Below the pieces are notes generated by a model. That model did not search any database. It saw only the letters and a list, made by a program, of their open reading frames with translations, and was not told where the DNA came from. From positions 1-64,000 of the forward strand of contig JACQXX010000136.1 in assembly GCA_016208495.1 (NCBI GenBank): a stretch of 64,000 bases of DNA, given 5' to 3'. This document shows, one piece after another, positions 1-64,000 of this stretch. Position numbers and translations under genes: made by a program. Source of the stretch: Acidobacteriota bacterium (lineage in GTDB: Bacteria > Acidobacteriota > Blastocatellia > Chloracidobacteriales > Chloracidobacteriaceae). Every line of letters begins with the position of its first letter. Within the stretch, counting starts at the first letter, position 1.

Positions 1-2789
1 CTTTGGATCGTCAGTGCGGTGGCAATGTTGATCACGCGGGTAACGCCGGTCGTGTTGTTGTCAGGAATCGCAATCGCGCTCGTGTTGCTGCCCGTCACGG
101 TTTGTGAACCGGTGTTTCCAGCCTGGGTCACGGTCACGGTTTGGCCGGCGACGGTGAGTGTTCCGGTGCGTGAGGTCGTACCGCTGTTGGCGGCGACGGT
201 GAAAGACGCCGTGCCATTGCCGCTTCCTGAAGCTGAAGTCGTGATCCAGCTTGCATTGCTGGTTGCGGTCCAGGCACATCCCGTTCCGGCGGTGACGCTC
301 ACACTGCTCGCGCCGCCAGCGGCAGTCGCTGAAACTGTGGTTGGGGAGACTGTGTAGGTGCAGGTTGATGTTCCGGCGGCCTGATTAACCGTTACGGTCT
401 GGCCAGCGACGGTCAGGGTGCCAGTTCGGGTGGAGGTGGTGCTGTTGGCCGCGACGGTGAATGACGCCGTTCCGTTGCCGCTTCCTGAAGCCGAAGTCGT
501 GATCCAGCTTGCGTTGCTGGTCGCGGTCCAGGCACAGCCCGTTCCGGCGGTAACACTCACGCTGCTGGCGCCGCCAGCGGCAGTCGCTGAAACCGTGGTT
601 GGGGAGACTGAGAAGGTGCAGCTTGATCCGGCAGTGATGGTGAAGTTGGTATTGGAAATATCGAAGAAAATGTTTCCGACGGCTTCAACTTTGATCCGGG
701 CCGTGGTTGAGGTGATACCAGATGGGATCGTGACAGCCTGTGTGCCGTCATTGGGGGTGGTGGCAAGCAGTACGGTTGGGAAGGTCACGCCGCCATCGGT
801 TGAAAGCGAAATCTTCACATTGGCGCAGGAAACCGGTGAGGCACTGGTGTTGGCCACGCTCCAGGTAACGGTCTGGCTGGTGTTATTGGCCCAGGAAACG
901 TTGGTGTTGGGAGCTGAAACCGCAAATGGTCCAGCACCAGTCGTGGTGGTCACGGTCATTGCATCCCAGCTCACGCCACCGCCACCAGCACGATTATCGC
1001 GAACCGTGCAGCGGAAGTTCATGGTGCGGGACGTGGTCGGCAGCTTTTCACCTTTCAGTGATTTGGCATGGCGGCCTGGACGGGATTCTTTGGTTGAATC
1101 ATTGAGGATCACTGACCGCTCTGGGAAAATTCGTGATGAGCTGGTGCTTGGCTGCCAGGAGCGGAAAATCGCGTTGTTGCCCAGGTCCGGGTTCGGCAGG
1201 CTGCCTGAGGTAATCGCTGAGCCCTGGTCCATTTGTTCCCAGCAGTAGGTCAGCGCATCACCATCTGGATCGCTGGCACTGGCGGCGGTCAATGTGAATG
1301 GGGTGTTGACGGGAATCGTGTAGTTCAACCCGGCATCAACCGTTGGCCGGTTGTTGGTGGTTACTGTTTGCGCACCGCAGGTGCTGGTGCCGCTGGTGAC
1401 GTTGTTGATGATGCGTTCAACGCTGGTTGAGTGGAAGTAATCGTCGCTCGCGCCGGCAATCACCTGTCCGTTGGCGCCTTCGCCCTGTCCAATCAACTGC
1501 AAATCCTGGCTGCCGCAAATGCTGGCATAGGCCATCACCGTGCTGCCGCTGCCGGGTTCAATCGCATTTGGCAGTGGGCCGGTGGTATCACGTGCTCCGG
1601 CGTTGCATCCATTGGTGCCGCCTGAGTTAAAGGTGTGGCGTCCGCCAAACTGGTGGCCCAGTTCGTGGGCGACGTAGTCAATGTCATATCCATCGCCCGT
1701 TGGGGCTGATTGACCGGTTGCGCCGTTGGCTTTCCGTCCGGCGACGCACACTTGGCCGATATCTCCAGCACCACCAGCACCAGTTGAGAAGAAGTGGCCG
1801 GCATCGTAATTGGCCGCGCCCCAGTTGTTGTTGATGTAGGTGGTATTTTCACTCCACGCAGTTGTGGCACTGGTATTGGCACTGTTGGTAAATGGATCGG
1901 CAGTGGTGCTTCCGACAAACACATAGGATTTGACCAGGCTCAGGCGTACGGCCATATCTCGTTCATAGAGACCTGATACACGGTTGACCGTGGTCACCAC
2001 GGCTGCCTGAGCATTGGCGAGTACTCCGCCACCAGCCGCATTCCCGTACTCGGCGTTGCCGCACACCACCAGCCGATAGGTGCGCAGACGAATTGGGTTT
2101 TCAGTCGGCAGCGTATTTGGAGTCACACTAAATTTGTGGTCATGCTGATCCAGATCGCCCAGTTCAGGTGACGTCATTTCACAATCAAACGCTTTATCTT
2201 CCCGAACATACTTGCTCTTGGAATAGGTCATGTAGAGGTTTGTTCCGCCACGCTTGGCCGGATCAATATACACGGTGTCTTCGGCGGACAAGATCATTCC
2301 ACGCAGACCAACTGGGGACACATCAAAGCGGATGGTTGCCGTTGGATCATCAATGCCTTGTCCGGCATAGGTTTTGATGTGTGACCATTCGGCGGCCAGT
2401 TCCGGCCCCATAATTGGGGACTCAACAATGGCAAACCGCTGATTGGTGCCATCCGGCATTGGGAAGGTCATCACGACCCGGCTGCTCATGGATTCAGCAC
2501 TGAATTCCATCGGCGCCTGATTCAAAATTCCAGCAAGTGACAGCTCGTTTAGGGCGACTGACCGATATTCCAGCGGATTGATCCAGTTGACTTCCTGCTG
2601 CTGGACGGCGCGCAAGGTTGCGACATCAACGTCCTGCCAGAGGTCCATGGCTTCCGTGGTTGGGATTTCCAAGCCGGCGGCTTGTTTGTCGGTCGTCAGT
2701 GACGTGGACGCGCTGCCCTGACGCAGCCACAGGCCACCCATTCCGGCGACGAGAAGAACACACAACAAAAGGCGAAACAGTTTGCTCAT
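1..2789 (-). CDS. Secreted reprolysin-like (M12B/metzincin) metalloprotease with BACON repeats, 3' end outside window
   Basis: Reading leftwards from 2789 gives an open frame of at least 929 codons that leaves the window. It begins [16 protein letters not shown], a signal peptide. The zinc site [11 protein letters not shown] (residues 375-385, bases 1635-1667) fits the metzincin pattern HExxHxxGxxH, with H375, H379 and H385 as ligands and E376 as catalytic base. After it come Ig-like segments, two nearly identical 86-residue BACON-type repeats (about bases 110-630), and the start of what looks like a proprotein-convertase P domain (IPDNNTTGV near base 70). The start is supported by TGAGGTTAAG just upstream. 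A consensus sigma-54 promoter lies about 80 bases upstream. The protein is inferred to be an exported protease of the gliding/predatory-bacteria type; substrate unknown. The family call rests on motif and domain order and is firm; the C-terminal domain is only partly visible. Confidence 0.88.
110..630 (-). repeat. Tandem duplication encoding two BACON domains (258-bp period)
   Basis: The same DNA block recurs at a 258-base (86-codon) offset; for example GTCGTGATCCAGCTTGC occurs at 238 and again at 496. The two units are nearly identical in DNA as well as protein, so the duplication is recent or maintained by gene conversion. Confidence 0.85.
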
Positions 2790-2870
2790 ATCTTAACCTC
2801 AGCTTGGCTGATTGAATTTCTTATGTACGTTTGCGGTGATTGATGAAAATGATGTAGGTGTGCTCCTATA

Positions 2871-2886
2871 TGCAATTAGCGTGCCA
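2871..2886 (-). promoter_or_regulatory. Sigma-54 (-24/-12) promoter of the metzincin protease gene
   Basis: On the minus strand these bases read TGGCACGCTAATTGCA, matching the RpoN consensus TGGCACGNNNNTTGCW at every fixed position. It faces the protease gene and leaves a leader of roughly 70 bases before the ATG at 2789. Such promoters need an NtrC-type activator; one is encoded at 60821. Confidence 0.72.
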
Positions 2887-3175
2887 TTGTGTAAAGTATC
2901 GTTCGATTTTAAATTGCTTTTTTAAGTAGCTGATATGAAAAGAGTTAGGTTGGTACTTTTGGGGTTGGTGAGCCCTGGCCACTTCATCTCATAGAGTGAC
3001 TTGTGTGTAGCTAGTATGCAGCATGAAAGGGCAGGTTGATGATTATTTAGAATTAAAACCTTTGACTTGAACGGGTTCCAGGTCATTGTCAAGGATGTGT
3101 GTGATTGTTAAGTAGCTTGACAGGCTTTTTCGATGATGGTTGATCTCATTCGGATCAGTTTGGGGCTGAAAAAGC

Positions 3176-3212
3176 AAAAGGCCGAAGGTTCACATAGAAC
3201 CTTCGGCCTTTT
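3176..3212 (-). terminator. Rho-independent terminator of the giant NHL/Ig-like gene
   Basis: A perfect 16-bp stem (3176-3191 with 3197-3212) with a 5-base loop is followed on the minus strand by a T-rich tract (TTTTGCTTTTT). It lies about 55 bases beyond the stop codon at 3266. The A-rich left side could let it work in both directions. Confidence 0.88.
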
Positions 3213-3265
3213 GAGCGAAGAGAAGGGAGGAGGTTGGTTGATGCCTTCTCCCTTCAATGTTGGAA

Positions 3266-6200
3266 CTACCGGCACTTGCTCGGTGACTTGAACTGACCCG
3301 CCACGGTTCCCTGTCCACCCAGCAGCACCCAGTTTGCGGCTGGAGCTGGCGTGTATGGATTGAGTTTACCTTCAACACGGTTGTTGAGCGTGTCGCAGAT
3401 AATGATGGACACCGCGTCCCGCAATCCAACTGGTGTGGTTGGATCAGTGAACTGAGCCAGGGTGACACCTTCTGGAGCGCGGCTTTGGCCGAGAGCCGTG
3501 CCATTGCCGTTGGTGAGAATGACACCCGCGCCAGCCGGAGTATTGACTGGAGCTGGATGCAATTTCACGCGGTTGTTGCCGGTATCAGCGATAAACAGGT
3601 TGCCCGCGCTGTCGCACGCCACACCTTGTGGATTCTTGACGTTGGCTGCTCCCGTTCCAGAAGTCGCCACCGGCAGACCGGTATTGGTTACCGCCACGGT
3701 GTTGGCATTGACGATCTTGAGCACACGGCTGTTGCTGCCCTGATCGGCAACGTAAAGGTTAAATTCAAAGTCAATTGCCAGACCGTGTGGAATGCTCACC
3801 TGACCCGCACCCGTTCCGCCTGTTGCCAGGATCTGGTTGGTTGCGGCAGCGTTCACACCACCGAGGTAGCGAATGACGCGGAAGTTGTTGGTGTCTGACA
3901 CATAGACGTTGCCTTCGATATCCACCGTGATGCCAAACGGTGCCTTCACCCGCTCAATGGTCGTACCGTTGATCGCCAACGTTGACCAGTCTGCCGGGAG
4001 AAGACCACCATTGATACCAACCTGGATACGGTTGTTTTGGGTGTCAGCCACATAGACGATGTCGTCGGCTGGATCAAGCGGGTTGTCGCCTGGATCCACT
4101 GCGACGGCTTCGGGAGCGCGGAAGTCGCCCTGAGCTGAACCACCCAGGAGTTTGCCCGTGCCCAGTACCGTCCAGTTCACGCCACCGTTGGTTGTGCGCT
4201 GGATGCGGTTATTGGCTGTGTCAGCCACATAGACCACCGGGAATTCGGCGCCGTTGATAATCAACTGCACCAGGTTGCTGTCGGCAATACCGCACTGAGC
4301 ACTTGTCGCGCGCAGGAAGTAGCATCCAGCATCAGCGGCGGTTGCCGCCAAAATGGTCAGGGTTGAGGTGCCTGGAGCATCAATGATGGAGTAGTTGACA
4401 CCATCATTGGTGATCGCCACGGCTGCGCCAACTCCGCCGCAATCAGCATCAAAGAACCACTGGGTTGTGGCCGTTGGATCGCTGATGGTGGCTGAGAAGA
4501 CCGCATCGTTGCCGGTTGGAATGTTCTGGGCCGGAGGATCCGCCACCACCGTTACAGCCGCATTCACGAGTACTGGAACGATTTCGCTTGTCACCGCACC
4601 GCAGGCATTCATAATCGTCAGCGAGTAATCGCCGGCAAAATCAACCGTCACATCGCTCAAGGTCAAGACAGGTGTCGTTGAGCCTGCAACGCTGCCACCG
4701 CCCACCACCGGGCCATCAACTAACGCCCCACCTGGGCCAGTCCACTGCAGTGTCGTTCCTGGGCCGAAGCCACCGACCGGCACTGGAGCTGTCAGCGTCA
4801 GATCCTGACCAACGCACACGCTTTCGCTCGGATCGGCAACAATGTCAAATCCTGGCAATAAGGTCTGGTTGGTTTGCAGCGTCACGATGTTGCTGGCGAT
4901 GAGACCGCACACGGTGGTCAATCGGCAGAAGTAGGTGCCGGCTGCAATAAAGGTCGGGTCGGTGATCGTCAAGGTTGGCGTATCCGCTCCCGAAATGGTA
5001 CCGATTGGGCTGGCACCGTTGGCCAGAGCCGCCGGGCCGCCATTAAAGACCCATTCATAGGTCACGCCTGGACCTGGGGCTGGGCCGCCGGTGCAGACAA
5101 AATTGACCACTACGCCTGGTGCCGCACAGACGATACCATCATCCGAAACACCGCTGTCTTCATCAATCACGGTGGTCAGAACTGGTGTGTCTGGAACGAC
5201 AACGAGGGAAGCAATCGTGCTCATGACCGGTCCGCATGGGTTGGTCACGGTTAATTGGTAATCACCAGTGTTTTCTGGATCCAGTGCACCAGTAATGGTC
5301 AAGGTTGCCGTGTCGGCACCCGTGACATTGGCCACCGGCGTGGCAACCAGTGAAACACCGTTGAAGAACCATTCAAACGTCAATCCTGGAGCTGGAGCAA
5401 GGGCTGGGGTCGTGACGATGTTGACATTCGCACCTTCGCACACAAGTTCTGGATTGTCTGGAGTTGGCAGACCGTCAACCACAAAGCTCGCTGTGATTGG
5501 GGTCGGCAATGGATCGCTAATTGTGACCGTTTGGGTCTGACTGAAGATGCCTGGGCCGCAGGCTCCACCACCACCTGGGGTGATCAAGCAGCGATAGGCA
5601 CCCTGTTGACCGGGCACAATGTCGGTAATGGTGAGGACTTCAGTTGTCGCACCAGCAATGTTGCCGCCGTCGACCACCGGGTTCAACCCGCGATACCACT
5701 GATAGGTGGCACCGATAAAGGTTGGCACGGTCAACGTGACATCGTTGTTTGGCGCGGCAGAGCACACATCCGGCGGATCCGGAATGGCCATGGTCGCGAT
5801 TGGAGCCACGACGAGTTCATTGACGCGCAATGGCGCCAGGCTGCTGGTAACGGTTGGTGGGACGCAGCCAGGAGCGGCTGTCACCACGCAGTCGTAGCCT
5901 TCAAGCGGGTCGCCAGCGTCAAACGAACCGTCAACATTGCTGATCAAGAGCGTGTTGGTGAGTGCACCCGCCCAGCTTCCAGCACCCATCGTGCCGTCGT
6001 TGGTTGGGAATGGCACACCATTTAACCGCCACTGGTAGGCCGCACCGGCAAAGGTTGGCACCGAGAACGTGGCGCTTTGGCCTTCGCAAATGCTGGTGAC
6101 CACTGGCGTCACCACCGTGGTGATGGTTGGCGGCAAGGTTGCATTCACCACCAGTGCCACAGCGGTGCTGGTCGCGCCCAGTGAGCAGGCATTGGACACC

Positions 6201-9200
6201 ACACAGCGATAGAAGCCCGTGTCGGCCTGATCTGTCGGGCTGATGGTGTAGGTCGAGGCAACCGCACCGATGATGTTTGAGTATGGACCAACTTCAAGCA
6301 GGCTGTACTGCCACTGGAAGTTCGTCGCATTGAGCGTGGTGGCTGGATCCAGACTGAAGATCACTGTTGAACCTTCGCAGGTTGGTGAAGTTGCCACCAT
6401 GGCAATCGCACCATCCAGATCCGGGGTTACCGTCAAGGTAATTGGCGGAGCGCTAAAGAACATTCCACCTGGGGCACAAGGATGCATGACCTGAACGTCA
6501 TAGTCCCCAGCCGCCATCGTGTCAATGTTGAGCAGGGTCAACGTCTGGGTAAAGGCGCCGGTAAAGCCGCCCGTTCCCAAGGTGCCGTTGTCGGTGGCAA
6601 ACGGCACGCCGTTTTGCCGCCAGACAAAACCCGTGGCACCTGGCACATCCGGGACTCGGAAGACCACGGTGTCGGTTTCGCAGGCATTAGCTGGACCTGG
6701 GGTCTGGCCGCCGTTGTTGATTTCCACAGTCGTATTGAGCGTGGCCGGGATTGGTGGGGTGACCGTCAGGGTCAATGGCAGGGCATCCGCACTGCTGCAG
6801 GTGCCGGTGGTCACGCGAATGCGATACCGGGCACCGTTGTCAGCCGGGAAGGCCACTGGAATGTTGAGGAAGGTTGGCGAAGCCGATGGGCCAGCCAGGT
6901 CAACGAATGGGGCTACACCATCCGGGCTGCGTTGCAGCGTGTAGGTCACGCCAGCACCCGGAGGGGTAAATCCACCCGTCATATCAAAGATATAGTTGCC
7001 TGGGCAGAGGGTCACCGCGCCGTCGCATTCGGTTGGACCAGGACCCGCACAGGTCTGGGTGGCGACTGGGCCAGGAATGACATTGACGTTGACGCCCGTG
7101 CTCTGGAAGTTGCCGCAGGGGTGCATGACAAAGCAGCGATACACACCATCCGAGGTTGGATCCTGGACGTTGGTGATCGTCAGGGTGGTTGTTTGGGCAC
7201 CTGAAATCGTGATGAGGCCAGATGGGCCATTGATCAGATCAACGCCAGCCTGACGCCATTGATAGGAGGTGGCACCTGGAATGGTTGGAATCGTGAAGAC
7301 CAGTGTCGCGCCTGAGCAGGCTTGCACCGGTGGTGGGCTGGTTTGTGGGGCGCCGCCATCCACGCTTACGGTGGTGTCTGCGGTTCCCGGTGAAGCCGGA
7401 TTGACCGTCAGGGCGACCGGGTCGGCATCGGCGTTTCCACACGATGTCACCACACGCACCCGATATTGAGCCCCGTTATCGGCCAAAACTGCCGAGTACA
7501 GGAAGGCTGAGGTCGCTTGTGGACCGGCAACCGGCACAAATGGGGCAATTCCGTCTGGGCTTCGCAGCAGGAAGTAGGTAATGCCTGGTCCTGGGGCTGT
7601 AATACCCAGATCGTCAAAGGTTCCAGAATCACCTTCGCAGAGCGTGACCGCGCCGTCGCAATCCGCATCGAAGCAGGTTTGATCAGCCACGGCGGCTGGA
7701 TCAACCGTGACCGTCACAATGTTGCTCGTCACGCCTGGATCAACAGTACAGTTATTGTCGGCTAACAGGGTAAAATCACCCATTCCGGCCACAATCCCGC
7801 TGATCGTCAGCGTTCCCGTGTTGGCGCCCGAAATCGTTCCGAAACCAGGCGTAAAGCCGTCAGTAAGTGGTCCGCCGTTGAGTTGCCACTGGAACGTGCT
7901 TGGTGTTCCACCAATTGGAGTTGAGAAGATCTGCAGTGTGCTGCCTTCACAAATCGTTGTGCCTGGACTGGCCACAATATTGACCGCTGTAATGGCTGCC
8001 GTTAGTGTCAACTGAATGGTCGGCATTCCCACAATGGCGTCGGTCGGCGAGGCTGCCGGGTCGCCATCACCTGGGTCAATGTCAGGTGGGAAGTCAAAGC
8101 ATGGTGTGTTGCGACCAAGGACGCGGAAGAAGGCGCCATTGTCCGCCGCCACCGTGGTTCGGTTGAAGACCGGCGAGGCAACGATGCCGCCGATATTCGT
8201 CCAGGTCACCCCGCCGTCAATACTGCGTTGCAGGCGGTATTCATCAGCACCGGAAATCACACCCGTGATCGTGACAATGTCACCCACGGCGCAATATGGA
8301 TTTGGCGTGGCGTTGATGTTGAGGTGTTGTGGTTGAATCGTTACACCCAAGGCAATAGCGTTGCTCAGGGTTGATCCGCAGTTGTTGGTCACAAAGCAGG
8401 TGTAGTTCCCTGAATCCGACCCTTGAACACCCGCGAGAACCAGCGTATTGCTGGTGGCACCTGGGATATCAATCCCGTCTTTGCGCCACTGGAAGGTATT
8501 GGCGCTTGTGGCGTTGGCGGTGAAGGTCACCGTATCGCCCTGGCACGGGGTGGCATTGTCAACCGTGATGTTGACGGTTGGTGGGTTGTTGTTGGCCGCC
8601 ACCTGAATATCGTCCACAAAGAACCCACGGCTGTTGGCGTTGATGCCGCTGTTGTTCACCGCGCTAAAGCGCCAGCGGAACTGCAGGAACCGGCCTGCCG
8701 CGCCAGTCAATGGGATCGAGATGGCGGTAAATGGATCAGTGTTGGTGGCGGCTTCGACCAGTGGCACACCGGTGCCCTGGTTGGAGGCGATCACCGTGAA
8801 CCCGCCTGCGAACGACGAGGTGGCGCTGGTTCGCATTTCAATAAATGCCTGCCGGGTACCGACGGCAGCCGGCGCCGTGCGCAGGAAGTAGTTGAGGTTC
8901 AACGTCGCACCGCCGCAAATACCGGTCAGGTTATAGTCAGCGCACACGTTCGCGCCTGTTCCGGATCGGAGTTCGCCCGCCGAAATCGAGACATTCGGGC
9001 TGGCGATTGAGCAGCTTGCGTTGTTGCGGAAGCCAGCGCAATTTGGCGCCGAGTGACCCGCATTATTGATTGGGTCGCCGCCAGTACCTGGCGTACAGGC
9101 CGGCGCGGCAGATGAAATAGTGATCTGCCACAGATTGTTGATTCCGGTTGGCACACGGACATAGCTCCCAGCCGGATTGAAGGTATCCGTTCCTGGGAAC

Positions 9201-10435
9201 GCATTCGGCACTACATCCAATCCGCCCTTTGACGAATCCGTCGGCAACGAGGCGCTGGCCGGAGCGTTCGGGGAAGGAAGGACCTGGATGGATCCGGTAT
9301 TGGCATCGCTTACATAAATTGAGCCATCCCGGTCAATCGCCACGGCTAGTGGCGTTCCTCGGAAGTTTTTGGCGAAGGGGCTGTAGAGGTCCACGTCACT
9401 GCCGCCAAAGATGCGATCCGCATCAAAATCTTCCTCATTCGTTGGGGTGGTGAATTCGATCACCCGTCCATTCATTGAATCAGCCAGATAGAAGCCGCCG
9501 GTTGGCGACACCGCGATAGAGCCGATTCCTTTCAATGGAAGCTTGGAAGCATCCTTGCTGACTTTCTTGCCCACCTTGTCAATCACACGCGCCAGGGTTG
9601 GGGTGGTGGACGCTTCGGTATAGACGAACACTTGATTGGTCCCGGAGTCGGTGACAAACAATTCTTCGAAAAAGTGGGTGACTGCAATACCAGATGGAGA
9701 CTTAAAGGCTTCATTTTCAAGCACATTGACGGGAGCGGCATCGGTGGTGTGATACACAACGACCCGTTTGTTGCCTTGATCGGTGACATAGAGGAAGTCA
9801 CCGTTTGCCGAGGTGGTGCCAACGGCAACGCCGGTCGGATAGTCAAGTCCGGCCCGCTTGCTCCGCGGCTGGTTGTCAGTAAAACTTTCCTGTCCCCAGA
9901 CGAGGTCTGCCGCAGTATCGGTCGTAAACGGCGAATCAAAGCGCAGAACCCGATTGTTTCCGGCATCGGCCACAAACAGGTTCCCAGCTTTATCAACCGC
10001 GACTCCGACTGGATGAGAGAGGCTTTCAGAACTGATGCCACGGCTGTTGGCGGCAAGTGTTCCAAAATCAGGCTGTCCCAGCACGATGCCTGGAGCCGCA
10101 CCGGCCTGGAAATCTTTCACACTTGCCCAACCAAGTACCCGATTATTCGAGGTATCAGCCACATAAAATCGGCTGGGCTGGACGCTTGAATCTAAGGCAA
10201 GCCCACCAGCATTGTGATAGCTGATTGAGGTTCCCTGTAGATCACTTTGACCTATAACCGCAGGTCCTTGTGGAGTGGCACCACGCAAAAGCGGGGTGAT
10301 CGTCCGTGGGGAAGAGGCGGTCAAGGTCGGGTTAGCAGCGGAGGGCCAGAGGCTGCTGCTAACCAACAATAGGGACATCACCAGGAAGACCCCTATTGCC
10401 GCAAAACCTTGTTTCTTCACGATACGTGTGTACAT
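3266..10435 (-). CDS. Giant secreted protein: NHL repeats, about 14 Ig-like domains, NHL repeats (2389 aa)
   Basis: Residues 1-35 form a signal peptide with a strong hydrophobic core. Residues about 50-400 contain NHL-type propeller repeats (NNRVLGWASV, VAVDKAGNLFVADAGNNRV). Residues about 415-615 look like a beta-sandwich. About 14 Ig-like domains follow to residue 2060, each with a Cys near the start and a core such as FQWRKDG or YQWRQAG plus a Cys near the end. Residues 2065-2389 return to NHL repeats (VYVADTANNRIQ). No catalytic motif is visible. The probable role is a surface or extracellular adhesion/scaffold protein, possibly disulfide-rich. The ATG at 10435 has AGAGGAG eight bases upstream, and a strong terminator follows the stop. 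Whether the two propellers pack together or bind separate ligands cannot be told from sequence. Confidence 0.85.
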   Translation of the reverse strand: MYTRIVKKQGFAAIGVFLVMSLLLVSSSLWPSAANPTLTASSPRTITPLLRGATPQGPAVIGQSDLQGTSISYHNAGGLALDSSVQPSRFYVADTSNNRVLGWASVKDFQAGAAPGIVLGQPDFGTLAANSRGISSESLSHPVGVAVDKAGNLFVADAGNNRVLRFDSPFTTDTAADLVWGQESFTDNQPRSKRAGLDYPTGVAVGTTSANGDFLYVTDQGNKRVVVYHTTDAAPVNVLENEAFKSPSGIAVTHFFEELFVTDSGTNQVFVYTEASTTPTLARVIDKVGKKVSKDASKLPLKGIGSIAVSPTGGFYLADSMNGRVIEFTTPTNEEDFDADRIFGGSDVDLYSPFAKNFRGTPLAVAIDRDGSIYVSDANTGSIQVLPSPNAPASASLPTDSSKGGLDVVPNAFPGTDTFNPAGSYVRVPTGINNLWQITISSAAPACTPGTGGDPINNAGHSAPNCAGFRNNASCSIASPNVSISAGELRSGTGANVCADYNLTGICGGATLNLNYFLRTAPAAVGTRQAFIEMRTSATSSFAGGFTVIASNQGTGVPLVEAATNTDPFTAISIPLTGAAGRFLQFRWRFSAVNNSGINANSRGFFVDDIQVAANNNPPTVNITVDNATPCQGDTVTFTANATSANTFQWRKDGIDIPGATSNTLVLAGVQGSDSGNYTCFVTNNCGSTLSNAIALGVTIQPQHLNINATPNPYCAVGDIVTITGVISGADEYRLQRSIDGGVTWTNIGGIVASPVFNRTTVAADNGAFFRVLGRNTPCFDFPPDIDPGDGDPAASPTDAIVGMPTIQLTLTAAITAVNIVASPGTTICEGSTLQIFSTPIGGTPSTFQWQLNGGPLTDGFTPGFGTISGANTGTLTISGIVAGMGDFTLLADNNCTVDPGVTSNIVTVTVDPAAVADQTCFDADCDGAVTLCEGDSGTFDDLGITAPGPGITYFLLRSPDGIAPFVPVAGPQATSAFLYSAVLADNGAQYRVRVVTSCGNADADPVALTVNPASPGTADTTVSVDGGAPQTSPPPVQACSGATLVFTIPTIPGATSYQWRQAGVDLINGPSGLITISGAQTTTLTITNVQDPTSDGVYRCFVMHPCGNFQSTGVNVNVIPGPVATQTCAGPGPTECDGAVTLCPGNYIFDMTGGFTPPGAGVTYTLQRSPDGVAPFVDLAGPSASPTFLNIPVAFPADNGARYRIRVTTGTCSSADALPLTLTVTPPIPATLNTTVEINNGGQTPGPANACETDTVVFRVPDVPGATGFVWRQNGVPFATDNGTLGTGGFTGAFTQTLTLLNIDTMAAGDYDVQVMHPCAPGGMFFSAPPITLTVTPDLDGAIAMVATSPTCEGSTVIFSLDPATTLNATNFQWQYSLLEVGPYSNIIGAVASTYTISPTDQADTGFYRCVVSNACSLGATSTAVALVVNATLPPTITTVVTPVVTSICEGQSATFSVPTFAGAAYQWRLNGVPFPTNDGTMGAGSWAGALTNTLLISNVDGSFDAGDPLEGYDCVVTAAPGCVPPTVTSSLAPLRVNELVVAPIATMAIPDPPDVCSAAPNNDVTLTVPTFIGATYQWYRGLNPVVDGGNIAGATTEVLTITDIVPGQQGAYRCLITPGGGGACGPGIFSQTQTVTISDPLPTPITASFVVDGLPTPDNPELVCEGANVNIVTTPALAPAPGLTFEWFFNGVSLVATPVANVTGADTATLTITGALDPENTGDYQLTVTNPCGPVMSTIASLVVVPDTPVLTTVIDEDSGVSDDGIVCAAPGVVVNFVCTGGPAPGPGVTYEWVFNGGPAALANGASPIGTISGADTPTLTITDPTFIAAGTYFCRLTTVCGLIASNIVTLQTNQTLLPGFDIVADPSESVCVGQDLTLTAPVPVGGFGPGTTLQWTGPGGALVDGPVVGGGSVAGSTTPVLTLSDVTVDFAGDYSLTIMNACGAVTSEIVPVLVNAAVTVVADPPAQNIPTGNDAVFSATISDPTATTQWFFDADCGGVGAAVAITNDGVNYSIIDAPGTSTLTILAATAADAGCYFLRATSAQCGIADSNLVQLIINGAEFPVVYVADTANNRIQRTTNGGVNWTVLGTGKLLGGSAQGDFRAPEAVAVDPGDNPLDPADDIVYVADTQNNRIQVGINGGLLPADWSTLAINGTTIERVKAPFGITVDIEGNVYVSDTNNFRVIRYLGGVNAAATNQILATGGTGAGQVSIPHGLAIDFEFNLYVADQGSNSRVLKIVNANTVAVTNTGLPVATSGTGAANVKNPQGVACDSAGNLFIADTGNNRVKLHPAPVNTPAGAGVILTNGNGTALGQSRAPEGVTLAQFTDPTTPVGLRDAVSIIICDTLNNRVEGKLNPYTPAPAANWVLLGGQGTVAGQFKSPSKCR

Positions 10436-11252
10436 TGACGTTTCTCCTCTGTTGTTTCTGCGACCTAACTCCCAAGAAAGCAGGATTCAACTGCCAGGCA
10501 GTCATCCCGCGGACTTTACCTGAAAGCCGAGCAGGTCGGACTGATCGGAGTTGAACTGTGGTAGATTTTCCCCTTGTCGCATTTCAATTGAAGATACCAT
10601 CCAAGCATCACAAAAAGAGTATCTTATTAAAGGCTCACTCTTGATTGAGCTGGGCCGTAGGATGCGGGGTTTTTGGGTAGAACACTTGTGATAGATACCG
10701 GGTTCAACCTTCGCCTCAAGGAGGCTTGTCCAGGACCGTTTAGAAATAGTACATGCCCTTTGGCAGGTTTTTTTCAGCCTGGAGCGTTTCCCGGGGGTGG
10801 TGCTGAATCGGTCTATCACTTCGGGAAAGGGTTTGATCTTTCCCTGACGAATTGAAGAGAAGGGGCACAGATGGAAGCTGTGCGGGATGCAAGACCAAAA
10901 AGTGTGTTTTGAATGAGATGGTTATTGTTAAAAGGCTGAGGTGACTACCTAGCGCAACCTTCTCACACTCGCAAATTGCTTGTCAAGCAGTCCGAAAAGT
11001 CAGGAACTGGGGCGTTTTTCCAGCCTCAGCCAGTAAAAACCACAAAGTAACTGTTTCAGGAATTGAAAAATGCGAATGGAGCATGTTTTGTTTAGCAAAC
11101 CCCATACCACGTTTGCCCATCACAGCGCGTGAAACAACTTGACAGAGTCTTCTTTTCCCTTGTACTTTGCGATTCTCGCTTCTGTTTTCATGTATTTCCG
11201 AAAAGAGAGGCAGCCTGTATTCATTTCAATCACAGTAAGGTGGTGATACAAC
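10436..11252. other. Intergenic, no gene found
   Basis: About 800 bases separate the giant gene (minus) and rpsU (plus). I see no plausible coding frame and no recognised RNA. A candidate housekeeping promoter for rpsU lies near the right end. No convincing -24/-12 promoter for the giant gene was found here. Confidence 0.5.
11139..11168 (+). promoter_or_regulatory. Possible sigma-70 promoter of rpsU
   Basis: TTGACA at 11139 and TACTTT at 11163 are separated by 18 bases, about 85 bases before the rpsU start. The -35 is perfect; the -10 is weak. Confidence 0.35.
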
Positions 11253-11462
11253 GTGGCTCAGGTCGAACTGTACCCAGGTGAGTCAATCGAGAGCGCGCTT
11301 CGCCGGTTTAAACGATTGGTCCAACGCGAAGGCATTATTGCCGACGTGAAGAAACATCGGTTTTTTGTCAAACCTGGTGAGCGAAAGCGATTGAAATCCG
11401 AATTGGCCCGGAAACGGCAGCGATCCAGTATGCGCAAGCGCCGGGTTGATAGCGGACGCTAA
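11253..11462 (+). CDS. rpsU: 30S ribosomal protein S21
   Basis: The 69-residue product has the S21 signature: acidic/hydrophobic N-terminus, ESALRRFKR near residue 12, then a very basic C-terminal tail (KRLKSELARKRQRSSMRKRR). S21 sits in the small-subunit platform near the anti-Shine-Dalgarno region and helps initiation. The start is GTG, preceded by AAGGTGGTG; starting at a later Met would delete the conserved N-terminus. It stands alone, without the dnaG/rpoD partners seen in Proteobacteria, and a mobile-element copy lies some 360 bases downstream. Confidence 0.93.
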   Translation: MAQVELYPGESIESALRRFKRLVQREGIIADVKKHRFFVKPGERKRLKSELARKRQRSSMRKRRVDSGR

Positions 11463-11825
11463 AACACCCATAGCGGTACAATTACACAGGTGCGGCGGTC
11501 AAGGGGAACAACCTCACGGGGGCAACTCTTGACCGCCGTTTCTGCTTTCAGGGGCTGGTTGCTGGTGCTTGATCCTTTGAAATCAAGTCTTTGCCAGAAA
11601 CCAGGGCATCGGGCTTCGGCGCCTGGGATTGAAGAATTTCGGGCCGTCGGCTCAAGAATCACTCCTTTCTGACCGATGTCCTCAGTCCTGAGCCCCATAA
11701 GTGCCAGGATCAAAGAAATGTGAGCCTGTTTGGAGACAAGGAGCTGGGGAGACAAGGGGACACGGAGACAATTCACAAGGTTTGTAAGTTTGAATAAACT
11801 CCGATTGAGAGCGGGGGAAGGCGAC

Positions 11826-11978
11826 CATAGCGCCATAAGGATTCCAGGCCCGCAGGGTCGTCGTGTAATAGCCGTGGTGCGAAGCCCACGGTCACGGCCA
11901 GGACGAGACCCAAGCCCGACCAGAGCGTCATTCAATACCAACGGAAAGAACACAAGGTTTCTTATCCTGGCACTTATG
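11826..11978. mobile_element. 157-bp family TIR element, copy A (degenerate left end)
   Basis: This copy shares a long, nearly identical core with copy B at 49990: both contain GTCGTCGTGTAATAGCCGTG and CGTCATTCAATACCAACGGA. The right end CTTATCCTGGCACTTATG matches the family's 18-bp terminal inverted repeat; the left end is partly deleted. An extra right-end-like sequence lies at 12020-12036. No coding capacity. Confidence 0.75.
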
Positions 11979-12019
11979 CCCCTGTTCCCTGTTCCCTTGT
12001 CCAGATCGGACAAGGTTCC

Positions 12020-12036
12020 CTTATCCTGGCGCTTAT
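12020..12036. repeat. Extra solo end of the 157-bp TIR element
   Basis: CTTATCCTGGCGCTTAT repeats the right terminal sequence of copy A about 50 bases further on, suggesting a second overlapping or decayed insertion between rpsU and the PBP gene. Confidence 0.55.
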
Positions 12037-12096
12037 AGCCCTCAAACCCAGGTCCGACTTATAAATTCATCATGTGCGTTCGAGGACGAGGTTACT

Positions 12097-13554
12097 ATGA
12101 AACAGACCAATCACACCTTCAGTCAGGTGGCATTTAGCTGGTTGATGCTCCTGGGACTGGTATTTGGTTTCCAGCCGATCACGCTGGCGACAAGCACTGG
12201 CGGGACAAAGTCCAAAGGGTCAAAGGCCAAAGCCTCGACACCATCCAAGAAAAGTTCCGCCTCGAAACCCTCGACTTCAACCAAAGCTGGAGCCCGTGCC
12301 AAGAAGTCGCCCGCAAAGCCGGCTGGCCGGTCGTCAAAAGCCGCTTCGAAAACAGCTCCGTCAAAAAGCAAACCCGCAAGCGCCAGTTCAAATCGCGCTT
12401 CGAAGTCAAAAACACGTCCCACGTCCTCCCGCGCTGGAAAAAAAGCAGTTGCCTCCAAATCAACCGTAAGTCGAAAAAACAGCCGGGCGGCCCGGATTGC
12501 GGCCCGCCGTGAAGCCGAGCGCCGGGCCGCCGCCGCCCGCCTGGCGCGGATCCGAGCGGTAGACAATGGCTTGCTGGCCAGTACCCAAAATCAAATTGAA
12601 TCTGACGATTTGACCGGGGAAAACCTGCATATTCGGCAACTGGCCCTTGAGGCATTGGGGGACAACCCCGGAACCGTGGTGGTCATGGATGCCAACTCAG
12701 GCCGGGTTTTAAGCATGGTCAATCAAGCCTGGGCGGTCAGTCGGCCCTTTAAACCCTGTTCCACAATTAAGTTGCTGACTTCATTGGCAGCGTTGAGAGA
12801 GGGGATTGCCGACCCTGACACCCCGCTGGCCTTTGGGCGAACCCAGTTCACCATGACTCAAGCCCTGGCACGCTCGAATAATGAATACTTTCAGGATCTT
12901 GGGGAGCAAATTGGATTAGAGCGGATGTTGGCCTATGCCCGCGAAGCTGGCTTTGGCCAACCGACCGAGGTCAATGTCCCCGGTGAGAGCAACGGGTACC
13001 TGCCAACCTCGGCCAACAATCTGCGACGAGTTTTCAGCCATGGGGATGGTTTTGGGATCACCGCCGTTCAGTTGGCTGCGTTTACAGCGGCGATTGCCAA
13101 TGGGGGGACCGTCTATAAACCACAGATTCTGCGCACCCAGGACGACCTCAAGAATTTTAAACCCGAAGTGGCCAGCACCATCTCGATTCCGGAGCCTGTC
13201 CGGGCAAAGCTGATCGAAGGGATGCTGGCTGCGGTTGACCATGGCACAGCACGCCGATCAAATGCGGCCACTCTGGCAGTGGCTGGAAAAACTGGAAGTT
13301 GTGATTGTTATTGTGCCCAGGGAACCAAGCTGGGTCTGTTTACTTCGTTTATTAACCCGGCTGATCCCAGCCTGGTGATTTCAGTCATTACCACCGGATC
13401 CCGACAGCGGGGATCGTTGGCCTCAATTGTAGCCGGGAATATTTACAATGGGTTGGCTGAGACCGGCGGATTGACTGCCACACCGCGTTCAGCACCCCTG
13501 CGGGTTGGACGGGATGCAAAGGGGAACCTGATGCTGACCAATCAACCGAAGTGA
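12097..13554 (+). CDS. Exported penicillin-binding transpeptidase with a long Lys/Ser/Ala-rich linker
   Basis: Residues 1-32 form a signal peptide or anchor. Residues 35-155 are a low-complexity basic linker of Lys, Ser, Ala, Arg and Pro. From about 190 onward is a penicillin-binding transpeptidase/serine acyl-enzyme fold: STIK (S222 nucleophile, K225), SNN (260-262) and KTG (398-400), in the order and spacing of class B PBPs. It should act in the periplasm on peptidoglycan peptides. At 485 residues it lacks the usual dimerisation domain, so it could be a D,D-transpeptidase, a carboxypeptidase or a class D beta-lactamase relative. CSCDCYC-like cysteines follow KTG, which is unusual. The linker may bind anionic wall polymers (inference). 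Confidence 0.82.
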   Translation: MKQTNHTFSQVAFSWLMLLGLVFGFQPITLATSTGGTKSKGSKAKASTPSKKSSASKPSTSTKAGARAKKSPAKPAGRSSKAASKTAPSKSKPASASSNRASKSKTRPTSSRAGKKAVASKSTVSRKNSRAARIAARREAERRAAAARLARIRAVDNGLLASTQNQIESDDLTGENLHIRQLALEALGDNPGTVVVMDANSGRVLSMVNQAWAVSRPFKPCSTIKLLTSLAALREGIADPDTPLAFGRTQFTMTQALARSNNEYFQDLGEQIGLERMLAYAREAGFGQPTEVNVPGESNGYLPTSANNLRRVFSHGDGFGITAVQLAAFTAAIANGGTVYKPQILRTQDDLKNFKPEVASTISIPEPVRAKLIEGMLAAVDHGTARRSNAATLAVAGKTGSCDCYCAQGTKLGLFTSFINPADPSLVISVITTGSRQRGSLASIVAGNIYNGLAETGGLTATPRSAPLRVGRDAKGNLMLTNQPK

Positions 13555-13830
13555 AGTTTTCCTGATCCGGATGGGAATGACATCAGGTTCAGATGGGTTG
13601 AAAGAGTTCGGTCAGCGGGCTCCAGGTTTGGAAACTTGATTTCATCTGACAATCGGTTCGCCCTTCAGTACCCCCTTTGATTGCGCCAATCCTGTTTTTG
13701 GGGTTGCGTAACACGAGAATTAGGGTAAAGTGGCGGACTTCACCCCACGTTCAAAATATTGACCCCGCTGATTCTTTGGTTTGACCGGTTGGAAATGATT
13801 TAATACGGGTGCCTGATGTTTCCTAGATAG

Positions 13831-13875
13831 TGGATAGCGGTTCACGTATAGTTACTACCTACTGAACGCTATCCA
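13831..13875. promoter_or_regulatory. Inverted repeat, candidate activator site upstream of the sigma-54 promoter
   Basis: TGGATAGCGGTTCA (13831) faces TGAACGCTATCCA (13863), complementary apart from one extra base. It is centred about 130 bases before the -24 element at 13984, the usual distance for an NtrC-type enhancer. An RNA hairpin unrelated to activation is the alternative. Confidence 0.4.
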
Positions 13876-13982
13876 TTTGACCCACTTCGTTGTTGTGCTT
13901 TGATCACCTTCTGGTTTGATAAGTGCAGTCATTTCTAAGCCCAGATCAAAAAAGCAGGGGACGTGGTGCGAAGTGAAAACTA

Positions 13983-13998
13983 TGGCACGTTAAATGCA
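13983..13998 (+). promoter_or_regulatory. Sigma-54 (-24/-12) promoter of the 1890-residue protein gene
   Basis: TGGCACGTTAAATGCA matches TGGCACGNNNNTTGCA with one mismatch; the invariant GG and GC dinucleotides are 10 bases apart as required. It points at the gene starting at 14249. Confidence 0.65.
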
Positions 13999-14248
13999 GA
14001 GGAAAGTCTGCGCCAGAGTAACAACCCAAAAACTACACACTTTTACTTTCCAATCAGAAGTTTTTCCAAAAAAAGACAGTCTTTACATCATGAGTGAGTC
14101 ATGAACTCTCCCGTTCAGCTTCTTTTGTCTGAAGAACCCTGTCATTTTGTAGTTTTTTGAAGTTTTTTAGCTTAAAGACGAAACAATCAAAGCCTGAGAA
14201 AGAGATGTGACGCATTCAGAGCGTTCCAACCTATAGAGGAGGACCAGA

Positions 14249-17200
14249 ATGTTGAAACCAGGAAGGAAACTATTCAGCACTTTTAGTTGGCTGACCTGCG
14301 GTGTTTTACTCGCTGGTGGTGCTATTGCCACCCTTCGTCCCGTAGCCGCCAACAGTGCAGCGCGGAGTTCGCTGCCTGAAGCAGCTCCGATGGTTCAGCA
14401 AGTAGCTCCATTGGAGTTTTTTCCCGTTCCCGAAACCGGAGCGGTGACATTTCGCGCCCAGACCGCCAAAGGCCCCGACTTTTACTTACTTGATGGCCGA
14501 GATTTGCCAGAGGGGAGTTCAGTCGAGGCGTTCCGGGCTTCATACAGCACTTCAGCCCAACCGCTGGCCATGATCACGGCTGACATCAATGGTGATGGCA
14601 GCACTGATATTTTGACCAGTTATGGTGCCTCTGACAGCCAGGGATTTCTGACGTTCCGGGCACAGGATGGCCAGGGCCAATTTTCAGAAACCAAAGTTTC
14701 ATCCCTGTCATCCAACACCCCAATCGCTTTTCGGGTTGGGGATTTTAACGCTGACGGGCTGGCTGATTTGGCGGTGGTGAATGCCACGACCAACAAGCTC
14801 TCCCTGGTGGCTGGTGATGGCCAGGGGAACTTCAGCGCATTGACGGACCTTTCGGTTGGCAATGCGTCAACTGCTCTGGCCGTGACCGATCTCAATCATA
14901 GCGGTCTGCCAGGGATTGTGGTTGGCGATGCCTCAGGTGAAATTCGGGTGATTGCCCGCAAAGACACCTCCTTTACCTATGAAGCCACTGAAGCTCAGGT
15001 ATTGAAGGCTGGCGCCGGAGTGGTGGCGATTGAAGCCGCCGATCTGAATGCTGACCAACACACTGATCTGGTTGTCGCCACCAAAGCTGGTGTCGAAATC
15101 TGGGTGGGCGATGGAGACGGGAATTTTTCACGCAAAACCACGCTGGCTTCGAGCGAAGCGCTTTCAGCCCTGGCCGTGCGTGATCTGAACCTGGATGTGC
15201 ACGCTGATATCGTTGCGGCCACTGTCAACGGTACGGTCAATGTCTGGACCAATCAAAAAGGGTCCGGGTTTGGCACCGCCTATACCTTCAAGCCCGCCAG
15301 CAGTGCGGCAACCGTGAAAATTGACTGGATGGACACCGATGCCTATCCAGACATTATCGTGGTTGATAGTGCCAACAGCCAGGTTGCGGTTTCCTTGAGC
15401 CGCAATGGCCGGTCATTTGGCCAAACAGCGACCTACAAAGTGGATTCAAATCCAGTTGATGTCGCCATCGGACGGTTTGACATTGACGCGGTCAGCGATA
15501 TGGTGGTCGCCAGGCGCGGCCAGAATACACAGACCGTTTCGTTTACCTATGGTCCACAACAGGTCCAAAACGACACGATTTTTGTGACTGACCTGCGTGG
15601 TCTTTTGAATATCCCTGTCAATGGCACGATGGCCGACATTTCGAGCCGGGTGACTAACAACCTCCCGGTGACGTTCCTGGATGCCATGATTGCCGCCAAC
15701 AACGACCCAGGACCGGAAGTGATTGCCTTCCGGGTGGGTGAAGATACTTCTCTGGGGATTCCTCCAGGACTGGCCGGAAGCAATCTCCGCGAACCTCCGG
15801 TACTCAACCAGAGCATTGTGTTCCCCAACACGATCATCGTTGGAACCACTGGTGAACGGTTGTACAACGTCAATTTGGTGAACACTGTGGGCGTGACGGG
15901 CTTGACCAGCCTCACTCTGACGGCCCCCAATGGAAACGGCACCACGATTCGTGGTGAAAACCTGGCTGGAACAACCACCCGCGGAAACGGCGGTCTGCCA
16001 CGAGTTTTGGGCAGCACGACTGAAACCGCCGTGGCCAATATCAATAAGGTTGGCCCAGACATCCGCATCGTGGGTGACAATCTGTTCAACACCGGGTTTG
16101 AAGTTGGTGCTTCAACCTGCCGGTTTGAAAGTCTGATTATTGCCGGTTTTAACCGCTTTGGCTCACAGGGCGGTGTCGGCGCCTCAGCGATTGAACTCAA
16201 TGGTGTCGGCTCTCAAAGCAACACCATTTCAAACTGCTACCTCGGTGCGCTCGACCTTTTTGGCTCGTCCAACTTCCTGAATGCCGATGGTGATTTGACC
16301 ATTTCAAATGGTTCATTTACCAACACGCCACAAGCGGGTGGTACTCCAGGAGTGAATGATGCCGACGTCTTTCGACTCGGGAACCGACGCGGGGTACGCA
16401 TCAATGGGGCGGGGAATACCACCGTCACCAGTGTGAGTGCCTCAGGCCAATCAGGCCGGACGATTATTTCCGGAAACCACGATCACGGGATTTTGGTTGA
16501 AGGCGGCAGCGCCTCAAACCAGATCACCAACAACTTCATCGGGGTTCTCCGCAATGGGGCCACCCCATTTGGAAACGGTTTTGAACCGAATCCAAGCTCT
16601 GGTTCAGCCGGCATCGAGTTGCGAAACAATGCCACCGGCAACACCATTTCAGGCAACACGATTTCCTGCAGCGGTGTGAACGGAAACAATGGATTTGTCG
16701 CTGACACCGTGAACGGTATTTTGTACACGGCTCAGGGGAATAATGCTGGACCAAGCCGCAACACCATTCAAAACAACTTGATTGGTTTGCAAGCGAGCGG
16801 CATCAACGTGCCGTTGTTTACCTCGCTGGTCCCCGCCCGGAACACCGGATCAGGGATTTTGTTTGAAACCTCCTCGACATTTAACACCATCACCAACAAC
16901 ACCGTATCGGCCAACGTGGTGCATGGGATTTTCATTCGGGATCTGGGAACAAACAGCAACACCGTCACCAATAACCGGGTTGGAACGGATTCAACTGGCC
17001 GATTGACCAACGGTGGTGACCCAACCACCAACAATCGTGGCAACCAGCAAAACGGAATCGTGGTCTCTGACCAGGCTTCATTGAACACACTTGACGGAAA
17101 CACGGTTTCCAACAACCTGATTGACGGTGTGGCCGTGGTGGATACCTACTTTGTGGCTGGCCACCCATTCCCCGGAAATCAGGGGACAGATGGAAACCAG

Positions 17201-19921
17201 ATTATCAATAACCGGATTGGCACTGACAGTTCAGCCACCACTACGGCGCTTGGCGCGGTGCTTTCCAACGGTCGTCACGGGATTGCCCTCGGTCTTGGCC
17301 CAGGTGGTCAGGACGGTAACGTTCAATTGAACCTCTTCCGGCGCAATCTGATTTTCTTCAATGGCATTGCCCCAGTCCCAAGTGGCGATGGCATCAACAT
17401 TGACGGCGACAACTGCGACCTCAACACCATTACCGAATGCTCAATCGTGGGCAACGGTATTCGTGGCATCCGCATTGTCACCAACCAGATCGGGAATCCG
17501 CGCGAAGGTCCACGCGGTGTTTCTGGCGCCAATTCATTTGCCCACGAAAAATACACCGTGACGGCGGATGATGATGGAACTTCAGAACTGGCGGATGCTC
17601 CGGCGAGCCCACCTGCGGTTCCAGTGAGCCAGCCACGGGCCGCCATCAAGGTGAAATCAGCCTTGTTAAACGGTAACTCCTTGCAGGTTGTCGGCGAATT
17701 GGGTCGCAACTATGTTTCAGGTGCAAACCAGTTCACGGTTGAAGTCTATGCGTCGAGCACCACCTCGGTTCCAGGTGCGGGCAACAATTCAGCCGGTATC
17801 ACGCAGCGCTTCCTTGGTACAACCACCGTGGCCGCGACCGTGACTCCATCAACCTGGTCATTGACCACCACGGGCGCTCAGATCGGTGACGTGATCACCG
17901 CGACCCTGCGCAGCCCAGGTGGGGCAACCTCGGAAATCTCAGTTGCCAAACTGGTTGATCAAGGACCAGCCCAGGGAACACCATCCTTCTCGCTGAATCT
18001 GGTGAATGCTGGACCACCACTGACCTTGACCCCAATTTCAGGTCTGGACTTTGGTGACGTGCCGATCAATACCACCAAACAGGCAACGGTTCGCTTGTTG
18101 AGCACAGGCACGTTGGGCGCCCCGATTACCGTCAGCGCCATTACCTTAACCAATCCAGGCGGCAGTCCGGCGCAATTTATTTTGCAGCCTCTGACCACCT
18201 CCTTGCCGGTGACCTTGCCGCCAACCACGGAATTGACGGGTTCACCAGGCTCCTTTGTTGACTTTGCAGTCACGGCGGCACCGACCACCATTGGTGTCAA
18301 AAACGGCGAAGTCACCCTCACCATTACCACCACCCTCAATCAAAACTTTGTCCTGCCGTTGCGAGTCAATGGAACAGGTCAGGCCATCTCGACCAATCCA
18401 GGCAATGGTGCCACTCTCAACTTTGGAAGCATTACCGTGGGTGAAACCAGCGGAGTCCAAACCGTTACCGTAACCAACACCGGCGCGGCGCCGTTGACGG
18501 TTTCGCTGACATTGGCAGGCATTGATTTCATCTATGACAATGGCTTTAGCCCAAGCATCGGAGCGATTAACCCGAATGGAGCGGTCACGATCCCATTGCG
18601 CTTTAGACCAACCACAACTGGCCAGCGAACTGGGACCTTGAGCATTGCGCATAATGCTCCAAATACCGCTTCTCCAATTGTGATTAATCTGGTCGGCGTT
18701 GGCCTTGCACCACCTGCACCACTTTTGGGTAGTGTGACGATTAACGGTGTGCCGATTGGCAGCGTGATTGACTTCGGCAATGTGGCCGTCGGTGATCAGT
18801 CATGCCGTCAGTTGGTCGTTACCAACACCGGTAACTCAACCCTGGTCTTTAATGCCACGGTTCAAGGCAATGGATTTAGCGGTGGAACGGGTAACCAGCA
18901 GGTGCCAGGTGGTGCCTCCGGTACCTTCCAAATCTGCTTTACACCACCAACCACTGGCGACTTTACTGGATCGTTGGTGATTGCTTCCAATGCGGACAAT
19001 AATCCAACGGTAACTGCCAGTCTGACGGGCCGCGGCGTTGCACCCGCAATTTCGCTCAACCCAACCCAAATCCAGTTTGGTAGCATAGCCGTCAATCAGA
19101 CCTCAACCCAGGCGGTGTCAATCACCAACACTGGAAACGCGGTGTTGAACGTGACCAGCATCATCGTGAATGGACAGGGCTTCCAGGCTCAGGGCGTACC
19201 AGGAACACCGTTCCAGTTACAGCCCGGATCTTCACAGTCCTTCCAGATTGCCTTTACACCAACTTCCACTGGAGCCTTTAGTGGAACCCTGACCGTGACC
19301 AGCAATGCCCGAAACGCGACTGCAGTGACGGCAAGCCTGTCAGGTTCAGGTGGTGACAACATCAGCCCAACCGTATCGGTGAGCGACCCACGTTCCGGTC
19401 AGGCATTTGCTTCTGGTACGCGGACAACGGTTCGGTTCTCCGCCAACGACAATGTCGGTGTCACTGGCATTGACGTGTTCTTCTCAGACGGTGGGTCCTT
19501 CAGCCTGGTCGCTGCCGGGCTCTCTGGTGGAACAACTGCCTTTGACCTGAGCTTTAGCCAGTCAGTCAATACCACCAATGCGCGTGTTCGGGTGACCGCT
19601 CGCGACGCAGCCGGTAACAGTGGCAGCGCTGAAACTGGAAACTTCACCGTTGGGCCAGCCCCAATTGTGATTGGTCCAAAGGTCAAGGTGAGTGGCAAAC
19701 TGAGAATCGAAGGCGGTGGCTCAAACATCGCGTTGAGCGGTGCGGTTCTCTTGATCAATGGTGCTGATGCCGGACAATTGCTGATTCTCAAGTCCAGCAA
19801 GAACCGGTTTATCACCTCCAGCCCGGTGACTTCACAAATTCCACGGGGCGCGACAGTTCAACTTTCAATTCGTAACCCGAATGGAGTGGTTGGACCAGCC
19901 GTAGCGTTTTCACGTCCGTAA
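14249..19921 (+). CDS. Giant secreted mosaic protein: FG-GAP, beta-helix, HYDIN-like and Ig-like modules (1890 aa)
   Basis: A signal peptide (about residues 1-36) precedes FG-GAP/VCBS-type propeller repeats with Ca-binding loops (DINGDGSTD, DFNADGLADL; residues 90-430). A right-handed parallel beta-helix follows (NTISGNTIS, NTVTNNRVG; about 600-1130). Next come four ASPM/SPD-2/HYDIN-like domains beginning near 1262, 1390, 1506 and 1608 (DFGDVPINTT, NFGSITVGET, DFGNVAVGDQ, QFGSIAVNQT), a bacterial Ig-like domain (about 1705-1800) and a short C-terminal beta segment. No enzyme motif is obvious, although beta-helices can be polysaccharide-active. AGAGGAGG lies nine bases before the ATG. A sigma-54 promoter lies upstream and a strong terminator downstream. 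It is probably surface-exposed or released and contacts glycans or other cells (inference). Confidence 0.85.
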   Translation: MLKPGRKLFSTFSWLTCGVLLAGGAIATLRPVAANSAARSSLPEAAPMVQQVAPLEFFPVPETGAVTFRAQTAKGPDFYLLDGRDLPEGSSVEAFRASYSTSAQPLAMITADINGDGSTDILTSYGASDSQGFLTFRAQDGQGQFSETKVSSLSSNTPIAFRVGDFNADGLADLAVVNATTNKLSLVAGDGQGNFSALTDLSVGNASTALAVTDLNHSGLPGIVVGDASGEIRVIARKDTSFTYEATEAQVLKAGAGVVAIEAADLNADQHTDLVVATKAGVEIWVGDGDGNFSRKTTLASSEALSALAVRDLNLDVHADIVAATVNGTVNVWTNQKGSGFGTAYTFKPASSAATVKIDWMDTDAYPDIIVVDSANSQVAVSLSRNGRSFGQTATYKVDSNPVDVAIGRFDIDAVSDMVVARRGQNTQTVSFTYGPQQVQNDTIFVTDLRGLLNIPVNGTMADISSRVTNNLPVTFLDAMIAANNDPGPEVIAFRVGEDTSLGIPPGLAGSNLREPPVLNQSIVFPNTIIVGTTGERLYNVNLVNTVGVTGLTSLTLTAPNGNGTTIRGENLAGTTTRGNGGLPRVLGSTTETAVANINKVGPDIRIVGDNLFNTGFEVGASTCRFESLIIAGFNRFGSQGGVGASAIELNGVGSQSNTISNCYLGALDLFGSSNFLNADGDLTISNGSFTNTPQAGGTPGVNDADVFRLGNRRGVRINGAGNTTVTSVSASGQSGRTIISGNHDHGILVEGGSASNQITNNFIGVLRNGATPFGNGFEPNPSSGSAGIELRNNATGNTISGNTISCSGVNGNNGFVADTVNGILYTAQGNNAGPSRNTIQNNLIGLQASGINVPLFTSLVPARNTGSGILFETSSTFNTITNNTVSANVVHGIFIRDLGTNSNTVTNNRVGTDSTGRLTNGGDPTTNNRGNQQNGIVVSDQASLNTLDGNTVSNNLIDGVAVVDTYFVAGHPFPGNQGTDGNQIINNRIGTDSSATTTALGAVLSNGRHGIALGLGPGGQDGNVQLNLFRRNLIFFNGIAPVPSGDGINIDGDNCDLNTITECSIVGNGIRGIRIVTNQIGNPREGPRGVSGANSFAHEKYTVTADDDGTSELADAPASPPAVPVSQPRAAIKVKSALLNGNSLQVVGELGRNYVSGANQFTVEVYASSTTSVPGAGNNSAGITQRFLGTTTVAATVTPSTWSLTTTGAQIGDVITATLRSPGGATSEISVAKLVDQGPAQGTPSFSLNLVNAGPPLTLTPISGLDFGDVPINTTKQATVRLLSTGTLGAPITVSAITLTNPGGSPAQFILQPLTTSLPVTLPPTTELTGSPGSFVDFAVTAAPTTIGVKNGEVTLTITTTLNQNFVLPLRVNGTGQAISTNPGNGATLNFGSITVGETSGVQTVTVTNTGAAPLTVSLTLAGIDFIYDNGFSPSIGAINPNGAVTIPLRFRPTTTGQRTGTLSIAHNAPNTASPIVINLVGVGLAPPAPLLGSVTINGVPIGSVIDFGNVAVGDQSCRQLVVTNTGNSTLVFNATVQGNGFSGGTGNQQVPGGASGTFQICFTPPTTGDFTGSLVIASNADNNPTVTASLTGRGVAPAISLNPTQIQFGSIAVNQTSTQAVSITNTGNAVLNVTSIIVNGQGFQAQGVPGTPFQLQPGSSQSFQIAFTPTSTGAFSGTLTVTSNARNATAVTASLSGSGGDNISPTVSVSDPRSGQAFASGTRTTVRFSANDNVGVTGIDVFFSDGGSFSLVAAGLSGGTTAFDLSFSQSVNTTNARVRVTARDAAGNSGSAETGNFTVGPAPIVIGPKVKVSGKLRIEGGGSNIALSGAVLLINGADAGQLLILKSSKNRFITSSPVTSQIPRGATVQLSIRNPNGVVGPAVAFSRP

Positions 19922-19946
19922 AAAAACAGCAACACCGTGAGCTTTC

Positions 19947-19987
19947 CGGCTGGGATGAAGATTCTTCATCCCAGCCGTTTCTTTTTT
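19947..19987 (+). terminator. Rho-independent terminator of the 1890-residue protein gene
   Basis: A perfect 14-bp stem (19947-19960 with 19964-19977) with a 3-base loop is followed by TTTCTTTTTT. A GGGTTCA-type element begins immediately after the T tract. Confidence 0.92.
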
Positions 19988-19988
19988 A

Positions 19989-20227
19989 GGGAGTCGGATG
20001 GAAATATCATACCATCAGGGTTCAGGGTTCAGGGTTCAGGGTTCAGAGCCAGATACTCCACGTTGAGTGGTACCCGCCAGTTCCCCAGTCTTCATCTTGA
20101 GTGGGATCAGTCAACTCATCGCCGAACCAGTCTTCATCTTGAGTGGGATCAGTCAACTCATCGCCGAAACCCTGAACCCCGAACCCTGAACCCGATTTCA
20201 GTGGGATTTTATTTTCTTCTGGGTCCC
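19989..20227 (+). mobile_element. GGGTTCA-flanked element, copy G1
   Basis: The 239-bp element starts GGGAGTCGG and ends CTGGGTCCC (short inverted ends) and is bounded on both sides by TTA (19986-19988 and 20228-20230), a likely 3-bp target duplication. Inside, tandem GGGTTCA units on the left face TGAACCC units on the right around a core containing a 42-base tandem duplication (20085 and 20127). The same element occurs inverted at 45990-46378. It has no credible gene and is inserted in the T tract of the preceding terminator. Confidence 0.78.
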
Positions 20228-20311
20228 TTAGAAGCAGGATTGAGAGCCATTCCTCATCCTTCATCCCTCATCCCTTGAAAGAACCCCGAACCCTGATATC
20301 AACTCACATGG

Positions 20312-21940
20312 TCACATGGCAAAATAGTGATATTCAAGCTCGTTGATCAATCGCCGAACTGATCCTGCTCCAAGCCACAACCAGGTGGCCGCACCACAAA
20401 CCAACCCGCACACCGCAAATTCAAAGCCAAACAAGTTGCTAAGAAAATAGCTTATGACGAGATTGATGGCGAATCCCCAGCTCAAAGGCCATAACACGGC
20501 TGAAGGTTGTGAAAAACTAAACAGTATCAAGCCTTGAAACAAAGCCAGCGCCAAACACCCATATCCAAATGTTCCAAGCAAGGCAATGCCGCGCACAATT
20601 GGGGCTTGAGCTGCGGAAGCCGTGAGCAACACCCAGATTGAATCCGGGAGGCTCCACACCAAAAGGAGGATCACGGCAACCAGACTCCCTAATCCAAATA
20701 AAAACCGTAAGTACTGGTTGTAAACCTGTTTATGAAAATTTCCTTGCAGAAGGTCTACCTGACCTGCCTGGTCAAAAACTCCTTGAGTAAATCGGAAGGC
20801 ACATACCTCGACCCATCCAACCAGGAGAAAGAAAAGCAGTAATGCCAGATCAATACCAAGTTGATATTCGGGGTGGGCCACAAAGGGAGTTCCAAATCCA
20901 AAAGACACCACGGTTCCAGCAAGCCAGCGGTCTGTAAACAAAAAGGCAAAATACCCGCACCCAACCCAAAAATACGGAACCAGCAAGTACCCAAGGACCA
21001 CTGGATCGGGAAAGGCTGCCAGTGGTTCTTGCACATTCAGGGCTGGTAATGCCCGGCGTGCCATCCAGGCAGTGCTGAGACCAGCCACAACCATCGAAGC
21101 GGTTTGCGCGGTTAATACTGGTACTGTGGTCAAAAGAACAAGCCCCAAATACACCCCGACGGAGATGGAAAATACCCCGGCAATGGCAGGTGTTGGGGTA
21201 CAGACCGTCAAAATTCCACAACTCAGCCACAAAACACTGAGCAATCCAAAACTTATTGCACAGAGCACCAGTGTCTGATCCGGCAGCCAGTTTGAATAAA
21301 ACCCACCTAATAAACCGGCACAGGCTACAATTCCTGAAACCAGAAGTCCCAGACGAAAGACTCGCACTAGAAAGACTCGTTCCAGTGCTGGTTCTTTCAT
21401 GCCCTGATAAAACAACCCTCGGCGAGCCATGATTTGTAAAAACCCGCCATTCACAATCAGGCTCAGCATAATCGAAATAGATACAGCGGCGGCAGCCTCC
21501 GGCGTCAGTTTCCGTTCGGGAGAAAGCTCCAAACCAACGCCTCGTTCACTGAAAAACAATAAGAGCCAGGGCAGTGCATAGGCCAGGGACCGGGAAAAGC
21601 GGATCCCGTCAGCTTTGAATCTACTGTACCAGGTCGGCGGTAATCTTGAAGGCTGGGGCGGATTGTCTCCCGAGATCAGGCTGGGAAAGAGGTCTCGTGC
21701 CAGCGCAAAGATAGATTCCCTCGCAAAGTGTTCCTGAATCAGAACATCGGAATATCCAAGTGATTCAAGACGAGCGGCTGTTTCCCACTCATCAATAGGC
21801 GGGCCGCCCAGTGTCAGCAACTCTTTCTGGAGCTGTTCCCAACTTTCAGGAGTGATTGTTCGGCGCTCAAGAGAACTTCCGACTGGAAGCAACCGCTGCC
21901 GAAGGGGTAATAATTTTGAAGGGTCGGGCAGAGATGGCAT
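20312..21940 (-). CDS. Multi-pass membrane protein of unknown function (542 aa)
   Basis: Residues 1-110 are soluble, with a short helical segment (ITPESWEQLQKELLTLGG, then ETAARLESLGYSDVLIQEHF). From about 120 onward there are a dozen or so hydrophobic segments of membrane-helix length, for example YALPWLLLFF, ILTVCTPTPAIAGVFSISVGV and LGSLVAVILLLVW. I recognise no transporter or enzyme motif. The broad arrangement of many helices without conserved charges recalls polysaccharide-exporter or Lnb-like membrane proteins, but I would not assign either. It stands alone, between a GGGTTCA-type element and a broken HAD gene. The start at 21940 lacks a clear ribosome-binding site. Confidence 0.6.
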   Translation of the reverse strand: MPSLPDPSKLLPLRQRLLPVGSSLERRTITPESWEQLQKELLTLGGPPIDEWETAARLESLGYSDVLIQEHFARESIFALARDLFPSLISGDNPPQPSRLPPTWYSRFKADGIRFSRSLAYALPWLLLFFSERGVGLELSPERKLTPEAAAAVSISIMLSLIVNGGFLQIMARRGLFYQGMKEPALERVFLVRVFRLGLLVSGIVACAGLLGGFYSNWLPDQTLVLCAISFGLLSVLWLSCGILTVCTPTPAIAGVFSISVGVYLGLVLLTTVPVLTAQTASMVVAGLSTAWMARRALPALNVQEPLAAFPDPVVLGYLLVPYFWVGCGYFAFLFTDRWLAGTVVSFGFGTPFVAHPEYQLGIDLALLLFFLLVGWVEVCAFRFTQGVFDQAGQVDLLQGNFHKQVYNQYLRFLFGLGSLVAVILLLVWSLPDSIWVLLTASAAQAPIVRGIALLGTFGYGCLALALFQGLILFSFSQPSAVLWPLSWGFAINLVISYFLSNLFGFEFAVCGLVCGAATWLWLGAGSVRRLINELEYHYFAM

Positions 21941-21970
21941 GTCGGGTGACTGGTGTTGGGTGACTGGTGC

Positions 21971-22201
21971 TTATACCAGTTTGTAGTCAGTATTGGCTTC
22001 CAAATGGGTATAGCTTGGGTGCCGGGTTGGGAGGGATGTCACTGTTTTTTGCACTGTTTGATAGAGCGGATCAACCGGCATCTGGTCGCCTGCCTGGCCC
22101 AGATATTCCTGAACAAGCTTCGCCAGTGGCCGGTAAATTCCCAGCAACGTACCGCCAATATCGAAAAAAATCCATTCTGCCGAGAGGTGTGAGTGGTTCA
22201 T
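21971..22201 (-). pseudogene. Truncated HAD-family hydrolase (N-terminal fragment)
   Basis: Only 76 codons remain. The start carries HAD motif I as IFFDIGGTLL (D14 nucleophile position), followed by a helical cap start (YRPLAKLVQEYL). Motifs II-IV and the rest of a normal protein of about 220 residues are missing. The frame ends in sequence (about 21975-21994) matching the terminal motif of the GACTACT elements, TACCAGTTTGTAGTCAGTA, so the gene seems to have been cut by insertion or deletion at such an element. The retained start suggests recent loss; activity is not expected. Confidence 0.7.
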
Positions 22202-22225
22202 GGCCCTTTAGCGAAATAGTGAAAT

Positions 22226-22364
22226 AGCGAAATATAGCTTCTCAGAAAAAGATTTCCGTTCAGAGTAACGCCTTCAGGCGTGAGGTTTGCCGGGTGGGAC
22301 GAACGATAAAACCCTCTCGTCTAAAGATGATACTCTAAACCTTTTTCTGAAGAGCTATTTCGCT
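22226..22364. mobile_element. 139-bp palindromic element with 24-26 bp terminal inverted repeats
   Basis: The left end AGCGAAATATAGCTTCTCAG (22226) is mirrored by the right end CTGAAGAGCTATTTCGCT (ending 22364), with a few mismatches. The inside holds a small hairpin, CGCCTTCAGGCG. It is preceded by an 8-bp word array (AGCGAAAT). Its ends resemble those of the 130-bp repeat family (TATAGNTTTTCAGA). No coding capacity. Confidence 0.62.
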
Positions 22365-22434
22365 CATTCCCCAATATGGTATGCTGCAAGTCATTCCCGC
22401 GTAATGCTTTTCTTTCAGGAGTACTTCAAAGGTT

Positions 22435-23769
22435 ATGGTTCATCGCAAAAATACCTTGCTGGTCGTGGTGTGTCTGGCATTGATCGGTTGGGTTGTTCTG
22501 GTATCAGTTTTCAGTCAGGAGCCAGTCAGTCAGGCTGGGGGTGGGGCCGCTTCGTCTTCGACCACTTCGTTAATTGATTTTTTCCCACAAATTTCAAAAC
22601 CAACACTTTCAGGGATCAAACCGAAAAATCCCAAAAAAGGAGTGGTGACTTCAGAAGCAACTTCATCATTTGTGAATGAAGTGAATATCAACCGGTATGT
22701 CGGCTATATCAAGGAATTGGCTGACTTTAAGTCCCGTTATAGCACATCTCCGGGGTGCGATGCTGCGGCAAACTACCTGATGAAGCACTTTTCGAGTCTT
22801 GGTTTTAAAACTGAACTCCAACCTTTTCCGATTGGACCGCGTCGGGCATCCAATGTGATTGCGACCTTGCCTGGAACGGCTGACAAAGAGGCCAAAGGAG
22901 CCTTTCTGGTGTTTGGGGCGCATTACGATTCGATTTCGCGGGATTCCGACCCACTCGTGACAGCGCCAGGGGCCGAAGATAATGCCAGCGGTACGGCGGC
23001 CTTGATGGAACTGGCCACGCTCTTTCACGATCATCCACCGCGGACAACGGTGGTTCTGGTCGCTTTTGCCGGTGAAGAAGAAGGTCTGATTGGAAGCACC
23101 GCCTATGTTGACTCGCTTCGGACAAGTGGCAGTGACAAACGAATGCAGGCGGCGTTGATTATGGACATGATCGGTTACACCAAAGATGCCGACCTCGATA
23201 TTTTGTTTGAGACCAGTTCCAAATTTGAATCAATTGCGGCATTACCAACCAGTTTGGCCGCGGAGTTTACCAGGCTTCGGACTGAAACATCGCTGCGACC
23301 ATTTGGGAGCGACCATGTGCCGTTTTTGAATGAAGATCTGCCAGCCTTTCTGGTGATTGAAAATGACTGGGATGCTTACCCGGCCTATCATCGGTCGTCG
23401 GATGTCCCGGCCAATATTTCAAATGACATGGCCGGTGAATCCATGAAGCTGGTCGCTGCCTGGGCGTACAAAATGGCCAACGAACGGATGTTAATCCCTG
23501 TCATTTCAACGATTTCCTACAAAAATAGCGCCCTGGTCGTCAAGGGTGAGAACTTTCAACGCGATGCCCAGATCGAGATTGATGACCAGCCTCTGGGACG
23601 CATTAAAGTGGCCCAGCCTGACGCGGCGGGAAGTGCAACCTATAAGCAGCTCAAGTCCAAAGATTCGCGCCTGACTTCACTTTTGCCTGAAGGAAAAGTG
23701 GTGACGATTACCGTCCTCAACCCACAAACGGGAACACGTTCGACACCATTTTCCTTTGAGCGAAAATGA
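22435..23769 (+). CDS. Exported M28-family zinc aminopeptidase
   Basis: An N-terminal hydrophobic segment (residues 6-24) acts as signal or anchor. The M28 core covers about residues 85-350, with the expected metal and catalytic residues: H163 in GAHYDS, D182 in AEDNASG and E214/E215 in GEEEGLIG, with the last ligand probably His in the AYHRSSD segment (about 320). Residues about 360-444 look like an IPT/TIG-type beta domain (ALVVKGENF). M28 enzymes cut N-terminal residues from peptides using two zinc ions; this one should act outside the inner membrane. The ATG follows AGGAG at a longish distance. It is monocistronic and followed by a GTGGTTA array. Confidence 0.87.
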   Translation: MVHRKNTLLVVVCLALIGWVVLVSVFSQEPVSQAGGGAASSSTTSLIDFFPQISKPTLSGIKPKNPKKGVVTSEATSSFVNEVNINRYVGYIKELADFKSRYSTSPGCDAAANYLMKHFSSLGFKTELQPFPIGPRRASNVIATLPGTADKEAKGAFLVFGAHYDSISRDSDPLVTAPGAEDNASGTAALMELATLFHDHPPRTTVVLVAFAGEEEGLIGSTAYVDSLRTSGSDKRMQAALIMDMIGYTKDADLDILFETSSKFESIAALPTSLAAEFTRLRTETSLRPFGSDHVPFLNEDLPAFLVIENDWDAYPAYHRSSDVPANISNDMAGESMKLVAAWAYKMANERMLIPVISTISYKNSALVVKGENFQRDAQIEIDDQPLGRIKVAQPDAAGSATYKQLKSKDSRLTSLLPEGKVVTITVLNPQTGTRSTPFSFERK

Positions 23770-23783
23770 ATTGAATGAAGAAT

Positions 23784-23812
23784 GTGGTTAGTGGTTAGTG
23801 GTTAGTGGTTAG
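23784..23812 (+). repeat. GTGGTTA heptamer array
   Basis: About four tandem copies of GTGGTTA begin some 15 bases after the M28 stop codon. A shorter inverse word (CACTAATCACT) occurs about 40 bases downstream, giving the facing-array layout seen elsewhere in the window. Confidence 0.75.
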
Positions 23813-23987
23813 AAATCAATACTTTCAAAGAAGAACCAGTACCCAATCACTAATCACTCTCCACCCAGGCGAATTACCAAAATTTTACCCAAATATTAGC
23901 CTGTTGCTTACCAAAAGACTGCCTTCACACCTGTTTTTGGGTCCTTTTGGTCCTTATGTTTTTACCTCACCATCCCCTGGACGCCCC

Positions 23988-24395
23988 ATGACAACACGTT
24001 CCAAAAAAACACAACCTGAATCTGACCAGTCAAAAGCGAGTGATGGTGTGTTTGAACTGGTCTATGGCTGGGTGGTGCAGATTCCTTCCGGGCGGGTGAT
24101 GACGTATGGGCAAATTTCGCGGTTGATTGACGAGCGCCTGTCCGCCGTTGGCGTCGGCTGGGCTTTAAAAGCCTGTCCGTATGACGAACGGCGCATCCCC
24201 TGGCATCGCGTCATCAACGCTCAAGGAACAATCAGTACGCGCCGGGTTTTGCTTGGCGCCCCGAATCTGCAGCAGGAATTACTCGAATCAGAAGGCGTTG
24301 AATTTGATACTTCTGGGAAACTTGACCTGCAAAAATACCAATGGTTTCCAGATGACAAACCCTCAGCATCAGAAAGCGAGTCCCCCAATGCTTGA
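23988..24395 (+). CDS. Alkyltransferase-like (ATL) DNA-damage protein
   Basis: The 135-residue protein is the C-terminal DNA-binding fold of O6-alkylguanine-DNA alkyltransferase (GRVMTYGQISRLI; GWALKACP). The active-site motif PCHR reads PWHR (residues 71-74), so the alkyl-accepting Cys is Trp. This is the hallmark of ATL proteins (S. pombe Atl1, E. coli YbaZ), which bind O6-alkylguanine, flip the base and channel the lesion to nucleotide excision repair instead of repairing it. The chosen start is the Met at 23988; an in-frame ATG at 23805 would add 61 residues derived from intergenic repeat DNA. Its end overlaps the next gene by eight bases, implying translational coupling. Confidence 0.88.
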   Translation: MTTRSKKTQPESDQSKASDGVFELVYGWVVQIPSGRVMTYGQISRLIDERLSAVGVGWALKACPYDERRIPWHRVINAQGTISTRRVLLGAPNLQQELLESEGVEFDTSGKLDLQKYQWFPDDKPSASESESPNA

Positions 24396-24744
24396 AGTCG
24401 TCCTCAAACGATTTGACCATCCGGATGAGGTTCGGATGTTTGAAAAAGGAAAGTTTGAACTCGTGACCATCGGCGGCATCACCATTGGCCGGGCAACCTA
24501 TGAGCCTGGCTGGAAATGGTCCGAACATGTTGCGCCGCTGGCGGGAACTCCGTTTTGCAATGTCGAACACGTTGGACTGGTTGTGTCTGGAACGGCAACC
24601 GCCGCGATGCAGGGCGGGGAAGTTCACCAGTTAACGCCCGGAACACTCTTCTATATTCCATCAACGCCACACGATAGCTGGGTGGTCGGTGATGAGCCGT
24701 ATGTCTCGCTTCATTTTCTGGGAGCGGGGCAGTACACCAAATGA
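24388..24744 (+). CDS. Small cupin-domain protein
   Basis: The 118-residue product is a single cupin: metal-motif residues in WSEHVAP and CNVEHVGLVVSG (His/Glu), then a second strand pair (GTLFYIPSTPHDSWV) with the C-terminal His. Such small cupins are often metal-dependent sensors or oxygenase/isomerase-like enzymes; the substrate cannot be predicted. The start ATG at 24388 overlaps the ATL stop, making a two-gene operon. A longer frame starting at 24181 lies inside the ATL gene and is not credible. Confidence 0.82.
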   Translation: MLEVVLKRFDHPDEVRMFEKGKFELVTIGGITIGRATYEPGWKWSEHVAPLAGTPFCNVEHVGLVVSGTATAAMQGGEVHQLTPGTLFYIPSTPHDSWVVGDEPYVSLHFLGAGQYTK

Positions 24745-24832
24745 TGGGCTGAGGGCCTGGGGCTGGGTACAGATTCAGAAGTGTCGAGCAAGAAACTATG
24801 ACTGACACAAAAAACACGAAAAACACAAAAAT

Positions 24833-25534
24833 ATGGCTCAAGAAGAAGCAAAAGACTGGTTCAATCGTCATCCAGGAGCCTTGCTGGCTGGAAATCGCTT
24901 TGACACGCGAGCTGAGATTTTCAGCTATCTCAACGAGCTGTACCGGGCAGGCGCCGAACAGGTTCTGATTGATTTGGATGAGGTGGTGCGACCTGATACT
25001 GCCGAACCTGCTGCCCCGGCACTGACGGTGGTCCTCCCCGCCGACCCAGAAAAACGGTTGCGGATATTTGAGCTGTTTCATCAGGAAGCTGAACAGTTTG
25101 GACAAGATTTTGGCGGTGATGATGGTCAGTTTCGAGAAATGACCCGAGCCGAGGCCGAAGAATTAGGCGATCCATCGCTGGAAGGTGAACTGATCTATAT
25201 TGATGACCCACTGGCAGATACCAGGCAACCAACGCTTCTTTTTTTGGTGGGATTAAAAAAGCGTCTTATGCAATACCAATGCTGTTTTTGTAAGAACGGG
25301 ATTGAAGAAGGTGTGAAGATACATAATCCGCTTGACCCTTGTGCACTGATCATTGTTGCAAACATTGATCAGTCACGCCCAAACCAAAAAGAACAAGAAC
25401 TATACTGTCACTTTGATTGTCTGCGCAAAGTGTTGAACAATGACAACTTGCTCTATATCAGAGACCCAGAGTTCTCAACGATTGGTGATGTTACATCCGA
25501 AGACTGCGAGGATGAGTCAGATGAAGACCCTTAA
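24833..25534 (+). CDS. Hypothetical protein with a C-terminal Cys/His (probable zinc) module
   Basis: I do not recognise a named family. Residues 1-140 are acidic and mixed alpha/beta (FNRHPGALLAGNRFDTRAE; AEQVLIDLDEV; ELIYIDDPLAD). From Met143 a distinct module begins, with C-x2-C (CCFCKNG) and later CHFDC, spaced like a zinc-binding domain, plus the segment DPCALIIVANIDQ. Its tail is very acidic (EDCEDESDEDP). The two halves meet at a run of T and A bases (25237-25260), so this may be a fusion of two genes or hide a frameshift. There is no ribosome-binding site; the start lies next to a partial 130-bp family repeat. A 307-bp palindromic element follows the stop. Confidence 0.6.
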   Translation: MAQEEAKDWFNRHPGALLAGNRFDTRAEIFSYLNELYRAGAEQVLIDLDEVVRPDTAEPAAPALTVVLPADPEKRLRIFELFHQEAEQFGQDFGGDDGQFREMTRAEAEELGDPSLEGELIYIDDPLADTRQPTLLFLVGLKKRLMQYQCCFCKNGIEEGVKIHNPLDPCALIIVANIDQSRPNQKEQELYCHFDCLRKVLNNDNLLYIRDPEFSTIGDVTSEDCEDESDEDP

Positions 25535-25540
25535 CTTCCC

Positions 25541-25847
25541 TTGCGGAAAGGTCGGTTTTCGCCCGGATGGGCGCCGGAAAGTAGCCGGTGGGAAGCCTGC
25601 TTTGAGGCGCACCCACCGGAATATGGGCGCAGCATGCATGGTTCGCGCCCGGATGGGCACTGGACCAAAGTTTCAAGCGGGTCAGTGAACACTGCGATAC
25701 CAGACCGAACCAATCTTCCAGCGCCCATCCGGGCGCGAGACGGGGCTGGGCAGTGAACCGGTGGTAGCGCCCAAAGCTGCGCGACCACCGGCTACTCTCC
25801 ATCGCCCTCCGGGCGGGGGCTGTCAAGCTCAAGTGACCTTTCCGCAA
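25541..25847. mobile_element. 307-bp element with 13-bp terminal inverted repeats and internal palindromes
   Basis: TTGCGGAAAGGTC (25541) is perfectly inverted as GACCTTTCCGCAA (25835-25847). Inside are further mirrored words such as GCGCCCGGATGGGC and GCGCCCATCCGGGCGC. It starts seven bases after a stop codon. Small frames inside it are artefacts of the palindromes. Confidence 0.65.
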
Positions 25848-25863
25848 CGGAGTCTCAATAATC

Positions 25864-26514
25864 TTATTCTTCCGGCGTCAGTCCTGCTGCTCGCAATTGA
25901 GCTAACAGGCGTTCAGTTCGTTGACGTTCTCGTTCAAGTTGTTGGGAAACCTCAGTGAAACTCTTAAATGGGCTTCCATCCGGGTGGAAAAGCTTGATTT
26001 GATTTGACTCAGTTTCAAACCGAATACCCAGACGTGGGCTGATCCACTGGTGAAGGGATTCAATTGCGTGCAGCCGGTCATCACGGCGAATCCATCCACT
26101 GGCATCCATGTGACCAGGGTCAATCAGATAGTATTCTTCGACTCCGTGAATATCATAAAACTCAAGTTTTTGAGCCATTTCGGAAAGCCGATTTCCAGGT
26201 GACAACACCTCAAAAACTACCTGCGGCGCAATCCCGTTTTCGTTCCATTGAAGGTATGAACCTCGCCTCCCTTTAGGCCGTCCGAAGACAATCATCGCAT
26301 CAGGTGCCACCCGACATTTATTGTTATTTTCGACCGGGTACCACAACAAATCGCCAGCAACAAACACATTTGGATCCGTGGCGAACTGAAATTCCAGACC
26401 TTCTTTAATTTTAACAATCCATTCAAATTGTTCAGTGTTGTCTGCCATGCGATTGCCATCGCTTTCCGGATAAATCACCTCAATGTGGGTTTGGGGATGG
26501 ATAACAGTTGACAT
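25864..26514 (-). CDS. Uma2-family (DUF820) protein, restriction-endonuclease fold
   Basis: The 216-residue protein carries the Uma2 core: FATDPNVFVAGDLLWYP, then VAPDAMIVFGRP (Asp of the PD motif), then PQVVFEVLSPGN with the E-x-L residues, then KLEFYDIHGVEEYYLIDP. The fold is PD-(D/E)XK-like; members are common in Cyanobacteria and other repeat-rich genomes and their role is unsettled. The C-terminal 35 residues form a charged coiled coil (LERERQRTERLLAQLRAAG), usual for the family. AGGAG lies six bases before the ATG. A second Uma2 gene lies at 37402. Confidence 0.88.
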   Translation of the reverse strand: MSTVIHPQTHIEVIYPESDGNRMADNTEQFEWIVKIKEGLEFQFATDPNVFVAGDLLWYPVENNNKCRVAPDAMIVFGRPKGRRGSYLQWNENGIAPQVVFEVLSPGNRLSEMAQKLEFYDIHGVEEYYLIDPGHMDASGWIRRDDRLHAIESLHQWISPRLGIRFETESNQIKLFHPDGSPFKSFTEVSQQLERERQRTERLLAQLRAAGLTPEE

Positions 26515-26570
26515 ATCCGGCTCCTTTCTTTCGATGTGTGACAGGAAGCGTTATTATGATGACTGAGTAA

Positions 26571-27254
26571 TTATTTTGCAATCGTAATCGGGGTTTTCAT
26601 TGGGCAGGCAAGCCACAACTCTTCAATCTCTTCATTTTCAACCGCAATACAACCCCAGGTCCAGTCACAACTTGACCCATGCCCGTGAACTCCGACTTCG
26701 CCGCCAAGCGGCGTGTTCCACGGCGGACGTTCCTGTTTGGTTTGGGCGTCAACAATGGCGTCGTGTTGTTCCTGTGTAATCAAGCCTGAAGCCAGACCGC
26801 GTTGAGCATCCTCCTTGTTGGGGTAGCTCACGCCCAGAAACAAATGAAACTTGCTTTGTTCATTGCGGGTGCAGACATAAAATTTGCCTTCTGGAGTTCG
26901 GAAATCGCCTTCCCGCTCTTTGTCTGCGACTGGAGACGACCCTAATCCGACCTTGTAAGATTTGACGAGTTTTTGCTCAGCCCAGAGCTCAATCCGGCGA
27001 GTACCTTTAAAGATTTTGATTTCAGGGTTTTGAAGCGGGTAGGTGACCTGGGCTGTGTGGGCGGCGTCTCGGAGTCGAATTTCGGCAGCGGAAAGTTCGG
27101 TTCGAGTGGGATTCATGGCCGGAGGTTTTGACGTGCTACAGGCTGAAGAGAGAAAAAACAAACCACCCAGTATGGAGCGAATCGCGAGTAGTGAGTAGCG
27201 AGTAGTAAGTCGCAAAATCCAGGTCTTTTTTTCCATGAGTTGATTGCTTCTCAT
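26571..27254 (-). CDS. YkuD/YafK-type L,D-transpeptidase lipoprotein
   Basis: The lipobox LSSAC (C39) marks a lipoprotein. The YkuD catalytic domain spans about residues 80-225: strand KIFKGTRRIELW, substrate loop REGDFRTPEGKFY, and the active site VHGHGSS with WTWGC (H190/H192 and C202). L,D-transpeptidases make 3-3 peptidoglycan crosslinks or attach proteins to the wall via meso-diaminopimelate. The start is uncertain: Met1 (27254) or Met7 (27236). The signal-peptide segment RLTTRYSLLAIRS is encoded by short-word repeat DNA (ACTACTCGC units) like the intergenic arrays, which is odd. It lies upstream of and parallel to nothing obviously related. Confidence 0.83.
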   Translation of the reverse strand: MRSNQLMEKKTWILRLTTRYSLLAIRSILGGLFFLSSACSTSKPPAMNPTRTELSAAEIRLRDAAHTAQVTYPLQNPEIKIFKGTRRIELWAEQKLVKSYKVGLGSSPVADKEREGDFRTPEGKFYVCTRNEQSKFHLFLGVSYPNKEDAQRGLASGLITQEQHDAIVDAQTKQERPPWNTPLGGEVGVHGHGSSCDWTWGCIAVENEEIEELWLACPMKTPITIAK

Positions 27255-27272
27255 CTTTGACTTTTTGGATTG

Positions 27273-27300
27273 GCTACTTCGCTACTTCGCTACTTCGCTA
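27273..27300 (+). repeat. GCTACTTC 8-bp word array
   Basis: About 3.5 copies of GCTACTTC end ten bases from the thiolase stop codon at 27311. Confidence 0.7.
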
Positions 27301-27310
27301 CCTTGCTCAA

Positions 27311-28492
27311 TTAAAGACATTCAACCGCGAGCGCGACCGCATTGCCTCCGCCAAGGCAGAGGGAAGCGACACCACGTTTGGCACCACGGTCTTTCAGGGC
27401 GTGCAACAGTGTGACCAGCACACGGGCACCGCTGGCACCAATCGGGTGACCGAGAGCAACCGCACCGCCGTTGACATTAACTTTGGCTGGATCGGCGCCG
27501 ATTTCACGAGTGACGGCGACAGCCTGGGCGGAAAATGCTTCGTTGAGTTCAAACAAATCCACGTCATCGAGCTTCCAGCCAGCTTTGGCAATCACTTTTT
27601 TCACGGCTTCGACCGGGGCCATCATGACCAGTTTCGGATCAACACCGCTCATGGCCTGGGCGACAATGCGCGCCATCGGCGCCCGACCAAGTGCTGTGGC
27701 CTGGTGTTCTGATGTGACGACAACGGCGGCGCCGCCGTCATTGATGCTGGAGGCATTGCCGGCGGTAACGCTTCCATCCTTTTTGAAGGCCGGTCTGAGT
27801 TTGACCAGACTGCTGGCGGTGGTGTCGGCGCGTGGGCCTTCGTCGGCGCTAAACACAATCGGATCGCCTTTTTTCTGCTGAATTGAGACTGTTTGAATTT
27901 CGGTTGTGAACTTCCCGGCGCTGGCGGCAGCGACGGCTTTGGCGTGTGAACTGGCGGCAAAATTGTCCTGGTCTTCGCGGGTGACGCTATAATGCTCGGC
28001 GACATATTCACCGGTATTGCCCATGTGCCAGTTGTCAAAGGCGCACCACAACCCATCCTGGATCATGGAATCAATGATTTCACCGTGTCCCAGGCGGTAG
28101 CCATCGCGGGCCCGCTGGAGAAGGTATGGAGCATTGGTCATGGATTCCATCCCGCCGGCAACCACAAACTGGGCGTCTCCAGCTTGAATGGACTGCGCTG
28201 CGAGCATCACCGAACGCAGCCCGGAACCGCAGACCTGATTGACGGTTAACGCGGCGACCGTGGTCGGACATCCGGCGCCGAGTGCTGCCTGACGAGCCGG
28301 GTTCTGACCCAACCCAGCCTGGAGCACATTGCCCATGACGACTTCGTCAACCTGGGCGGCATCAATGCCAGCCCGTTCAATGGCGGCACGGACTGCCAGT
28401 GCGCCTAATTCCGGCGCGCGAAATGATTTAAGACTTCCTTGAAACTTGCCGATTGGCAAACGAACTGCACTTAGAATGACTGGATAACTCAT
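27311..28492 (-). CDS. Acetyl-CoA C-acetyltransferase (thiolase)
   Basis: At 393 residues this is a full-length type II thiolase. The catalytic residues are C88 ([11 protein letters not shown], acyl acceptor), H349 ([12 protein letters not shown]) and C379 (SLCLGGGNA, general base). Thiolases condense two acetyl-CoA to acetoacetyl-CoA, or cleave 3-ketoacyl-CoA in beta-oxidation. Length and the NHMG loop fit acetoacetyl-CoA thiolases (AtoB/PhaA), but chain-length preference cannot be read from sequence. No other beta-oxidation or polyhydroxyalkanoate gene is adjacent apart from the degenerate crotonase at 44.8 kb. A GACTACT element lies just upstream. Confidence 0.93.
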
Positions 28493-28522
28493 ATGATGTT
28501 GGTACCTCTGGATGATTTGAGT

Positions 28523-28800
28523 CCATAGTCAGTAGTCAGTAGTTGATGAGTCAGTAGTCAGTAGTTGATGAGTCAGTGGTCAGTAGTCAGTAGACAAAAC
28601 CCGGATCGTTGAATCCGTGGAATTCTTAAAAAGAATTGTTTCTAAATAACTCAAATCGAACCAAATAAGCTTGACACAGGTTCCAGGACTCCAACACTCG
28701 ACTACTGACTACTGACTACTGACTACTGACTACTGACTACTGACTACTGACTACTGACTACTGACTACTGACTACTGACTACTGACTACTGACTACTGAC
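28523..28800. mobile_element. GACTACT-flanked element, copy D1
   Basis: Left arm AGTCAGT-type words (to about 28593) face a right arm of about 14 tandem GACTACT units (28700-28800). Between them is a 106-base core that recurs, about 85% identical by eye, in copy D2 at 52.6 kb. The core holds a small palindrome (AATTCTTAAAAAGAATT) and a -35-like TTGACA. The right end is seven bases from the glgC stop codon. Confidence 0.75.
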
Positions 28801-28807
28801 GAATTAT

Positions 28808-30085
28808 CTACACCACTGTCCCATCTGGAACAACAGCGCATTTCGGGATGATGATGATGCCATCCCGGATGACGTAATTTTCAGCCGTGGCTTCCTGAAC
28901 GCCTTTGTCATTTAACAACTGGACGTTATTTCCAATGCGGGCATCCTTGTCAATGATGGCTCGCTTGATGGTACAGTTGTGACCAATGCCGATATTTGGC
29001 TGGTTGGTTTCTTTATTGCGGCGCATTTCATCAATTGATTCATAATCATCCGCACCCATCATCAACACATGGTCGAGCCGGGAGCCGCTTTCAATGCGGC
29101 TGCGGATTCCAACCACGGAGCGTCGGATGATGGCTTCGTTGATGATGCAGCCTTCACAGATAATGGAGTCATGCGTTTGAGCATTGCGAATCTTGGTGCC
29201 AGGCAGAAACCGTGGCCGGGTGTAGATTTGCTTGCGGGTGTCAAAGAAATTGAAGCGGGGCAACACATCGGTGAGTTCGATATTGGCCCGGAAAAAGGCT
29301 CCAATCGTTCCGATGTCTTCCCAATACCCTTTGAACAGATAACTGCTCACTTTATAGTTATGAATTGCTGTTGGAATCACCTCGCGGCCAAAGTCAATTC
29401 GATCCTGCTGGTTGAGCAAGTCTTCGAGCACCTGCATGTTGAACACGTAAATCCCCATGGAGGCCAGATAGGGCCGCAATTCAGCTTCTTCGGGTGACAG
29501 TCCCATCAGTTCCGTATTGACGCGCATGCTTTCCAGCGCCTCACCTTTGGGTTTTTCCTTGAACTCGACGATTTTTCCGGTGTCGTCAACTTTGAGCAGG
29601 CCAAATTCCGAGGCTTCTTCAGGCGGCACCGCCGTCACTGAAACCGTCACATCAGCGTTGGCGTCCCAATGGGCATTGATGAATTTGGAATAATCCATTT
29701 TGTACAGGTGGTCACCCGACAAAATGATGATGGTGTCAGCCCCGACATCTTTGATATGACGGAAGTTCTGCCGAACGGCATCCGCCGTGCCTTGAAACCA
29801 GTGCGGGTTGTCAGGGGTTTGTTCGGCGGCCAGAATATCCACAAACCCCGAGGAAAACTGACTGAAGCGAAAGGTTCGGGCAATGTGGCGATTGAGTGAA
29901 GCCGAGTTAAATTGCGTCAGGATGTAGATTTTGATGATTCCAGAATTGATGCAATTACTTACCGGTATATCAATTAAGCGATACTTCCCGCCAAGCGGAA
30001 CGGCGGGTTTTGATCGTTCGTGGGTGAGAGGAAAGAGCCGCGTTCCTTGACCGCCTCCCAAAATCACAGCCAGTACATTGTCCAT
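28808..30085 (-). CDS. glgC: Glucose-1-phosphate adenylyltransferase (ADP-glucose synthase)
   Basis: GlgC makes ADP-glucose from ATP and glucose-1-phosphate, the committed step of glycogen synthesis. The N-terminus has the nucleotide-binding [12 protein letters not shown], then [20 protein letters not shown], the substrate region [10 protein letters not shown], and a C-terminal left-handed beta-helix with hexapeptide repeats ([21 protein letters not shown]). The Met at 30085 is chosen because the family begins just before the nucleotide loop; an upstream in-frame Met would add 38 unrelated residues. GGAGG lies 12 bases upstream. It is divergent from recG. No other glg genes are nearby. Allosteric activator specificity is not predictable here. 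Confidence 0.95.
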
Positions 30086-30230
30086 AGAGAAGAGATGCCT
30101 CCAGAAAAAAGATGCGTGGATTCGTGAACGGAGCTTGGGTATTGTTGGAAAAACTGAGACGCTCACCTGATCGGATGATTGGGCTGCATCCTTTACCATT
30201 CGCCTTTACCTGTCAAGGAAAAGAACAGAA

Positions 30231-32399
30231 ATGCTGACACTTGCCACACCACTTGCGGAGTTGCACCTGTACCTGCCGCGTGTCGGGAAAAAAACAGCCA
30301 CCAAACTGGCTACGGAAGTGGCTGAACTCCTGGAAATGACGGATCTGGCTGACCCGACGGTTGAGGATTTGTTGTACTACCTGCCGTTTCGCTATGAAGA
30401 CCGCGCCCAGTTGATGAGCAGCAAAAACCTGGCTGATGGAATGAAGGCGGCCCTCGAAGTCGAACTGACGACCACGGAATATGCCCCCATTCGAACCAAA
30501 ACCGGGCGGGCGCTTTCGATTTTTCAAATCACGGGCCTGGATTCGGCTGGTCGCTTACGCGCCATGTGGTGGAATCAGCCATATTTGACCAATGTCTTTG
30601 AAAAGGGGCAACGGGTGGTTTTCTACGGCGAATGGAAATACTCAAACCGGCACAATTGCTTTCAAATCGAAAATCCAGAGTATGAAATTTTGAATGAGAC
30701 GTCGGACACCGCAAGCGAATTTGACGATGCCGGAACGATTCACACTGGACGGCGAGTGCCGATTTACCGCAAGCTGGGATCGTTTCGAACCCGGGCCCTG
30801 CGCACGATCATGTTTCGCATGCTGGAACAGCTCACCGAAGCTGGCGAGGAGTGGGTGCCAGAATCATTGATGCAGCGCTATGGTTTTCCATCCCGGCTGG
30901 ATGCCTTTCGGCAGGTTCACTTTCCAGCGATGGATCACTGGCTTGATGAGTATCAGTGTGGTCGTTCAAAGGCTCACGCCCGGTTGGCGACTGAAGAATT
31001 CTTGCTCCTGGCTGTGGCGCTCAACCGCCGCCGACTGGCCCTGCGCGAGACGACAAAAGGCACGGCGATGACGGTCAATGACCACATTCGCGAGGCGGTT
31101 CGGCGAGTATTGCCTTTTAAACCAACCAATGCCCAAAAACGGGTGATTCGGGAAATTGTGCTCGATATGACCTCGCCGCACCCAATGAATCGGCTGCTGC
31201 AAGGCGATGTCGGCGCTGGGAAAACGATGGTGGCGCTCCAGGCCATGATGGTGGCCATTGAAAACGGCTACCAGGTGGCGATGATGGCGCCGACGGAAAT
31301 CCTGGTCGAGCAGCATGCTTTGAATTTGAAACGCTATCTCAAAGACACCAGCTATCGGGTTGAAAGTTTGACGGGCCGGTTAAAGCCAAAAGAAAAACTG
31401 GCGCTCCGCGAAACGATTGCCGGCGGGGAAGTTGATCTGGTGATTGGGACTCAGGCGCTGATCCAGGAAAGTACCCGGTTTGCCCGCCTGGGACTGGTCG
31501 TGATTGATGAACAGCACCGGTTTGGCGTGATTCAACGGACGGCGCTTTCACAACGCGGTCTGCAGCCGGATGTCCTGGTGATGACGGCAACGCCCATTCC
31601 ACGTTCGCTGGCCATGACAGCCTATGGCGATCTGGACATTTCCGTGCTCGATGAACTTCCACCAGGGCGGCAGCCGATCCGGACAGCCATCCGTACCAAT
31701 GCGGAACGTGAAAAGGTCTACGCTTTTCTGCGGCGGGAAGCGGCTGAAGGGCGTCAGGTCTATATTGTGTTTCCACTGGTTGAAGAGTCTGAAAAGATGG
31801 ATCTCAAGGCTGCCACCCAGGCGGCTGAAGAATTACAAACCGAGATTTTTCCAACGCTCAAAATTGGGCTGCTCCACGGAAAAATGAAATCAGTGGAAAA
31901 AGAAGCCGTGATGACTGCCTTTTCCGCCGGGGAAACCCAAATTCTGGTCTCAACCACCGTGATTGAAGTCGGCATTGACGTGCCGAATTCGTCAGTCATG
32001 GTCATTGAGCATCCCGAACGGTTTGGGCTGGCTCAGTTGCACCAGCTTCGAGGGCGAATTGGACGTGGGGCGGCCAAATCCTATTGTATTTTGATGCTGG
32101 CGCCGAAAACCTCCCAGGAGGCCCGAGACCGGCTGGAATTGTTTGCTGCTTCAAGCGACGGGTTTGTGATTGCCGAAAAAGACCTTGAACTGCGCGGCCC
32201 CGGCGAGGTATTCGGCACCCGACAGTCCGGTGTTCCACTCTTTCGGGTTGGAAATATCGTGCGTGACCGCGACTGGCTGGAAACCGCCCAGCAAACGGCG
32301 CGTGATCTGATGCGCGAGCATCCGCATTCACGTGAAGTGCTGCGACTGGTTGAGCTTTCCCAGCTTCGTTATCCCCAGGCGGAGCAGCAGTTGCATTGA
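30231..32399 (+). CDS. recG: ATP-dependent DNA helicase RecG
   Basis: RecG remodels stalled replication forks and branches Holliday junctions. The 722 residues contain an N-terminal wedge/OB domain (YYLPFRYEDRAQ; TGRALSIFQITGLD), Walker A GDVGAGKT starting at residue 325, the Walker B-like DEQHRFG (from residue 426), motif III TATPIPRSLA, and the C-terminal helicase half ending with the TRG-type region (ELRGPGEVFGTRQSG). Spacing and length are typical. It stands alone, divergent from glgC, with aspS 160 bases downstream in the same direction. Confidence 0.96.
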   Translation: MLTLATPLAELHLYLPRVGKKTATKLATEVAELLEMTDLADPTVEDLLYYLPFRYEDRAQLMSSKNLADGMKAALEVELTTTEYAPIRTKTGRALSIFQITGLDSAGRLRAMWWNQPYLTNVFEKGQRVVFYGEWKYSNRHNCFQIENPEYEILNETSDTASEFDDAGTIHTGRRVPIYRKLGSFRTRALRTIMFRMLEQLTEAGEEWVPESLMQRYGFPSRLDAFRQVHFPAMDHWLDEYQCGRSKAHARLATEEFLLLAVALNRRRLALRETTKGTAMTVNDHIREAVRRVLPFKPTNAQKRVIREIVLDMTSPHPMNRLLQGDVGAGKTMVALQAMMVAIENGYQVAMMAPTEILVEQHALNLKRYLKDTSYRVESLTGRLKPKEKLALRETIAGGEVDLVIGTQALIQESTRFARLGLVVIDEQHRFGVIQRTALSQRGLQPDVLVMTATPIPRSLAMTAYGDLDISVLDELPPGRQPIRTAIRTNAEREKVYAFLRREAAEGRQVYIVFPLVEESEKMDLKAATQAAEELQTEIFPTLKIGLLHGKMKSVEKEAVMTAFSAGETQILVSTTVIEVGIDVPNSSVMVIEHPERFGLAQLHQLRGRIGRGAAKSYCILMLAPKTSQEARDRLELFAASSDGFVIAEKDLELRGPGEVFGTRQSGVPLFRVGNIVRDRDWLETAQQTARDLMREHPHSREVLRLVELSQLRYPQAEQQLH

Positions 32400-32563
32400 C
32401 CGCTTGGTTACCAGTTTTCGCCCTGCGGGCGATAGCCGTCAGTCTTCAGCCCCCAGCCCTGGTTTTTCAGCCCAATGTTTTCAGCCCTGGACGCCTTCCC
32501 GCCCCACAAGGTATCATTGCCGTTTTCCCATTTTCTTATCCAGATTAGACGCAAAGGAAGAGT

Positions 32564-34363
32564 ATGTTGGACCATTTAGGAGACTTAAAACGCTCCCACT
32601 ATTGTGGGGAACTGCGCAAAGAACACGTTGGCCAGCGGGTAACACTCATGGGGTGGGTGACCCGCCGCCGTGATCACGGACCACTCACGTTTGTTGATCT
32701 TCGCGACCGCGAAGGGTTTGTTCAGGTCGTGTTTAATGAGGACCGTGAGGGTGGCGCCGCCCATGCGAAGGCCAAAAATGTACGCAATGAATATGTGATT
32801 GCCGTCAGCGGCGAAGTCGTGCTGCGTTCCCCGGACCGGATCAATCCAAAAATTGTGACCGGCGAACTCGAAGTCCAGGTTGATGCGCTCTTTATTTTAA
32901 ATGATGCGAAAACGCCTCCGATTCCGCTGGATGAAGACAAAGGCGCGGCCAGTGCTTCTGAAGATTTGCGGCTGAAATATCGCTATCTGGATCTACGCCG
33001 GCCCAGCCTCCAGGCCAACATCCGGTTGCGCCACAAGATCACTTCGGCAATTCGTAGTTATATGGATCGTCAGGGGTTCCTTGAAATTGAAACCCCATGT
33101 TTGATTCGTTCGACACCAGAAGGCGCCCGCGATTTTATCGTTCCGAGTCGTCTACACGCCGGCGAATTTTACGCCCTGCCACAGTCGCCACAGTTGTTCA
33201 AGCAGTTGTTGATGATCAGCGGGTTTGATCGGTACTTTCAGATTGTGCGCTGCTTCCGGGATGAAGACCTGCGGGCTGACCGGCAACCGGAATTTACCCA
33301 GCTTGACGTGGAAATGTCATTTCCACAGATGGAAACTGTGTTTGAAGCGATGGAAGGGCTGATGGCTGAATTGTGCGCGATCAATGGAATTCCGCTTTCG
33401 TTGCCAATTCCTCGGATGACCTATGACGAAGCCATGCGACGTTATGGCTCGGATAAACCTGACACCCGATTTGGCATGGAGCTGATTGATCTGGCACAAA
33501 CGGTTGAAGGCACAGACTTTGTCCCGTACAAAGCGGCACTCCAGCAGGGTGGGCACGTCAAAGCCATCACCGTCAAAGGCCGGGCTGATTATTCACGCAA
33601 AGCGATTGATACCTTTACCGAGTGGCTGCGCAAAGATTTCAAAGCCGGTGGGTTGGGCTATATCAAAGTGCTGGCCGAAGGGCCGAATTCGCCGCTGACC
33701 AAAGGGCTTGGCGAAGAACTCATCAACCGGATCGTGGCTGCGGCTGGTGCCGAAACCGGTGACATGGTGTTTATCGTGGCTGGCAATGCCGGTACGGTGG
33801 CCGCCGCGTTGAGCGCCTTGCGGTTGGAAATCGGCAAACAGGAAAAACTCTATGATCCAAAACAGTATAACCTGTTGTGGGTGACAGAGTTCCCAATGTT
33901 TGAATTCAACGGTGAAGATGGTCGCTGGTACGCGATGCACCATCCGTTTACCTCGCCACGTGACGAAGACCTGCACCTGCTCGATGAGGAAGACGCCGAT
34001 TTGAGCATAATGCGGGCCAAAGCCTATGATCTGGTGATGAATGGAGTCGAAGTCGGCGGAGGCTCAATCAGAATCCATCGTCAGGACGTACAGCAGAAAA
34101 TCTTTAAAACGCTTGGATTTACGGATGAAGACGCCCGCCGCCGGTTTGGGTTCTTTATGGATGCCCTGAGCTATGGTACACCGCCACACGGAGGCATCGC
34201 CCTTGGTCTGGACCGGCTGGTGATGCTCTTTGCCAATGAACCGTCTATCCGCGAGGTGATGGCTTTCCCCAAGACAGCCAGTGCTTCGGACCTGATGTGC
34301 GAATCACCCAGCACGGTTGATCCCGCTCAACTCAAGGAATTGCGGTTGAAGATTGATCGTTAA
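32564..34363 (+). CDS. aspS: Aspartyl-tRNA synthetase (bacterial type)
   Basis: Charges tRNA with aspartate. The N-terminal OB anticodon-binding domain (GWVTRRRDHGP) is followed by class II motif 1, motif 2 (FRDEDLRADRQPEFTQLD, from residue 231), the bacterial GAD insertion domain (about 290-430) and motif 3 (GIALGLDRLVMLF, about 543). The 599 residues are normal. The RRRDHG loop has His where discriminating enzymes tend to carry Leu, a feature of non-discriminating AspRS that also charges tRNA-Asn (inference; depends on gatCAB elsewhere). AAGGAAG precedes the ATG. A terminator follows the stop. Confidence 0.96.
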   Translation: MLDHLGDLKRSHYCGELRKEHVGQRVTLMGWVTRRRDHGPLTFVDLRDREGFVQVVFNEDREGGAAHAKAKNVRNEYVIAVSGEVVLRSPDRINPKIVTGELEVQVDALFILNDAKTPPIPLDEDKGAASASEDLRLKYRYLDLRRPSLQANIRLRHKITSAIRSYMDRQGFLEIETPCLIRSTPEGARDFIVPSRLHAGEFYALPQSPQLFKQLLMISGFDRYFQIVRCFRDEDLRADRQPEFTQLDVEMSFPQMETVFEAMEGLMAELCAINGIPLSLPIPRMTYDEAMRRYGSDKPDTRFGMELIDLAQTVEGTDFVPYKAALQQGGHVKAITVKGRADYSRKAIDTFTEWLRKDFKAGGLGYIKVLAEGPNSPLTKGLGEELINRIVAAAGAETGDMVFIVAGNAGTVAAALSALRLEIGKQEKLYDPKQYNLLWVTEFPMFEFNGEDGRWYAMHHPFTSPRDEDLHLLDEEDADLSIMRAKAYDLVMNGVEVGGGSIRIHRQDVQQKIFKTLGFTDEDARRRFGFFMDALSYGTPPHGGIALGLDRLVMLFANEPSIREVMAFPKTASASDLMCESPSTVDPAQLKELRLKIDR

Positions 34364-34382
34364 TTTTTTGCCAGATATCGTG

Positions 34383-34443
34383 CCTGCTGCGGAAGTTTTG
34401 GTTTCAACCCGTGAAACCCATTTTTGCAGCAGGTTTTGTTTTT
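34383..34443 (+). terminator. Probable rho-independent terminator of aspS
   Basis: CCTGCTGC (34383) pairs with GCAGCAGG (34426-34433), with an inner GGTTTC/GAAACC stem, followed by TTTTGTTTTT. Confidence 0.72.
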
Positions 34444-34510
34444 GGCACAGATCATTTCACGAGGGGCGGATGAGAAAGACAAAAGGGACCGAAAGGACGA
34501 AAATTCAAAA

Positions 34511-34566
34511 ACCCTGAACCCTGAGTCCTGATTTCCAAACCCTGAACCCCGAACCCCGAACCCTGT
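34511..34566 (-). repeat. TGAACCC-type heptamer words
   Basis: Degenerate CCCTGAA/CCCCGAA words fill the space just before the methyltransferase start. This is the same family as the GGGTTCA arrays elsewhere. Confidence 0.65.
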
Positions 34567-34592
34567 TTTTCAACCCCTGACCCCTGATTTCC

Positions 34593-35390
34593 ATGTCGTT
34601 CCTCGATTATTTTTCTGGACATTCTGATTTGTATCGGTCGGCCCGGCCAACCTACCCGGACGAACTCTTTGCCTGGATTGCTTCGCACGCACCAGGGCGT
34701 GAGCGTGTCTGGGATTGCGCCACCGGGAATGGACAGGCGGCGGCTGGGTTGGCCCGGCATTTTGAAATGGTTTTGGCCACGGATGCGAGCGCCAGACAGC
34801 TTGCCAACGCGGTTCAGGTCAGCAATGTAACCTACTCGCTGCAACCGGCTGAAAATACACATTTTCCTGACAATTATTTTGATGCGGTGTGTGTGGCGCA
34901 GGCACTTCACTGGTTTGATCATGACCGGTTTTATCCGGAGGTGCACCGGGTGTTGAGACCAGGCGGTATTTTCGCCGCCTGGGTGTATAGTGAAGTGTTC
35001 GTTCATTCGATGATTGATCCAATTCTACAGGAGTGGATTATCACGGTGATTGCTCCGTACTGGTCGCCTCAGAATGTCCATTCGCACAATGGCTACCGTG
35101 ATTTACCCTTTCCTTTTGAACCAGTTGAAGCGCCGCGATTTGCGATTTGCGTTGACTGGAACTTGCCGCAGTTGATGGCTTTTATTGAGACCTGGTCGGC
35201 GACGCAAAAGCTTATTTCCGAGCAGGGAACTGGTTTTTTGGAACTGGCGGCAACGGAAATCGCTGAACAATGGGGAGATCCAGCGAGCCTTCGACGAGTT
35301 GAAATGCCGATTGCACTACGGCTGGGGCGCATTGGGGGGCAGGGGCCAGGGGGCAGGGATCAGGGAAATCCAATTTTTCCAGTTCGTTAA
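34593..35390 (+). CDS. Class I SAM-dependent methyltransferase
   Basis: The 265 residues show a Methyltransf_11-type Rossmann domain: motif I VWDCATGNGQAA (residues about 45-56), acidic loop ATDASARQL, motif II DNYFDAVCVAQALHWFD and motif III VLRPGGIFAAW. The substrate is unknown; relatives act on small molecules or lipids. The last 18 residues (GGQGPGGRDQGNPIFPVR) are encoded by GGGGCAGG-type word-repeat DNA, suggesting the original stop was lost and the frame now runs into a repeat. There is no clear ribosome-binding site because repeat DNA abuts the start. Confidence 0.85.
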   Translation: MSFLDYFSGHSDLYRSARPTYPDELFAWIASHAPGRERVWDCATGNGQAAAGLARHFEMVLATDASARQLANAVQVSNVTYSLQPAENTHFPDNYFDAVCVAQALHWFDHDRFYPEVHRVLRPGGIFAAWVYSEVFVHSMIDPILQEWIITVIAPYWSPQNVHSHNGYRDLPFPFEPVEAPRFAICVDWNLPQLMAFIETWSATQKLISEQGTGFLELAATEIAEQWGDPASLRRVEMPIALRLGRIGGQGPGGRDQGNPIFPVR

Positions 35391-35412
35391 CCTCTTCACA
35401 CTGGAGTTCTCC

Positions 35413-36153
35413 ATGTCAGAAACGAAACCATCACTCTCAAAGGCCGAAGACCCATTTACTGAACTTTATTTTGCCAATCCAGCGATCTGGGCGATTGTCT
35501 TGCTGCCAGGGGTGTTTTTGGGAATGACCGCTATTTTCCTGATTGCGATGTGGGACCGGTTGCCGGGACGGTGGGTAATTCATTGGGGTGCCTCCGGCCA
35601 GCCAGATGGCTGGGCGACCAAAACACCGTTCTGGGTATTTTTCCCGATTGTTTTTGGGTTTGGGTTGTGGTTGCTAATCAATTGTCTGGGATGGATTACC
35701 GGGACGCTCCTGCGCAAGCACAAAACACTGCCGGTTGATGCGGCTGCTGAGCTGGCGGTGGCCAATATGGTGTTGATTCACACCCTGGCGGCGGGACTGG
35801 CCAGTGTGTTTATGATTCTGGCCGTCTGGTTGCCGCTTGGACGACCCGACAACCCAACCGGAATGATCCTGGTGATCGTTGGCATCCTGGCGCTGGCCAT
35901 GGTGAGTGGCATTCGACGGTTGGGGACAGTCATTCGGTCGCTTCACCAGCGAAAAATCCCTGGGCTGGAAGGGTATACCGGTGTGCTCTATCGCAATCCG
36001 AATGACCCGCATTTGTGGGTGCCAAAGCTTTCGGGGCTTGGCTACACGATCAACTTTGCGCATCCCAAAGGCTGGCTGGTATTTCTGGCCATGATTGGAA
36101 TTCCCTTGCTCATTGTACTGGGCACTATTTTGTTGCTCGCTTCGGCGAGATAG
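35413..36153 (+). CDS. DUF1648/DUF5808-type membrane protein
   Basis: Residues 22-50 form a membrane helix, then the DUF1648 motif WVIHWGASGQPDGWATK, then four more helices (FFPIVFGFGLWLLINCLGW; HTLAAGLASVFMILAVWL; GMILVIVGILALAMV; FLAMIGIPLLIVLGTILLL). A cytosolic loop carries the DUF5808-like pattern YRNPNDPHLWVPKLSGLGYTINF. Relatives are SdpI-like membrane proteins of uncertain role. The Met at 35413 is chosen because the upstream in-frame codons overlap the methyltransferase gene. The phosphatase starts 15 bases after its stop, so the two are probably cotranscribed. Confidence 0.78.
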   Translation: MSETKPSLSKAEDPFTELYFANPAIWAIVLLPGVFLGMTAIFLIAMWDRLPGRWVIHWGASGQPDGWATKTPFWVFFPIVFGFGLWLLINCLGWITGTLLRKHKTLPVDAAAELAVANMVLIHTLAAGLASVFMILAVWLPLGRPDNPTGMILVIVGILALAMVSGIRRLGTVIRSLHQRKIPGLEGYTGVLYRNPNDPHLWVPKLSGLGYTINFAHPKGWLVFLAMIGIPLLIVLGTILLLASAR

Positions 36154-36167
36154 AAAGTTGGTTGGCT

Positions 36168-36641
36168 ATGGTGAGTGTGCTCTTTGTGTGTACTGGAAAT
36201 ATTTGCCGGTCGCCGTCGGCAGAAGGTGTCTTTCAGTATCTGGTTGATACGGCTGGCCTTAGTGAACAGATCGAAGTGGATTCAGCCGGGACGCACGATT
36301 ATCACGCTGGTGAACCGCCGGATCGTCGTTCGCAACAGGCAGCAGCCCGTCGAGGCTACAATTTAAGCCACTTGCGCGCGCGCGAAGTCGAACGCGGCGA
36401 TTTTCAGCGGTTTGATTATCTGGTAGCGATGGACCAGGGGCATTATCGCTACTTACGCGCACTCTGCCCACGCGGTCTTGATCACAAAGTAAAGCTTTTC
36501 CTGGACTTTGCTCCGCATTTGAATCTCAAGGATGTACCTGATCCCTACTATGGCGGCGCCCATGGCTTTGAAAACGTGCTCAATTTAATCGAAGAAGCCG
36601 CTCGCGGCCTGCTGGCGGAGATTCAGGAAAACCATTTATAG
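36168..36641 (+). CDS. Low-molecular-weight protein-tyrosine phosphatase
   Basis: The 157-residue protein starts with the P-loop FVCTGNICRS (C8 nucleophile, R14) and has the general acid in DPYY (D125). Bacterial members dephosphorylate tyrosine kinases of exopolysaccharide export, or arginine-phosphorylated proteins in the YwlE branch; a Thr follows C8 here, as in many tyrosine- and arginine-phosphatases, so the class is not settled. The ATG at 36168 is the only start leaving the P-loop at the N-terminus. It shares an operon with the DUF1648 protein. No BY-kinase gene is nearby. Confidence 0.9.
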   Translation: MVSVLFVCTGNICRSPSAEGVFQYLVDTAGLSEQIEVDSAGTHDYHAGEPPDRRSQQAAARRGYNLSHLRAREVERGDFQRFDYLVAMDQGHYRYLRALCPRGLDHKVKLFLDFAPHLNLKDVPDPYYGGAHGFENVLNLIEEAARGLLAEIQENHL

Positions 36642-36715
36642 ATCGGGGCCTGGGGCTGGAGACATCGGGCCTGGGCCTGAGAAAGACGGCTTGAGCTTAA
36701 AATGGAAGGAATGAC

Positions 36716-37297
36716 ATGAATCGAATTTGTGTATTTTGCGGTTCAAATCCAGGAACGAATCCAGCCTATGTTGAAGCGGCTGTGACAGTTGGAAACCTGC
36801 TGGCAGATCGGGGGCTTGGACTGGTCTACGGTGGCGGACACGTTGGAATGATGGGCACGATTGCTGACGCCGTGCTGGCGCGAGGTGGGGAAGTGATTGG
36901 CGTGATTCCAGTTGCGCTGGCGGAAAAAGAAGTTGAACACAAAGGCTTAACCAGACTTCACGTTGTCAAATCCATGCACGAACGCAAGGCCCTGATGGCT
37001 GATTTGGCTGATGGTTTTATTGCCTTGCCTGGCGGATTTGGTACGTTCGAAGAATATTGTGAAATCATCACCTGGGCCCAGCTTGGGTTTCATCACAAAC
37101 CCTGTGGATTGCTCAATGTGGCCGGGTATTACAATCATTTGCTGGCCATGATTGACCATGGCGTGGATCAGAAGTTTATTCGTCCGGTGCATCGCCAGTT
37201 GGTGATTGACGACACGGACGCTGATCAATTACTTGAACGAATGGAAGCATTTGTGCCGCCAGTGGTGGATAAGTGGATCAAGCGGGATGAGACGTAG
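36716..37297 (+). CDS. LOG-family (TIGR00730) nucleotide 5'-monophosphate phosphoribohydrolase
   Basis: The 193-residue Rossmann-like protein has the family motifs: GSNPGTNPAYVEAA, GGGHVGMMG (residues about 39-46) and PGGFGTFEE (about 104-112). LOG proteins cleave cytokinin riboside monophosphates or related nucleotides to base plus ribose-5-phosphate; in bacteria many act on AMP. The catalytic Arg (MHERKA) and Glu (FEE) are present. AAGGAATGAC precedes the ATG. A GGGTTCA array begins eight bases after the stop. Confidence 0.9.
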   Translation: MNRICVFCGSNPGTNPAYVEAAVTVGNLLADRGLGLVYGGGHVGMMGTIADAVLARGGEVIGVIPVALAEKEVEHKGLTRLHVVKSMHERKALMADLADGFIALPGGFGTFEEYCEIITWAQLGFHHKPCGLLNVAGYYNHLLAMIDHGVDQKFIRPVHRQLVIDDTDADQLLERMEAFVPPVVDKWIKRDET

Positions 37298-37303
37298 CTC
37301 TGG

Positions 37304-37327
37304 GGTTCAGGGTTCAGGGTTCAGAGG
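37304..37327 (+). repeat. GGGTTCA heptamer array
   Basis: Three tandem GGGTTCA units between the LOG gene stop and the Uma2 gene. Confidence 0.8.
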
Positions 37328-37401
37328 TCAAGATTCAGGGTTTTCGAATTTAGATTCTTTTCATCCTTTTCGTCCTTTTTGTCTTTTTCAGGGAGGGAAT
37401 C

Positions 37402-38055
37402 ATGAGCGCAAAGTTAAAGCCGATGCTGAGTTTTGAGGAATATCTTGCTTTTGAACGGAAGGTGATTGATCGGCACGAGTTTCTGGATGGGCAGATTTAT
37501 GCTATGGCGGGGGAAAGCCTTTCGCACAACCGGATTTGCGCTAATCTCATCGGTGAACTTCATGGCCAACTTAAAAGAAAAAAGCATCAGGTACTTTCAC
37601 CAAACATGAAAGTTCGGAGCGGATCCTATCTGGTCGGGCGCCGAATGACAAAAGGCATGTTTTCTTATGCTGACGCAACCGTGGTGTGTGACCAACCGCT
37701 GTTTCACGACGAACACCAGGATGTGCTTTTAAATCCACGGGTTCTGTTTGAAGTGCTCTCACCATCCACTGAAAACTTTGATCGGGGTGAGAAATTTCAC
37801 CGCTATGCCCGCCATCTTGACAGCCTGACGGATTACGTCCTGATTTCCCAAAACCAGCCGATGGTTGAGCATTATCATCGCCAGGAAGATGGGACGTGGC
37901 TCTATCGAGTCACAACTGGCCTCACCGATTTTTTCGAACTCCCAACCATTGACTGTCGGATACAACTCTCGGATCTCTATGACCGGGTTGAATTTCCATC
38001 GGTTGAAGAAGATCTGGGTGATGCAGAACTCGAAGACACGATTGAACCAAGCTAA
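37402..38055 (+). CDS. Uma2-family (DUF820) protein, second copy
   Basis: The 217 residues hold a typical Uma2 core: SFEEYLAFERK, HEFLDGQIYAMAGES, SHNRICANLIGELHGQL, YADATVVCDQP, and NPRVLFEVLSPSTENFDRGEKFHRYAR, giving the D...E-x-L active-site pattern of PD-(D/E)XK folds. It is clearly diverged from the copy at 25864 (no coiled-coil tail), so the two are separate acquisitions rather than a recent duplication. GGAGGGAATC precedes the ATG. GGGTTCA arrays lie on both sides. Function is not established for the family. Confidence 0.88.
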   Translation: MSAKLKPMLSFEEYLAFERKVIDRHEFLDGQIYAMAGESLSHNRICANLIGELHGQLKRKKHQVLSPNMKVRSGSYLVGRRMTKGMFSYADATVVCDQPLFHDEHQDVLLNPRVLFEVLSPSTENFDRGEKFHRYARHLDSLTDYVLISQNQPMVEHYHRQEDGTWLYRVTTGLTDFFELPTIDCRIQLSDLYDRVEFPSVEEDLGDAELEDTIEPS

Positions 38056-38057
38056 AA

Positions 38058-38223
38058 GGGTTTAGGGTTCAGGGTTCAGGGTTTCAAAACAGAAAAATGC
38101 TTTGTTTGCTACCAGCAGACTTTGCAGCATTTCAAGATCTAAACTTCGAAACCCTGAAAATGTTTAACCTTATGACCCCTGGTTTCCAAACCCTGAACCC
38201 TGAACCCTGAACCCTGAACCCTG
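38058..38223. repeat. Facing GGGTTCA / TGAACCC arrays with a short core
   Basis: GGGTTCA units start four bases after the Uma2 stop (38058-38083), and TGAACCC units (38190-38223) end five bases from the stop of the caspase gene. The core between them is about 105 bases and is unlike the core of G1/G2. Confidence 0.72.
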
Positions 38224-38228
38224 ATTTC

Positions 38229-41200
38229 TCACTTTCCTCCAGCCTTCCACACCACCACTTCGCGATTTCGGCGGGCAAAGTCAAAGAGCCCAGGCGCCTG
38301 TACCCGCTGCTCGACAACAACTCGTTGACGTTCTTCATTTCGTTCGAGGATTCGTCCCTGAGCATCTGTCACCAGAACCTGGGGTTTGTTTGCGGATGGA
38401 TTGTCGGCAAAACTCGTCACGGTACCGAGTTTGATTTCTTCATACAATTGCGGAACGCGCACCACGCCGTATCCAAGCCATTCGGCCAGGGTGATGCGGC
38501 GATCTTTTGGGTTGAAATCTGCCTGATGGGCTTCGATTCCATCGTGCATCAACGAATAGGTCAGCAGTCCATGTTGAAGGCGATTGTCTTCGAGCGCCAC
38601 ATTGTCGGCCTGAGTCGCGGTCAAAATCCGCATGCCTTTGTCGTAGGAAAGCTGCCCCAGTCCCCGGCTTCCCATTGGGCCTGGTTTAAAGCCTCCACCT
38701 TCGACGGCGGCAGCGGACTGGCAGGCATCAATCACCATTGTGAGTTCTCCGGCGTCAATGTCGCGCAGCCAGCGGGTCAGTTCGTCGCTTGAAATACAGC
38801 GGGATAGAAACGCTTTTGACAAAACTTCACTCTCGCCAGTATCGCTTGGCACCAAATAAAACACACCGTCCGCATCAGCGTAGCCATGACCGGCAAAGGC
38901 AAAAATCACGACATCTTCGGGGGTTGTGGATTGTAACTTTACGGCGTTCGGGATGGTTCGCAATTGTTCATGGCTGAGTTTTTGGCCAGCCAGTGCCTCA
39001 ATCACGGCTTGAAGGTTCGCTTTGGTGGCGAAATCCACGGATTTTTTGTTTTCCACAGACTTTTCCACAGCTTCGGAGGTCAGCAACACCGGGACCACTT
39101 CTTCATAGGCTCCTGACTGACCAAGCAAATTCGTCAATGTGGATTGAATTCGCCGGGCGTCGTTGGCGGCATAGCGGAGATTGAGTTTCGGGTGCTGATT
39201 GGTATTGACGCCAACGGCGATCACATAGGCCCGTCCGCGAGCTGGTGTTACGGTGGATGGAATCTTGAATGTCTGACGGGCAGTGGCTGATTTCACCCGG
39301 TCTACGTTAAACGCATAGGCCGAAAATTCGACTTCTTTCACGTTGCGTGAGCGTGGAAGTTTAATCCCTGCAAAGGTTAACGTGGCTTTTCCGGTCGCCG
39401 GATCAACTGATACTTCGCCGTTGTTTTCAGGCGCGTAGCCGACCAGTTGCCCATCTCGAAACAGCCGCACGTCATACACCCCGGTCGTTTTCTCAAGTTT
39501 TTGAGTGCCCCGCTGGATGGTGCCGCTCATTCGGGCGACTTCAAGCGTGATCTTGACCGTTTGAGGTGAATCTGGGGTAATTCCAGTAATGGCAATATGT
39601 GGCTGAACCCGGTTGAGCGTTGTAATGTTTGGAATTGCCGGAAGGGATTCGCCAGCCAGCAATCGGGCCAGCAGGCGAGGTTCATAATACTGCCGGAGAA
39701 AAATCTCGGGTGCCAGCGGGCGGGTTGGTTCATCGGGCGCGATCCAGTGAATGCCTCGAATCTGATCGGGGTTGTTGGTATCAAAGCGCCCATCAGGGGT
39801 CAATACCAGCCAGTCACCAGTTTCAAATGAGGTCAAACACGCAAGTTCCGCGCCGGTCTGGACACTCCAGATTCGGGAAGTACTGTCAAAGCTTTGTGAA
39901 AGCAGTAACTGGTCATTGGCAAAAAACTCGACGGCGCCAACCGGCCCCACGTGACCTTTCAAAACCCGTAGTTGAGTCCCAGTCGCGGCATCCCACAAGC
40001 GGATGGTTGTGTCCCAACTATTGGTGGCAATGGTCTTGCCATCGGCTGAATAAGCAACTGCCTGGACATAAGTTGAGTGACCTTTGAGGTGACGAACCAG
40101 CTTTTCGGTTTCGAGATCCCATACCTGCACATCAAACAGCGTGGCATCGTCCATTGAACTGGTGGCCACAACCATCTGTTTTTTATCAGGTGAAAAGGCG
40201 ATGTCCTGTACCCAGGTGTTGCCATCGGTACTCACCAGCAGCTTTTTCAAAATCCGGCGTGACATCAAGCCCTGCACATACACCAGCAGTTTGCCGCTTT
40301 CGTCCGGCTCAATGGCATAGGCAATCTGGGTACAATCCGGGGTAAAAGCAATCGGCGCATCAAGATTGGATGTTTTCTTGATTTGCATTCGCTCTTTGCC
40401 GGTGGCGAGATCAAACATCCGCACGGTGAAATCAAAACTGTTGGTAACCAGATATTTGCTGTCAGGTGAATAGGCAACGGATGAAACATCATCGGTGTGG
40501 CCAGTCAGCGTCAGGAGCTGGTTTCCAGTCTGGATATCCCAGATTCCGACATTTCCACGACTCGTTGCGGCCAGGAGTCGGCCATCCGGCGAAATTTTGG
40601 CATCTGGCAGCAAGATTTCATAAGCGGAGGTGCCCACTTCGACGGCTCGCCCGGTGGCGGCATCTCGCACAAATACAGCGTTTCCCTGAACGGTTGCCAC
40701 TTGCAGCCCCGCTGGTGTGATGGTTGTTCTGGCAACGACGCTTGGATTCCCATTCAGGCGGCTGACTTCGGCGCCGGTGGCCGTGTCAAGAATCCGAACC
40801 ACTTTTTCCTCAATCACCGCTTTGAGTTTTCCATCCGGGGACAGATAGGCTTCCGGGCGGAGGTCTGGTTCACCTTTTCCACGTTTGCTTTCAATGATTT
40901 TCCCCGTTGCCAGGTCCCACACTTTGCGTGAAATGTTGTTCCGCCAGATGAGGCGGGTTTGATCGAGTGAGAACGAAAACTCACCGCTTTCAATATAATC
41001 GCCATCGGTGATTCGAATCCGTTTGACGAGTTTTCCGGTGACCAGATCCCACAACCGAAAACTGAATTCACTGAGTACTACGACCAGCCGTTTATCAGGT
41101 GAAATGGCACCGCTGACCCAGCCATCCTGATAGCCTTTGTTGTCAGTGTTGCCGGTAAAGCGTCGGATTTCACGCCCGCTTTGGACGTCCCAGACAATGG

Positions 41201-41525
41201 CGGTGCCATCCATCCAGCTTCCAGTCACCGCCAGCGAGCCGTCTTCAGAAAAAGTCACTGAATCAACATCCATCGTGTGCCCGAGTTGCACGACCAGGCG
41301 CGGTTGGCTGTAATCAACTTCAACCACTGGATCTTTCGGTTTGGGCTTTGGCGGTTGGGCATTGGTCGAGGATTTGGTCGAAGTTGGCGGTTTCACTGTC
41401 CGGGATTGTTTGGGCAAACCAGCCGAGGGCTTCTTTTTTTGAGGTGCGCCCTGAATCAGAAGCGGAATTTGAAAAATAATGAGAGCAAGTGAGAGAAAAT
41501 AAAAGAAACGATTCATACGTACCAC
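38229..41525 (-). CDS. Exported WD40-repeat protein with C-terminal caspase-like (C14) protease domain
   Basis: A signal peptide or anchor (residues 4-26) is followed by a Lys/Pro-rich spacer and WD40 repeats from about 70 to 600 (HTMDVDSVTFSEDGSLAVTGSWDG-like; LWDAATGTQLRVLKGH). A beta linker leads to a caspase/metacaspase fold at about 755-1000: start GRAYVIAVGVN, catalytic His880 in FAGHGYA and catalytic Cys935 in VIDACQSA. WD40-caspase fusions occur in multicellular and large-genome bacteria, where they are tied to regulated proteolysis or cell death. Here the signal peptide suggests action outside the cytoplasm. Target residue preference is unknown. It is monocistronic. Confidence 0.9.
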   Translation of the reverse strand: MVRMNRFFYFLSLALIIFQIPLLIQGAPQKKKPSAGLPKQSRTVKPPTSTKSSTNAQPPKPKPKDPVVEVDYSQPRLVVQLGHTMDVDSVTFSEDGSLAVTGSWMDGTAIVWDVQSGREIRRFTGNTDNKGYQDGWVSGAISPDKRLVVVLSEFSFRLWDLVTGKLVKRIRITDGDYIESGEFSFSLDQTRLIWRNNISRKVWDLATGKIIESKRGKGEPDLRPEAYLSPDGKLKAVIEEKVVRILDTATGAEVSRLNGNPSVVARTTITPAGLQVATVQGNAVFVRDAATGRAVEVGTSAYEILLPDAKISPDGRLLAATSRGNVGIWDIQTGNQLLTLTGHTDDVSSVAYSPDSKYLVTNSFDFTVRMFDLATGKERMQIKKTSNLDAPIAFTPDCTQIAYAIEPDESGKLLVYVQGLMSRRILKKLLVSTDGNTWVQDIAFSPDKKQMVVATSSMDDATLFDVQVWDLETEKLVRHLKGHSTYVQAVAYSADGKTIATNSWDTTIRLWDAATGTQLRVLKGHVGPVGAVEFFANDQLLLSQSFDSTSRIWSVQTGAELACLTSFETGDWLVLTPDGRFDTNNPDQIRGIHWIAPDEPTRPLAPEIFLRQYYEPRLLARLLAGESLPAIPNITTLNRVQPHIAITGITPDSPQTVKITLEVARMSGTIQRGTQKLEKTTGVYDVRLFRDGQLVGYAPENNGEVSVDPATGKATLTFAGIKLPRSRNVKEVEFSAYAFNVDRVKSATARQTFKIPSTVTPARGRAYVIAVGVNTNQHPKLNLRYAANDARRIQSTLTNLLGQSGAYEEVVPVLLTSEAVEKSVENKKSVDFATKANLQAVIEALAGQKLSHEQLRTIPNAVKLQSTTPEDVVIFAFAGHGYADADGVFYLVPSDTGESEVLSKAFLSRCISSDELTRWLRDIDAGELTMVIDACQSAAAVEGGGFKPGPMGSRGLGQLSYDKGMRILTATQADNVALEDNRLQHGLLTYSLMHDGIEAHQADFNPKDRRITLAEWLGYGVVRVPQLYEEIKLGTVTSFADNPSANKPQVLVTDAQGRILERNEERQRVVVEQRVQAPGLFDFARRNREVVVWKAGGK

Positions 41526-41697
41526 CGCGAAATGAAGAGTGAGTCGTGAGTAGCAGGTAGTCAGAACAAAATCAGGATTTCCCCAGCCTGGCTCTCCAAC
41601 AAAAACAATATCCGTGGTCCAATTTCTGATGCAACTGCCAGTATTGCCAGCCCTGTGCTCAATCGCATTTGATTAACTTCAGCATAGGTGGTTTCCA

Positions 41698-41774
41698 CTA
41701 TAGATTTCCAGATAAAGAAACCACGGAATACACGGAAAATAAATCCAGATTTTTCAATAATTTCTGAGATTCCA
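41698..41774 (+). repeat. 130-bp family repeat, copy R1 (right side missing)
   Basis: It begins CTATAGATTTCCAG and shares AAACCACGGAATACACGG and the segment CAATAATTTCTGAGATTCCA with other copies. It preserves the uninterrupted site into which the GGGTTCA element inserted in copy R3. Confidence 0.75.
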
Positions 41775-41807
41775 TACAGGCTATAAAAATACAACTTTGG
41801 GTGCTCA

Positions 41808-42641
41808 TCATTCAGAACTATTCTCTCTGGATGCTTTGTTTGGCCTGGAACCCGGCGACTTTTTGGGATGGGCGCGTTCACCCTCAAAGCTTTTTAAAAA
41901 TTCTTGCACGGCTGCCTGATCATCATCAGTGGCTGTGAGAGATCGAAACAATGATTCCAAATCGCGACGATGGGCAGATTGCAGCAATGTCTGAGTTTCA
42001 CCATCGGCGACAATCGCCCCTTGATTGACGATAATGACCCGTTCGCAAAGCCGCTGCACGACATCGAGCACATGCGAACAATACAAAACCGTTTTCCCCT
42101 GGTCGGCCAGACCACGGACAAGATCTTTCACTGTATGCGCGGCGTTGGCATCAAGTCCTGAAAGGGGTTCATCCATCAAAATAACTTCTGGATCGTGGAG
42201 CAACGCGGCTGACAGCACGACTTTTTGGCGCATTCCCTTGCTCAAAGTATCAAGCCGGCGATTGCCCTGGTCCGCAATATGAAAGAGTTTCAGCAGTTGA
42301 TGAGATCGGTCGGCAACCTGCTCAGGAGACATATCGTGGAGCGCCCCAACCAGGGCCAGATATTCATTTCCGCTCAAGGTTGAATACACGGTGCCCAGTT
42401 CTGGTACATACCCAATCCGTTTTTTGACCTCAAGCGGTTGTTCTTCAACGGAATAACCTGCCACAACCGCTTTTCCGGAGGTTGGTTTCAGGACCCCGAC
42501 CAGGATTTTGACGGTGGTTGATTTCCCGGCGCCGTTCGGTCCTAAAAAGCCGCAGACCTGACCTGAAGGAATGTGAAAGCTCACAGCACGAAGCGCCTCA
42601 ACCGTGCCAAACGTTTTGGTCAGATTGGTAACTTCAATCAT
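41808..42641 (-). CDS. ABC transporter ATP-binding protein, no permease neighbour
   Basis: The 277 residues form a complete ABC ATPase: Walker A GPNGAGKST (34-42), Q-loop YVPELG, signature LSKGMRQK (S-x-G variant), Walker B VILMDEP and switch His in YCSHVLDV. It resembles CcmA/NatA-type exporter ATPases, which normally pair with a membrane subunit in the same operon. No permease lies within several kilobases. Direct repeats of the same 130-bp family (R1 and R2) bracket the gene. The C-terminal tail (HPKKSPGSRPNKASRENSS) is low-complexity. Confidence 0.9.
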   Translation of the reverse strand: MIEVTNLTKTFGTVEALRAVSFHIPSGQVCGFLGPNGAGKSTTVKILVGVLKPTSGKAVVAGYSVEEQPLEVKKRIGYVPELGTVYSTLSGNEYLALVGALHDMSPEQVADRSHQLLKLFHIADQGNRRLDTLSKGMRQKVVLSAALLHDPEVILMDEPLSGLDANAAHTVKDLVRGLADQGKTVLYCSHVLDVVQRLCERVIIVNQGAIVADGETQTLLQSAHRRDLESLFRSLTATDDDQAAVQEFLKSFEGERAHPKKSPGSRPNKASRENSSE

Positions 42642-42656
42642 GCGGTATCCTCGACA

Positions 42657-42738
42657 TATATGGATTTTCAGAATAAGAAACCGCGGGAATCACGGAATAC
42701 ACGGAAAATAAACCCAAATTTTTCAATGATTTCTGAGG
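42657..42738 (+). repeat. 130-bp family repeat, copy R2
   Basis: TATATGGATTTTCAGA followed by AAGAAACCGCGGG, CACGGAATACACGG and TTTTTCAATGATTTCTGAG. Same orientation as R1, on the other side of the ABC ATPase gene. Confidence 0.75.
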
Positions 42739-42800
42739 TTTTAACAAAATATAGGCTGAGGAAATTTTTTCCGGAAAGGTATTGGTTTTTCAAAAACATA

Positions 42801-42825
42801 ATGGGTACAGCAACGCTGTACCCAT
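42801..42825 (-). terminator. Terminator of the VWFA protein gene
   Basis: A perfect 11-bp stem (ATGGGTACAGC / GCTGTACCCAT) with a 3-base loop; on the minus strand it is followed by TATGTTTTTG. It is about 45 bases past the stop. Confidence 0.78.
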
Positions 42826-42867
42826 GGCTTTTGGTCATTTCACGGTTCGTTCGAAGTGGAGCTGGGG

Positions 42868-44568
42868 TTATTGGTGCGCATAGTAGCCACGCCGGGAACG
42901 AACCTGGGCATCTGCCACGTTGATGCGGACGCGAATTTTACGGAAACTGCCGTCACGTGTGGTATTGGTCGGATAATAGCCCAGGCTGTAAATGGTGCGC
43001 AGCTCATTGGCTACCTGATCGTAACTTCCTTCCAGGTCTTCCACCCGCCGGGCATAAATCACCTTTCCTCCGGTTGCTTCGGCGATTTCCTTCAACTGCC
43101 GCTGGGCAACGGCATATCCGCGGGAAATCTTCATCCCAAATTCTTCAATTGCGGCTTCCTCGGTATCAAGGTAAATCGGAAACATAATGGTATCGGTTTC
43201 CTGGATCCGGCTCATCAGTTCTTCATAGGTGATATCTGAACCGTCTCCGGGCTGACCGGGCAGCGCATTGTCCACGCCGTCCGACATAATCACAATTGCG
43301 TTGCGTTCGCCTTTGACTCCGACCAGAACCGAGTTAATCGTGTAATCAAGCGCGTCGTAGAAATTGGTGCCGCCATCGGGTTCACGAATGCCTTCAATGC
43401 GCTGGCGGAGCTTTTGGCGGTCATTGGTGAGTGGCGAAACCAGTCGTGGCGTCGCTGTAAACGTTACAATCGCAACTTTATCTTCCGGACGAGTCGCCTG
43501 GATAAACCGCATGGCCGACCGTTTGATCAGATTGATTTTTTCCTTAACGCTTCCGCTCAAATCAATCAACAGCACCAGGTTAAACGGCATCGTCACTGGC
43601 TGGAAGTGAACCAGTTCCTGTTGGATCCCATCTTCAAACAAGGTGAAATCCTCTTTGCGCAGGTTGGTGACGGCCTCGCCCGTCCGTTTGCTGACTGCCG
43701 CGTTAAGCGTGACGAGGTCGGATTCAATTCGCAGGATATTGTCATCGTCCAGGTCTGCATCTGGGCCTGTGGAAGCCGGGTTTGACGTACGGGGTGACGG
43801 TTTAAGCGATTCGGGACGTCCGCGGCCCCCGCCTAAGAAATCATCATCCGCCTGGGGGCGAGCCGGGGCTGGATCTTTCGCTGCGATTTGGATTTGCTGC
43901 TCTTTTCCAGGTGTGGTCAGGATGACGTTGCCACGTTCTGAACGACCCATGACCATACCGCCACCTTTTCCCATCGTTCCTTGAAGTGAATGATCATCCC
44001 CAGTGCCGAAGGTCTGAACTGTGAGATTGGTGCGGACAACGCCGCGAGCTGAATACAGTGTGACATCAGCGTTGGATTTTTCAGGGACCACGAGTTGAAC
44101 GTCTCCTTGCACGGTTGAAGCGAGGATACTCGCCGCCGAACCGGAGACTTCGATGTTTCCACTATCGCTCGTAAGGCGAAGGTTGGTGCCTTCGGGGACT
44201 GAGAGCCGTAAATCAATACCCAGTCCACCCGCGGGCGGGCGAGTTCGGATCATCACCTGGCTGCCGGCTGTGTCTTCCTGGAACACAATTTCATCTGGTT
44301 GCACGGCTGGCCCGGCAGCTCCGTGCCGCCCAGATAACATTTCCATCCCCTGACGGTTGGTCAAGACCACCTGAATATTTCCGCCGAGGTTTTCGACCCG
44401 GAGTGTGCACTGTGGTGGAAGGGGAATATTGGTACTGTCGCGCACCTGGCGAGCCTGTCCGTTGACGGTGCTCAACAACGGAAAACTGGTGAAACTCAGC
44501 GTAGCACACATCAGAATGCATACCACACGCCATACTTGACCCTGCGAATCACGATTCAAGCAACGCAT
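42868..44568 (-). CDS. VWFA-related acidobacterial-domain protein
   Basis: The 566-residue exported protein (signal peptide about residues 10-35) has an adhesin-like beta region with DUF4097-type repeats (SDSGNIEVSGSAASI, VQGDVQLVV; about 60-230), a Pro/Ala-rich linker, and a VWA domain from about 285 whose MIDAS motif is D336-L-S-G-S (with T and D residues further on, FTATPRL, MSDGVD). The preceding stretch (ESDLVTLNAAVSKRTGEAV, LRKEDFTLFEDG) is characteristic of TIGR03436. These abundant acidobacterial proteins are extracellular and of unknown partner. The Met at 44568 has GGGAG upstream; an in-frame extension to 44661 consists of mobile-element DNA. Confidence 0.9.
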   Translation of the reverse strand: MRCLNRDSQGQVWRVVCILMCATLSFTSFPLLSTVNGQARQVRDSTNIPLPPQCTLRVENLGGNIQVVLTNRQGMEMLSGRHGAAGPAVQPDEIVFQEDTAGSQVMIRTRPPAGGLGIDLRLSVPEGTNLRLTSDSGNIEVSGSAASILASTVQGDVQLVVPEKSNADVTLYSARGVVRTNLTVQTFGTGDDHSLQGTMGKGGGMVMGRSERGNVILTTPGKEQQIQIAAKDPAPARPQADDDFLGGGRGRPESLKPSPRTSNPASTGPDADLDDDNILRIESDLVTLNAAVSKRTGEAVTNLRKEDFTLFEDGIQQELVHFQPVTMPFNLVLLIDLSGSVKEKINLIKRSAMRFIQATRPEDKVAIVTFTATPRLVSPLTNDRQKLRQRIEGIREPDGGTNFYDALDYTINSVLVGVKGERNAIVIMSDGVDNALPGQPGDGSDITYEELMSRIQETDTIMFPIYLDTEEAAIEEFGMKISRGYAVAQRQLKEIAEATGGKVIYARRVEDLEGSYDQVANELRTIYSLGYYPTNTTRDGSFRKIRVRINVADAQVRSRRGYYAHQ

Positions 44569-44588
44569 GAGACCTACTCCCTTTGGAA

Positions 44589-44801
44589 TGAAGAATAAAG
44601 TCAGTACCACCTGCGTGAGCGGGTGGGTTTGTTTCGGAATGAAAAGGTGCAGCGAGCACAACTGAGGAATGTTGCATCCGCACGATGGTGTGAGTGACTC
44701 AAATCCTGAAAAAGTTGCAAAGGTAAGATGAATGATTTGTTAAAATATTGAAAAGAAACCCACCTGCTCACGCAGGTGGTACTGACTTTATTCATTCTTC
44801 A
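44589..44801. mobile_element. 213-bp MITE-like element with about 42-bp terminal inverted repeats
   Basis: The left end (TGAAGAATAAAGTCAGTACC) and the right end (GGTACTGACTTTATTCATTC) are inverted copies over some 42 bases, with a 4-base indel and one mismatch. Each end contains its own hairpin (CCACCTGC ... GCAGGTGG). The right end supplies the last codons and the stop of the crotonase-like gene; the left end lies just upstream of the VWFA start. No coding capacity. Confidence 0.82.
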
Positions 44802-45369
44802 TTTGAAAGTGGGGGTGGCGTTTCTCCAGAAAAGCTTTGATGCCTTCGGCAGCATCTGGGAGCGCAAATGCCAGGGCGAACCCATACCGCTCAGCGGCTT
44901 CAGCGGCTGACTGGCTGGCTGAGCGTTGGAGGTGCACCATTTCAAAGGCCAGTTCCCGTGATTGTGGGCTCAGCACGAGCACCTGATTGATCCAGGTTTC
45001 AAAAGTTTCAGCGGACATCACACCATCAATTAACCGGGCTTGAAAGGCTTCTTCGGCGCTCAGTTCGACTCCGGTGAGCAGGTACTCCAATGCTCGATGC
45101 GGTCCGACCCGCCGCACCAGTGGGCCTACGATTGGGACGGATGGCGGACCAGTCAGGCGGGAAAAATGAACTCTGCAGCTCGGGCTTGCCAAAAGCACGG
45201 CTGCAGAGAGGACTTCAGGAAAATTTACCAGATTGAGGGGGTGCTCAAGCCAGACGAGAGCGCTTTGAAACCCAGGAGAAGAAGAGAGTTGGAAGGGTTG
45301 AACGGCGCAATAGGGCGTTGGTTCACCTTTTTTCTCCTGGAGATCAGCCAGATGGACTGTATGTTTCAC
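44788..45369 (-). CDS. Degenerate crotonase (enoyl-CoA hydratase/isomerase-like) protein
   Basis: The product of 193 residues is shorter than the usual 255-265. The helical part is recognisable (VGPHRALEYLLTGVELSAEEAFQARLIDGVM; RSASQSAAEAAERYGFALAFALPDAAEGIKAFLEKR), but the N-terminal strands that form the oxyanion hole are reduced, and the usual catalytic Glu positions and GGG-type loops are not evident. It may be inactive or have another role. The last residues (MKNE, stop) come from a mobile-element end. The ATG overlaps the stop of the upstream PilP-like gene by four bases, which implies coupling of two unrelated functions. Confidence 0.68.
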   Translation of the reverse strand: MKHTVHLADLQEKKGEPTPYCAVQPFQLSSSPGFQSALVWLEHPLNLVNFPEVLSAAVLLASPSCRVHFSRLTGPPSVPIVGPLVRRVGPHRALEYLLTGVELSAEEAFQARLIDGVMSAETFETWINQVLVLSPQSRELAFEMVHLQRSASQSAAEAAERYGFALAFALPDAAEGIKAFLEKRHPHFQMKNE

Positions 45370-45908
45370 TGGGCGTCGCCTTCCTCCGACTTCGAAGCAT
45401 TAATGGCCTGACGGTAGTATTTTTCAACCAGTTTTTTGCCTTGACGAAAAACCACCCGATCTGACTGAATGGCCTCAACTTCTCCGTTATAGAGCTTCAT
45501 TCCTTTCCGGACAATCACCGTGCTGCCGTCTTCGGTCCGAAGAAAAGCGGACCTGGTGCCTGAGAGACCGACTACGGTAACGCCTTCAACCACATACGGG
45601 CGGCTTTCCTCGCGTGGGCCTTTCCCGCTGTTTGCCAGACGGCGATATGCTTCGACCCGTTGTTCCACTGGCGGATACCCAGGAATGCGTTGAATCGCCG
45701 GTGGCTTTGGGGGTTCATCTTTGGGTGGGGTTTGAGCCCCGGTTTTGTCATCTTTATTGGTTTGGGTTGTCGTGGGCGGGTTTTGAACCGGCATTCCCTG
45801 TACCGGGTGGATTGTCCCAGTCACCAGAATGAAAAAACCGAATGTAAAACCGGTGATACCTGGGATCAGGCAAGCGGAAGCAAAGATGGTTGACCAAAAA
45901 CGTTTCAT
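45366..45908 (-). CDS. PilP/GspC-like periplasmic protein
   Basis: The 180-residue protein has an N-terminal membrane segment (TIFASACLIPGITGFTFGFFI), a Pro/Lys-rich linker (TQTPPKDEPPKPPAIQRI-like) and a small beta domain (VVEGVTVVGLSGTRSAFL; GSTVIVRKGMKLYNGEVEAI; DRVVFRQGKK). That layout matches PilP or the HR domain of GspC, which connect the inner-membrane platform to the secretin. The main pilus/secretion locus lies 5 kb away on the same strand, so it may serve that machine. The Met at 45908 has GGAG seven bases upstream; an in-frame Met five codons earlier lacks one. Confidence 0.65.
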   Translation of the reverse strand: MKRFWSTIFASACLIPGITGFTFGFFILVTGTIHPVQGMPVQNPPTTTQTNKDDKTGAQTPPKDEPPKPPAIQRIPGYPPVEQRVEAYRRLANSGKGPREESRPYVVEGVTVVGLSGTRSAFLRTEDGSTVIVRKGMKLYNGEVEAIQSDRVVFRQGKKLVEKYYRQAINASKSEEGDAQ

Positions 45909-45989
45909 GGGAAGACTCCACAAGGAATTGATATAGCTTTTCAGATAAATATTTCCTCCGTCCGCATTTCATTGGAATCTCAGAAATTA

Positions 45990-46378
45990 GGGACCCAGAA
46001 GAAAATAAAATCCCACTGAAATCGGGTTCAGGGTTCAGGGTTCAGGGTTCAGGGTTCCTAATCCCCCCGGATGTTGTGGGGTAAGCTCAAAAATGAATCC
46101 AAAAGCCCTAAAAATGGCCTGTTTTGAGCTGTTTTACCTGTCACCCACAAAAATGTGGTTTAGCTAAGTCCTTTGTTTTCAACATAAGACTAATCACCCC
46201 ACAAAATCCGGGGGGATTAGCAGGGTTCAGGGTTCAGGGTTTCGGCGATGAAGCAACTGATCCGACGCACGATGAAGACTGGGGAACTGGCGGGTACCAT
46301 TCAACGTGGACTATTTGGCCCTGAACCCCGAACCCCGAACCCTGAACCCTGATGGTATGATATTTCCATCCGACTCCC
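45990..46378 (-). mobile_element. GGGTTCA-flanked element, copy G2, inserted in R3
   Basis: This is the inverse of G1: it starts GGGACCCAGAAG, ends GGATGGAAATATC-complement and GACTCCC, and is bounded by TTA at 45987-45989 and 46379-46381, the duplicated target. It contains one copy of the 42-base unit that is doubled in G1 and is itself interrupted by a 163-bp element. Confidence 0.82.
46058..46220. mobile_element. 163-bp element with 25-bp terminal inverted repeats, nested in G2
   Basis: CTAATCCCCCCGGATGTTGT (46058) is mirrored by ACAAAATCCGGGGGGATTAG (to 46220): 24 of 25 terminal bases match. It interrupts a GGGTTCA array with at most one duplicated base. No coding capacity. Confidence 0.85.
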
Positions 46379-46623
46379 TTATTGAAAAATTTGGATTTAT
46401 TTTCTGTGTATTCCGTGTATTCCGTGGTTTCTTGTTCTGAAAATCTATAGTTTGAATGCGACAGGAGATTGCCGAATGGTTGGGGTGTTGCCTGGTGACA
46501 GAGCCGGGATGCGCCAATACAGTGAAGCGACCTTCCAAAATACTATTCGTTCCCTTTAGAATTTGGCAAACATCCCCACGGTTTCCTCTCAAAAACATAG
46601 GGTTTTAGAAAGCAGGTAAAAGC

Positions 46624-47229
46624 GTGAAAGATATTATTGTCGCTGTAACCGGCGCCAGTGGCGCGGTTTATGCCCAGCGGTTACTGCATTTGTTGGAAGA
46701 AAGTCCGGAAGTGCGACGAATCCACCTGATTTTGACAGCTTATGGCTTGATTGTCTTGCGTGAAGAACTGGATCTGGATATTTCCGGCGTGAAGGCCGCC
46801 GACGTGGAAACGCTGCTTGGACGCCCGTCCGACAAAATACAGTTGCATCCAGCCAAAGACGTTGGTGCCAGTATTGCCAGTGGCTCCTACCGCACCGACG
46901 GGATGGTGATTCTTCCCTGCAGTATGGGGAGTCTGGGCTATATTGCCAATGGGATTGCGCGTGACCTGGTTCACCGGGCAGCCGATGTGACCCTCAAGGA
47001 GCACCGAAAACTGATTTTGGTCCCGCGTGAGTCACCCTATAATGCCATTCACCTGGAAAATATGCTCAAACTACAGCGAGCTGGGGCGATGATTGTACCG
47101 GCATCGCCTGGGTTTTATCATCGCCCGAAAACGATTGTTGAATTAGTTGATCATTTTGTCTATCGCATTTTGGACCATCTCGATATTTCGCACACGGCGG
47201 ATACTGTCTGGCAGGGGCGTCGCACCTGA
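46624..47229 (+). CDS. ubiX: UbiX-family flavin prenyltransferase
   Basis: UbiX joins dimethylallyl monophosphate to FMN to make prenylated FMN, the cofactor of UbiD decarboxylases (ubiquinone/menaquinone or aromatic acid pathways). The 201 residues contain the flavoprotein motif VAVTGASGAVYAQRLL at the N-terminus, LPCSMGSLGYIANGIARDL and the C-terminal VPRESPYNAIHLENMLKL plus MIVPASPGFYHRP with the conserved Glu and Arg. The start is GTG with GCAGG upstream; no ATG is possible without losing the N-terminal strand. No ubiD is adjacent. Confidence 0.93.
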   Translation: MKDIIVAVTGASGAVYAQRLLHLLEESPEVRRIHLILTAYGLIVLREELDLDISGVKAADVETLLGRPSDKIQLHPAKDVGASIASGSYRTDGMVILPCSMGSLGYIANGIARDLVHRAADVTLKEHRKLILVPRESPYNAIHLENMLKLQRAGAMIVPASPGFYHRPKTIVELVDHFVYRILDHLDISHTADTVWQGRRT

Positions 47230-47262
47230 GGACCTGAAACCGTGACACAGGGGTAGGGAACT

Positions 47263-48132
47263 ATGACTGATGAACTGGTGTCGAATGAAGACGCTATCCG
47301 GGAAACGATTTCGGAGGTTTCAGCCGAAGTTTTGGCCAGCAAGCAAATGATGCTGGCTCAGTTGGACTTGCTTCGACGCATGCAACGTGCCCGGAGCACG
47401 GTGTTTGATGACCGCCGGGACCTGGTTTTTGATGTGGTCGAAGATGTGCTCCATGCCCTCCTCGATAACGAAGAGACCAGCGAGGAGGAATTGCACATCC
47501 TTGCCCGGCGCCGTGATGTAAGCTTTGAACTTCTGCGGCGGATGGCGGGTGACCAACGTGTCGCCAGAAGCCATGTCCTGCGGCGGGTTCTGGTGCTCAA
47601 TCCAAAATTGCCGGCTTCGGCTGGATTACGTCTGGTGGGACAGCTTTATTTGTTTGATCTGGTATTTGTCCTGACAACCCCAGCCCTGCCCATGGAAGTC
47701 AAAACCGCAGCCGAAAACCTGATTTTGCAGCAGTATGCCGGCATTGCTCTGGGGCAAAAAATCACCATGGCCCGACGCATCAACGGTACTCGACTGATTC
47801 CGCATATGTTGAATGACCCCAGTCAGGAAGTAGTGCGGGCTGCCCTCGACAACCCGTTTTTGAATGAAAACATTGTGGCCAATGCCGTGCGCAAAGCAAC
47901 CCACAGTCACGTTGTGTCGCTCATTGCTGATAGCCCGAAATGGTCGGTTCGCAAATATGTCAAACAGGCCCTGTTGCGAAGCCGGTATTTGTCACCTGGA
48001 CGTGCCACCACATTGATTCAGACGTTGAATACCCTCGAACTTCGGGAATTGCAGGCTGACTCAACCGTTTCGATGCCCATCCGAACCTTGATTTCCCAGA
48101 TTTCAGCCCGATTGCACTCAAAACGTGGATAA
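47263..48132 (+). CDS. Helical-repeat protein of unknown function (HEAT/DUF2336-like)
   Basis: The 289 residues are almost wholly alpha-helical. Paired helices of about 35 residues (ILARRRDVSFELLRRMAGD; HMLNDPSQEVVRAALDNPFL; SLIADSPKWSVRKYVKQALL) have the look of HEAT- or leucine-rich-variant-type solenoids, as in DUF2336 proteins. No catalytic motif, signal peptide or membrane helix is seen, so a cytosolic scaffold role is likely. It begins 34 bases after ubiX and may share its transcript. Confidence 0.6.
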   Translation: MTDELVSNEDAIRETISEVSAEVLASKQMMLAQLDLLRRMQRARSTVFDDRRDLVFDVVEDVLHALLDNEETSEEELHILARRRDVSFELLRRMAGDQRVARSHVLRRVLVLNPKLPASAGLRLVGQLYLFDLVFVLTTPALPMEVKTAAENLILQQYAGIALGQKITMARRINGTRLIPHMLNDPSQEVVRAALDNPFLNENIVANAVRKATHSHVVSLIADSPKWSVRKYVKQALLRSRYLSPGRATTLIQTLNTLELRELQADSTVSMPIRTLISQISARLHSKRG

Positions 48133-48181
48133 AAATTTTCAGCGCAAAAAACCACGAAACACACCAAACACACGAAAATAG
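48131..48181 (+). repeat. Partial 130-bp family repeat, copy R5
   Basis: AATTTTCAGCGCAAAAAACCACGAAACACACC resembles the left half of the family; its right half is missing. Confidence 0.5.
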
Positions 48182-48232
48182 ACCTTTTCTTTTCACGCCT
48201 GCATTCCAGGAAAGATTGGCTGACAGTTTCAC

Positions 48233-49960
48233 ATGAAAAAAATATTGACTTTGTTTTGTATCTGGTTGGCGTTCGGTAACCTGGTATCCGGATCGGTTCC
48301 AGGGGAGACTTCGCCACAATCAGCCGATGTCAAAAAAAGCGTCGTGCTCCAGGCATTGGAAGACGAACTTCAACGATCCTTCAAAATTCTTACCCAGAAA
48401 GGCGATCCCCCGCCGTACTTTGTGAGCTACGCGGCCTCAGATATTCATCGGGTTGAGATTACGGCCTCGCTTGGAGCTTTGCAGAATTCACAGAATTCAC
48501 GCTATCGCCTGCTGGATGTGGATGTTCGAGTTGGTGGGTATGGCCTGGATAGCAGCCATCAGATCCGGGGTGAAAATGCCTTTTTTTCGTCGCGGGTGTA
48601 TTCGCCGGCGAGTTATTTACCGGTTGAAGATGACCCGGATGCCATCAAGAGTGCTCTGTGGCTTCAAACGGACAAACGGTATCGCGAGGCAGTGGAAGCT
48701 CTGATCAAAATCAAAGCCAATCGGGCGATCAAAGTTCAGGAAGAAGACCTCTCGGCTGATTTTTCAAAGGAAACGCCTCAGGTTGCCGTTCAGCCGTTGG
48801 TGTCATTTGACGTTGATACTGCTGCCTGGGAGAGAAAAGCGCGTGAGTATTCGGCCCTGTTTGCCAAATATCCTGAAATTTTGCAGGGCGCCGTGACCTT
48901 TTATGCCGAGGCGTCAAACAAATATCTGGTCACGAGCGAAGGGGCTTCGCTGCAGCACGGGCGAATTTTTAGCCGACTTGGATTTTATGCCCAGACCAAG
49001 GCTGATGACGGAATGAATTTGTACCGGTATGAGGCTTTCGATACGCAATCGCTGGATCGGCTTCCGGATGAAGCAACTGTTCTCCGGGTGATTGAGAAAA
49101 TGTCCAAAGACCTGCTGGCGTTGCGGAATGCACCCGTGGTTGAACCCTATACCGGGCCGGCAATTTTGTCTGGACGCGCCAGCGGGGTCTTTTTCCACGA
49201 AATCTTTGGTCATCGAATCGAAGGCCATCGCCAAAAAGACGAAGACAGCGGCCAGACCTTTACCAAACGCGTCAATCAATCAGTTTTGCCGGGTTTTCTT
49301 TCGGTCTTTGATGACCCGACATTGAAGGCGCAGAACAACATTGATTTGAATGGCTATTATGACTTTGATGATGAAGGGGTAAAGGCCCAGCGGGTGCCAA
49401 TTGTTGAACAGGGAATCCTGAAAAACTTTTTGCTTTCGCGTTCCCCAATTCAAGGGTTTACTCAATCCAACGGACACGGACGCAAATCTCCTGGATTTGC
49501 TCCGGTTGGGCGTCAGGGCAACCTGATTGTGCAGACCAGCAAGCCGGTTTCTGAAGCAAAACTCCGCGACATGTTGATTTCTGAATGTAAAAAACAAAAA
49601 AAGCCGTTTGGGTTGATCTTTGAAGATATTTCCGGCGGGTTTACTTTTACCCAACGCGACACACCTCAGGCGTTTCAAGTGACGCCAATTATGGTGTACC
49701 GGGTTTATACCAATGGGCGGCCAGATGAACTGGTGCGTGGCGTTGATTTGATTGGAACGCCCCTCACTTCATTTAGCAAGATCATTGCCGGGAGCGATAA
49801 AGTTGAAGTGTTTAACGGGATGTGCGGGGCCGAATCCGGCTGGGTCCCAGTGTCAGCGATTTCACCCAGTCTTTTAACCTCTCAGATTGAAGTGCAGAAG
49901 AAGGAAAAATCCTCAGAACGACTGCCGATTCTGCCATCACCCCGTGAAGTGGCAAAGTGA
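48233..49960 (+). CDS. Exported TldD/PmbA-family metalloprotease-like protein
   Basis: A signal peptide (residues 1-20, MKKILTLFCIWLAFGNLVSG) is unusual, because classical TldD/TldE proteins are cytosolic. The TldD catalytic element HEIFGHRIEGH (H322, E323, H327) is intact, followed by GFLSVFDDPTL, YDFDDEGVKAQRV and the C-terminal GRQGNLIVQTSKP and GSDKVEVFNGMCG segments. TldD/TldE act in peptide maturation (microcin B17) and CcdA degradation. With export and no TldE partner nearby, this looks like the single-protein, surface-or-periplasm subgroup. The 575 residues exceed the usual 480 because of an N-terminal extra domain. Confidence 0.88.
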   Translation: MKKILTLFCIWLAFGNLVSGSVPGETSPQSADVKKSVVLQALEDELQRSFKILTQKGDPPPYFVSYAASDIHRVEITASLGALQNSQNSRYRLLDVDVRVGGYGLDSSHQIRGENAFFSSRVYSPASYLPVEDDPDAIKSALWLQTDKRYREAVEALIKIKANRAIKVQEEDLSADFSKETPQVAVQPLVSFDVDTAAWERKAREYSALFAKYPEILQGAVTFYAEASNKYLVTSEGASLQHGRIFSRLGFYAQTKADDGMNLYRYEAFDTQSLDRLPDEATVLRVIEKMSKDLLALRNAPVVEPYTGPAILSGRASGVFFHEIFGHRIEGHRQKDEDSGQTFTKRVNQSVLPGFLSVFDDPTLKAQNNIDLNGYYDFDDEGVKAQRVPIVEQGILKNFLLSRSPIQGFTQSNGHGRKSPGFAPVGRQGNLIVQTSKPVSEAKLRDMLISECKKQKKPFGLIFEDISGGFTFTQRDTPQAFQVTPIMVYRVYTNGRPDELVRGVDLIGTPLTSFSKIIAGSDKVEVFNGMCGAESGWVPVSAISPSLLTSQIEVQKKEKSSERLPILPSPREVAK

Positions 49961-49989
49961 CAGGGTGACAAGGGGACAAGGGGACAAGG

Positions 49990-50146
49990 CATAAGCGCCA
50001 GGATAAGGATTTCAGGCCTGGAGGGTCGTCGTGTAATAGCCGTGGTGCGAAGCCCACGGTCACGGTCAGGACGAAACCCCAACCCAACAAGAACGTCATT
50101 CAATACCAACGGAAAAGGCACGGGCTTTCTTATCCTGGTGCTTATG
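49990..50146. mobile_element. 157-bp family TIR element, copy B
   Basis: CATAAGCGCCAGGATAAG (49990) and CTTATCCTGGTGCTTATG (50129-50146) are inverted with one mismatch. The core contains GCCGTGGTGCGAAGCCCACGG, with a small hairpin, and is near-identical to copy A at 11.8 kb. Flanked by 8-bp GGGACAAG words. Confidence 0.82.
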
Positions 50147-50265
50147 GGGTGACGGGGTGACAATGTGACAGGATGACAGGGGGACAAGGTGACAATTGTC
50201 ATTTGGTCACCTTGTCACCTTGTCATTTGTCACCTTGTCATTTGTCACCTTGTCATTTCATCACG
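50147..50265. repeat. GTGACA/TTGTCACC facing word array
   Basis: GGGTGAC/GGGACAAG-type words on the left face TTGTCACC/TTGTCATT words on the right, centred near AAGGTGACAATTGTC (about 50190). The right side runs into the last codons of the PilM-like gene. Confidence 0.7.
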
Positions 50266-51241
50266 CTGGCAATGACAGGGAAGCCAGTCCGGCAGCCGCC
50301 GCAATGTGGGCAAAATCGGTCATGAGGCTGGCAACGGGAAGGCCGAGTGTGTCAGAGGACACCATGACCGGCGAGACTCCAAAAACTTCCTGCACACAAT
50401 CACGAATGGTTTTGGTATGTGACTGGTCGCCCAGGGCCAGGACTTCAAACACGGTGGAATCCAGTGGATTGTCAGCCATGGTGACACCAGGGATAATTTC
50501 CCCAGCACGATCCCGGTAAAAGAGCAACAGGCGGAGCAACGTATCGCCAAATTCGGATTCGTCAAAAGTCTGGGTTCGGAGCAGCACTGGATCCTGGTCA
50601 TGCAGGATCAAGACCGTCATTTCGTTCGGGGTTGAACTGAGTAAAATTTGATTTGGCAAGGCGTTGGGCCGGTTTAACCAGACTGCTTCAGCCAACGAGG
50701 TGGGCCAGATCAAGCCGACATGCCACCCCAGTTCATCAAACAGGCGCTCATATTCCCTCATTACTGCTTCAACCGCGACACTGACCAGAAAGCGTTTTTG
50801 TCCAGCGACTGGCGAAAGCGGCGAATGCGATACCCGAAGCTTATCAATTGGTTCCCCCACCAGTCGTTCGATTCGAAGCACCAGCATGTCTTCAATGACA
50901 TCGGGTTCATTGGTGACACTGGTGTGTAATGAAATGATGTGTGGTCGGGTGACTTCATCCGGAAGGGTTACCGCCCACAGCTTTTCACGACCTAATCCAA
51001 TTCCTTTTCCAAGTGAAAAGATGGCATCCGCCAGAGCTGACACATTCGGGATATTGATCCCGCTAAATGATGGGCGGAATAAATCAGAATGGATTGGAAG
51101 GGCGGCGCTTCGCTCAATGTGGCGATGGCCGTGATGTCGTAAAACCTGGGCTATCGAAATGTGAGATGTGGCGAACGCACAGGCATGATGAGGCAAATTG
51201 GGGGCGCTAAGCGTCTTGAGTGCGCGCTGTAACAAGTTCAT
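50261..51241 (-). CDS. PilM/GspL-like actin-fold assembly protein
   Basis: The 326 residues resemble the FtsA-like PilM or cytosolic GspL: alternating strands with SHISIAQVL, KLWAVTLPDEV, DMLVLRIERLVGEPIDKL and FLVSVAVEAVMREYERLFDELGWHVGLIWPTSLAEA, then NEMTVLILHDQDPVLLRTQTF and the C-terminal VSSDTLGLPVASLMTDFAHIAAAAGLAS. PilM binds PilN and couples the ATPase motor to the platform. It is the last gene of the minus-strand locus gspF-gspE-secretin-pseudopilins; PilN and PilO are not seen next to it. The C-terminus abuts a word-repeat array. Confidence 0.68.
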   Translation of the reverse strand: MNLLQRALKTLSAPNLPHHACAFATSHISIAQVLRHHGHRHIERSAALPIHSDLFRPSFSGINIPNVSALADAIFSLGKGIGLGREKLWAVTLPDEVTRPHIISLHTSVTNEPDVIEDMLVLRIERLVGEPIDKLRVSHSPLSPVAGQKRFLVSVAVEAVMREYERLFDELGWHVGLIWPTSLAEAVWLNRPNALPNQILLSSTPNEMTVLILHDQDPVLLRTQTFDESEFGDTLLRLLLFYRDRAGEIIPGVTMADNPLDSTVFEVLALGDQSHTKTIRDCVQEVFGVSPVMVSSDTLGLPVASLMTDFAHIAAAAGLASLSLPA

Positions 51242-51263
51242 TGGCGTGATTGGTCGTGAAGTT

Positions 51264-51391
51264 GATATAGAATTTCAGATAAGGAAACCACGAAATACAC
51301 GAAATACACAAAAAACAAATCCAAATATTTCAATGGTTTCTGAGCTTGATTGCTGAAAACACCACAAAAATGTTTATCTGAAAACCTATGG
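51264..51391. mobile_element. 130-bp family repeat, copy R4 (both ends present)
   Basis: GATATAGAATTTCAGATAAGG (as 20-base core ATATAGAATTTCAGATAAGG) and the mirrored TTTATCTGAAAACCTATGG bound a 128-base element with AAACCACGAAATACACGAAA inside. It lies between the PilM-like and pseudopilin genes. Confidence 0.72.
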
Positions 51392-51462
51392 TAGAGAGAA
51401 GGAAGGCCAGCCGATGCGCGCTGGCCCAGGCAGTGTGGAAATGGAGTTTGAGTGACTGGTCG

Positions 51463-51897
51463 CTACCACTCGGTATACGGAGTTCCTTCCGTCGAAGTCC
51501 CCTCGGCCCCGCTGAAAACATCCCGGATGCCAATTTTCCCGTCGCGTGAGGAGGCTTCTTCTTCTAACTTCACCGTCCAGGTATCATTGCGTCCAGTAAT
51601 TGGATCAATTGGGACTTCCCGAATATATTTCGCTGTGACCAGATCCTGCAGCGTGGATGGTGCCGCTTCTTTATGATTGGTGTATTTGTCAATGCTATCC
51701 CGGAGTTTAAAGAGCGTGTCGTGCAGGACGGTTTCTTTTGCGCGGAGAATGAGTGACTGGTAAACCGGTACAGCAATCGCGGCCAGAATCATCATCAGTG
51801 AGATGGTGATGGTGAGTTCAAGCAAGGTAAACCCACGCGCGCGGCCACGGGTCGAAGACTGGCGAACATTGGAATTGAAAAATGGTTGAATACCCAT
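51463..51897 (-). CDS. Type II secretion/type IV pilus pseudopilin (GspG-like)
   Basis: The 144 residues show the prepilin signature ARG-FTLLELTITISLMMILAAI: basic leader, cleavage after Gly, Phe at +1 and Glu at +5 of the mature protein, then a hydrophobic helix. The C-terminal part has GspG-like IPIDPITGRNDTW and RDVFSGAEGTSTEGTPYTEW with calcium-loop acidic residues. Pseudopilins polymerise into the secretion pseudopilus after cleavage by GspO/PilD. The ATG at 51897 is preceded by AGGA; a TTG four codons earlier is an alternative. Its neighbour is a second pseudopilin, same strand. Confidence 0.87.
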   Translation of the reverse strand: MGIQPFFNSNVRQSSTRGRARGFTLLELTITISLMMILAAIAVPVYQSLILRAKETVLHDTLFKLRDSIDKYTNHKEAAPSTLQDLVTAKYIREVPIDPITGRNDTWTVKLEEEASSRDGKIGIRDVFSGAEGTSTEGTPYTEW

Positions 51898-51963
51898 AAA
51901 TCCTATCAAATCAAAACAATAAATCGAACGTTGGTCAATGTTGCATCACCGCCGATGTGAAAT

Positions 51964-52482
51964 TCACCAGGTTTTATATTTGGTCCCATCCATCGCGGTT
52001 CCCTCTGAAAGCGAATAGACATCAAACACATCATCCCCATTTGTCGAATAATCATCCGGTTCGTCGGTTGATGAGCGGATTCCCCATTCGGCGGTTCCAG
52101 TCATTGGGTCAATTGGCAGCCGGCGCAAGTGGTACACCTTTTTATCGTTGACCTGTCCGGCTGGGATAAACCCTTCATAGAGAATATTCAGCTTTTTCGG
52201 AAATCCAGACGGGGTTCGATCTTCAATTGGAATGCGTTGTCCTTGAAACAAGACGTATTCGATCCGATTAAAGCGGTCAATTGATTCGCGGAGTTCTCTC
52301 AGCGCCCGTCGCAATTCAACTTCCCGCCGGCTTTTGACCGTGTTGGCTGTCATTGGGAGAACCGCCGCCGTCAATATCGCCAGAATTGCCAGGGTGATCA
52401 CCAGTTCCAGTAAACTGGTACCACTCTGAAGAAGGCTGGCTCGTTGACGTGGACGAGAGAAAAGATGGTTTCGGTCTTGCAT
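51964..52482 (-). CDS. Second pseudopilin (GspG/GspH-like)
   Basis: The 172 residues have a prepilin-type N-terminus after a long basic leader (SLLQSG-TSLLELVITLAILAILTAAV), with Glu at +5. The globular part includes RRLPIDPMTGTAEWG and GDDVFDVYSLSEGTAMDGTKYKTW, mirroring the neighbour's C-terminus, so the two arose by duplication. The Met at 52482 gives a normal-length leader; an upstream in-frame start would add 29 residues derived from repeat-adjacent DNA. Which one is the major pseudopilin cannot be told. Confidence 0.85.
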   Translation of the reverse strand: MQDRNHLFSRPRQRASLLQSGTSLLELVITLAILAILTAAVLPMTANTVKSRREVELRRALRELRESIDRFNRIEYVLFQGQRIPIEDRTPSGFPKKLNILYEGFIPAGQVNDKKVYHLRRLPIDPMTGTAEWGIRSSTDEPDDYSTNGDDVFDVYSLSEGTAMDGTKYKTW

Positions 52483-52573
52483 ATTCGATTTCTGGGCCTG
52501 GTGTTTGAACGAGTGGGGGAAAGAATTTCCCCCGGTTGTACTCACGATGGTCTGGTAGACTGGTTCCAAATTC

Positions 52574-52882
52574 TTATAGTTTGTAGTTAGTAGTCAGTAG
52601 ATGATGAGTCAGTAGTCAGTAGATAAAACCCGGATTGTTGAATCCGTGGAGTTCTTGAAAAGAATTGTTTCTAAATGACTCAAATCGAATAAAATACACT
52701 TGACAGATACTTCAAAACCCCAACACTTGACTACTGACTACTGACTACTGACTACTGACTACTGACTACTGACTACTGACTACTGACTACTGACTACTGA
52801 CTACTGACTACTGACTACTGACTACTGACTACTGACTACTGACTACTGACTACTGACTACAAGCTGGTACTACAAGCTGGTA
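52574..52882. mobile_element. GACTACT-flanked element, copy D2
   Basis: Left arm (TAGTCAGTAG words), a core nearly the same as D1 (GTTGAATCCGTGGA; AAGAATTGTTTCTAAAT), then about 19 tandem GACTACT units (52729-52860). The right end TACAAGCTGGTA occurs twice and touches the secretin stop codon. Confidence 0.78.
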
Positions 52883-55441
52883 TTATTGTTGTCCGCTCTG
52901 TCGTGGACCAATGGCCGTAATGGTTGGAATCGGATTATTGATGATTGGCACTGGTTGCTGATCAGCGCCGAAAATTTCGATCATATCAAACCCGATATCG
53001 GCTGGACCGGGGCCAATGACCTGAAAATCAATCACAATGAGTTGTCCGGCTGCCGCAATGGAGCCAAGGTTTGGGCTGAGTGATGTTTTGACAAACAATG
53101 AAGAGCCATCGTCACGCTGGTCAAATGGTCCATTAAACAATCCGCCATCTCGGATACTAATGGGTTTCACCACCGCCGAGTTATAGTGGATGTAAAAGGC
53201 CGCCGATGAAATTTTGACCTGTGGGGAACTGACAATGACCGCCAGATTGACAATGCTCCCGACTGCAGGCCGGATGGATGGGGCGATGACTGGGGTCAGT
53301 TGCACGGGGGCTGATGGTTGAGCCGGGTTCTCTTTGGACGGGGGATTTCCATCGTTTGGATTTGGGTTGGTTGGCGGGACAGCCGTTTCGTTGTTGGGCA
53401 GAACTGTTGGTGTATAGGTCTGGATGTTTGAGTTTTGAGGATTGGTCTGTGACACCGGGACCGTTTGTGGGCGGACGATTCCATCACCCTGTTTCACGCC
53501 CTGGAACTCAGCTTTTGACTGATTGGTGCCTTTGGCTGGGGCATAGGGCGATTGATTTTGCTGGTTTGAAGGCACCTGCTGACGACCTTGTTCAGCTTCT
53601 TTTTGATCTTTCAGGTCTGCCTGCTGAGTCAGTTCGAGCAAACTCAACTTGCGACCATATCCTTGAGCGCCATTGGGGCCAATCTGGAAATCGAGCGGGC
53701 CAAAGGTCATTTTCTCGTCTTCTTCACTGACGGCGCCACCGCGCAGGATGTGTGGCGTCACGGCAATTAAAATATAGGTTGCATTTTTGCTTTTCACAGG
53801 GGTTGAAAAGAGGTTGCCGATACCTGGAATCAAACTCAGGACAGGGATTCCACGGCGGGAGTTTGAATCATCCTGACGCATAATGCTGGCGGCAATTGTG
53901 GTTTGTCCCTCACGCACTCGTGCGACACTTTTTACTTTGCGTTGAGTAAAGGTTGGCGTTAGCGATTCAGAGGTTGAGGCCACCACGCCTGAGGATTCAA
54001 CACTCAGGGTCATCTGAACCAGATCGTCAATCACTTTGGGTTTAATCGAAATATTGAGACCGACATCGTTGTACTGAACCTGATTGACCCCGCCAAAGAG
54101 AGAGTTATTAAAGTTGTTGTTATTGTTGGGGTTATTGTTGTTGTTGTTATTGTTGAACGACGGGATTGAAGCCGTTTGGATCGGGACTTTCTGACCGACG
54201 TTGACGGTGGCTTCTTCACTTTCAAACGAATGCAACTGGATTTGGGCCAGGAGCTTGGTGTTGCCGCGCGATTGCAAGAAACTGAAGGTCGTCGGCGGCA
54301 AAACCAGCGCCGTTCCCAGTGGGCCAAAAATTCCAGTCGCCGAAGTATTGCGCAATCCGCTTTGGGCAACTCCGCCTAGATTCAGCAGCGAAGCCTGGTT
54401 GCGGCCAGTGCCTGAGTTGAACTGATTCCCAATTTGCAGCAAATCGTCCTGAGAGACTTCATAGATATTGACGTCCATGACGACTTCCGCCTGGGGTTTA
54501 TCAATACTGGCAATGAGTTTCTGGATGATGTCCAGGTTTTCTGGCGAATCCCGGACCGTCAGCGTGTTATTTTGGGTATTTTGAGCGACTTGTTTCCCGG
54601 CACCCAGCATTTGGGTAATCAGGGTTTGGACATCCTGCAGTTTCGCGTTCCGAATGTAGAACGTTTTGAGCATGCTGGTGTCATACCGCGCTGCCAGTTG
54701 TGGATTGTTTTTGGGTCCGACCAGAATCGTCCGCCGCCCGACCGGGTAAAACGCCAGGTTGTTGGAATCGAGCACGATTTCCAATGCCTCGGCATACGTG
54801 ATGTTTTTGAGCGAAAGTTTGGATTTAACACCGACCGGCTGTTTGGCCTGGGCATCAAAGACAACATTAAAGTTAATAAATGAAGCCAGTTGCAGGATGA
54901 TATCTTCAACCGTGCGCTCGGTAATCACGATGCTGTCGGCGATTTTGGGTGCCGCTGGGGCGGCATAGTCCATGACCTGTTTGTTTTTGTCGGAAACTTT
55001 CTGATACGGGTCAGGGTCGCCGTTTGCCAAAGGCGTAATCCCTTGTTTCAAAAGCATTTCCTTCATTTTGGCCTGGGCCTGTTCATTGGTCGGATCATAG
55101 GTGTAGGCTTGTTTATAGGCCATGTAAGCACTTTCATAATCTCCCTGTGCGACCAGCATCCGGGCACGGTCCATAAACATCAACGACGCATTTGACACGC
55201 AACGCAGGTAGTGCAGTTCATATTCGGCATTTCCTGGATCTTCGCGCAGCGCCAGACTGAACTCTTCAGCCGCTCGATCCCATTCTTTGGTCGCCTCATA
55301 TCTGAGCCCGGTCTTGAAATATTTTTTTCCATTAAAGGCGAGGGCGGTGCTGCCGCCTAACAGGTTCAAAACCAGCAGCAGACAAAGCAGGTGACAGGCT
55401 GCACGGTACAGTCGGTATCGAAAAGAACATCGTTGATTCAT
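52883..55441 (-). CDS. Type II secretion secretin (GspD/PilQ-like) with a C-terminal cohesin-like domain
   Basis: The 852 residues comprise a signal peptide, TPR repeats (about 35-150: RYEATKEWDRAAEEFSLAL; YESAYMAYKQAY), a secretin/TonB N-domain (about 190-265), an N1-type domain (DVQTLITQMLGAG), the secretin beta-barrel (about 400-600; VPVLSLIPGIGNLF and the ending TYILIAVTPHILRGG), a Gln/Asn/Pro-rich linker and a cohesin-like domain (about 720-845; VNLAVIVSSPQVKISSAAFYIHYN). A poly-Asn stretch sits in a barrel loop. Secretins form the outer-membrane channel. Cohesin-like domains elsewhere bind dockerins or aid surface attachment. ATG at 55441 with GAGG upstream is preferred over a TTG six codons earlier. 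Confidence 0.92.
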   Translation of the reverse strand: MNQRCSFRYRLYRAACHLLCLLLVLNLLGGSTALAFNGKKYFKTGLRYEATKEWDRAAEEFSLALREDPGNAEYELHYLRCVSNASLMFMDRARMLVAQGDYESAYMAYKQAYTYDPTNEQAQAKMKEMLLKQGITPLANGDPDPYQKVSDKNKQVMDYAAPAAPKIADSIVITERTVEDIILQLASFINFNVVFDAQAKQPVGVKSKLSLKNITYAEALEIVLDSNNLAFYPVGRRTILVGPKNNPQLAARYDTSMLKTFYIRNAKLQDVQTLITQMLGAGKQVAQNTQNNTLTVRDSPENLDIIQKLIASIDKPQAEVVMDVNIYEVSQDDLLQIGNQFNSGTGRNQASLLNLGGVAQSGLRNTSATGIFGPLGTALVLPPTTFSFLQSRGNTKLLAQIQLHSFESEEATVNVGQKVPIQTASIPSFNNNNNNNNPNNNNNFNNSLFGGVNQVQYNDVGLNISIKPKVIDDLVQMTLSVESSGVVASTSESLTPTFTQRKVKSVARVREGQTTIAASIMRQDDSNSRRGIPVLSLIPGIGNLFSTPVKSKNATYILIAVTPHILRGGAVSEEDEKMTFGPLDFQIGPNGAQGYGRKLSLLELTQQADLKDQKEAEQGRQQVPSNQQNQSPYAPAKGTNQSKAEFQGVKQGDGIVRPQTVPVSQTNPQNSNIQTYTPTVLPNNETAVPPTNPNPNDGNPPSKENPAQPSAPVQLTPVIAPSIRPAVGSIVNLAVIVSSPQVKISSAAFYIHYNSAVVKPISIRDGGLFNGPFDQRDDGSSLFVKTSLSPNLGSIAAAGQLIVIDFQVIGPGPADIGFDMIEIFGADQQPVPIINNPIPTITAIGPRQSGQQ

Positions 55442-55510
55442 AACTTTCCTCAAAACCAAACAAAAATATAGTGAGTCATCTCAAGATCAAACAAAAATGG
55501 TGAGTCGCCT

Positions 55511-57220
<1,710 letters not shown>

Positions 57221-57291
57221 AGCGGAATCAATAATTCTCAAAAAATAGAAGATCAAAAGGTGACGTCAATCACAGGGAGCGGTCACTTTTC

Positions 57292-58509
57292 TTAACCGGA
57301 CGGACGCTCGCCCACAAACTGCAAGATTGGCAAATAAAGCGCCAGCAAAACAGTTAACACCACGGCGGCCATGAAAATCAGCACAATCGGTTCAATCAAC
57401 GTCGTTAAGGTTGAGAGCCGAAGGTCGAGTTCGGCATCGTAAAAAACGGCAACTTCATCAAGCATTGTCCCCAGGGAGCCGGATTTTTCGCCCACGCCGA
57501 TCATATCCATCGCCATTGGCGGCACCCATCCCGCCTGCTCCAGCGAATCAATCAATGATTGACCTTCGCGAATCTGGCGCATGACCTGGACCATCGAATC
57601 CGACAGCACCCGGTTGGATACCACTTCGGTGGAAATTTCCAGGGCTTCCAACAGGGTCAGTCCCCCGGCCAGCAACGTGGCCATGCTGCGGGCCATTCGG
57701 GAAATGGTCGTTTGGCGAATGACATCTCCGATCACAGGGACTTTGAGGAGGAAGCGATCAATGGCCAGTTCCCCAGTTGGGGTTTTTCTCCAAATCGTAA
57801 AAGCCAGACCAATCACCAACAGCAATGGCGCAATCCAAATCAAATTATCCTGAGTGTACTTTGAGACAGCCACTACATACTGAGTAATGAGGGGTAACTT
57901 GGTATTTGAACTTTCATAGAGCGTGGCAAACTTAGGAATGACATATGTCGTCAGCAAAGTGACCAGGGCTGTTGAAGCCGTGATCAAAATAACTGGATAG
58001 GTCAATGTTTTCTTTAGTTTGCGGCGCAATTCCGTCATGACTTTGGCGTGATTGATATAGCGCAGCAGCACCCGATCCAGTTCTCCGGACCGTTCACCAG
58101 CCAGGATGGAGGCGGTATACAATCGGGGAAACACTTTCGGGTGGGCCGTCAGAGCTTCAGACAGTGACGCGCCACTCCGAATCCGGCGTTCGACGTCTTC
58201 GAGCACCGTGCGAAACATGCCGGGTTTTAAGCGACGAACCAGCACTCCCATGGCTTGCAACATGGGCAATCCAGCTCGCAACAAAGTGGCGAACTGTTGA
58301 TTGAACAGGAAAAATTCTTCAAGTTTGACGCTTCCCTGGGTTGAGAGCGAGAATAACCCGCCAAGTTTGGAACCGGGAATATCAATCGCAAAAACACGAA
58401 ATCCTTCGCGTTCCAACCGCAGCTTTAATTCTTCTGGGCCATCAGCTTCGACGACTTTGGTGATTAATTCGCCCGCAGGCGTTCCGAGACGACAGGTAAA
58501 CTCAGGCAT
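57292..58509 (-). CDS. gspF: Type II secretion/type IV pilus inner-membrane platform protein GspF/PilC
   Basis: The 405 residues show two homologous T2SSF domains (about 70-190 and 270-395), each with a helical bundle and membrane segments (LTYPVILITASTALVTLLTTYVI; IAPLLLVIGLAFTIW; LIEPIVLIFMAAVVLTVLLALYLPIL). Sequence hallmarks include FFLFNQQFATLLRAGLPMLQAM and the matching ISRMARSMATLLAGGLTLLEALE, plus GEKSGSL. GspF anchors the ATPase and pseudopilus. It is the first gene of the locus and precedes gspE by 71 bases. Confidence 0.95.
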   Translation of the reverse strand: MPEFTCRLGTPAGELITKVVEADGPEELKLRLEREGFRVFAIDIPGSKLGGLFSLSTQGSVKLEEFFLFNQQFATLLRAGLPMLQAMGVLVRRLKPGMFRTVLEDVERRIRSGASLSEALTAHPKVFPRLYTASILAGERSGELDRVLLRYINHAKVMTELRRKLKKTLTYPVILITASTALVTLLTTYVIPKFATLYESSNTKLPLITQYVVAVSKYTQDNLIWIAPLLLVIGLAFTIWRKTPTGELAIDRFLLKVPVIGDVIRQTTISRMARSMATLLAGGLTLLEALEISTEVVSNRVLSDSMVQVMRQIREGQSLIDSLEQAGWVPPMAMDMIGVGEKSGSLGTMLDEVAVFYDAELDLRLSTLTTLIEPIVLIFMAAVVLTVLLALYLPILQFVGERPSG

Positions 58510-58896
58510 ATATGGTACTTATGAACTATGAAAAGGCCATCTGATTGAATACCAGACGGTGAGCGATTTCATCATTCATCATTCATCATTCATTCCTCAT
58601 ACCTGGTATCAAACCGTCAGTGCACTCGCTATTGGATCTTTTGGTGACTGGAAATGGATTCGACCAGGTATGGTGGTGAAAAGCCAGGTACAAAACCTGC
58701 GCGCAGTCAATAAAACGAAGGTCGAGGATTGCGCGCCAGAGCGTGTTAGGATGGTGATTTGAGCGTAGTTGTGCGTGTTGCACGTCAGAGATCTGGGAAG
58801 GTTCCCAAAAGACAAGTATCTTATGGACCTGCTTTCAAATCAAGGGAGTTGCCCGCACCAGGGGATCCGGCAGGTGTTTCGGCAGGAGATATTGGC
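58510..58896. other. Divergent intergenic region with an ATCATTC array
   Basis: Between gspF (minus) and the hydrolase (plus). It holds about three tandem ATCATTC units (58571-58594), shortly upstream of gspF, and no plausible gene. No -24/-12 promoter for the secretion locus could be seen. Confidence 0.55.
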
Positions 58897-59901
58897 ATGA
58901 GCACAGAGCGTTTGGTCAAACCCACCCAGGGAACCAGTTCACCCTCGCCTTCTGAGTGGAAGGAAACGACTGCCCGCTGGTTTAAGCGGGCGGGAATTGC
59001 CATGCTTGGAGCGGCAGGGAGCTATATGCTGCTTTCGGCAGCCGCGGCTTATCCGCTGTCATCAATGCTGGTGACGCCGCAAAAAAAACGATTGGCACAG
59101 TTGACGAGCCGGCATTTGCGGTACTTTCTCCAGCGCAAACGCGTCCACTATCGTGAGATTGACTTTCACTCATTTGACGGAACGCGCCTGCACGGGTGGT
59201 TCCTGCAAGCTGGGCGGTGGAAGCCGACAGTGATTGCCTTACATGGGGTAACTGGGAACCGAACCAGTATGATTCGGTTTGCGATGGTGTTGTATCAGGC
59301 GGGATTGAATGTTTTTGTGTTTGATGGGCGGGGACATGGCCTCAGTCAGGGTGAATTTGTCACCTATGGCTATCACGAAACCCGTGACATCTCAGCACTG
59401 ATTGATTATCTCATCCGAGAACACAAGGTTCGTGAAAAATCAATCGGGCTGATCGGGCTGTCAATGGGGGCTGCGATTGCATTGCAGGTGGCAGCTCGTG
59501 ACAAACGAATTCGGGCTGTTTGGGCTGAGAGTCCATTTTCGTCCCTGGAGCAGATTTCGGCTGAATATATCGCCGATGCGACCTGGTTGCCGCAGTCCAT
59601 GCTCAAACCGGTGACGTGGGGGGCGATGCTCGTTGCCAACCGACGCGGCAAGTTCAATGTGAGTGAGGTGAGCCCGGTGGCGATTGCCCCGCACATTTCC
59701 TGCCCGGTTCAATTAGTTCATGGTGCGGTAGACACTTTTGTCCGCCCAGAGCATTCACAACGGATTTTCACCGCGCTTACGACCCTTTCCAAAGAATTAT
59801 GGTTAGTCCCCAAGGCGGCACATACGCAATGTTTTCGACGTGCTCGCCAGGAATATCGTGAGCGGTTGGAATGGTTTTTCCGAAAAAACCTGGGGAGATA
59901 G
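58897..59901 (+). CDS. Membrane-anchored alpha/beta hydrolase
   Basis: The 334 residues have an N-terminal membrane segment (GIAMLGAAGSYMLLSAAAAYPL; about 28-50), then an alpha/beta-hydrolase fold: HGVTGNRTSM (oxyanion region), VFDGRGHG, nucleophile Ser189 in IGLSMGAAIAL, acid in HGAVDTFVRPEH and His in KAAHTQCF. It resembles BAAT/lysophospholipase-like and BEM46-type hydrolases facing the membrane; the substrate is unknown. The Met at 58897 has GGAG nine bases upstream; an in-frame extension to 58759 lacks one. It is divergent from gspF. Confidence 0.82.
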   Translation: MSTERLVKPTQGTSSPSPSEWKETTARWFKRAGIAMLGAAGSYMLLSAAAAYPLSSMLVTPQKKRLAQLTSRHLRYFLQRKRVHYREIDFHSFDGTRLHGWFLQAGRWKPTVIALHGVTGNRTSMIRFAMVLYQAGLNVFVFDGRGHGLSQGEFVTYGYHETRDISALIDYLIREHKVREKSIGLIGLSMGAAIALQVAARDKRIRAVWAESPFSSLEQISAEYIADATWLPQSMLKPVTWGAMLVANRRGKFNVSEVSPVAIAPHISCPVQLVHGAVDTFVRPEHSQRIFTALTTLSKELWLVPKAAHTQCFRRARQEYRERLEWFFRKNLGR

Positions 59902-60076
59902 AAAACGGGCAGAAGAAGTCGGGCGGAAGAAGGTGGGCGGAAGAATATCGGACTGAAGACTTGGTTTTATTTCATCCCTCATCCTTCATCCCTTCCTTTG
60001 CCCCGAGCTTGCGAGTCTTTCTGCCCCAAGCCCGTTTTCTTCAGCCCGATAATCTTCAGCCCGACGTCTTATGGCT
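59902..60076. repeat. GGGCGGAAGAA / CTTCAGCCCGA word-repeat region
   Basis: Right after the hydrolase stop, GGGCGGAAGAA-type words (59905-59960) are faced by CTTCAGCCCGA-type words (about 60040-60070), the same facing-word layout as other intergenic regions here. It ends at the 3' end of the DUF2934 gene. Confidence 0.62.
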
Positions 60077-60535
60077 CTACTTTTTGGTTTTTGAGGTTTT
60101 GGCTGGTTTTTCAGCCTTGGCCGGTTTTTCGGCTTTGGCTGGTTTTTCTTCAGCGGCAGGAGCTTCAGCTTTGGCTGATTTGGCGGGCTTTTCAGCTTTT
60201 TCTTCAGCCGGGGCCGCTGCTTTCTTGACAGCCTTTTTGGCTTTTGGTTTTTCTTCAGCCACTGGTTTTTCTTCAGCCGCTGGGGCGGCAATCGTTTCTT
60301 CGGCGATAGCTGATTCCGTCACCGCTTCGGCGATTCGGGCTTGTTCAGTCTGGCGACGTTTGGCTTCCTGATCAACCAGACCTGGTAAAATCTGTTGTTC
60401 AGCTTCCACCCAGTTTTCGAAATCACGTCCGAGTTGATAGCCGTTGGCCTTAAAAATTTCGAACGCGCGTTTGGCGATCATGTCACGGACTGCAGGGTCA
60501 TTCTGCAGAGTTTGGCGAATTTCATTTATATCCAT
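60077..60535 (-). CDS. DUF2934-type protein with Lys/Ala-rich tail
   Basis: The 152-residue protein starts MDINEIRQTLQNDPAVRDMIAKRAFEIFK and has the helix pair NGYQLGRDFENWVEAEQQIL, the DUF2934 pattern, at residues 10-60. The rest is a low-complexity tail of Ala, Lys, Glu and Pro with repeats of the type EKPAKA, similar to histone-like or nucleic-acid-binding tails. The Met at 60535 has AGGAG upstream. The role is unknown; DUF2934 is frequent in Acidobacteria. The tail is encoded by tandem short DNA repeats and may vary in length between strains. Confidence 0.8.
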   Translation of the reverse strand: MDINEIRQTLQNDPAVRDMIAKRAFEIFKANGYQLGRDFENWVEAEQQILPGLVDQEAKRRQTEQARIAEAVTESAIAEETIAAPAAEEKPVAEEKPKAKKAVKKAAAPAEEKAEKPAKSAKAEAPAAEEKPAKAEKPAKAEKPAKTSKTKK

Positions 60536-60820
60536 AGGTCGTAAACACTCCTGGTCTAAGCCCACCGGGATCAACGTTCGTGACCCACACGATGGGTAAA
60601 GAGTTTGTGGGAACTCATCCTTTCATTGGAATTTCGAGAATAATGCTTAAGTACAAATGCATGATGTAAGACTCTCACTAAAAGCAGTTGAACGTGAGAG
60701 ACCCGCCAGAGTAGCATGCCGCGTTTATTCATGCAAAGATGGTTCGCACTTCGTAACAAAAACATAACAGGACCCAAGATTTTCAATCCCCGCTAATTTG
60801 TTCAGAATATTGAGATTTAT

Positions 60821-62224
60821 ATGGTAACAATGCTCATTGTCGATGACGAACTCAGCATGCGTGAGGTTTTAGAGCGTGTGTTCAGGCGTGAGGGATATAC
60901 GGTTCATTTGGCTGATAATGGGGCCAGAGCCCTGGAAATGATTCGTAATCATGTCTATGACCTGGTCTTGTCAGATGTGCGGATGCCCACTCTGACTGGG
61001 ATGGAGTTGCTGGCTGAATGCCGCCATATTTCATCCGAGACCATGGTGATTTTGATGACTGCCTACGGCACGGTCGAGAGTGCACGCGAGGCATTCAAGA
61101 TGGGGGCCGATGATTTTATCCAAAAGCCCTTTGATATTGATGAAATCAAGCTGGTCGTGCGCAACGCCCTTGAAAAAAGCCGACTGCGAAAAGATGTGGT
61201 TCTCCTCAAGCGCGAACTCAGCGACCGTGGGCGGCTGGAAAACATCATCGGGCACAGTTCCATCATGCAGAATATCTTCCGGGTGATTGAAACGGTTGCT
61301 CCGACCACCAGCACCGTCCTCATTACGGGTGAGTCCGGAACCGGCAAAGAACTCGTTGCCAATGCCATTCATACCTGCAGCCCACGGGCCAGTGAGCGGT
61401 TTGTGTCGATCAACTGCGGCGCCTTTGTTGAGACGCTGCTGGAATCAGAGTTATTTGGGTATATGAAAGGTGCTTTCACCGGCGCCGTGGCTAACAAAAA
61501 AGGTCTCTTTGAATCCGCCCACGGAGGCACGATTTTCCTCGATGAAATTGGGGAAATGTCACTCAGCATGCAGGTCAAACTATTGCGTGTGTTGCAGGAA
61601 CGACGTATCCGTCGGGTCGGAGGCACCGAGGAAATTCCGATTGATACCCGGGTGGTTGCCGCCACCAACCGCAACCTGAGCCAGATGGTGGAAGAAGGAA
61701 CGTTTCGAAAAGATTTGTTTTACCGCGTGAGCGTGATTCCGATTGAAATTCCTCCCCTCAGGGAGCGGCGCGACGACATCCGTGAACTGGCGGACCATTT
61801 TCTCAAAAAATATACCCGGATGGTGGATCGTCAGATCACTCGCATTTCTGAAGAAGCCCTGCGCTACCTTGAAAAATATGACTGGCCAGGCAACGTGCGT
61901 GAATTGGAAAGTGCTGTTGAGCGTGCCGTGGCCTTTGAGTCAACGTCCGAGATTCGTCCGGAACGGCTGACCGAAACCATTCTGAAATACAATCCTGCCA
62001 AGGTTACTTCAGCTTTTGACCTGCCCGCGGATGGAATAAATTTGGAAGGGTTTATCGCTGAAATGGAAAAATCCTTCATCCTTCAGGCCCTGCGCCGAAC
62101 GCATGGGAACCAGACCCGCGCGGCTGAACTTTTAAAGATGTCCGTCCGTTCACTACGCCACTTGCTCGACAAACATAAAATCCGGCAGACGGCCAGTCTG
62201 CTTCGCGATACCTCAGAGTCATAG
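60821..62224 (+). CDS. NtrC-family sigma-54-dependent response regulator
   Basis: The 467 residues comprise a receiver domain (D52 phosphoacceptor in LVLSDVRMP), an AAA+ domain with Walker A GESGTGKE (from 170), the sigma-54-contacting GAFTGA (217-222), Walker B and sensor motifs (FLDEIGEM), and a C-terminal Fis-type helix-turn-helix (THGNQTRAAELLKMSVRSLRHLLDKH). It activates RpoN promoters after phosphorylation by a histidine kinase, which is not encoded here. It resembles PilR/AtoC-type regulators and lies near a type II secretion/pilus locus, so a PilR-like role is possible (inference). The start could also be Met4. Confidence 0.93.
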   Translation: MVTMLIVDDELSMREVLERVFRREGYTVHLADNGARALEMIRNHVYDLVLSDVRMPTLTGMELLAECRHISSETMVILMTAYGTVESAREAFKMGADDFIQKPFDIDEIKLVVRNALEKSRLRKDVVLLKRELSDRGRLENIIGHSSIMQNIFRVIETVAPTTSTVLITGESGTGKELVANAIHTCSPRASERFVSINCGAFVETLLESELFGYMKGAFTGAVANKKGLFESAHGGTIFLDEIGEMSLSMQVKLLRVLQERRIRRVGGTEEIPIDTRVVAATNRNLSQMVEEGTFRKDLFYRVSVIPIEIPPLRERRDDIRELADHFLKKYTRMVDRQITRISEEALRYLEKYDWPGNVRELESAVERAVAFESTSEIRPERLTETILKYNPAKVTSAFDLPADGINLEGFIAEMEKSFILQALRRTHGNQTRAAELLKMSVRSLRHLLDKHKIRQTASLLRDTSES

Positions 62225-62394
62225 TTTTGAGTGGAAGCCTTACCCCCAGTTGGAAAATATCTGGTCCTGGTGCTTCAAACGAGGAACCCTGCCTTCGAAA
62301 GAACCAGGGGCCGAAAAACAGGTGCCAGTCACCGGAACCCAAAAACTACTTTCGCCCACTCAAGTACTTTTGTCACAACAACAATGGAATCAAC

Positions 62395-63138
62395 ATGATA
62401 CAAGCAAAAAACCTCGTGAAGACGTTTCGTGACCGTAAGCGAGGAGAAGTGCATGCGGTCAATGGTGTCAGTTTTGAAGCCAAACCTGGCAAAATTTTTG
62501 GACTCCTTGGCGCCAATGGCGCCGGAAAAACCACCACCCTCCGAATTCTGGCCACATTACTCGAACCAACCACCGGCGAAGCCTACGTTGCCGGGCACGA
62601 TGTGCGCCTCGAACCTGAAAAAGTCCGCGAAAAAATCGGTTTTCTTTCAACCAGCACTGCGCTTTATGGGCGACTCACCGCCCGTGAAATGGTCGAATAT
62701 TTTGGGCGGCTGTATGGGATGCCTGAAGTGCTCCTTCAACAACGTCTCAAGGAAGTTTTCTCGGTGCTTGAAATGGATGAGTTTGCCAATGGGCGGTGCG
62801 ATAAGCTCTCAACCGGGCAAAAACAGCGGGTTTCCATCGCCCGATCCATCATTCACGAACCACCAGTCATGATTTTTGATGAACCAACAACCGGGTTGGA
62901 CGTGATGACCTCCCGCACCATTATGCGGTTTATCGAACGGTGTCGTGAACAAGACAAAACCGTCATTTTCTCAACCCACATCATGAGCGAAGTCGAACGC
63001 CTCTGTGACGAAGTGGCAATCATCCACGATGGTCGCATCGTGGCTCAGGGAACGGTTGAGGAACTCCGTGAACGTACCGGACTTGTTCCATTAGAGTCGG
63101 TCTTTTTGAAACTCGTAGGAGCCTCTGAACATGATTGA
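62395..63138 (+). CDS. ABC exporter ATP-binding protein (NatA-like)
   Basis: The 247-residue ATPase has Walker A GANGAGKTT (39-47), Q-loop FLSTSTALYG, signature LSTGQKQRVS, Walker B VMIFDEP and switch His FSTHIMSE. It most resembles NatA-type Na+ export ATPases. The Met at 62395 is chosen over a 56-codon upstream extension lacking conservation. The permease gene starts eight bases before its stop (translational coupling), so the pair is a two-gene exporter. The first gene follows the NtrC-type regulator by about 170 bases and may or may not be controlled by it. Confidence 0.92.
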   Translation: MIQAKNLVKTFRDRKRGEVHAVNGVSFEAKPGKIFGLLGANGAGKTTTLRILATLLEPTTGEAYVAGHDVRLEPEKVREKIGFLSTSTALYGRLTAREMVEYFGRLYGMPEVLLQQRLKEVFSVLEMDEFANGRCDKLSTGQKQRVSIARSIIHEPPVMIFDEPTTGLDVMTSRTIMRFIERCREQDKTVIFSTHIMSEVERLCDEVAIIHDGRIVAQGTVEELRERTGLVPLESVFLKLVGASEHD

Positions 63139-64000
63139 AAACAATAAACCTTCGTTGAAACCATCGGTCCGGCAGGCTCGACTGGGACGGATCTGGGTTG
63201 TCTTTCTCAAGGAAATGCGCGAAACGATGCGCGATTATCGGGTCCTGTTTGGGGTGATTGTTTCGCCGCTGCTTATCACCCCATTATTGCTGGCGGGAAT
63301 GGGGTTTTTCATTAGCAAGAAACAGGCTGAGGTCAAGGCCGAACAACTTCCGGTGGCGGTGGTTGGTGCTGATTTCATCCCTGAACTCATTACCATTTTG
63401 AAAAAAGACGCCACCCTGACCGTCATCTCGCTCGCGTCCTTAACCGAGGCAGAACAACAGGTCAAAAAACACGCCCAGCGAGCAGCGTTTGTGATTCCAG
63501 AGTCAGCCAGGTCTGGTCTGGCCAATGGTCAAAAGGTTGAACTGGAATTGTTGTATGACCTGTCGAATGAAAAGTCCCGCACCGCCAAAAATCGGCTTGA
63601 GGACGGACTCAAAAAGTTCAATGAACAGGTGGTGATTGCACGGCTGAAAGAACGCAATCTTGCCCCAGAGATTCTCAAACCAGCCGAGGCCAAATCCCGC
63701 AGCCTGGCCGAGGATTCATCCGTCGGCATGCTGATTCTGAGCCTGATCTTGCCTTACACCATTGTTTTGACTGGTGCCTTGGGGGGGATGACCAGTGCGT
63801 TTGATATCTGCGCTGGAGAAAAAGAACGCGGCACCATGGAAACACTCCTGGTATCACCTGTATCACGAACTGAAATTATCCTTGGGAAAATATTGACGAT
63901 TACAAGTGTCAGTATGCTTGCCACGCTCTGTGCGATTGCTGGATTGGTCTTTTCATTTCAAAGCGGAATCAAGGCTTTTGAGGAATTCACTCGTGGTAAA
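63131..64000 (+). CDS. ABC-2 type permease (NatB-like), 3' end outside window
   Basis: The visible 290 residues start MIENNKPSLKPSVRQAR. A membrane helix (LFGVIVSPLLITPLLLAGMGFFI) follows the cytosolic N-terminus, then a large periplasmic domain with mixed strands and charged helices (about 60-190), then further helices from residue 200 (MLILSLILPYTIVLTGALGGM; ILTITSVSMLATLCAIAGLVF) and the EKERGTMETLLVSPVSR motif of ABC-2/NatB permeases. It is coupled to the ATPase upstream. Confidence 0.88.
   Translation, partial: MIENNKPSLKPSVRQARLGRIWVVFLKEMRETMRDYRVLFGVIVSPLLITPLLLAGMGFFISKKQAEVKAEQLPVAVVGADFIPELITILKKDATLTVISLASLTEAEQQVKKHAQRAAFVIPESARSGLANGQKVELELLYDLSNEKSRTAKNRLEDGLKKFNEQVVIARLKERNLAPEILKPAEAKSRSLAEDSSVGMLILSLILPYTIVLTGALGGMTSAFDICAGEKERGTMETLLVSPVSRTEIILGKILTITSVSMLATLCAIAGLVFSFQSGIKAFEEFTRGK

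Follow-up and report, generated by a model that had tools for sequence, protein, structure and literature searches.

Seven-base repeats are over-represented in bacteria, for reasons that have yet to be explained (PMC4692102). As set out in the same paper, GGGAATC heptamers of Xanthomonas occur as convergent array pairs 70 times in Xcc and 75 times in Xac, and both these and the GGGGA(C/T)T heptamers of Nostoc are intergenic, lie nearer to the 5′ neighbour gene, are rare between divergent genes and are of unknown function. The general arrangement of the locus described here, convergent heptamer pairs near the end of the upstream gene, is already known from Xanthomonas (PMC4692102), with which the repeat family analysed below (the core family) shares the inverted heptamer arrays, the intergenic position near a stop codon and the rarity between divergent genes. 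However, the Xanthomonas and Nostoc unit is G-rich, with quadruplex potential, and typically occurs in runs of four, whereas the GACTACT unit found here has no G run and reaches 30 pure units in the right arm; moreover, the passages of that paper describing the Xanthomonas type mention neither a conserved core nor a target duplication, whereas here a core recurs at least 62 times. The TAACTGA arrays of Beggiatoaceae are likewise abundant and intergenic, some of them overlapping stop codons, but they comprise two to six units, lie mostly before start codons and, in the passages concerned with them, are described with one inverted case and no mention of a core (PMC4679880).

Likenesses to mobile elements are of a different kind. 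BrickBuilt of Porphyromonas gingivalis is also a bacterial MITE of limited host range, intergenic and equipped with an expandable tandem array, but its 23-bp unit forms a single internal array between leader and tail, whereas the 7-bp unit here occupies both terminal arms and the core is central (PMC4596501). The eukaryotic elements FB, Galileo and Tm1 likewise place a core between unequal terminal inverted repeats composed of variable numbers of tandem short units (Tm1: PMC3169594). As described there, Tm1 has 9-bp target duplications and, in some members, a putative transposase, whereas the core family mostly has no duplication and its transposase was not found; the core family is also far smaller than these foldback elements, and the eukaryotic group serves as an analogy only. 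REP/RAYT repeats are, as here, small, extragenic and palindromic, but according to their description the hairpin is a palindrome of 20–40 bp (PMC3733652), whereas that of the core family derives from arrays and has no adjacent Y1 transposase gene. Neither a recurring core nor a link to a MITE end was found for such arrays in print among open-licence papers.

Two related elements in the window

The window, that is, the whole 64-kb stretch of DNA analysed, contains two elements, D1 (28526–28800) and D2 (52574–52885), in which a common core of about 106 bp is flanked by facing GACTACT arrays. Their features, and those of the adjoining genes, are as follows.

27311–28492, minus strand: thiolase gene (Pfam) downstream of D1, its ATG ~34 bp from the D1 left-arm end
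28526–28593, no strand assigned: D1 left arm, composite 22-bp units of the inverted word, (AGTCAGTAGT)n
28594–28699, plus strand: D1 core, ~106 bp, found at least 62 times in the genome
28700–28800, plus strand: D1 right arm, pure GACTACT, 14.4 units
28808–30199, minus strand: glgC-like gene (Pfam: NTP_transferase, GLGC beta-helix), which stops 8 bp away from the right arm of D1
52574–52576, no strand assigned: TTA, read from the sequence as a candidate 3-bp target duplication (TNA) on the left of D2
52577–52622, no strand assigned: D2 left arm, TAGTTTGTAGTTAGTAGTCAGTAG..., a decayed form of the TACCAGTTTGTAGTCAGTAG end
52623–52728, plus strand: D2 core
about 52728–52860, plus strand: D2 right arm, pure GACTACT, ~19.0 units
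52857–52882, plus strand: D2 outer end CTACAAGCTGGTA in two copies (13-bp duplication), from the sequence
52883–52885, minus strand: TTA, both the candidate right target duplication of D2 and the TAA stop of the secretin gene (sequence, Pfam)
52883–55459, minus strand: secretin gene (Pfam), at whose TAA D2 ends exactly

An earlier, sequence-only reading of this DNA had described a shared core of about 106 bases, right arms of about 14 and 19 GACTACT units, left arms carrying the inverted word and, for both copies, an end at a stop codon, all of which measurement bears out: the two cores are 85% identical across 122 bp, both right arms are 100% pure, and the left arm of D1 is partly arranged as 22-mers (AGTCAGTAGTCAGTAGTTGATG). 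A CRISPR, which that reading had set aside, is rejected here too, the 7-mers running head to tail without spacers rather than as longer direct repeats with unique spacers. TTA is seen by eye on both sides of D2 and is a candidate target duplication.

Genomic distribution and conservation of the core

Only two copies had been recognized previously, which is correct for the window and not for the genome: a core pattern of 27 bases (up to three mismatches) gave 62 matches in the source genome (8.38 Mb, 177 contigs) and none with the reversed control, so that the genome-wide count proposed in the sequence-only reading did reveal further cores. This number is a lower bound, and BLAST gave 41 matches with 40 of 95 candidates scored. 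The pattern GACTACTGACTACTGACTACT gave 784 overlapping matches (control 0). The core pattern had no match in the genomes of 57 relatives, the source genome being the sole representative of its genus among the genomes searched. The core was likewise absent from the plasmids and phages searched; GACTACT arrays occurred in six viral contigs and the core in none, and neither the core nor the B-end pattern (see below) matched a genome-contig collection, which may omit the source genome.

Up to 20 kb around core copies was then sampled, giving 61 stretches (1,139,655 bases), in which a profile search found 73 core matches, which include half-cores separated by insertions or sample cuts. Alignment of 59 of the 61 full-length matches (omitting L071:88-205 and the insertion-bearing L071:8407-8535) gave a mean pairwise identity of 0.838 with a maximum of 0.975, no two cores being identical. 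The elements end in AGTCAG...CTGACT, occasionally extended outward to TACCAG. Thus defined, the family has the traits of a MITE in its terminal inverted repeats, its many dispersed copies and its lack of space for a coding gene, and the earlier description of a conserved core with facing, length-variable arrays can be kept for one dispersed element.

Some cores have themselves been interrupted. Two other MITE-like insertions, at L075 10048-10246 and L082 10047-10151, lie in the same core region, one of the pair having ends TACTACAGCGAGGTTT and a CTAA duplication, the other ends TAG[AC]TTTTCAGA and a TA duplication.

Structure and length of the arms

In core orientation, the left arm consists of AGTCAGTAGT... 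interrupted by TTGATAAG or TTGATGAG (median 40 bp) and the right arm of (GACTACT)n, with 1–30 pure units and, in some copies, GACGACT and GACTCCT variants. The elements therefore show the foldback trait, terminal inverted repeats built of tandem repeats that vary in number. The comparison of core conservation with arm length, suggested in the sequence-only reading, separates the two arms: pure right arms are longer where the core score is higher and core divergence lower (Spearman 0.59, p = 3e-6, n = 53), and left-arm length is unrelated to the core score (0.01). The truncated cores of stretches L063, L120 and L072 are broken at short words that also occur in the arms, which is consistent with slippage or template switching. 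In eight contigs (C138, C56, C32, C92, C97, C75, C172 and C59) core copies have arrays at the contig end, so that arm lengths are probably underestimated. Such arrays at assembly breaks provide a ready marker and should vary between strains.

Element B and the ends of the core family

An outward search found TACCAGTTTGTAGTCAGTAG beyond the arms of some core copies. This end is also part of a second element, here called B, of ~102 bp and with a different core, homology between the core and element B being limited to the heptamer and a 10-base match (E 0.008). The ends of element B are TACCAGTTTG and CAAAATGGTA, and its end pattern occurs at 244 places in the source genome and at none in the 57 relatives. 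The triplets on either side are the same in 30 of its 46 full-length copies (2000 shuffles: mean 11.8, maximum 23), and TNA stands at both sides in 37. Element B is a clean MITE with the GACTACT heptamer in one end and TNA target duplications; duplications of this form are known from IS1031-type elements of the IS5 family. A single B end, TTA followed by TACCAGTTTGTAGTCAGTA, lies at 21974 of the window, and at L113 3453-3574 what remains of a B copy is joined to a right core half, which looks like a B insertion at a TAA in the core.

Traces of the same end are seen in the core family. The outer TACCAG of element B, in register (at most one mismatch), was found at 14 of 121 core-family junctions, versus a single instance across eight control offsets combined, and at 8 of these 14 it is preceded by TNA, versus a background of 7.6% (p = 2e-6). 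Two copies have in-register TACCAG-like ends at both sides; the triplets of one differ (L068: TAA, TCA) and the other is without TNA (L107). Most core-family junctions pass from AGTCAG or CTGACT directly into unique DNA, and at these ends no target duplication above shuffles was detected. Flank matches yielded no usable empty site within the source genome, the matches falling in other repeats or in a single duplicated gene end.

As candidate sources of a transposase, PF13586 gave no match, and PF01609 gave two places whose ends do not match those of the elements; an autonomous partner sharing the element ends was thus not found in the two Pfam families searched, in a draft assembly that may lack one. 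A REP/RAYT system was also rejected, none of the nine places with a Y1 transposase having a core or B match nearby.

Taking these results together, we hold on balance that the repeat represented by D1 and D2 is non-coding, dispersed, non-autonomous and of a mobile type, with a foldback design and terminal arrays that grow by slippage. We infer movement of the core family, for which neither an empty site nor a transposase was found. In the predicted course of events, a transposase acting in trans, since lost from the source genome or not found in it, would have mobilized the copies. Insertions would have survived chiefly where they fell immediately downstream of a stop codon, and the element end can itself provide TAG. 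The arms, the right one above all, would then have been lengthened and shortened by replication slippage, probably with the help of arm-to-arm hairpins. The account does not require the element to have a function of its own, and it offers a testable route to mirror-image heptamer pairs, with a transposon end first and slippage second. A single heptamer here connects stop codons, the end of a MITE that transposes and a further element present in at least 62 copies.

Heptamer arrays beyond the core family

The chief rival of the foldback reading, which we consider rather unlikely, reverses this order: inverted heptamer pairs would arise and persist behind genes as simple repeats, and the core would have spread later by recombination or gene conversion without ever transposing. 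It draws on the abundance of heptamers of many kinds. In the 1.14-Mb sample, picked around core copies, TRF found 465 arrays of period 7 and 6 of period 6, and the source genome contains many other heptamer families; its core-free contigs (those without a 27-base core match, their zero cores being so by construction) have 217 heptamer arrays per Mb, compared with 257 of other heptamers in the relative G001, 109 in G026 and none in G003 and G011. The earlier view that the arrangement is unlike ordinary microsatellites was accordingly half right, given these families and the paired inverted heptamers near gene ends in Xanthomonas (PMC4692102), which also serve this rival as a precedent. Of the 39 pairs of neighbouring arrays in G001, 23 are inverted, 1 is direct and 15 are otherwise arranged, mostly around unlike loops, so that arms can exist without a conserved core; the lack of a target duplication at most core-family ends points the same way. 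Slippage alone, however, does not produce the inverted partner, the cores have always one orientation relative to the arms and a nearly constant junction phase, and the heptamer is shared with element B, a MITE that transposes.

In a 1.23-Mb set, 107 of 163 GACTACT-type arrays adjoin the core, 43 adjoin element B and 13 neither. Judged from their printed flanks, 11 of these 13 lie beside a third repeat, TGCCAGTTAAG...CTTAACTGGCA, a further one lies where a contig ends, and the last was created by the sample cut between L113 and L114. The third repeat is found inside or beside heptamer arrays, AACCACT ones included (L071, L085, L074, L120, L063, L100, L111 and L075:4593-4735).

Placement behind stop codons

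For the context counts, genes were called with an author's codon-usage caller, not taken from annotation, and copies with a profile score below 60 were removed, leaving 68 of the 73 matches. None of the 68 lies inside a gene; the flanking genes are tandem for 40 copies, convergent for 14 and divergent for 4, and the other 10 are at stretch edges. A stop codon lies within 15 bp of 54 of the 68 stop-side junctions, compared with 5% (length-weighted) or 15% (one per gap) of random intergenic points; measured to the first TCAG, 57 of 75 are within 13 bp. The stop codon is located within the arm at 14 of 75 stop-side junctions, and 34 of the 75 stops are TAG (all called genes: TGA 291, TAA 228, TAG 169), indicating that the element itself can supply the stop codon.

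This placement is an argument for a selected 3′-end hairpin, transcribed behind the stop and stabilizing, terminating or attenuating the mRNA as proposed for REP, with selection keeping it in place, an alternative that we regard as distinctly improbable. In its favour, element B is less stop-biased (10 of 24 close; Fisher p = 0.0014), and whole D1 RNA folds at -128 kcal/mol, far better than shuffles (z = -12.65) because the arms pair. Other families also adjoin stops, with stop-side junctions within 15 bp in 17/33, 18/37, 16/24 and 13/18 cases for AACCCTG, AACCACT, AAGAATG and the octamer AAGGTGAC, respectively, and in 31/47 for the heptamer arrays of G001; for AGGGATG arrays the figure is only 1/14. 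A conserved hairpin, however, agrees poorly with arms that co-vary neither in unit type (Spearman 0.26, p = 0.15, n = 32; not significant) nor in length (0.09), with the absence of covariation in the core and with the core-free contigs, where only 10 of 39 stop-side junctions of heptamer arrays are close to a stop; in addition, purging of insertions elsewhere would give the same stop bias.

The core as a possible RNA or promoter

The sequence-only reading had also suggested that the core carries a promoter or an RNA, in view of a palindrome and TTGACA. Both motifs are present, TTGACA being almost invariant across cores that contain two small palindromes, and neither is supported as a signal. 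The D1 core alone folds no better than shuffles (z = -0.18), and the RNAalifold consensus of 59 cores reaches -1.14 kcal/mol. The proposed check of the fold by covariation found none in the 59 aligned cores, the two named palindromes being paired in 93.5% of cells versus 93.3% in shuffles (127 of 500 shuffles reached the observed value). There was no Rfam match within the window and no match to a sigma-70-type promoter in D1; one terminator-like match lies on the minus strand of the D1 core. A small RNA gene or promoter, for which only the near-invariant TTGACA and the palindromes speak, is therefore rejected as very improbable.

A possible wider class of heptamer elements

Returning to the foldback reading, we would suggest, quite tentatively, that the core family may belong to a bacterial counterpart of foldback elements, a class with several heptamers in two genera (those of the source genome and G001). 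Inverted heptamer arms at stop codons would define it, and cores would be exchangeable; slippage on the hairpin would renew the arms, so that the heptamer would drift in each lineage.

Facing pairs are also made by AACCCTG, AACCACT, AAGAATG and the octamer AAGGTGAC. Within the window, facing AACCCTG arrays with loops of 77–121 bp occur at 20015–20193, 38057–38224 and 46221–46352, the loops at 20047 and 46242 being apparently related and in opposite orientation, and facing octamer-type arrays (GTGACA / TTGTCACC) lie at 50147–50258, just ahead of the end of an open reading frame at 50261.

Follow-up and report, generated by a model that had tools for sequence, protein, structure and literature searches.

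Nested non-autonomous mobile elements in an Acidobacteriota genome, including an ISAzo13-type MITE that carries tandem heptamer arrays

Results

The analysed window is a stretch of 64,000 nucleotides on contig C136 of an 8.4-Mb genome of the Acidobacteriota (Blastocatellia), which is assembled into 177 contigs. Reading of the sequence revealed three short mobile repeats nested in one another: a repeat of the R family (R3, 45932..46449, minus strand) is split by a second element, G2 (45990..46378, minus strand), which is itself split by a third, E (46058..46220, plus strand). The layout described in an earlier sequence-only reading was thereby confirmed. R3 has the ends TATAG(A/C)WTTTCAG... and would be about 125 bp long if uninterrupted. 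G2 comprises 389 bp with E and 226 bp without it, has the ends GGGAGTCGGATGGAAATATCATACC and GGGACCCAGAAGAAAATAAAATCCC, and is bounded by a 3-bp target duplication, TTA, at 45987..45989 (locus L027) and 46379..46381, again as had been read before. E is a non-autonomous element of 163 bp with 25-bp terminal inverted repeats, which at this site are complementary at 24 of 25 positions. It lies within the GGGTTCA array of G2 and is flanked by the 8-bp target duplication CAGGGTTC at 46050..46057 and 46221..46228, which the earlier reading had missed because it is hidden in the heptamer array. The absence of a transposase gene from the site also held, as none is found among the 10 window proteins around the nested repeats, and an Rfam search of the window from 41 to 47 kb returned no match.

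Further copies of two of the repeats lie in the same window. G1 (19989..20227, plus strand) is 239 bp long, contains a duplicated 42-bp core unit and is bounded on both sides by TTA (19986-19988 and 20228-20230), in agreement with the earlier description. Two R-family copies, R1 (41698..41774) and R2 (42659..42740), are on the plus strand. R, G and E each form a multi-copy family within the 8.4-Mb genome, and the layout at the nested site is not a product of chance.

When the flanks of R3 are joined and one TAA is removed, the result matches an uninterrupted R copy, L063, at 121 of 126 positions without a gap and across the insertion point. L063 is situated on another contig and represents a paralogous, not an orthologous, empty site. 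R1 had been proposed as the preserved empty site; it does retain the uninterrupted G target CAATAATTTC, but it is a truncated paralogue, and L063 serves the purpose better. A second paralogous empty site is provided by locus L119, whose flanks TTTCGAATTTAT and GTCCTTTT, when joined, read TTTCGAATTTATGTCCTTTT, as in the intact L093. For the R family itself, 12 of the 30 inspected copies have both ends, TATAG...CTATA, and are 116-126 bp long. This suggests a TA-duplicating, MITE-like repeat, with the IS630/Tc1 type as a candidate class, in which the TA is inseparable from the element's own end. A search with the R end pattern (up to two mismatches) found no pair of ends at the distance expected of an IS.

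The end pattern of G matches 104 times in this genome, while the reversed control pattern does not match at all, and at least 60 G loci are present genome-wide. The elements that were read include 35 complete ones (34 G copies and one IS, described below), 17 G loci that have only the left end and 10 that have only the right; an eleventh right-only entry is the IS on the other strand and was excluded from the G count. Exact 3-bp direct repeats flank 34 of the 35 complete elements, or 33 of the 34 G copies alone. Nearly all of these triplets are TAA (16) or TTA (15), together 31, and TCA, CAA and TAT occur once each. When the right flanks of the 34 G copies were shuffled 10,000 times, the mean number of such repeats was 13.8 and the maximum 23, compared with the 33 observed.

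Without nested inserts, the G copies are 125-281 bp long, a range that leaves out the 309-bp copy L114. Their 25-bp ends are imperfect inverted repeats and are constant, and all length differences are internal, in a unit [GGGTTCA]n - core - [TGAACCC]n that is not IS sequence. Neither of the outcomes that the sequence-only reading had named as evidence against its interpretation, namely ends of variable length and R copies that carry G in all strains with no empty site, was found, and its view that the elements moved as discrete units is borne out by the constant ends, the internal length variation and the 3-bp duplications throughout the genome. Its exclusion of slippage stands for the movement of G, which is a discrete unit, but not for the heptamers within G, the copy number of which probably does change by slippage; the heptamers would thus be cargo and not the moving principle. 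Taken together, G is short, lacks a transposase gene, has terminal inverted repeats, is multi-copy and is flanked by a duplication of fixed length, and it therefore qualifies as a MITE. Roughly every second G copy has only one of its two ends. One-ended or replicative truncation was considered as the origin of these copies and was dropped, as both left-only and right-only copies occur.

The search with the G end pattern led to contig C23, where a pair of such ends is found 1292 bp apart (C23:10231-11522), with TTA on both sides. The enclosed open reading frame of 366 aa matches the domain DDE_Tnp_ISAZ013 (PF07592, E 2.4e-83) and the NCBIfam model ISAzo13 (NF033519) with 255 bits at a cutoff of 200. 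Per end, 19-23 of 25 positions are identical between this IS and G1 or G2, and two variant G copies, L092 and L093, agree with it over the first 19 bp. ISAzo13 elements are known to generate 3-bp duplications (PMC10045372). The matching ends and the identical duplication length indicate that G is probably an ISAzo13-driven MITE moved in trans, in line with the earlier proposal that an enzyme acting in trans was involved; the identity of that enzyme is what we infer. The interiors of G and of the C23 IS do not align and have nothing in common; G thus did not arise from this IS by simple internal deletion.

The C23 IS is the only assembled ISAzo13 copy in the genome, and its transposase frame does not look intact over the full length. 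The N-terminal segment is read in a different frame from the rest of the transposase, which in comparison with the relative G008 lacks about 13-16 residues; therefore, the assembled copy is probably inactive. G would thus have been moved either by an intact ISAzo13 copy that is now unassembled or lost, or before the C23 copy was damaged. The broken appearance of this frame, together with the restriction of the similarity between G and the IS to the terminal 25 bp, could be taken to mean that G was dispersed by a different transposase that makes 3-bp duplications, such as an IS5/IS1031-type enzyme, and that the match to ISAzo13 is coincidental or the ends were borrowed by the IS. This is improbable in view of the identity of 23/25 on one side, the 19-bp agreement of L092 and L093, the target triplet common to G and the IS, and the complete lack of matches to the reversed pattern. 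IS5/IS1031 had in fact been suspected for G from its TNA target and was rejected when the pattern search found the ISAzo13-family IS with the same ends. Outside this genome, G ends were found only on two contigs of a Blastocatellia MAG (isolate SSF51), and there they form part of complete IS ends. In G009, the nearest 8.3-Mb relative and one of nine other genomes of the same family, no R, G or E was found among the 40 of 413 candidates that were scored, only matches to heptamer arrays.

E is present in about 20 recognisable copies. Of the 10 two-ended copies, 8 have 8-bp duplications, 6 of them exact and 2 with 7/8 identity; the exact ones include GAAATTCA at L042, which lies outside any array, and AAACCCTG at L032. 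With its 25-bp inverted ends and a duplication of fixed length, E is a second MITE, and it folds as a hairpin (z = -8.9). E-like elements with the ends CTGATCCCACCGGATTTTGTGGG occur in other Blastocatellia, and exact 8-bp duplications flank two of them (L179 and L180) in related genomes. An assignment of E to IS630-like elements (TA in CTAG) was rejected on account of the 8-bp duplications at L042, L032, L179 and L180. Seven one-ended E copies (L037, L038, L039, L041, L045, L046 and L047) have breakpoints that cluster at E positions ~123-141, immediately preceding the right inverted repeat, and the right end is lost in nearly all of them.

An autonomous partner of E with a transposase was not found in its own genome, in 161 other genomes of the class, in a phylum sample of 396 or in viral contigs. 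Genome G146 contains multi-copy elements with the E-like ends CTGATCCCAC...GGGATCAG that are cut by contig ends. At ten loci (L171, L175, L183, L186, L188, L189, L191, L193, L195 and L197), these elements reach the contig end after ~115-140 bp, and a short coding tail, AFYTRMVALGTPFEFRHPKG, stops before the inverted repeat. The tail has no family match and may be the C-terminus of the missing transposase of E. The enzyme of E would be a DDE transposase with an 8-bp target similar to CAAATTTG, the consensus of a target matrix built from 15 insertion flanks of E-like elements in related genomes, none of which lies in a GGGTTCA array.

In the tally of inspected flanks, 16 of 20 E copies adjoin GGGTTCA arrays, all in a single register (CAGGGTTC|E or GAACCCTG|E), with 9 copies facing one way and 7 the opposite way. 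On either strand, CAGGGTTC occurs only about 1.7-2.7 times per 10 kb in this genome, so E has a strong preference for it. Applied to a GGGTTCA array, the target matrix ranks CAGGGTTC first of the seven registers. By the same matrix, CAGGGTTC is only a mediocre site; the abundance of E in arrays therefore needs a further reason, which is perhaps survival in harmless intergenic DNA. Exact array 15-mers number 1501 in the genome and 2.5 on average per G copy, so that the ~60 G loci hold roughly a tenth of these sites. Four of the ~20 E copies are inside G (on C136, C19, C46 and C125), which, within the error of small numbers, is about the frequency expected from G's share of sites and is thus no special association. 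G would serve E as a landing site simply by carrying arrays. The G copy on C46 that carries E also contains a fourth small element of 186 bp with the ends TGTCATTACCC...GGGTAATGACA (L092:877-1062).

The copies could in principle have been spread not by transposition but by homologous recombination or gene conversion, with GGGTTCA arrays and R copies as the recombining sequences: arrays are abundant and adjoin most E copies, and a single inherited insertion spread by conversion would preserve one register. It is very improbable that this happened, however, as E is found in both orientations at the same register and also at non-array sites with its own 8-bp duplication (L042), and G is found at many unrelated sites with its own 3-bp duplication at each. 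The unrelated flanks have already largely refuted recombination. It is harder still to believe that the nested structure arose by slippage (heptamer expansion) or through misjoined contigs. It should be noted that the assembly is a draft and that some of its contigs break off within G (several cases, L015 and L016). Nevertheless, the genes to either side of the window copy are unique, and the ends, the duplications and the insertion of E recur independently, with E nested in G on three further contigs.

The GGGTTCA arrays are not confined to G. Paired arrays have the order [GGGTTCA]n - core - [TGAACCC]n in 24 cases and the opposite order in none among the loci of this genome, including a pair in the window at 38057-38215, and the corresponding numbers for G009 (loci L138-L167) are 15 and 0. 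Many of the pairs in the own genome are G copies, whereas in G009 no G was found among the scored candidates and the cores of its pairs are mutually unrelated. At several G009 loci, arrays start at a stop codon or finish just before an ATG. Other short tandem repeats fill intergenic regions of the window (28526-28811, 52584-52864, 11747-11779 and 49963-50225) and several other loci; they comprise several heptamers (GTCAGTA, CACTAAC, GAGTAGC and TTCATTC), and some contain copies of G and R.

Discussion

At the nested site, three different non-autonomous elements have very probably transposed one after another. First, R, an inverted-repeat element of ~125 bp ending in TATAG, would have inserted at a TA. 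Second, G, a MITE with 25-bp ISAzo13-type ends, would have entered R at TWA and duplicated 3 bp there, an ISAzo13 DDE transposase presumably acting on it in trans. Third, E, a 163-bp MITE of an 8-bp-duplication family, would have inserted into the GGGTTCA array of G at the register CAGGGTTC.

MITEs as such, MITEs that contain tandem repeats and repeat-targeting transposons all belong to known kinds of elements, but the G and E families appear to be new. Like bacterial MITEs in general (PMC10969869), they are short and intergenic, have inverted ends and would be moved in trans. The text of that review mentions neither "ISAzo" nor nested MITEs, and literature searches found no paper describing an ISAzo13 MITE. 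ISAzo13-family IS, which are related to the Zator elements of eukaryotes (PMC10045372), resemble G in the 3-bp target duplication and, for the IS of this genome, in the ends, whereas G has no transposase gene and its interior consists of unrelated heptamer arrays. The BrickBuilt MITE of Porphyromonas gingivalis (PMC4596501) is likewise intergenic and contains an internal tandem repeat of variable copy number, but its unit has 23 nt, in contrast to the 7-nt arrays inverted around a core in G, and it is not connected with ISAzo13. Among IS, those with REP sequences as their target (ISPa11, ISPpu9/10 and others, PMC1525189) resemble E in using a dispersed intergenic repeat as a landing site; E differs from them in being non-autonomous, in its 8-bp duplications and in its use of a single register within a heptamer array.

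The oriented heptamer arrays are explained less well. A speculative and rather unlikely reading is that they form an organised, oriented, genome-wide intergenic system that offers E a safe landing site and is spread anew by G, which carries one such unit between ISAzo13 ends. If this were true, one transposon would manufacture and disperse the target of another.

One methodological consequence is that an 8-bp duplication hidden in a tandem array is easily mistaken for slippage. An otherwise anonymous repeat family, G, is tied to a specific transposase family through its ends and its duplication, and target choice accounts for the nesting of elements in this genome, since G contains the CAGGGTTC that E requires.
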